DNA of 64,000 bases, taken from contig CM019065.1 of the NCBI GenBank assembly GCA_009667805.1, positions 150,634,101 to 150,698,100 on the forward strand, written 5' to 3'. Both the position numbers and the translations under genes were made by a program. Below are positions 1-64,000 of the stretch, one piece after another. How positions within the stretch are numbered: the stretch's first letter is position 1; every line of letters begins with the position of its first letter. The stretch comes from Leptobrachium leishanense (lineage: Eukaryota; Chordata; Amphibia; Anura; Megophryidae). The notes under the pieces were generated by a model that did not search any database, was not told the DNA's origin, and was given only the letters and a program-made list of their open reading frames with translations.

Positions 1-246
1 TTCCAGCTCTCAAAGCTTTGTACCCTGCTTGGCTGCCCAAAAACAAAGGATCCCTTTGCAGGTTTTCCTTATACTCAACATACGACTTTAGTTTATTCAG
101 TAGTTCCGCAAAGGAGTTAACCGTTTCAATGCAGGAGAAACTAACACTCTAGGCCGAAGGTCTCTGTGGAGGTTAAAATAAGAGCATGTTCAGATCACAT
201 TTGAACACAGATAATTTGGAAGAATATATTCATAAAAAAAATTATA

Positions 247-427
247 CAGGGTTATTCAGAGAGAGGGGAGACTCAGAAGAATGACAGGAGAAGTGAAAAT
301 TCTAGGTCAAAATAGTCAAACCAGAAAATTTCTTCCATTTATCTCACTTTCCAAATCAGCTATCTGGTCTACATTGTTCTTTTCTCCTGCCAATTCTCCT
401 GGTTTGCACCTCTCTCTGAATAACCCC
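247..427. mobile_element. Palindromic MITE, family P, copy 1
   Basis: The ends are inverted copies of each other: it opens with CAGGGTTATTCAGAGA and closes with TCTCTGAATAACCCC. The inner part (AGGAGAAGTGAAAATTCTAG and its near complement) extends the palindrome almost to the centre. Four more copies are in this window (625, 1018, 28982, 38554). There is no coding capacity. A DNA-transposon MITE is inferred from the inverted ends; superfamily is undetermined. Confidence 0.7.
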
Positions 428-624
428 GATAGAAGCATTTGCATTGCCCTGTGAAATTACAAGTGTGTTATCCTTACAGTGGAATTTACAAATTTAAGCA
501 CAGAGAGCATTTCTCAGTTTAGTTAGATCTCAAGTCTAGCTCTTTTAGCCTTAATGTATCAGTTTTGGCTTTCTAGTTTGCATAATTTTCATTTTTGATG
601 GGGAAGGGGAGGGTTAAACTCTAT

Positions 625-805
625 CAGGGTTATTCAGAGCAAGGTGAAAACCAGGAGAACTGGCAGGAGAAGAGAATCTAGACCAAATAACCGATTTGGA
701 AAGTGAGATAAATGGGAGAATTTTTCTGGTTTGGCTAATTTGACCTAGAATTATTTTCACTTCTCCAGTCATTCTCCTGACTTTCACCTTTCTTTGAATA
801 GACCT
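625..805. mobile_element. Palindromic MITE, family P, copy 2
   Basis: It starts CAGGGTTATTCAGAGCAAGG and ends TCTTTGAATAGACCTG, with the same inner palindrome as the copy at 247. It is AT-rich and non-coding. Confidence 0.7.
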
Positions 806-1017
806 GAAAGATTGCTTCCAAATTACATTTCCCATTTTGCACATTGGTTGGTAGCTGTAAACCAAAAATACTGCCAGAGGTACCATCAACATCACTGGCA
901 AAGTTGAATTATAGTTAACCTGTTATGTCCAGGTTTACTTTGTCTCAGGGAATTTATTATCATTTATATAGCGCCAACATCTATAAATTTGCTAGCCAAG
1001 TGGCCAGTAAATGTATT

Positions 1018-1174
1018 CAGGTCTATTCACTAAAGGTGAAACTCAGGAGAAGTGAAAAGTCTAGGTCAAAATAGTCAAACCAGAAAAATTCTTCCATTTA
1101 TCTCACTTTGCAAATCGGCTATTTGGACTACATTGTTCTCGTCTCCTGAGTTTCACCGTTAGTGAATAGACCTG
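1018..1174. mobile_element. Palindromic MITE, family P, copy 3 (variant ends)
   Basis: The ends read CAGGTCTATTCACTAA and TTAGTGAATAGACCTG, a perfect 16-bp inverted pair. The interior shares GGAGAAGTGAAAAGTCTAGG with the other family members. The changed but still matched ends suggest a distinct subfamily rather than decay. Confidence 0.7.
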
Positions 1175-1384
1175 ATAGTGTTTATGTAATTCCAATTAAA
1201 ACACGGACCTGTACAATCTGCCACTTCTGTTGGCATGCCAATCAGGGGTCAAGTCCTGGGGAAAAAAGGGAGGGAACTCACCCAAGAATTCCACAACCCC
1301 CCCATTACCTGAAGAAAAAAAAAAGGATGTATATGTAGACCCGCCCCCTGAGACTCATGTGTAACCAGGCATAGACCCCTCAGA

Positions 1385-2999
1385 ATTCTATCTATCCAGC
1401 ACAGACCCCAGAATTGTATATAACAAGCAGACCACAGAATTATATGCACCAGCAGAGCCCAGAATTATATGCACCAGCAGAGCCCAGAATGTATGTACCA
1501 GCAGCAGAGTCCAGAATTGTGCATACACGCAGAACCTAGAATTGTATATACAGTACCAGCAGCAGAGCCCAGAATTGTATATACCAACAGCAGAGCCCAG
1601 AATTGTATATACCAGCAGCAGAGCCCAGAATTGTATATACCAACAGCAGAGCCCAGAATTGTATATACCAACAGCAGAGCCCAGAATTGTATATACAAAC
1701 AGCAGAGCCCAGATTTGTATATACCAACAGCAGAGCCCAGAATTTTGTATACCACCAGCAGAGCCCAGATTGTATACCAGCAGCAGAGCCCAGAATTGTA
1801 TATACCAGCAGCAGAGCCCAGAATTGTATTTATCACCAGCAGAGTCCAGAATTGTACAGTATATACAAGCAGCAGAGCCCAGATTGAATATACCAGCAGC
1901 AGAGCCCAGAACTGTATATACCAACAGCAGAGCCCAGAATTGTATATACCAACAGCAGAGCCCAGAATTGTATATACCAACAGCAGAGCCCAGAATTGTA
2001 TATACCAACAGCAGAGCCCAGAATTGTATATACCAACAGCAGAGCCCAGAATTGTATATACCAGCAGCAGAGCCCAGATTTGTATATACCAGCAGCAGAG
2101 CCCAGAATTGTATTTATCACCAGCAGAGTCCAGAATTGTACAGTATATACAAGCAGCAGAGCCCAGATTGTATATACCAGCAGCAGAGCCCAGAATTATA
2201 TGCACCAGCAGAGCCCAGATTGTATATACCAACAGCAGAGCCCAGAATTGTGTATACCAGCAGAGCCCAGAATTGTATATACCAACAGCAGAGCCCAGAA
2301 TTGTGTATACCAGCAGCAGAACCCAGAATTTTGTATACCACCAGCAGAGCCCAGATTGTATACCAGCAGCAGAGCCCAGAATTGTATATACCAGCAGCAG
2401 AGCCCAGAATTGTATTTATCACCAGCAGAGTCCAGAATTGTACAGTATATACAAGCAGCAGAGCCCAGATTGAATATACCAGCAGCAGAGCCCAGAACTG
2501 TATATACCAACAGCAGAGCCCAGAATTGTATATACCAACAGCAGAGCCCAGAATTGTATATACCAACAGCAGAGCCCAGAATTGTATATACCAACAGCAG
2601 AGCCCAGAATTGTATATACCAACAGCAGAGCCCAGAATTGTATATACCAGCAGCAGAGCCCAGATTTGTATATACCAGCAGCAGAGCCCAGAATTGTATT
2701 TATCACCAGCAGAGTCCAGAATTGTACAGTATATACAAGCAGCAGAGCCCAGATTGTATATACCAGCAGCAGAGCGCAGAATTGTACATACCAACAGCAG
2801 AGCCCAGAATTGTGTATACCAGCAGAGCCCAGAATTGTATATACCAACAGCAGAGCCCAGAATTGTGTATACCAGCAGCAGAACCCAGAATTTTGAATAC
2901 CAACAGCAGAGCCCAGAATTGTGTATACCAGCAGCAGTGCCCAGAATTGTGTATACCAGCAGCAGAGCCCAGAATGGTGTATACCACCAGCAGCAGCAG
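1385..2999. repeat. 28-bp minisatellite with higher-order structure
   Basis: A tandem array of roughly 58 units close to CAGCAGAGCCCAGAATTGTA plus TATACCAA (28 bp), with 25- to 29-bp variants. Distinctive variant strings recur about 585 bp apart: TTTATCACCAGCAGAGTCC occurs near 1828, 2110, 2414 and 2696, and neighbouring units repeat in the same order. This shows a higher-order duplication on top of the basic unit. Because 28 is not a multiple of 3 and the unit has few stops, long open frames appear on both strands. I treat them as artefacts. Confidence 0.93.
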
Positions 3000-3005
3000 A
3001 GCCCG

Positions 3006-4193
3006 GGATTATACTTACCCAGACCTCCTCCCGCATGTTCCTCCGTGCTCCTGCACGCTGCCGCCGGCTTCTTCTGATGTGAAGACTGTGACGCGATCAC
3101 GAGAGATCTCGGCAGTAGGCCGAGTCACAGCCTTCAGAAGGCTGAAGACGGCGGCTGTGCGAGAGGAGCAGACAGGAAACGCTCCGGGAACCCGGGCCAA
3201 TCGAGGGAGCTGCTAGCGGAATGCGGGTTAATGCATTCTGCTAGCAGCCCCAGCAATTAACTAAAAATCGGCCCACAGCGGGAACATGCATTCCTGCAAC
3301 GTTCACGCTACGGGAAAAGTGCGGGAACGCTGTTCCCGCATGACTGGAGCCCTGATGCCAATGGTCATGTGACAGGGAAGAGCAGGGGAGACATGTATTT
3401 TATTAGTTTGTATTTCTGTAATGACTAACAATTTAATATTGCTGAACCCAGGACATACTTGAAAACGAGAGAAATCTCAATGTATCCTTCCTGGTAAAAT
3501 ACTTTATGAATAAATAAATGTAGGTTCTCCTGCTCTCCACTAATTGACTTCGAACGGGCTGACATTTTAATACAGAGGGCTGATTTTGCAATGTCCCTCC
3601 ATGCTGCAATACCTACATGACAGCTTGAGACCGTGCCCAGCACTTGACAGAGCTGTGGAATAACATCTCAATTGATGAGATATGCCATAGATTATAAAGA
3701 TCAAGGCAACACATTTCTACCTAAATAGTTATTCCACAAAGACTGGACCTGCAGAGCACATGTTCCCTTTACCAAGCACTGATACTACCAGTAGTAACAA
3801 TCCAAAAGGCTCCACTGTGTGCCGACGTCCTTACAATCTCACAGTAACACAAAGTTCATGTGTCCTTCAGACAATATCAAGAGGAGATAGCAGATACTCA
3901 TCTTAACCCCTTAGTCCCCCCCAAATAAACACATTATGTGAAACAATGGGGATTTAGTTACAAAATATGATCATACATTGCCTGAGCCTACCACAACACC
4001 AATGTACCTCATCACAGGACGTCCTATACTGAAGTGGAATCAGGCTGGAAACTGGCCGCCATTATAAGACAGGCGGTCATCTTGTTCAGAATAATGGTTC
4101 ACTTGAACAAAACTAGGTAGGTTTTAGCTGAAACTAGAATGAAGCATACATAGAAATTTAGGAATGTGTTAGATTAGCAGAAAAGCAATTAAA
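3006..4193. other. Non-coding stretch up to the ribozyme element
   Basis: The first 400 bases are GC-rich with small hairpins (for example around 3205-3245, where GCTAGC-containing arms pair). A SINE/LINE tail fragment lies at 3447-3520. The last part, from about 4030 (TGAAGTGGAATCAGGCTGG), may be the start of the retroviral LTR interrupted at 4194; I could not confirm an LTR start because no second LTR is present. No gene is seen. Confidence 0.45.
3447..3520 (+). repeat. SINE-type 3' tail fragment
   Basis: Carries the shared string CCAGGACATACTTGAAAACG, then TCAATGTATCCTTCCTGGTA and an AATAAATAAA end. The same tail ends the tRNA-headed SINEs at 20290 and 48873 and recurs at 29716, 40142 and 63115. 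Confidence 0.7.
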
Positions 4194-4405
4194 GTGAGAA
4201 GCAAGGGGGGGTGTTTGTGAGGGTCCTGAAAACGAGCAACAGCACAATGGCCTGCTCTACGGTGGGTGCCCGCTCAGGTCTCACAAACAAGGTTTTAGCT
4301 TGCTTGTGCCATTACAGGGATGAATTTTCCATATGCAAATCAGCCTGCTCTCACCCAGAAAGGGTGGCCAGTGCTGACTGCCAAGGACGTCATCCCTGCA
4401 CGAGA

Positions 4406-4471
4406 GGTGCAGCAACCCCCGACGATCGTTTCGGCCTTCTTGGGCCTCGTCAGGAGGGTATAGCTGACACC
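4406..4471 (-). ncRNA. Type I hammerhead ribozyme, copy 1
   Basis: On the minus strand this is the same 66-nt sequence as the copy at 4955-5020. It has the core CTGACGA, a 4-bp stem II with loop CAAGAA, GAAA, a 2-bp stem III with tetraloop GATC, and the cleavage triplet GTC. Stem I is ACCCTC with GGGGGT plus an outer CAGC/GCTG helix. Cleavage is predicted between 4421 and 4420 on the minus-strand transcript. The very short stem III suggests activity mainly as a dimer. Confidence 0.85.
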
Positions 4472-4634
4472 CCTCTAGGCACATCAAGCAAGGGGTCCAC
4501 GTCTGGATGACCCTTTACAATTATAGTGAGAAGCAAGGGGGGGCGTTTGTGAGGGTCCTGAGAACGAGCAACAGCACAATGGCCTGCTCTACGGTGGGTG
4601 CCCGCTCAGGTCTCACAAACAAGGTTTTAGTTAT

Positions 4635-4679
4635 ACCCTCCTGACGAGGCCCAAGAAGGCCGAAACGATCGTCGGGGGT
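4635..4679 (+). ncRNA. Hammerhead ribozyme, copy 2 (outer stem lost)
   Basis: The core CTGACGA (4641-4647), stem II, GAAA, stem III and the GTC cleavage triplet (4671-4673) are all intact, as is the inner 6-bp stem I. The junction with the inverted 101-bp partial unit lies at 4630/4631, so the outer CAGC strand of stem I is missing and the stem I / loop II tertiary contact may be weakened. Predicted cleavage is after 4673. Confidence 0.75.
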
Positions 4680-4954
4680 TGCTGCACCTCTCGTGCAGGG
4701 ATGACGTCCTTGGCAGTCAGCACTGGCCACCCTTTCTGGGTGAGAGCAGGCTGATTTGCATATGGAAAATTCATCCCTGTAATGGCACAAGCAAGCTAAA
4801 ACCTTGTTTGTGAGACCTGAGCGGGCACCCACTGTAGAGCAGGCCATTGTGGTGTTGCTCGTTCTCAGGACCCTCACAAACACCCCCCCTTGCTTCTCAC
4901 TATAATTGTAAAGGGTCATCCAGACGTGGACCCCTTGCTTGATCTGCCTAGAGG

Positions 4955-5020
4955 GGTGTCAGCTATACCCTCCTGACGAGGCCCAAGAAGGCCGAAACGA
5001 TCGTCGGGGGTTGCTGCACC
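4955..5020 (+). ncRNA. Type I hammerhead ribozyme, copy 3 (complete)
   Basis: Stem I inner strand 4967-4972 (ACCCTC) pairs with 5006-5011 (GGGGGT, one G-U). Core C3-A9 is 4973-4979 (CTGACGA). Stem II is 4980-4983 with 4990-4993, loop CAAGAA. GAAA follows at 4994-4997. Stem III is A4997-C4998 with G5003-T5004 around tetraloop GATC. H17 is C5005. Outer stem I: CAGC 4960-4963 with GCTG 5013-5016, and GGTG 4955-4958 with CACC 5017-5020. The internal loop in stem I is placed where natural hammerheads make their loop-loop contact. Every invariant core base is present. Confidence 0.9.
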
Positions 5021-5572
5021 TCTCGTGCAGGGATGACGTCCTTGGCAGTCAGCACTGGCCACCCTTTCTGGGTGAGAGCAGGCTGATTTGCATATGAAAA
5101 ATTCATCCCTGTAATGGCACAAGCAAGCTAAAACCTTGTTTGTGAGACCTGAGCGGGCACCCACCGTAGAGCAGGCCATTGTGCTGTTGCTCGTTCTCAG
5201 GACCCTCACAAACACACCCCCCCTTGCTTCTCGAAAAGCAATTAAAACCTTGAGAAAGATCTTGGCTGTTCCTGGCACGAAGGGACAGAATGAGGAATGG
5301 ATACACCAAGGTCATAGAGGCCCGCTGAGAGACAAAGGGAAGCATAGAAGATAGCCGCAACAAATAAGTACAGGCGTTAGGGAGGTGAGCATAGCCCGGA
5401 CTGAATGTAAGAACTAATCATGATCTGTCGAAACTAACATGAAGTTTGCCAATTTACAGCCAATTTAATGGAATGTCTTTGTATTAGACTAAGGGAGGTA
5501 TTAACCCATGTGGGGTGGGATAGTGTCACAGGGAGGTGGGCTAATTGGGATGTACCTAATTATGTATTCAGG

Positions 5573-5579
5573 TATAAGA
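5573..5579 (+). promoter_or_regulatory. LTR TATA box
   Basis: TATAAGA sits 77 bases before the AATAAA of the same LTR, the usual spacing for a retroviral U3/R boundary. A TGACGTCA palindrome (CRE-like) occurs at 5641-5648, but it lies downstream of the TATA box and may be chance. Confidence 0.6.
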
Positions 5580-5649
5580 CCCCTTGTCGGGGGGAACTCG
5601 GGGCTCAGTCTTTGCGATTCATTCCTGTCTGAGCATTCTGTGACGTCAC

Positions 5650-5655
5650 AATAAA
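5650..5655 (+). promoter_or_regulatory. LTR polyadenylation signal
   Basis: AATAAA directly after the TGACGTCA palindrome, within the presumed R region. Its position relative to the TATA box and primer-binding site supports the LTR reading. Confidence 0.6.
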
Positions 5656-5751
5656 GTTTGCCTTTCCTGAAGAGACTCGTGTCCAGACAATCCTTGCTCG
5701 TGTCCGGTCCGGCCTCGTCCTGAGTGAACCAAGTGGATTCCGGTAACATTT

Positions 5752-5769
5752 CTGGGGGCTCGATAGCCG
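5752..5769 (+). other. Primer-binding-like site
   Basis: TGGGGGCTCG starts three bases after the presumed LTR terminus (CA at 5747-5748). TGGGGGCTCG is the beginning of the tRNA-Pro-type primer-binding site of many gammaretroviruses. The following bases (ATAGCCGGGAT) diverge from the usual continuation by a short insertion, so priming by a particular tRNA is inference. Confidence 0.6.
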
Positions 5770-6850
5770 GGATACGAGGCCCTTTGCCGGCACGGCAACG
5801 ACTGCTGGACACTGTAGCGGTTGACTGCAGGTGCGAGTAATCCCGCTGGTTGGGCGTCCGTTGAAGGTGAGCTGACATCTGCAGGCGCCAAGCAGGATTT
5901 CCTGTTCAGTGGACCTCATCTCGTCCCAAACGGACCCCCGGCCCGGGAAGCTGGGACACCACCGAGTCCGAGGAAACAGCGAACAGCGCGGCGATAGGTA
6001 AAGTGTCTTCTATGTTTGTATGTCTAATGGAAATACCGGTATAAAGGGAAACGTCCGGCCATAGTCGGATAAGGAGACCCGCGGCCACGGTCTCGTTGAC
6101 ATACCGAACCCGCGCCAAAGGCACAGACAAGCAAAGGAGCCAGAGTGGCTAGCGCGTGTGTCTGGACCCGGGGGATCGGATGTTAACTAAAGGATAGAGT
6201 CTGTATGTGAGGGAGAAGGGAGCCACGTGGAGTTGCATAGTCATAGTCAGTGTTTGTAAATAAAGCTTCTACATGTGTACAACAGGAAAGAAGGAGAGAT
6301 TTCTGTGACTGGGCTGAGAGCCCTGAGTCAGTGCTAGTGTGTACGTCGGGTAGTGAAGAGGGCCCATTGGGACCAGCGGTAGCTGCAGAGGAAGTGGTGC
6401 CGGGTGGGTAGATTACCCATAGGCAAATTGGAATTGCAGACGGAAGTGTAGTTATAGAACGGGGTGCACATAGTCACAAGCAGTCAAGAGTTAGAGTTCA
6501 ATTAACGGGGTATAAGGAGCCAAAAGGAGGGATGGTGTGCCCTCGGCTAGTAGAAAGAGTTGAATTGTTTATGTATTGTTTTGTGCTGAAAGAATCTGGT
6601 ACAGTATGGGTTGTGAATGATTGCTGAGAGTGCTGTGAGTGAGCGCCTACTCGCCTAGCGAGAAAGCAAACTTAAGAGTGGACTCCCAAGGTACGTTTCC
6701 GGCTCAGGCGACAGCAGTCCGGCTACTAATGGAAGAAGCGAATCCGATATATATGAATTGTTGACTGAAGTACCAGACAGTAAATTTCAAGTGTTTTTGC
6801 TAAAAAGTAATATCTGTATTGTAAAAAGGTTACTGCCTTTAAGAGTAACA
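5770..6850 (+). other. Retroviral leader / packaging region
   Basis: About 1.1 kb between the primer-binding-like site and the first gag methionine. I see no gene and no second LTR here. Its position suggests the untranslated leader. Confidence 0.45.
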
Positions 6851-7069
6851 ATGGGTAACGGGTCATCCAAGCCCAATAAGGTAAAGAAGGTGAAGAAGGG
6901 TGAGACGCCCTTAGGGTATATGGTGCGGAATTTCGAAGCACTATATACAACACATGATTATGGCGTAGAGTTAACTAAAGAGAAATTAACAGGAATGTGT
7001 ACACTTGTATGGCCACTGCTAGTTCCAGACTGGCCAAAGCAGGGGTCAATGGACCCGGAGCTAATACAT
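6851..7069 (+). pseudogene. gag: Retroviral gag, matrix N-terminal fragment
   Basis: An ATG preceded by AGAGTAACA opens a frame starting MGNGSS, with a glycine at position 2 as needed for myristoylation. A lysine-rich patch follows (residues 8-19), then LGYMVRNFEALY, in the style of a retroviral matrix domain. The frame runs intact for about 73 codons and is then cut by the CR1 insertion near 7066-7070. An upstream in-frame ATG at 6758 also exists, but the Gly2 start is the usual gag form. Matrix proteins target Gag to the plasma membrane; this copy is broken. Confidence 0.7.
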
Positions 7070-7542
7070 AGAAACATAGAAAAATGTCGGCAGATAAGAA
7101 CCTTTCGGCCCATCTAGTCTACCCAATTACATGGATACTTTACCTGGATTTATCTTTTGTTTAGGATAGCCTTATGCCTATCCCATGCTTGCTTAAATTC
7201 AATTGCTGTTTTGGCCTCTACCACTTCAACTGGAAGACTGTTCCATGTATCCACCCAGGGGCGGATCCAGAGACTAGTCTCGGGAGGGGCACTTACAGAA
7301 AATAAGGTGTTTTAGCAGAGAGCCCAACTCACGAGAATTTACAGAGGGCCCGGCTCACAGGAGCTTACAATCTAGAGGAGCAGAGGGCCCGGCTCACAGG
7401 AGTTTACAATCTAGAGGAGCAGAGGGCACCCAGGAGCTTACAATCTAGAGGAGCAGAGGACACCCAGGAGCTTACAATCTAGAGGAGCAGAGGGCACCCC
7501 GGATTTTACAATCTAGAGGAGCAGAGAGCCCCCAGCTCACAC

Positions 7543-7900
7543 ATGGATTTGCCCCCAGCTCAAGGATTTGCCCAGCTCATGGATTTGTCCCAGGTCATGG
7601 ATTTGCCCAGCTCATGGATTTGCCCCCAGGTCATGGATTTGCCCAGCTCATGTATTTGCCCCCAGCTCATGGATTTGCCCCCAGGTCATGGATTTGCCCA
7701 GCTCATGGATTTGCCCCCAGCTCATGGATTTGCCCCCAGCTCATGGATTTGCCCCCAGGTCATGGATTTGCCCAGATCATTGATTTGCCCCCAGGTCATG
7801 GATTTGCCCCCAGCTCATGGATTTGCCCCCAGGTCACACATGGATTTGCCCCCAGGTCACACATGGATTTGCCCCCAGCTCATGGATTTGCCCCAGCTCT
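7543..7900 (+). repeat. Minisatellite CCCCAGCTCATGGATTTG inside the hAT
   Basis: About 18 units of 18 to 21 bp alternating between CCCCAGCTCATGGATTTG and CCCCCAGGTCATGGATTTG. Open frames through it read only as repeated MDLP or WICP, so I regard them as artefacts. The core resembles two other minisatellites in the window (62805-62935 and 63330-63460). Confidence 0.85.
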
Positions 7901-7930
7901 CACCTGGATTGTTGCCCCAGCTCCGGCAGG

Positions 7931-8192
7931 GGGTTGAGGGACCCAGATGCCGGCAGCGCGGGAGCGCCTGCCCGATCTTGAACAGTCCGTCCTGTGAAGT
8001 GGATGCGGCTGTGTGCGTGCGCAGCCGGTCACGTGGTCCGGGTAATCAGGTGGTACAGAGACTCAGTACCACCTGATTAGCCGGACCACGTGACCGGCTG
8101 CGCACGCACACAGCCGCATCCACTTCACAGGACGGACTGTTCAAGACCGGGCAGGCGCTCCCGCGCTGCCCGGCATCTGGGTCCCTCAACCC
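7931..8192. repeat. Long hairpin, ~126-bp arms
   Basis: Arms 7931-8056 and 8066-8192 are near-perfect reverse complements (for example GTCACGTGGTCCGG and CCGGACCACGTGAC) around a 9-base loop AGAGACTCA. It is GC-rich and CpG-rich, and would form a strong snap-back if transcribed. Confidence 0.9.
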
Positions 8193-8759
8193 AAGGGACA
8201 AATCTCGGGGGGGGGGGGGCAATTGCCCCGTTGCCCCCCCCTGGATCCGCCCCTGTATCCACCACCCTCTCAGTAAAATAATGCTTTCTGATGTTACTTT
8301 TAAACCTTTGCCCCTCTAATCTAAGACTATGTCTTCTTGTTTTGCTACTTTGTTTCCTTTTAAATATACTCCCTTCCTCTACCTTGTGGATTCCCTTTAC
8401 GTATTTAAATGTTTCTATCATATCTCCTCTGTCTCGTCTTTTTTCCAAGCTGTACATGTTAAGATCATTAAGCCTTTCCTGGCAATTTTTCTTCTTCAAG
8501 CCGTACACCATTTTAGTAGCCCTTCTCTGAACTCTCTCTAAGATGTCTATATCCTTCTGGAGATACGGTCTCCAGTACTGCACACAGTACTCCAAGTGAG
8601 GTCTCACCAGTGCTCTGTACAGTGGCATGAGCACTTCCCTTTTCCTACTAATACCTCTCCCTACACAACCAACCATTCTGCTAGCATTTCCTGCTGCTCT
8701 ATTACATTGACTACTTACCTTTAGATCCTCTGAAATAATAACCCCTAAATCCTAAGTAA

Positions 8760-10355
8760 CCGGGAAATGCGGACATCCTGAACAGTACCCATATATAGAT
8801 ATATGGAGGTATTGTGTAAAAGATAAAAGTCATTTCATAATGATGGCGGGACGTAACAAAAAGCAGGTACCCCCAAATAGAGAAAATAATAAGAAAAGGA
8901 AACCGGTGTTAGTAGAACAACCGGAGGAGATCAATTCCCTGCCCCCGCCCTATCCATCATATTATGGGGCAGCGAGAGAAGCATTGCGTGCCACAGTTGC
9001 GCTGGCGGAGGGGGGGGAGCGGGCGGCTGCTACTGCTTCGCCGGCTTCCTCCGCTCCGGCAGGCGGTATTGCGGAGGAAGATGCGGGGGCAGCGGGTGGA
9101 GGAGACAGAGAGGTCCCACCAGGAAAGATTGAAATGCCCGATGGGTTATTAGTTTATATACGTTCCCAAGAGGACAGCGATGATGAGGGTGAAGATGCAA
9201 AGCAAGGTGCAACCACTCGCGCAGCGAACAAAATATATAAACCCCGAGATCCATATCAGCACAATCCCAGTAAAAGTAAGATGCAAATGCCCCTACGGGA
9301 GGTGCCAGGCCCTGTACTGGAAAACACGGAGAACCTGGGCCAGTGCAATACACATATGTCCCATTTACGACAACAGATCTGTTCAATTGGAAAACACACA
9401 CACCACTGTATTCCACTAACCCCGCAGCGGTGGCCAGTATGATAGAGTCAGTCATGCTTACACATAACCCCACATGGGCAGATTGTCAACAACTAATGCT
9501 GACAATGTTCACCACTGAGGAAAGAGCCCGAATAAATAGTAGCGCGCGGAAAATTCTACTTGCCCAAGCCGTAGAAGATGCCAGAGCCCAGCCAGAAGCG
9601 TGGGCAGAGGAACACTACCCCAAAACAGATCCCAAATGGCCGTACAATACCGCTGCAGGTATTGCACACCTGCAGACGTACCGGACAGCGGTAATAATGG
9701 GTGTTAAAGCGGAAGGGAAGAAGCCCACAAACATGGGGAAAATAGCAGATATTGTGCAAGATTTTAAAGAAACCCCAAGTGTATTTCTAGAAAGGTTACT
9801 AGATGCATATAGGATGTACAGTCCTATTGACCCTGAAGCGGTGGAGAATCAGAGGTTAATTAATTCTTCCTTTGTGGGTCAGTCACAGAGAGACATACGG
9901 AATAAAATACAGAGACAAGATGGATGGGTTTTTGGGTAAAGGTATTAGCGAATTGGTAGAAATTGCTAATAAAGTGTATCATAACCGGGATTTGGAAGAA
10001 AAGCGGGAGGAGATAGAGACAAAAAGGGCATACAGGGGTGGTCGGATATATGGGAAATGGAGGAAGAGGTGCCCCGGACAGAGGGAGAGCGAGGGGTTGG
10101 GGAGGCAGAGGTAGAGGAGCCCCTAGGGAACCCTTGGGACCCAATCAGTGTGCCTGGTGCCGGGGCGAAGGTCACTGGAAAAATAATTGGCCGGCATTTT
10201 TGGTTAAATTTGGGGTGCCGGGGGAGGCTGGGGAATCGGGAGGTCAGGTCTCCAATGGTCAGGTAACAAACGGCAGATATGAGAGAAATGATGGTGCCGG
10301 TGCAGGGTTTGTTGGTCTGGCGGGAACGTCATTTGAAGGGCAAGGTACATATTGA
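8760..10355 (+). pseudogene. gag: Retroviral gag remainder: PPPY region, capsid, nucleocapsid
   Basis: Downstream of the CR1, one frame (8840-9350) carries LPPPYPSYYG, a late-domain motif for budding. After a frame change the capsid is readable at about 9343-9940: YVPFTTTDLFNWK, then TWADCQQLMLTMFTTEERAR, and a major homology region near QDFKETPSVFLERLLDAYRM. Another frame change leads to a Gly/Arg-rich stretch and a zinc knuckle at about 10140-10190 of the form C-x2-C-x4-H, where the final Cys position is Trp. The frame changes and missing Cys mean no functional Gag. Confidence 0.85.
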
Positions 10356-10403
10356 CACGGACCTGGGCCCATCCCACTCGGTAATCACGAGCCCACGGTC
10401 ACT

Positions 10404-10694
10404 ATGAGGGTGGGAAATAAAGATGAAATTTTTATGGTTGACACCGGTGCCGAATATTCTGTCGTAACACAACAAATTGCACCCCCAATGGGAAATGAAG
10501 TTGATATTGTGGGAGCAATGGGGGTGTCCCTAAGTACCCCTTCCTTGCTTCACGAAAATGTAGTGTGGGTGGGCATAATGTTGAACATGAATTTTTGTAT
10601 ATGCCCGAATGTCCCATCCAGCTCCTGGGGCGGGATCTCCTTTGCAAATTGCAAGCCCAAATTACGTTTCTCCCCGGGGGTCATGCTAGATTAG
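10404..10694 (+). pseudogene. pro: Retroviral aspartic protease region
   Basis: The frame includes FMVDTGAEYSVV, with the active-site D-T-G triad of a retroviral protease. The second half continues in another frame with CPIQLLGRDLLCKLQAQITF, the conserved GRD segment near the protease C-terminus and the start of reverse transcriptase. A frameshift around 10570 splits the domain. Confidence 0.8.
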
Positions 10695-10699
10695 ACCTG

Positions 10700-12801
10700 C
10701 CTGAGAGTGGCAGCTCTACACAGCAGTACAGCCCAGCCAGCCAGCACACCCAACCTGTCAAAATTGCAGTAATTATGCCAAGAGAAGAAGAATGGCGCTC
10801 GGCACCAACCCCGCCAGCCGACCCAGACCCGTACACACTACTTCTGGGCATCCCCGTAGTGTGGGCGGAGGAAAACCCGCCCAGACTAGCTGTAAATATC
10901 CCTCCAGTGTATGTCGATTTAAAACCTGGTGCAACACCTGTGGCTTTAAGACAATAGCATATCCCACAAAAAGGCAAGCAAAATATCCAGACACATTTGC
11001 AGAGACTTAAAGACCACGGCATATTGAAATTTTGCGTGTCACCGTGGAACACACCTCTGTTGCCAGTACTGAAAGAGGGCACACAAGAGTACCGCCCAGT
11101 CCAAGATTTACGAGCCGTCAACGAAGCCACAGTAACTCTACACCCTGTGGTTCCCAACCCATACAATTTACTGGCATTAATTACCAGAAATACAAATTAC
11201 TACACGGTGCTTGATTTAAAAGACGCTTTTTTTTGCATCCGCCTGGCTCTGGCAAGCCAGCCCCTTTTTGCATTTCAGTGGGAGGAATCTACCACGGGGG
11301 CGCGCCATCAAATGACCTGGACACGCCTCCCTCAAGGTTTCAAGAACTCGCCCAGCCAGACAAAGTTGTTTTACTACAGTATGTAGATGATTATTAGCTT
11401 CTCCCACAGAAAAAGACTGTCTCTCTGCCACAAAAGCCCTGCTACATCTGCTGTGCCATGCAGGTTACAGAGTGTCCAAAAAGAAAGCACAAATATGTAA
11501 ACAGACTGAAATATTTAGGTTTTCAATTTACAGGTACCAAGCGGGCACTGGGGGCAGAGAGGAAAGAAGCAGTATGCCGAATACCCCAACCAAAGACAAG
11601 GAGACAAGTCCGTGAATTCCTGGGAGCTGCAGGCTTCTGCCGCCTGTGGATCCCCAACTTCGCAGATATTGCTAAGCCCCTCCATCAAGCCACCAAAGGA
11701 GGAGAGCATGACCCCTTCCTCTGGGAAGAAGAGCAAACAGCAGCTTTCCTGAAATTAAAGACTCTGTTAATGGAGTCTCCTGCGCTGGGACTGCCAGATC
11801 ACAGCAAGCCTTTCCAGCTGTACGTGCATGAACACAATCAAACAGCTACAGGAGTGCTGATTCAGAATTTTGGCTCCTGGCCAAGGCCTGTGGCCTATCT
11901 CTCCAAGCAACTTGATCCTGTGGCCTGCGGCCTACCCCCATGCCTGAAAGCTGTGGCAGCCACAGCAATGCTGATAGCAGAAGCAGACAAGCTGACCCTT
12001 GGACAAGTTCTTCATGTCAAGGTGCCCCATGCTGTCAAAGCCCTGCTTGATGTAAAAGGAAGTTACTGGTTCAGCAACAGCCGGATGACGAAGTACCAAG
12101 CTATGATGTGTGAGAATCCACGGGTTCATTTGGACCTCATCGCTACCTTGAACCCTGCTACTTTACTGCCTGACGGTGAAGAGGATCCAGATCATGAATG
12201 CCTCCAAGTCATGGAAGAAGTGTTCAGTAGCAGGCCAGATTTGAAAGACGTACCCCTAGACAAATACGATCTACAGCTATTCACTGATGGTAGCAGTTAC
12301 ATGGATGATGGGAAGAAAGTCTCCGGCTATGCAGTCGTCTCAGCAGAAGAGATTATTGAAGAAAATTCTTTACCAGGCCATACATCTGCACAACTGGCTG
12401 AAATAACAGCCCTAACCAGGGCTCTACAACTTTCCGAAGGCAAAAGAGTAAATATCTACACTGACTCCAAATATGCCTTTATGACTGTCCATGCACATGG
12501 TGCACTCAACAAAGAAAGAGGCATACTTACTTCCTCAGGACAACAAATCAAGTATGCAGCTGAAATAACAGCCCTCCTAGAAGCTGTATGGAAACCAAGT
12601 GCTGTCAGTATTATGCACTGTCGTGGCCACCAGAAAGGCCATGATGAAATCCCGAAAAGGCAACAGGCGCGCTGACCAGGCCGCAAAAGCAGCTGCAAAA
12701 CCATTGCTAACAACTGATCAAGCCAAAGTCCTGCTCTGCAAGCAGGAGGGCCCAACCTCCCATGCCAAACTACGAATTTTATATGAATTGGAGAAAATTT
12801 G
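10700..12801 (+). pseudogene. pol: Retroviral pol: reverse transcriptase and RNase H, broken
   Basis: Fingers and palm motifs are in order: [47 protein letters not shown], and [11 protein letters not shown]. The catalytic YVDD is present at about 11379-11390 but is followed one codon later by a stop. The connection and RNase H continue from 11458 to 12675 as a long intact frame, with LFTDGSSY, a conserved Glu, TDSKYA and HCRGHQKG. A frameshift at about 12670 precedes a short further stretch that stops at 12801. Integrase is not recognisable. Breaks in RT mean no active enzyme. Confidence 0.9.
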
Positions 12802-13199
12802 AACCTGGAGGCGAATTTATTGAAATTATGTTGCACAAATGGCAATGACGTCACGTACCAGCATGGCGGACTGTTAGCATGCGGTAGGCATTATCACCCA
12901 TCATCCACAGACACCCACATCTCAACTGATCCCCTGCATACTTTTGCTGGTAGGACCCCCATCACCCAGTATTCGCAGGCACCCACTTTGTAACGTTACC
13001 TTGGTCTTTTTGCTGTTTTTATTTATTTTTGTTTTTCTCCACCATTTGCTTTGCTAATTAGCATGTGAATCTCCTGCCCTATTGACACAGCCCATCCAGC
13101 TTCAGGTGTTGACTTTTTAACTACCTGAATGCAATCAGTCCGCCCTATATAACAACTATACCAGGCTCCATTGTCATTTCCAAGTGGTATTCTTAAGTG
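12802..13199. other. Unassigned spacer between the retrovirus and the L2
   Basis: About 400 bp of mostly AT-rich DNA with no coding signal or tandem repeat. It may hold divergent pol or the L2 5' UTR. Confidence 0.4.
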
Positions 13200-13546
13200 G
13201 ACGTTCAGAGTTGATTCCTGGAGTTTCGGGACTGGAGGAAGGAACTGCAAAACTGCAAGGCCCACTTTTTACTCTGGTAAACTCACGTCTATATCATGCT
13301 TTCTCTCACGCTTCTGCTCTTTACTTCTACCTTTCTCCTTAAATGGAACTCCTGCCCCTCTACCACCGACCCCTACACTATCTGCATCTCTCCCTCCCTC
13401 CTCTCGTCCCACATGATGGCCTCGCATGAGCTCCTTTGTTTCCTCAGAACATGGTCTCCCTCTAACTCTCGTGCTGCCAATCACTCCCACTCCCAAAATC
13501 CCATTCCCACCTTCTCTTTCTCACCCTCCTGCTGTTACTCTATTCA

Positions 13547-14443
13547 GGTGACATATCCCCTAACCCTGGCCCCACAACACATCCAATACTTCCCTCTCAT
13601 CCTATCTCCATCGCACATAAATCACCTCCCTGCAAGCCCAGCAACCTCATTCCCATAATCCCTCAGCGCCTGTCCTCTTTCTCCTGCGCCCTCTGGAACG
13701 CTCGCTCTGTGTGCAACAAACTCACAGCCGTCCATGACCTCTTCCTTTCAAACTCCTTCAACCTCCTAGCTTTAACTGAAACCTGGCTAACTCCCTCTGA
13801 CACGGCCTCCGTTGCTGCTCTCTCACATGGAGGTCTACACTTGAGCCATACCCCCAGACCGGGTGAGAGAAATGGTGGCGGGGTCGGACTCCTGCTCTCT
13901 CCCACCTGCACCTACCAGCATCTCCCTCCACCCCCATCCCTCTCCTTCTCGACACACTGCATCCGCCTGTTCTCTCCTCTGGCTCTCAGGGTGGCAGTCA
14001 TCTACCGCCCACCGGGACCAACCTCCCAGTTCTTTGACCACTTTGCTACCTGGCTTTCTCACTTCCTGTCTTCTAATCTTCCATGCCTAATTCTCGGGGA
14101 CTTCAACATTCCCATTGACGATCCTTCCGCTCCTGCTGCCTCCAAACTTCTTTCACTCACGTCCTCCCTTGGACTCACACAATCCTCCCTCCTCCCTACC
14201 CACCACGATGGTCACGTTATTGACCTGGTCTTTTCCAACCTCTGCTCCATTTCTGAGTTCAAATGTCGCCCTTTCCCCATCTCTGACCACCACCTTCTCT
14301 CTTTCAACCTATCTGGACTTCCTAAACACCCTGCTCCCCCACCCCGCACACACACTCGCAGAAATCTACATGCTGTGGACCCCCATCAATTCTCCAACCT
14401 ACTTCACCACCTCCCTCATACCTCATCCTTCACCTGCCACTAA
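13547..14443 (+). pseudogene. L2 endonuclease domain
   Basis: The frame begins with GDISPNPGP, a 2A-like motif commonly found just before the L2 endonuclease. It then gives ALWNARSVCNK, LLALTETWLTP, NGGGVGLLLS, VAVIYRPPGP, LILGDFNIPIDD and PISDHHLLSFNL. These are the conserved Asn, Glu, Tyr, Asp-x-Asn and Ser-Asp-His motifs of APE-type nucleases, which nick target DNA for reverse transcription. The frame stops at 14443 where a frameshift separates it from the linker. Confidence 0.85.
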
Positions 14444-14481
14444 TCACTACAACACTATGCTTATCTCTGCTCTAGACACTC

Positions 14482-16465
14482 TTGCTCCTCTTCGACTCTA
14501 AGGCCCCACGCTGCCAGCTTCAGCCCTGGCACACCCTCCAGACTCGCTACCTGCAAAGATGCTCCCGCACCGCAGAGCGTGCCTGGAGGAAATCCCACTC
14601 TGAAGCTGATTTTGTTCACTTCAAGTTTATTCTCCGGTCATACACCTCTGCCCTCCACTTGGCCAAACAATCCTTCTCATCTCTTATATCTACGCTGTCC
14701 TCCAACCCTAAACGGCTCCGGTCCACCTTCAACACCCTCCTCTACCCACCTGCACCTCCCCCCTCAGCTGCCTTCAGCGCTCAAGACCTGGCAGACTACT
14801 TCCTCAGTAAAACTCTATCAGAAGCAACATCCAAACACAAGATAGTTATCTGCCACCTCCACTCCCACAGGTCCCCTCTGCCACCCTCTGCCGCTTCCTC
14901 CCAGCCACTGAGGAGGAAGTCAATTCCTTATTGTCCTCTTCACATCTCACCACGTGCCCGCTCTACCCCATTCCCTCACATCTAATTCCTCCCCTCTCCT
15001 CCTCCCTCACCCCTGCTCTCACACACACATCTTCAACCTATCTCTCTCCACTGGCTCCTTTCCATCCGCCTTCAAACACGCGCTAGTTACCCCTTTACTA
15101 AAGAAACTATCCCTAGACCCCAACTCTCCATCCAACTACCGCCCTGTATCCCTGCTTCCCTTCACATCAAAGCGCTTAGAAAAACTAGTCTTCAACCGCC
15201 TCTCCCTCTTCCTGTCCTCCAATTCCCTACTTGACCCCCTGCAATCTGGCTTCCGTCCCCTACACTCAACTGAAACTGCCCTCACCAAAGTCACCAACGA
15301 CCTCCTAACTGCTAAAAAACACGGCCACTATTCTATTCTCATCCTGCTTGACCTCTCGGCTGCTTTTGACACTGTTGACCACCCCCTCCTTCTACAGACC
15401 CTCAACTCTCTGGGTCTCGGTGACACTGCACTTGCTTGGGTTGACTCCTATTTATCCAACAGGTCCTTCTGTGTGTCCTTTGCTGGTAACTCCTCCTCTT
15501 CATTGCCTCTATCTGTTGGTGTACCTCAAGGCTCTGTCCTTGGTCCTCTGCTCTTTTCCATCTACACCTCCTCCCTGGGCAAAATCATCAACAGCTTTGG
15601 CTTTAATTACCACCTCTACGCTGATGACACTCAGATCTACCTCTCTACCCCTGATCTCTCTCCCCCTGTCCTTTCCAAAGTCAGTGACTGTTTATCTGGC
15701 ATCTCCTCCTGGATGGCCTCCCACCACCTAAAGATCAACATGTCAAAGACTGAGCTCCTACTTATTCCTCCCTCCAATGCCTCCCCACCTCCTGACTTCT
15801 CTATCACGGTGGAGGTATCACCATCTCCCCATCAAACCAAGTTCGCTGTCTTGGAGTTACACTTGACTCTGCTCTTTCCTTCATCCCCCACATCCAGTCT
15901 CTTTCCTCCTCCTGCCGATACCAACTGCGTAATATTTCCAGAATTCGGCCATTTCTTACCGCTGTCACCACAAAACAACTCATACACGCCCTGGTAATCT
16001 CCCGACTCGACTATTGCAATAATCTCTTATCTGGCCTCCCTCTGTCCCGCCTCTCCCCCCTACAATCCATCCTGAACGCCTCCGCCAGGCTAATTCACCT
16101 CACCCGCCGCTCTGTCTCTGCCGCTCCCCTCTGCGAGTCCCTTCACTGGCTCCCCATCCACTGCAGAATTAAGTTCAAAATCCTTATCCTTACCTACAAA
16201 ACCCTCACTAACTCAGCACCCCACTACCTGTCCTCACTAATCACCAAATACACCCCAGCCCGCTCCCTAAGGTCAAACAGTGACCTGCGCCTAGCTTCTC
16301 CCCGCATCACCTCTTCCCATGATAGACTGCAGGATTTCTCACGTGCAGCCCCCACTCTCTGGAACGCTCTCCCTCGTACTGTCAGACTTTCCCCTAACTT
16401 CTCTTCCTTCAAACGCTCCCTTAAAACATTCCTATTTAGGGAAGCCTACCACCCAACTCACTGAC
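14482..16465 (+). pseudogene. L2 reverse transcriptase and C-terminal domain
   Basis: In successive frames: a linker (14482-14860), then RT from about 14954 with [71 protein letters not shown] and the catalytic [10 protein letters not shown]. After a frame change near 15820 the C-terminal part reads [42 protein letters not shown] and SFKRSLKTFLFREAY before the stop near 16465. All catalytic aspartates are present, but the frameshifts make it a pseudogene. Confidence 0.9.
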
Positions 16466-16663
16466 ACAACCATCAATCACTCTCACCTTACAGTCCTCTC
16501 CTCCTGTTTCCAACCCCAACCCTCCTAGATTGTGAGTTCCTACGGGAATAGGGCCCTCATCTCCTCCTGTACTGTTTGTCAAATGTTGTTCAATGTATTG
16601 TAACCCTGTCTATACTGTGCTTATTGTACAGCGCTGCGGAATATGCTGGCGCTTTATAAATAA

Positions 16664-17368
16664 AGAATAATAATAATAAATAATAATGACTACGAACTAT
16701 TAGAACTCAATCATGATTATATCCAATGGCTCTTCCCAACCCGTTCCCAAGGCCGAAATTTCTCCTCCACTCCTCTGAACCCTCAAGAGACACGTCTTAT
16801 GATTAACACCTCAGAAGTTCAGCAAAGACTCCGCAGAGCATACAAAATGATGCTGAAATTCTTCGGCGTAAAACTAATGGGGGAGTATGGTGAAGATACA
16901 GAAGTAATTGAACGAGCAGAAAATTTCGCCTCACGTTTCGAAAACCTAAAAACCAACCCTCAAAATAATCTGAGAATTACACGAATACTGCTAAATTTGG
17001 GAGAATTGGGAGCAGAAGAATACCAAGCCCCATTGGTGAGGTTCTTCCTCAAGGAGATCCTTATCAAAAACAAACTGCCAAGAATGAAGAAAAGTGTGAA
17101 CTTTTTTATACCAGCAGTGAGAGATTCACAGGAAAGACAAGATCTGCTGTTCTTTGCTTGGCGATACTATTTCCCAAAAGAAGAATTCATCTGGGGAAAC
17201 CATGGAGAATTGGCACGATACAAAGCAAAACCAGTGGTGGCTGCACTCCTACCGGCGCCACTGAGCGAATGGACTCCTGTGTATTCAGAGAAAGAGAAGA
17301 AATGGTTATCAGAAGAACAAGGCGGATATGGAGAAGACGGATGGTTCCAGTTGAAGAATGGACAAATA

Positions 17369-17380
<12 letters not shown>
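16664..17380 (+). pseudogene. OGFR-like domain, single uninterrupted frame
   Basis: From about 16688 the frame reads DYELLELNHDYIQWLFPTRS, then RRAYKMMLKFFGVKL, NNLRITRILLNLGELG, YQAPLVRFFLKEILI and LFFAWRYYFPKEEFIWG. This is the conserved region of the opioid growth factor receptor family (OGFR/OGFRL1). About 231 codons run without a stop or intron. The left end abuts the (AAT)n tail of the L2. The right end is cut by the Tc1 at 17369, whose inverted repeat supplies the last codons and the stop. The first Met is at 16799, inside the domain. A retrocopy or a domain captured by a transposon are both possible; an exon of a real gene is less likely because neither edge has a splice site I trust. 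Confidence 0.75.
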
Positions 17381-18787
<1,407 letters not shown>

Positions 18788-19720
18788 ATATATATATATA
18801 TATCTTTCTATTATGAAAAATGTAAATTAAGGCAATTTTTAAAAAACATTTTGGAGAAACCTTTTACATAGTAGGTGTCATCCTTTTCCTAGTAACTCTT
18901 CAGTAAATGAAGGTGAAAGGTCAGTCTGGTGACATAGAAGGAATTTGTCATATCTACAGAATTCACAAAAAAACATGGATTTCCTTCTTTTTTGGAACTG
19001 CAAGTATAAAAATAATCTTTGTAAGGAGATCAAATTCAGATACAATAAGTCTAATCATACATTCTGTACAAGTTCTTGCTACTGTACCTTGTAGTGAACT
19101 CGGACGTCACCGCTCCGACATTCATTACATTTCCCCCGGAATATCGTGGTAGGGTGCAGAATTTACAGTAGCAAGTTTAGAGAAGAATCCTCCCGAATGA
19201 ACAGAGACATCATCGGGGGTGACAGTCCATGATCTGTTCATGGGTCTGGGAGCAGGATGAATGAAGGAAAGGGGCCACTTATACCAGGAAAATGGGGGTA
19301 AGGGAGTAGAGCCGCCCGCTCCGTCACAGGGACTCAGTTTTGGGGCTGGGGACTTAGGTCTTGATGTCATGATGCCCCCCCATCACGTGGCCATAGGAGT
19401 CCCCGTTTCAGCACGTGTCTTACCATTTGAAAAAGCTAAACATTTCCCCTTCCTGAGGTATGAGATTTGAAGCGTAGTGAAACTTTGGTTATGTAGAAGG
19501 TATTAGGCAATGGAAGGGGTAGCTGTAAGAGAGGGCAGTGTACTCGATACATTGCTAAGCATACGATCTTGTAGCAGCTGCTGCATATTGAGAGTTAAAC
19601 TCCATGTGTTTGTTTTTCAATAATCTCATGATTGTGCAAATCATACAAGGTTTGTGCCAGGCATCTCCAAACAAACTATGACATTCTTAATGTTGAATAA
19701 CAATAACCCGTTCTATAAAA
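18788..19720. other. Non-coding stretch
   Basis: Starts with a short (TA)n run (18788-18803). The rest shows no gene, terminal inverted repeats or tandem array that I can support. Confidence 0.5.
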
Positions 19721-19721
19721 T

Positions 19722-20090
19722 TTAAAAGGGACACTCTACTCATCCTGACTATTTTAAAATTTTAAAATGTTAAACCCCCCCCCCCCCCTCCAGCCTGGTG
19801 AAATGCTGGGGGAAGAGGAAAAGTTTCCTCTACCCCAACTGGAATTTTTGAATTTCCTGGCTGCTGGTCACCAGATCGGTCACTAGTGATGTGAGCATGC
19901 ACATATCGCTCTCTCGAGTCCACCCGATCCAATGAGCTGTCTCAGGGGCACATATCTGCACATGCAGCAAGGGACAAAAGGTGAGTAAAATCACTTAAAA
20001 TAGAGAAAAAAAAACTAAACAATTGGACAGAGTCTCTGTCAGCAGCCTCTGCCTAGTCATTGAATAATGGAGTTCCCTTTTAGTTTAGCC
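19722..20090. mobile_element. Possible T2/Kolobok-like MITE
   Basis: The left end TTTAAAAGGGACACTCTACT matches the element at 30155-30760. The right end GGAGTTCCCTTTTAG is a diverged inverted copy. Internal C-run at 19775-19790. The TTAA duplication is not intact, so confidence is limited. Confidence 0.5.
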
Positions 20091-20094
20091 CTTC

Positions 20095-20720
20095 AAGTAA
20101 TGTGTTGTCATCAGAGACTTCTTGAAGGATTGGAGAGACTGGGAGAGTCTTATGTTGCGGGGCAGGGAGTTCCCTAAAAAAGGGGCAACTTGGGAGAAGT
20201 CTTGAAGGCAGAAGTTGGGGGTGTGTAATGTGGAGCTGATAGCATCAGATCATTGGCAGAGCCAGGTGTTCGGGACAGGATGTACCTATTACTTATGTAC
20301 CTGCTGGATGGAGTAGAGGCAACATCACTGATCCATAACCATGGAGACACAGGTTTAAATCCCAGCCAGAGCACCTCTCCAGTAAGTGTTCTTTGGCAAG
20401 ACTCCTAACGGTACATACTCGCCACCCAGGACATACTTGAAAACAAGAAAAATCTCAATGTATCCTTCCTGGTAAAATCCATTATTATTTATTTATAAAG
20501 GGAGGAGATGTAAGCAGGGGCGCGGTTATGGAGAGCTTTGTACGGGCACACCAGTATTTTGAATTGAATTCTACAGGAAACAGGGAGCCAGTGTAGAGAT
20601 TGACAGAGGGGTGAGGTGTGTGAGGTGGATAAACCTGGACCAGGCATTCATAACAGGCTGCAGTTGATTCTACATGTCTATATTCAGTAATCTAGGAAGC
20701 CTCTGTACTCCGTCTTGTTG
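20095..20720 (-). mobile_element. L2 3' fragment, antisense, split by a SINE
   Basis: AGAGACTTCTTGAAGGATTG (20110) and GTGAGGTGGATAAACCTGG (20615-20640) correspond to antisense L2 C-terminal sequence, comparable to 55600-55940 in this window. The SINE at 20290-20505 lies inside it. Confidence 0.55.
20290..20505 (+). mobile_element. tRNA-derived SINE
   Basis: A B-box-like GGTTTAAATCCCAGCC at about 20350 marks a tRNA-related head, preceded by GGAGTAGAGGCAACATCAC. The body reads CGGTACATACTCGCCACCC and the tail is CCAGGACATACTTGAAAACA. The minus-strand copy at 48873-49085 has the same head, body and tail, which supports one family transcribed by RNA polymerase III. Confidence 0.75.
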
Positions 20721-20830
20721 TTGATCCATAAACATGAAAGGGTTAAAGAAGACTATTGGCTTCTTTTTCTTGCGCCATCTTCCTACACGGCCCGCATGCA
20801 CCCCGCTACTTCATACTCTACCCTCACATA

Positions 20831-21532
20831 GGGCCCTATTACAATCTTCACGCAAAGGTTTGCGCGCAAAAATGCAATGACGCGAGGGGTAAAACCCTTT
20901 GCACTGAACGTCGTATTACAATGTCAGCGCAACAAACACGCGTATACGTCTACCGCGGATGAACCTGCACGAACGCTGCGTGAGCTTACTGTACTGCGCG
21001 CGTCCTATACTTAACATTGTGAGCGCAAATGCATTTGTGCGCTGGTACGCGGATGGTATTACAATCTATGCGCAGGAATTATGCGCGCAAAGGCTAGGCG
21101 TTAATTTTAGCAACTCCTAAAAGCTGGTGTTAATGGCAAATTCTATCGACCTGGCCGAATCCAAATACACCAGCCCAAAAAAAAATGCAGCAAAGTATAG
21201 TTACACATTCTACACATACCCAAACAATAAATGAGAAGTTGTGCATGTTTTTTTTATTGTTGATGCAGCATATATGCGCAGATTGACTTTGACAGGCGCA
21301 AAACTTAATGCGAGACAATTGTGGTTCTTAATTCTGATTGCACACTGATTTCTGCGCGCAACGTTGCTGCGCATGCGTTTTTGTGCGTCCGTTTTACGCG
21401 CGTTATTTTTTTGACGTTTGAAAAAAAATGCGTGAGGATTGTAATACCAGTGTTTTTTTACGCGCGTTAACGCTTTGCGCAAAAATTCACGTGTTCTGCG
21501 TGCCTTTTTGCGTGAAGAATGTAATAGAGCCC
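20831..21532. mobile_element. MITE with ~28-bp inverted ends
   Basis: Left end GGGCCCTATTACAATCTTCA then CGCAAAGG; the inverted right end gives GGGCTCTATTACATTCTTCA then CGCAAAAAGG. ATA flanks both sides (20828-20830 and 21533-21535). The interior is unusually rich in GCGC and TGCGCGCAAA motifs. No transposase. Confidence 0.8.
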
Positions 21533-21539
21533 ATAGTGT

Positions 21540-21675
21540 CTCACCCCTTTCTTAGATTGTAAGCTCTCGAGCAGGGTCCTCACTGTTCTAGGTGTTTAAC
21601 ATGTATATTTGTTGTTCTGTCTGACCCATTGTACAGCGCTGCAGAACTTGTTGGCGCTTTGTAAAAAATACTTGT
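21540..21675 (+). repeat. L2-family 3' tail fragment
   Basis: TAGATTGTAAGCTCTCGAGC followed by TGTACAGCGCTGCAGAACTT and TTGGCGCTTTGTAAA is the 3' end of a second L2 subfamily, also present at 37440-37572 and 60192-60325. Confidence 0.7.
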
Positions 21676-22692
21676 ATTTGCTCTCAGTTAAGATATGGGG
21701 TACCTGGTTGTCATTTTCATGTGTGATGCTAGACTTGGGAGTCCTGAGACGCATCAAAGACAGAAATCCAGGCCAGTGTATTAGGCTACTCTGAAACCGT
21801 ATTCCAAAAAGTAAAATTACACAAAATCCCCTCATATCAGAGATATTAAAAATCCAGCGAGCAGATGAAATGGAAATGAATATTACGAACAGAGTATTAC
21901 TGGAGGTGGTGATCCGGGTTTAAATGCATGAAACAGAATACGTGACCAGTTTCCTTCTAGAAAGGACAAGGTGCTCTTACATGAAGAAGGCAATGTGCCA
22001 GGCAGTCCTTAGCTTTGCTTCTTAATTGCTTAAGAGGTTACAAGAATAATAGATATATTCCTGACGAGTGAAAGCAAACGAGTGAAGCATTGTACAAGTA
22101 TTTTGTTTTTCAATTAAAAGAACCACCAAAAGAACATTTTTTTTTATAAGAACTGTCCATGCCCCTACTTTATGCGCAGATTGATCATAAAGGTTTGCAG
22201 GCGCCATTTAATTTAATGTTTAAATTATGTAAATTAACCCTATCTGCAGATTGTACTTTCGTGCACTCTATTCAAAAGTATATTTATTTTTTCATTGAAA
22301 AATATAGGCAACAGCAGTGAACTTTTTGGGAAGTCAACACTGTCTCTACTTTCCCCTATTTGGTTGCCAGTAACCAGGAGCTGCTAAGGGAAAACATCGG
22401 TACGAGCTAACATCACTTAGCGGCTCCCCGTTACCATCTCCTTTCTGACTGAGAGCCTCAAGTTGGCATGTTTGGGAACCACTACAAGACAGCAGAAGAG
22501 GCACAACGTGCTGCTACAGGCATCAGTTCCTGGAGGGAATAGGACTCCATAGAGCCAAGCCCAACCATGGACGAGCTCTGTGCGACCCTTGTATGTGGGG
22601 GGTTCGACGGAGGCTGCAGAGGAACACTGGAAACCATTTGTTGCCAGTGTTCTGCTGCTTGCATATAGGGGCGGCGGATTGCACGGCTCTCT
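21676..22692. other. Non-coding stretch
   Basis: About 1 kb of AT-rich sequence with no gene or repeat structure I can support. Confidence 0.5.
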
Positions 22693-22964
22693 TTAGGCCC
22701 CGTTCACACCGTGTGATTTATCACGCGGATTTTACCACGACGTCACGCTGTGTAGCTTCTCCAATGCATTCCAATGGAGCTGTTCACATCTTATTGCATG
22801 GCGCTGGTACATGACCCTTTTTTTGCGATTTGCTATCTGCGATTTGTATTGGTGGTGCTTTGCAAAGATCGCACAAAACCGCGACGTTGCACGGCATTAT
22901 CGCACTATGTCGCGAATATGGAAATTGCGCGATTTCCATATCGCACAGTGTGAACAGGGCCTAA
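22693..22964. mobile_element. MITE, ends TTAGGCCCCGTTCACACCG
   Basis: The left end TTAGGCCCCGTTCACACCG and the right end CAGTGTGAACAGGGCCTAA are inverted copies with few differences. Interior is short-period rich in CGCGAT and TCGCA. Non-coding. Confidence 0.8.
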
Positions 22965-23637
22965 GAGTGTGATAAGAGTCAAGTTTGGGGGTTTTTAGTC
23001 TGTTTATTCGGTGTTATTTTATGAAATCACTTAACACAGGCTCAGAGTCTATTCTTTCAGGAATACAGTCTCGAGAGGACAGCGAGCCATGTTGGAAGAG
23101 CTTGCAGTTCTCGCTTGGAGCCTTTATTAAATCGCTCCTGTCCCAAGTATACAGTATATGCGTTAATATACAGTAAGGAGCTGCGAATGCCGAGTTGGAA
23201 TAGTGGCTTGACCCGTTAGACAGGAGGCTCTTTTCCAATTGAGCCATTAAGCTGGTAAAAGAAACATTTAAACTTATTTTCTAAAGGGTCAATTCTGTTT
23301 TAATGTCCACATAATTAAAATCAATGAGACAAGCCGTAAGAAGGTTTAAGCACACTACATGATCTTTGTTCACATTTCAGGTGCAGATTGCACCACAGAA
23401 ACATTTTCCAGCCCACATATTTACATCAGAGTCTATCGATATAATAAATAAGTTTTTGGGCTTTTTAAGTTACAAAAGTATTTTAATATGATCTACACCA
23501 AACAGAACCAAAGACAAAAACGTAAGGGCTAGATTCTGAGTCCGGTGTAACCCTAACTACGGCTGTTGAAGTCTACGCCGTTAAGATTGTAATGAAAATG
23601 GGAAGTTTACAACAGCTCTGGTTAAGTTTACCAGTAA
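22965..23637. other. Non-coding stretch
   Basis: No gene seen. The end (23595-23635) shares GGGAAGTTTACAACAGCTCT with 34558-34580, so part may be another dispersed repeat. Confidence 0.45.
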
Positions 23638-23981
23638 GGCTGGTGTCAGACGAGCGCACTATGTGCGCCCGTACGGACGTGCCGGCCGGCATCCACGCTG
23701 CGTGGCGCTCAGCCAGAAAGAGCGCACTTCAGAGTGGAAGGAATGTCTATGAGAGTTGACGTTCCTTCCACTCTGACGGCCCTGTGGCCACCTCGCCAAG
23801 CGCAGTTAGCGTGCTCAGCTCAATCCTCCTATACAGGATTGCGCTTTGCAGCCCCAAACACGCGTCGTAGAGTTTCAACAGGCAGGCTTTCTGCACGTCC
23901 GCTGTAGCGCTCGCAATTTGTTTCACAATGCTGCGACGGACGCCGGAAGGCGTCAGTACACACACTCGTCCGACTCCAGCC
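23638..23981. mobile_element. Harbinger-like MITE, family H, copy a
   Basis: Ends are GGCTGGTGTCAGACGAGCGC and CGTCCGACTCCAGCC. Internal GTTCCTTCCACTCTGACGG is shared, inverted, with copy c at 39457. Preceded by TAA. Four copies in the window have the same terminal sequence. Confidence 0.8.
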
Positions 23982-25597
23982 CCACAACATATTTTATTCC
24001 ATCTGATAAAAGGGTTTGTAGCAAGTGCGTCATGTTTTATTTATGCAGTACATCTGTATCTATAGAACATGACCGTCCGTATCCAATTAAACCACAAATG
24101 TTCTCTCCAGCAGTGAAGGGCTTAGCAAACTGTTATTACACATGCATTTAAACACAAAAATAATATTCCGTTTAATCCAGGGGTATCAGCCTAAACATTT
24201 ACACCAAGTGCACCTGTAACACCTTCCAGCATGCAGCAGTCATTGGGCAGGATCTCATTCTTCCACAATTTCTCCAAATTCATGTCCAAGCACGAAACAG
24301 ATTTAGAATTTATTGAATTTCCAGTGCAAAACATAGGAGAGGCCTAAAGGCCCTTCCATAAAGATTTCAAAACCTACATTTAGTACCTGAGAGGCAGGAA
24401 ATAAAGCATTTGTTTGTAAATAGAAGGGAATATGCACATTCAATCAATGAGGGGAAATATACCTTAAATCCCTGACAGCATTTATACCTGTAACTAGAAC
24501 ATTGCATGTCCTTACCAGGTCTCAAGTAACAACTTTGACACTCAAACCATATACATAACAGCATATGTAAAACACAAAAGTGCAAAAAGAGGAAGGCAAT
24601 GCACCTGCAGTCTTACAAAGGACACTTGCGACAGAAATACTGATGCAAAACTGAACGTTGCGCGCTGCTCCTCACTACCGATTAACAGAGGAAATAGTGC
24701 CTGTAAAATAGCTGATACAGGACTGTAAACACAAAGAATAAAACAGAGTAACTGAATATGTGTATATACAGATAATCCTTGCATAGAAAAAGTACCAAAT
24801 GCAGCTCAAAAATATTGTTCGGGTCATACAAATGAGGTTTGAACTCAAAACACGCCGAAAGTTGCATTGTGCCAAATATAAATAAAAACTATCTTTCACA
24901 AACTGCTACTGCAGCGGATCATTCAGTTATCATTAAAACTGAAAAAGGCAAAAGCGATAATACTCCAACAACGTATTGGCTCATAATGCAGATACAGCAC
25001 GAAACAAGTATTTACATTATTCAACATTTTCCCTTGTTCCGAAACTGGAAAAGAAACTATGCTGTTGAATATTTTTAACACGAACCATAGACTATTGGAT
25101 GTTCAGTTCTAGCTGTGTAAAGTGACAGCTGGGTCATTCTGTTAGCCGGATAGTGACAACCTCTGATAGTTAGGAAACATTAAAAGGAAATTCCTTAAAA
25201 AGGAAGCATTACTTCCAACAGCTTCTAATGGTTCTTATACAAGTCTGCCACCTAGAGGCAAATCCTGGATATGCAGTCATATCTGCAGGTAAAAGCAATA
25301 GGGTAACTTCCCTACAAATAATGTAATAAGTTACCAAGACATTCAAATTTCTTGGACAACAGATTGTCTTGAATCCAGGAGAAGATCCAAGGGCAGTTGA
25401 CATCCAATACAGACACTTTACAGAAGCTGGCTAGGCAATGATCAGACTTGTATCCGGAGACCGATAGATATGTAACTTTTGTCCCTTTTCGGATCCTGCC
25501 GATCACATTCAAATCTTCTCTCCAGTTACTAATATACAGATTGTAGTCCCCAGAATTAGATATACAGTTCTATGTTGAACAGGAAAGACAGGTTTGG
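23982..25597 (-). other. Likely 3' UTR and downstream flank of the PSD4-like gene
   Basis: Follows the stop codon at 25598-25600. The stretch is AT-rich and free of long repeats from about 24200 to 25597, unlike its surroundings, as expected for a 3' UTR. A minus-strand AATAAA lies at 24309-24314, giving a UTR of about 1.3 kb if used; another is at 24036-24041. Confidence 0.5.
24309..24314 (-). promoter_or_regulatory. Candidate polyadenylation signal of the PSD4-like gene
   Basis: AATAAA on the minus strand, the first clear one after the stop codon that I noticed. Not confirmed by transcript data. Confidence 0.4.
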
Positions 25598-53885
<28,288 letters not shown>

Positions 53886-53948
53886 TTCACTCTGCTCATT
53901 TGGCTTTCAGGTCTCAGGTCCAGCAGATCGTTTAAAGTTTCCCAGAGG

Positions 53949-53993
53949 TCAAGTTCCTGCTGCTAAACTTTGCATGCCAGTGTTGCGCTGCAT
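53949..53993 (-). CDS. Upstream ORF in the PSD4-like leader, 14 codons
   Basis: A short frame (MQRNTGMQSLAAGT then stop) lies in the 5' leader 64 bases before the main start. A second upstream ATG at 53899 starts a 28-codon frame that overlaps the main start out of phase. Both could lower translation of the main frame. Expression is inference. Confidence 0.45.
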   Translation of the reverse strand: MQRNTGMQSLAAGT

Positions 53994-54235
53994 GGCTGAT
54001 CCTCTGCGTTAACATCTGTCCTAGAAAACACCAGAGGGAACAGGGTCAACAGAAGAAACAAGTTAATTGTTAATTTGTTACTGCAGCCAGTAAACTTCTG
54101 ATAAGTTTTCAAACTTCATAGGAAAAAACTTGTGATAGGGGTTAAAATCTCTTTTAAAGAGGATATAGAGGAAAGTCAAATTATTGTTAGACAGCAGTCA
54201 CAGGTGTTACACATTATTCATTGATAGAGGGTACA

Positions 54236-54237
<2 letters not shown>

Positions 54238-54266
<29 letters not shown>
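54238..54266. repeat. (AT)n microsatellite
   Basis: About 14 uninterrupted AT dinucleotides. Confidence 0.95.
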
Positions 54267-54439
54267 CACACTGAAGAGAGGTTACACTCGAAAGCTTGTC
54301 TTTTAAATGTAACATTAATCCAATAAAAAAATGTTTCAGTGCATACTGCTACACTCGGATTTATATAATTTTACACACACGGTATCTCACAACGCTGAAG
54401 AAATTACACTTTGCTACAATGTAAAGTAGTGAGTGTTCA

Positions 54440-55020
54440 GCTTGTATAACAGTGTAAATTTGCTGTCCCTCAAAATAACTCAACACACAATCATTAATGT
54501 CTAAACCGCTGCCAACAAAAGTGAGTACACATACTGAAGCAGAGCAAGATCCCCTCCCTTCAGAGACAGGGCCGCAGGGTAGAATTCCAACATGATAACG
54601 ACCCCAAACACACCAAGACGACCACTGCCTTTCTAAAGAAGCTGAGGGTAAAGGTGATGGACTGGCCAAGCATGTCTCCAGACCTAAACCCTATTGAGAA
54701 TCTGTGGGGCATCCTCAAACGGAAGGTGGAGGAGCGCAAAGTCTCTAACGTCCACTAGCTCTGTGATGTCGTCATGGAAGAGGACTCCAGTGGTAACCTG
54801 TGAAGCTCTGGTGAACTCCATGTCCAAGAGGGTTATGCAGTGCTGGAAAATAATGGTGGCCACACAAAATATTGACACTTTGGGCCCAATCTGGGCATTT
54901 TCACTTAGGGGTGTAGTCACTTTTGTTGCCAGCGGTTTAAACATTAATGGCTGTGTGTTGAGTTATTTTGAGGAGACAGCAAAGTTACACGGTTACACAA
55001 GCTGAACACTCACTACTTTA
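54440..55020 (+). mobile_element. Tc1-like transposon, third copy, deleted
   Basis: Inverted ends include CAACACACAATCATTAATGT and its near complement at 54935-54965. The plus strand encodes [21 protein letters not shown] sequence and [20 protein letters not shown], the C-terminal catalytic region. The first half of the transposase is missing. Confidence 0.85.
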
Positions 55021-55361
55021 CACGCACAAAATTTTTAAAAATGTTACAATTGTGCCATGATTTATATCAAATGAAAGCCCTATTCATTAGCTTTAAAACT
55101 ACACATATCCTATGTCCTATATCTGTAGCTATCACAGTAATCTCATAAATGACATTTGAAGCTATAGTGGCTAGTGAATTTTGGCGTTTAGACAATTTTG
55201 AAAGTTCAATATCTCAAAAATGAGTGGACAAAAATATGAAAAAAATATTTTTAAAAACCTCTCATTGTAAGTTACAAAAGTACCAATAATGAACCAAATC
55301 CATGACATCAAGTTCCAAAATAAATTTTTTATTGGTTGATTTGACACGGAATGACCCTCTA

Positions 55362-57460
55362 TAGCGCCAGCATATTCCGCAGCGCTCAACAATGGGCACG
55401 ATATAGACAGGGTTACAATACATTGAGACTGAACAACATTTTTATAAACCAGTACAGGAGGAAACGAGGGCCCTATTGCCGTGGGAATTTACACTCTAGA
55501 AGGGTTGGGGTGGAAACAGGAGAAGAGGACTGCAAGGTGAGAGTGATGGACTGGTTGGAGCAGTGGGGTGTATTAGTGAGTTGGGTGGTAGGCTTGCCTG
55601 AATAGGAATGTCTTAAGAGAGCGTTTGAAGGTGGGGAAAGTCTGACATTACAAGGGAGAGAGTGTTCCAGAGGATGGGGGAGAAGTCCTGCAGTCTATCA
55701 TGTGAAGAGGTGATGCGGGGAGAAGCTAGACGCAGGTCACTGTTTGACCTTAGGGAGCGGGCTGGGGTCTATTTGGTGATTAATGAGGACAGGTAGTGAG
55801 GAGCCGAGTTAGTGAGAGCTTTGTAGGTCAGGGTAAGGATTTTGAATTTGAGTCTCTTCACTGGCCCCCCATCCACTGCAGAATTAGAGGAGCAGCAGAG
55901 ACAGAGCGGCGGGTGAGGTGGATGAGCCTGGCAGATGCATTCAGAATGGATTGTGGGGGGGGAGGGGCTAGGTGGGAGAGAGGGAGGCCATCTAGAAGAT
56001 TATTACAATAGTCAAATCGGGAGATTACAAGGGCGTGGATGAGTTGTTTTATGGTGTCAGAGGCAAGAAATGACCTAATTCTGGAAATATCGCATAGTTT
56101 GTAGCGGCAGGAGGAGGAAAGAGACTGGATGCGTGGGATGAAGGAAAGAGCAATTGTAACTCCGAGACAGTGAACCTGGTTTGATGGGGAGATAATAATA
56201 CCATCAACCATGATAGAGAAGTCAGGCGGTGGGGAGGTAATAGTGGGAGGAATTAGTAGGAGCTCAGTCTTGGACATGTTAATCTAGAAGTGGTGAGAGG
56301 CCATCCAGGAGGAGATGCCAGATAAACAGTTGCTGACTTTGGAAAGGACAAAAGGAGAGAGATCAGGAGTGGAAAGGTAGATTTGAGTATCACCAGCATA
56401 GAGGTGGCAATTAAAGCCAAAGCTGTTAATGATTTTGCCTAGGGAGGAGGTGTAGATGGAGAAGAGCAGAAGACCTAGGACAGAGCCTTGAGGTACGTCA
56501 ACTGATAAAGGCAGTGAAGAGGAGTTACCTGCAAATGACACAGAGAAAGACCTTTTAGACAGATAAGAGATCGAGTGAGCTGAGAGTCTGTAGAAGGGAG
56601 GGGGTGACTGACAGTGTCAAAAGCAGCGGAGATGTCAAGCAGGATGAGAATAGAATAGTGGCCGTGGTTTTTAGCAATTAGGAGGTAGTTTGTGAATTTG
56701 GGGAGGGCAGTTTCAGTTGAGGGTAGGGGACGGAAGCCTGAAGCAGGGGGGTCAAATAGGAAATTAGAGGACAGGAAGAGGGAGAGGCGGTTGAAAAGTA
56801 GTTTTTCCAAGAGCTTAGAGGTTAACGAAAGCAGGGGTACAAGACGATAGCTGGATGGATCGTTGGGATTGATGGAGGGTTTCTTTAGTATAGGGGTAAC
56901 CTGTGCGTGTTTGAAGGCTAATGGAAAGGAGTTGGAGAGGGATAGGTTGAAGATGTGTTTGAGAGCAGGAGTGAGGGAGGAGGAGAGGGGAGGAATTAGA
57001 TGTGAGGGAATGGGGGTATGTAGTGATATGTGAGGAGGACAATAAGGAACTGACTTCCTCCTCAGTGGGTGGGAGGAAGCGGCAGAGGGGGCTTCTGGGA
57101 TTGGAGGTGGTGGATTACAGGTTTGTGTCAGGATGTTGCATCTGATAGTGAGAGTTTTATTTAAGAAGTAATCTGCCAGATCCTGAGCGCTAAATGGCAG
57201 ATGAGGGGGGGGGGGGGGTGCAGGTGGGTAGAGGAGAAAGTTGAAAGTGGACCAGAGTCGTTTAGGGTTGGATGACAGAGTAGATATGAGAGATGAGAAG
57301 GCGGCTTATTTGGCCAAGTGAAGGGCAGAGTTGTAGGACCACAGAAAGTATTGTAGTACAGGATGAGTATCCTTTTTCTGAAATCCAAAATGATCCATAT
57401 GAAATTTTCTTGGGCACTGAAGTTACACCAATAGTAGAAAATACCCCACCTGTCCACGTG
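55362..57460 (-). mobile_element. L2 LINE 3' part, antisense
   Basis: On the minus strand: [40 protein letters not shown], then [12 protein letters not shown] and VISRFDYCNNLLDGLPLSHL, ending in the same 3' UTR as 16540-16680. The catalytic motif reads YAGD instead of YADD. A ~36-bp segment at 55851-55886 is inverted relative to the copy at 13200-16680. Confidence 0.88.
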
Positions 57461-57583
57461 ACAATACTATTAAAAATATTGTATAAAATTATCTTCAGAC
57501 TCGTGTCTACGGTATTTCTGAAGCATAAAATATTTTCTTCTGTAGATTTGATTCTTACCCTAAAGATATTTCATTATGAAATA

Positions 57584-58285
57584 CAGTATTCCCCCGCATA
57601 TTCGCGGTTCGGTAATCGCGGACTCAGTCATTCGCGGATTTTGCCGCTTACCACGTGGTAGCAGCATCCCGGTGTGTCATCTATGGTTCCTTATTGAATA
57701 TTGTTCAAAGGAGCCCTCGGCAAAGAACGGAACTCCACCTCCCCAGGCTCCAACACATCAGCGCCTCCCAAACACACCCCTTTGTGCAGCCCCCTGATGT
57801 GTTAGAGCCTGGGGAGGTGGAGTTCCGATCTTTGCCGAGGGCTCCTTTGAACAATATTCAATAAGGAACCATATAGGACACAACACCCCGGCAGAGAAGC
57901 TGCTCCTGTGCGTCTCCGGGCTCACGATCATGGCCAGGGCATTCCCTTCTCTCAGCATCATTACGAGAGAGGAGATGCCGAGCCTCCTGGATCCCCGGAC
58001 CACGCTTGCAGGGGTGCACAAGAGTCTCGGCATCTCTGAACGATGCCGAGAGAGGAGAATGCCCTGGCCATGATCGTGAGCCCGGAGACGCACAGGAGCA
58101 GCTTCTCTGCCGGGGTCTAAAGGTCTGGAGATGTACAGGAGCAGCCATTCTGCCAGGAGGACGGCGGCTCCTGGGTCCTAATGCCGCATGGCTGTGCTTT
58201 TTTTTAGCACAGCCGCAATTCGCGGTTTTTCAAAATTCGCGGGGGTTGTTGGAACGTAACCCCCGCGAATTTCGGGGGATTACTG
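57584..58285. mobile_element. Tigger/pogo-like MITE with two internal hairpins
   Basis: Ends CAGTATTCCCCCGC and GGGGGATTACTG with TA on both sides. Two separate hairpins lie inside: arms 57693-57780 and 57795-57875 (GGAGCCCTCGGCAAAGA and complement), and arms 57895-57985 and 58030-58128 (GGGCTCACGATCATGGCCAG and complement). Confidence 0.8.
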
Positions 58286-58289
58286 TATA

Positions 58290-59800
58290 CCAAAATCTGA
58301 AAGAAAAAAAAAAAAGAAAAAAATGCAAAAGGCTTCTGATCGAATAAAGGATATTCAGCCTGTACAAACAACAGCAAGTATAGATTTAATTGACCTGATG
58401 AGGTATTCTTTTACATCCATATATATCAAGATGCTGGCAAAGTCTTTGTCACACAGTCAAAGGTATTCTGGAAACAAGGAAACAGAGGTCGAGTGTAGAG
58501 TATATGAAATAAAAGCATGGTATTGTCCATAAGTATGCCACACCAAGTGGTGTCCACTCAGCAGCTGAGTAATGAACAATCACCGATCCTAAATTATCCT
58601 AGACCAATATAGAACAGTAACAAAAGTAAGCCACGACACAATTAAACATGAGGTCTAGGAACATGTCTCACAAACAAGTCATACCTCCTGTGACAGATTC
58701 CTGAACCATCCAGACACACTGTCAAGACAAAATTTTTCTTTAGGCTGTTACCAGTTCAGTCAGTTTGTCTCAAATTGAGAAGCAAGAGCGCAAGAAAAAG
58801 AGCAGCGAGAGAACACGCAAGAGAAACAGAGAAATTGCACGCGCAAAAGACAGAGTGCAAGAGCGAGTGACTGTGTGAGGGAGTTTGAGCGAGACAATGA
58901 ATATGTAAACCATAAAATAGCGCAAGTGAGTGTGTGCGCGAGTCTTTCTTTCACAGTTTCAGAGATAGCCAATATTCTGTTCCTCAGTTTCCCCAGACCG
59001 TGATCCTGAGTATGCACAGGATTTCACGTGCACAGCTTGTGCTAGTTCATGTGAAGCTTTGATGGGTGGAGTAGTGGGTGGGGAGGCGGTGGAGAATATT
59101 CAGGAAGTGGGAGTTGAAGAAACACATGAGGGGCGTGGCCAGAGAAGATGAAATGACAGTTTAAAGCAAGAAAATCTTTTAATTTTTTTATTTATTTTTT
59201 ATACACATTCTTTAGAACTTACGGATTTATTCTAGTTTGTCTATTGGTATAAAATTGTCAATTTAAAAAAGATTTCTAGACGTGTATATCTCTTTAAACC
59301 ATCGAACAGGCTTCACAAGTAGTTGGAAGACATGTGGTGGTCTCCGCAGCGAAAGACCCCCCCCCCCATAATCCCCTTTCCGGCCAGGGACCCGTGGTGG
59401 TCTGACTTTCTTGTAATCAGACCCTCGCCTTTATACCCCGGCCGGTGCGATGACATCAGTTTCAGGCAGCCCCTCCTACTCCCACCAGAGCCAGGACAGT
59501 GTCTGAAGGGGAGGGGTAAGAACACAAGAGAGGCATCGCTGAAAAGGCAGGGGTGTGGAAATTTAAAAAAAAAAAATCTACTTGAAGGACTAAAGTGGAA
59601 GGCCAAGCGACTTGTCCCGATAAATATAATTTCAACAAAACTAGCATTAGGTCTTTATTCTTAACCACAGAGAACAAAACAAATTAATGTGATCAACGAA
59701 CACAGGAATTTAGTTTAAATAGAACACTTCTTGCATTGCAGTTTTCTCACACCATACAACCCACACAATACTGATCACAGTAATGTGCAGTGTCAATGAG
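58290..59800. other. Non-coding stretch upstream of the PSD4-like gene
   Basis: No gene seen. A run of GAGCGAGA/GCAAGAGAAAC-type purine-rich sequence lies at 58780-58950. Confidence 0.5.
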
Positions 59801-59890
59801 GTGTAGGTGTGTGTGTGTCAATGAGGTGTAGGTGTGTGTGTCAATGAGGTGTGTGTGTGTGTCAATGAGGTGTGTGTGTGTGTGTCACAC
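59800..59890 (+). repeat. GTGTGTGTCAATGAGGTGTAG tandem repeat
   Basis: Four copies of a 20- to 28-bp unit of (GT)n plus CAATGAGGTGTAG. Confidence 0.8.
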
Positions 59891-60026
59891 AGCAATAAAT
59901 CTTCCAGTAATGTGCAGTGTGTATGAGAGTATCACAGAGCTCCAGAGCAATAAAACGCACGTTCATACACTGCACATTATTGTGTGTTTTATTGCCAAGG
60001 AGCTCTGTGATACAATATTCTTAGAG

Positions 60027-60325
60027 CAGTGTTTCCCAAACCTGTCCTCGGGACCCTCAACCAGGCCAGATTTTGCAGATCATCTTGGGGAAATACAGAC
60101 TGAATCCTGCAATCACTGAGCAGCAAATTATATCACCTGTGCTGTGATTCAGATATCTGGAAAACCTAGCGAGGCGGAGGGTCCCGAGGACAGGTTGTAA
60201 ACTCTCGAGCAGGGTCCTTCCCTCCTACTGTTCCGTGTGTGTAACGTGTATGTATATTTGTTATTCTGTCTCTCCCCTTGTACAGCGCTAAGGAATCTGT
60301 TGGTGCCTTATAAATGCTTGCAACT
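60027..60325. mobile_element. Truncated hAT MITE joined to an L2 tail
   Basis: CAGTGTTTCCCAAACCTGTC starts a hAT MITE related to 28320 but with the middle in the opposite orientation. It breaks off at GGACAGG near 60196 and runs directly into an L2 3' tail (GTAAACTCTCGAGCAGGGTC) without the final TTTGGGAAACAC. Confidence 0.7.
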
Positions 60326-60589
60326 GTAACTGATACACACTGCACATTACTGAGTTATATTGCTGTGGAACTCCGATACGCTCAATCACAGAGCTCCACA
60401 GCAATATAACTCAGTAATGTGCAGTGTGTATGAGCGTACAGAGCTCTGTGGCAATAAAACTCAATTATGCGGTCTATTTGAATTATATTAATTAAATGAA
60501 AGCATATATTAAAATTTAAACTAAAATTATAATATGAATAACATTAAAATATAAACATACATTAAAATATTTAAAATGATATAAAAAAA

Positions 60590-60591
<2 letters not shown>

Positions 60592-60641
<50 letters not shown>

Positions 60642-60690
60642 ATACATACATACATACACACACATATAGATATACACACATATATAAAAA
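60592..60690. repeat. (TA)n and CA/TACA microsatellites
   Basis: About 20 TA dinucleotides, then ACACATACATACATACATAC and CACATATA runs. Confidence 0.95.
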
Positions 60691-60839
60691 TAAATTGTAT
60701 TTTTTAATATTTCCATACTATTTGGTCATGTAGTATTCTGGCCTTTCCAACGATATCTCAATTGTCCTTGTAGGACATACGGAACCAGAGATACAGAGGT
60801 TCCAAAAGGAACCCAGCATCTCCTGTGGGATTTCCCTGC

Positions 60840-61410
60840 TAGTCAGGAGGGGAATCCCCGTTTAGTGACGTTATCACGACTGCTTGGGGCAGTGCCAGAG
60901 TGGGCAGGGCTGACGTCCCAGCTCGGAGCCAGATCGGCAGCGAGCAGGGACAGAACAGTACAGGCATGGAGCGTCCTCTGCTTCGGGGAGGGAATCCCCA
61001 GGACGCTCTACGCACGTCCACACAGTGCTGGGTCCTACAGGATACCTGCAGTACTTGGTGCTCAGCACACACGCGTGCTGAGCAGCGAGGACTCCAGTAT
61101 CTGCTCGGACGCTGCTCTTCTTGCCCGAAGCAGGGCTACATGGGGGTAAGAAACCTCCTGCCCGGCTCCCAAATCTACAAGTCCCGGGAGTCGGGCAGTG
61201 GGATTTGCCCATCCCTGAAAGGTCAGTCTGCCCTTTATGTGGCAGTACCGTGGTCTGGCACCAATCTGTGCTGGAGCGAGCCTTCTCCCAGTGGGGACTG
61301 ACATCTTGAATGTCAGCCACGCCTTTTCTCCATGTCCACTAACGTCGCTGCACATGGGAACAATACGTCAGAAATTGAATCCCCCTAGCCGGGCAGGGGA
61401 TTCCCTATGT
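60840..61410. other. GC-rich island-like segment
   Basis: About 570 bp with raised GC and CpG compared with neighbours. The ends are partly inverted (GGGGAATCCCC near 60850, and GAATCCCCCTAGCCGGGCAG near 61376). It may be a MITE. A promoter for the PSD4-like gene is possible from position but not shown. Confidence 0.35.
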
Positions 61411-61650
61411 TGTTAGAGATCCTTTGGACACCCAAATCTCCCAATCGGTGTACACCAGATAGTCATGTTTGGCATCTTTGGAAAAGGCCAGAGACTATAT
61501 GTAGAAATGAAGTAAAATAAATCTATAAAAATCAAACATGATGAGCACAAAAGGGTCAAAATGAGCTCAGCATACAGGAGGTAGTATGGCTCAGCAGTGA
61601 AGGGGTTAAGCAAGTGATTTGAATGGAACACTGCCAAGTTAGATACTTAC

Positions 61651-61731
61651 ACACGCTTTGCATTAATGCATCTACCAGACAATCTTGTTTTCCCATTCCC
61701 ACGTGAGGAGAGTTTTTGGATCTGCCCAAAC
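61651..61731 (-). other. Candidate 5' exon of the PSD4-like gene
   Basis: On the minus strand an 81-nt segment lies between a good acceptor (CTAACTGTTACTGCAG) and a strong donor (GTAAGTATCT). It contains ATGGGAAAACAAGATTG, a 15-codon frame whose last base pair would complete a TGA stop when spliced to 54020. If real it would be an untranslated exon carrying an upstream ORF. Prediction from splice signals alone. Confidence 0.4.
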
Positions 61732-62804
61732 CTGCAGTAACAGTTAGCACCCAGATCCTGCATAGTCTTGCATCTGTACATCCCTTCCATCCGTATAATT
61801 TGGTATATACTATTTAATAGTCACAGTCCCCAGAGGCCTACTATGCAGGGAGGAGACCTGTCATGACAGTCAAAGTTGTTGTGAGCATTTTGCAGACACT
61901 CTGCATGTAACAACAATAATCAGAGTGTGACTCGGGATACAATTTTAGGTTTTCAGTACACATCAGATTTAGCCCTGTGGGGCTTGTAAAAGCATGTTAT
62001 AAACAACATCCAGACTGAAAGCTACCTCAATGTAATCACGGAACAGGGCCTTGGTTGTCATTATACATGTATGAATATACTCACTTAACAAGCTGCACAT
62101 TAGGCAAAAATACCACTGAGTATGCAGGACCCCAGAATGCATTCAATCGTCTGTATCCAGCAGAGCATCAAAATGACCCAAAACAGAAGCAATACCACAA
62201 GCACACCACAGTCCTCTTACAGACACTGAATACAGACCATGACATACACAGGTGAAAGGTTGTCCTTGGGGACTACAGCAAAAGCAGTCCTGTAGGATCA
62301 TATTATAAAAAAGGTTGTACTGTCAAGTCATGCTGGATATCGGCCAACTTCCTCTCTCTAGCAGTTGCAGTTTCAGCGATTTGCTGAGGAAATAACTGAC
62401 TGAATATCCTTACAATTCTAGCACATCATAGAAACTGCGAGCATTAGCAACTCAGAGCAGCGTGAAATGACCCGATCCACAGCACAGTCAGTACAACCGG
62501 CCAGAAAAGGCAAACTGCCCAAAATCCATGAATTTGCTGCCTGAACTTTCCAGTTACAACCAGTGGCGTCACTAGGGTTGGTGTCACCCGGTGCGGTAAC
62601 TTATGGTGTCACCCCCCCCCCGAGTTTTACGGATTTTTTTAACTACTCTTACTCATAAATCAGTACTCCCATATAACACTGAATGCTCATACACACAGCG
62701 CACATTACTGTGAGGTTTATTGCTGTGGAGCTCTCTCATATGCTCACACAAATTTTTGCCAACTGCCAGCAAGTACGGTACCTGTTCGAAGGCAGTGAAA
62801 GCAC

Positions 62805-62935
62805 ACATGGATATATATTGCGCCAGACCAGCGCACACATGGATAATGCCCCCAGCACACATGGATAATGCCCCAGGAGCTCTCATGGATATTGCCCCCA
62901 TCCGCTCTCATGGATATTGCCCCCAGCCAGGGGTC
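62805..62935 (+). repeat. Minisatellite CATGGATATTGCCCCC
   Basis: Five units of about 25 bp: CACATGGATAATGCCCCCAG and TCTCATGGATATTGCCCCC variants. Confidence 0.8.
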
Positions 62936-63114
62936 AAGTTGGGGGTGGAACGCGTGGGAACAGAGTTCCTGCACTAATTTTGCAGAGGGAACGGAGTTCC
63001 CTTTGGTCCCATACTCTATAAAGCTTGTAGTCAGGTGTTCAATCATATATTTCTCTATTAAGCCACAATAAATATAGGATTTATCATATATTTTTGCTAT
63101 ATTCCACATATTTA

Positions 63115-63182
63115 TTTATTTATAAAGTATTTTACCAGGAAGGAGACATTGAGATTTATCTCGTTTTCAAGTATGTCCTGGG
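63115..63182 (-). repeat. SINE/LINE-type 3' tail, antisense
   Basis: TTTATAAAGTATTTTACCAG, GAAGGAGACATTGAGATTTA, then CAAGTATGTCCTGGG: the complement of the shared tail. Sequence from 63183 to 64000 (interrupted by the hAT MITE) may belong to the same element. Confidence 0.65.
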
Positions 63183-63257
63183 TTTAAGAAACTTAATTGG
63201 TACAGAAATACAAGGAACACAAATGGTTAGGCAGGCATATTATGGATATATACACAC

Positions 63258-63711
63258 TAGGGCTGTGCAATAGGGACAAAATAATCATATTGCGATTTTT
63301 TTAATGAATATTGCGATTGCGATTAGCACATGGATATACTGCCCCAGCTCACGCATGGATATACTGCCCCAGCTCACGCATGGATATACTGCCCCAGCTC
63401 ACGCATGGATATACTGCCCCAGCTCACACATATACTGCCCCAACTCATGGATACTGCCCCAGCTCACCTCTTTGCGCCGCGTGTTCGGCTCCCTGTGAGC
63501 TTCCGGCGGGCGCTCGCCTGGGGGAACCACGTGACGAGCCGCGAGAACGTGGCTGTACACGTGGTTCCCCCTGCGAGCGCCCAAAGCTCCATGCCGTCGG
63601 AAGCTTACAGGGAGCCGATAAAATGGATAAAATTGCAGCCTTATGCGATTTAGAAATTGCATGTGCTTAAATCGTGATTTTTTTGCGATTGCGATTAATT
63701 GCACAGCCCGA
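63258..63711. mobile_element. hAT MITE with internal minisatellite
   Basis: Ends TAGGGCTGTGCAAT and ATTGCACAGCCCGA with an 8-bp duplication ATACACAC (63250-63257 and 63712-63719). Subterminal ATTGCGATTGCGATTA repeats occur at both ends. A GC-rich hairpin occupies 63478-63620. Confidence 0.85.
63330..63460 (+). repeat. 27-bp minisatellite inside the hAT MITE
   Basis: Four or five copies of CATGGATATACTGCCCCAGC plus TCACG, with two shorter variants. Confidence 0.9.
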
Positions 63712-64000
63712 ATACACACACAGGCAGGTACAGTAGGTACAGAAATACAACGTAATAAAATGCAAGATATTAAAAAAACAACACAAATACACAGATTAAC
63801 GAAGAAAATAAATATGTAGTAAATATAGTCATTATGTCACATGTTTACAGGTGTATTCTGTATTGAGGCATGTTAATACGGAGCTCGAGTGACTTTAGAC
63901 TGGGGGAAGATTTGATGGCATCTGGGAGGTTATTCCATAATTGTGGTGCTCTGTAGGAAAATGAGGATCGAGACACTTTCTTTTTGTATTGTGGTATTGC

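Follow-up and report, generated by a model that had tools for sequence, protein, structure and literature searches.

The locus considered here raises the question of how an insert with hammerhead ribozymes on both strands was assembled, and which enzyme moved it. The window (the whole stretch of 64,000 nucleotides of Leptobrachium leishanense DNA that was analysed) contains one such insert of 1,039 bp (4194-5232), bordered by a perfect 14-nt duplication. We consider it likely that this is a copy of a high-copy, non-coding non-LTR retrozyme of the frog and that target-primed reverse transcription from both sides, probably carried out by a Penelope-like enzyme, inserted it.

The whole insert is built of one 332-bp unit. 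Unit mapping and the direct repeat with a period of 332 nt (97%) resolve it into an inverted arm of 438 nt, or 1.3 units (4194-4631, minus strand, outer end ...CTTGCTTCTCAC on that strand), and a direct arm of 601 nt, or 1.8 units (4632-5232, plus strand), placed head-to-head; the stretches 4205-4630 and 4796-5221 are 98% complementary. In the arm alignment the joint falls at 4631-4632, where a short microhomology AG(C) can be seen by eye and the BLAST overlap of the arms is 8 nt. At the outer end, the unit site is identical within 2 nt for both arms: CTTGCTTCTC is found on both sides, with an additional AC on the left. The repeat search identified the target-site duplication, GAAAAGCAATTAAA, at 4180-4193 and 5233-5246 (14/14 identical). 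The claims of the sequence-only reading concerning a mobile element with inverted ends and a perfect 14-bp target duplication are borne out by the arms, the duplication and the empty sites described below. Where variable sites are seen in at least three copies within the insert, each is private to one copy.

The insert consists of the 332-bp unit alone and includes no reverse transcriptase (RT) or GIY-YIG gene; its stop-to-stop frames reach 145 aa at most. No tRNA-derived head was found at 4000-6000, and no further copy of the element was found within the 64-kb window (other matches had E 0.67 or worse).

Three hammerhead matches of 45 nt, identical to each other, are located at 4415-4459 (copy 1, type I, minus strand), 4635-4679 (copy 2, plus strand) and 4967-5011 (copy 3, plus strand). 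Each of them matches RF00163 with 40.6 bits and E 7.4e-7 (cmscan), above the gathering score of 34, in agreement with the three intact motifs proposed earlier. The cleavage positions expected in that proposal, 4673/4674 and 5005/5006, are correct as read from the sequence; on the minus strand, cleavage would be expected at 4421/4420. The outer stem and the internal loop assigned to copies 1 and 3 are present as well: the strand composed of GAGGGGUG, a bulged U and CAGC is paired with GCUGCACCUC, and the loop is UAU/U. Copy 2 has its outer stem cut off, the 5' strand being lost at the joint near 4631. Stem III has 4 bp without a loop in the Rfam drawing; by eye it has about 2 bp with the palindrome GAUC as its cap. 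When a single ribozyme is folded to minimum energy, the pairing obtained is not that of the hammerhead.

The monomer expected between the two plus-strand cleavage sites (4674-5005, plus strand; unit mapping and fold) is 332 nt long and has a GC content of 54.5%. Its circular fold of -141.6 kcal/mol (z -4.9 versus 60 dinucleotide shuffles) predicts a strongly self-paired monomer RNA. Across the genomic copies discussed below, the ribozyme core is intact in 116 of the 127 units that span it. Among the 127 units spanning the extended ribozyme, in copies about 98% alike, changes in the stems are mostly one-sided, and a both-sided change that still pairs was found in one cell only (U-G to G-U). The ribozyme pattern had 0 matches in viral contigs, and phage records gave no match.

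The target of the insert is a high-copy LTR-like repeat (4104-5399, plus strand, flank alignment). The query for empty sites comprised 243 nt, i.e., 4104-4193 and 5247-5399 with one copy of the 14 nt kept. In all 40 scored places (the best 40 of 2,628 candidates) the joined flanks align across the joint with 94-99% identity. Since the scored places are the best matches, they establish that empty sites exist and do not give the frequency of emptiness. The sequence-only reading placed the insert in a retroviral LTR region; an LTR-type repeat is indeed the target, but it is one of many similar copies. Within the window, no second LTR copy serving as an empty site was found.

Several other features of the window deserve mention. 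Retroviral-type gag, protease and RNase H frames at 6.7-12.7 kb are accompanied by an OGFr_N domain (16664-17380, 1.7e-59). The best protein match of the OGFr-type frame is from Leptobrachium leishanense (89%), and the closest Leptobrachium proteins have OGFr_N fused with RNase H or integrase-type domains; therefore, an endogenous retrovirus may have captured the host OGFr_N domain. A tandem array at 1381-2993 has copies 78-91% alike and a 570-aa stop-to-stop frame. Long near-perfect palindromes occupy 7931-8192 (97%), 57673-57882 (87%) and 57885-58116 (82%). An L1-type endonuclease/RT is found at 13466-15994, with an 81% similar copy on the other strand at 55360-57346.

The exact 33-nt ribozyme core occurs 723 times in the genome (reversed control, 0). 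The search with the unit yielded 2,011 candidate places, of which the 40 best were scored; all 40 were fetched, and their arms were mapped. These copies are the best matches to one query, and hence to one subfamily, rather than a random sample. Among these best 40 of 2,011, 22 copies are minus-then-plus, 9 plus only and 8 minus only; one consists of three same-strand pieces, and none is plus-then-minus (tail-to-tail). The arrangement of one minus-strand and two plus-strand ribozymes, which had been taken for a singular one, can thus be rejected as unique: the head-to-head layout is common in the genome (22 of the 40 fetched copies), and the number of ribozymes per insertion is set by the arm lengths of the 332-bp tandem unit. 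Arm length in the 22 two-armed copies varies from 0.11 to 6.93 units. Opposite-strand neighbours were also identified by eye among the exact-pattern matches, where some of them belong to the 40 copies. Every such pair has the minus-strand member first, with 6 of 6 pairs within the first 100 of the 723 ribozyme cores (one contig), 3 of 3 within the first 100 of the 109 A-type junctions, and 5 of 5 within all 79 B-type junctions; the single mixed neighbour pair found has the same order.

The duplication score was defined as the length minus three per mismatch, with a threshold of at least 9. It is reached in 31 of the 40 copies (19 of the 22 two-armed ones) versus 1 of 190 mismatched-flank controls; a convincing duplication is absent in 9 of the 40. 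The duplications are 9-23 nt long, 14 being the most frequent length, and are richer in AT than the flanks (75% vs 57%). Their divergence amounts to 7 of 444 bases, which is likely an underestimate because it was taken from scored matches. A second sample, based on the unit of another subfamily, had 13-17-nt duplications in 3 of 4 complete loci.

These data bear on the possibility that we deal with an array of satellite type which recombination or replication slippage has rearranged, with no retrotransposition involved. Tandem units would agree with it, as would the unit-private mutations (144 of the 174 within-arm variants are singletons) and the copy L076 with its three similar blocks about 1.35 kb apart. 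Dispersed single insertions with 9-23-nt duplications in 31 of the 40 copies would not, and neither would the existence of empty sites; on the duplications and the empty sites together we reject an array without transposition, and we regard this origin as highly improbable. As for L076 itself, it has three direct arms at the above spacing, two of which share downstream letters; the pattern looks like a higher-order duplication that took in an insertion together with its flank.

The arm ends indicate where reverse transcription would start. In 18 of the 22 two-armed copies, the outer ends of both arms fall within unit phase 205-240; the four exceptions (L033, L036, L042 and L070) deviate on one side each. 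The inner ends in these 22 copies are scattered over the unit, and 15 of them have an arm overlap of 1 nt or more at the joint. Of the 50 ends defined by a duplication, 46 are 0-11 nt past the TTG of an AC-rich hairpin loop. The internal copy of this hairpin (4869-4919, plus strand; fold and mapped ends) would hold the RT start sites in its loop; the fold has -9.3 kcal/mol (z -2.39), and 4 of 200 shuffles are equally stable. Microhomology between template and target has a mean run of 1.56 vs 0.60 in 5,000 permutations (P 2e-4); 43 of the 50 ends were usable, with 1.52 on the left and 1.59 on the right. We believe that the same fixed outer ends, the two-sided microhomology and the 14-nt duplication are best explained by two-strand priming at one RNA site.

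A twin priming of the LINE type could be considered instead: an L1-like enzyme would begin at the 3' end of an RNA and then, with the second target strand, start again inside that RNA, which results in a 5' inversion. L1-type endonuclease and RT sequences do occur in the window. Such a process agrees with duplications near 14 nt and with microhomology where the second priming takes place, and the target CAATTAAA matches CAATTATA of the unit at 7 of 8 positions, a match equalled by 52 of the 63,992 window 8-mers. However, varied internal second starts are to be expected from twin priming, whereas here both outer ends map to one loop in 18 of 22 copies; in addition, the copy ends inspected show neither poly(A) nor a 3'-end signature. 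We find this explanation quite unlikely, and the composition of the arms, considered below, limits it further.

The templates were analysed using 18 arms with at least three near-full units. Eight variants are fixed throughout an arm, versus a permutation mean of 0.07 and a maximum of 1; 22 are common to part of an arm, and the rest are the above 144 private to one unit. The divergence is 1.60% within an arm, 1.85% between insertions and 2.34% between the two arms of one insertion. According to these counts, the units of one arm are related, though their likeness exceeds that of units in general only by a modest amount. For neighbouring units within an arm the rank is 0.28-0.34, not near 0, and rolling round a single circle is weakly supported. 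In the single six-unit arm of L055, successive units alternate in the length of a C-run and in a neighbouring indel, a pattern that a circular template of two units might have left.

The two arms of an insertion can belong to different subfamilies. In L045, three units with CTGTTG stand against seven with CATTGC; the arms of L034, L061 and L062 likewise differ (at least two concordant units each), as do those of L075 (3 vs 2 units). The arms agree in subfamily in L031 (the window's own copy), L059 and L078. One RNA therefore cannot have made both arms in the five former insertions, and twin priming exclusively from one RNA is ruled out by them. It is for these five insertions only that we claim arms of mixed templates, as a minimum and as judged from the subfamily letters. 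In 17 of 19 two-armed copies, all selected by one subfamily, the two arms have terminal ends of different classes, and a minor arm does not resemble its own major arm more than it does others (mean rank 0.478, n=19); among the exact junctions, at least 8 same-type pairs versus 1 mixed pair were counted by eye. In the minor arms of L064 and L067, the terminal unit end differs in class from the internal unit, which looks like a template switch during reverse transcription.

It is tempting to propose that a dimeric Penelope-type enzyme loads two RNAs, one per cut strand, and runs round circular templates; a single insertion could then carry two retrozyme RNAs, of which the mixed-subfamily arms would be a direct trace. 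We hold this proposal as tentative and give it somewhat less than an even chance.

For the insertion in general, we presume the following course. Tandem 332-nt units would be transcribed, and the hammerheads would cut the RNA into monomers, probably as dimers in view of the weak, palindromic helix III; in the accessible part of PMC7229834, single motifs of the axolotl HHR_Amex1 cleave poorly and dimers cleave well. Monomers, multimers or their putative circles would serve as templates. Within an AT-rich site, an endonuclease with a reverse transcriptase would make two cuts, one per strand and about 14 nt from each other; the 3' ends so produced would both prime in the same AC-rich template loop, aided by a microhomology of a few bases. 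Each cDNA would travel part-way or several times round the unit. Once joined head-to-head, the two cDNAs would form one inverted and one direct arm that share their outer end, flanked by the 14-nt duplication.

The enzyme would most likely come from a Penelope-like element (PLE). The family is present in the genome with its layout, fixed outer ends, duplications, empty sites and microhomology, and it is from this insertion footprint that we infer the link to PLEs. The purified PLE protein PAc of a lizard (Anolis) acts on both strands, cutting and extending them; it initiates within the RNA, in an AC-rich stem-loop, prefers AT-rich DNA and treats the strands alike; its initiation site is not homologous to the target (PMC11167929). 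PLEs were proposed as retrozyme movers from co-occurrence and shared ribozymes (PMC7229834, accessible part). In the frog genome, at least 49 GIY-YIG matches were found (150 scored of 1,534 candidates). The locus L071 has an 800-aa frame with GIY-YIG at the C-terminus; Pfam reports GIY-YIG only, and the RT was read by eye. Neither L071 nor another PLE locus, L072, has an Rfam hammerhead, and their comparison with the unit gave nothing significant (best E 1.4 and 0.10); a PLE with this unit or its ends was not found in the two PLE loci examined. Because these loci share neither ribozyme nor unit with the insert, the enzyme is proposed by inference.

A closer relation to PLEs would exist if the insert were an ORF-less copy of an autonomous PLE, the 332-bp unit being the pseudo-LTR and the inverted-direct-direct arrangement being retained minus the coding part. 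The typical Penelope structure, as given in the accessible part of PMC3846280, includes one inverted and two direct pseudo-LTRs with 8-10-bp duplications; the layout of the insert matches it, and PLE-type genes are present in the genome. Still, the ribozyme of the insert has a helix III with a palindromic tetraloop, an outer stem and an internal loop, whereas PLE hammerheads are minimal, without helix III or loop-loop contacts, according to the accessible part of PMC7761336. The arms of the parsed 40 copies are the unit sequence alone with no coding sequence joined, and the two PLE loci examined are without this hammerhead or unit. We therefore judge such a derivation unlikely and retain a retrozyme moved by a PLE-type enzyme as the preferred explanation.

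Penelope elements, retrozymes and newt satellite 2, to which the sequence-only reading pointed, proved to be the right set for comparison. In the accessible part of PMC7229834, metazoan non-LTR retrozymes (axolotl Rtz_331 with HHR_Amex1; newt satellite 2) have, like the frog insert, a type I hammerhead with a weak helix III and a palindromic tetraloop, tandem units of about 330 bp, a strongly self-paired monomer RNA (predicted in the frog), no LTR, PBS or coding capacity noted, and duplications longer than 4 bp (here in 31 of 40 copies, commonest 14 nt). The likeness to the newt satellite 2 and axolotl units concerns unit length and ribozyme type. The 332-bp period falls within the 150-450 bp or so of retrozyme tandem units. 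The hammerhead appears to be of the canonical type I (all 3 motifs match RF00163, and 2 also have the outer stem and internal loop). The GC content of 54.5% is higher than the less than 50% given for animal repeats in the accessible part of PMC7229834, where it is a descriptive and not a mechanistic feature. Another difference is that this part of the source mentions no metazoan retrozyme insertions with two head-to-head arms and a fixed internal end; in the literature searched, no report of the head-to-head layout for retrozymes was found.

PLEs (Pen2a of Adineta vaga, PMC3846280, accessible part; PAc of Anolis, PMC11167929) resemble the insert in their head-to-head inverted and direct repeats, short target duplications, AT-rich targets, a hammerhead near the repeat, and, as suggested in the frog by the mapped ends, use of both strands with an internal start in an AC-rich stem-loop. 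They differ in having their own RT/GIY-YIG gene, which the frog insert lacks, and a minimal hammerhead without helix III, where the frog ribozyme has a helix III with the GAUC cap; moreover, the frog start sites share microhomology with the target. Plant LTR retrozymes, as presented in the accessible part of PMC7229834, are similarly non-autonomous and hammerhead-bounded, with a circular RNA intermediate proposed; they differ in type III hammerheads, LTRs with PBS and PPT, and 4-bp duplications. The frog insert represents a new retrozyme family with an insertion layout already known for PLEs.

With a genome-wide footprint of two-sided priming at one internal RNA site, the PLE proposal for the insertion of animal retrozymes would become a mechanism open to testing, and the activity of PAc on both strands in vitro would have its in vivo parallel. 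Sequence alone suffices to check two-template insertion and rolling reverse transcription in the mixed-arm copies. The double-ended insertion gives a hint of the enzyme behind the mobility of these elements, a class that is poorly understood.
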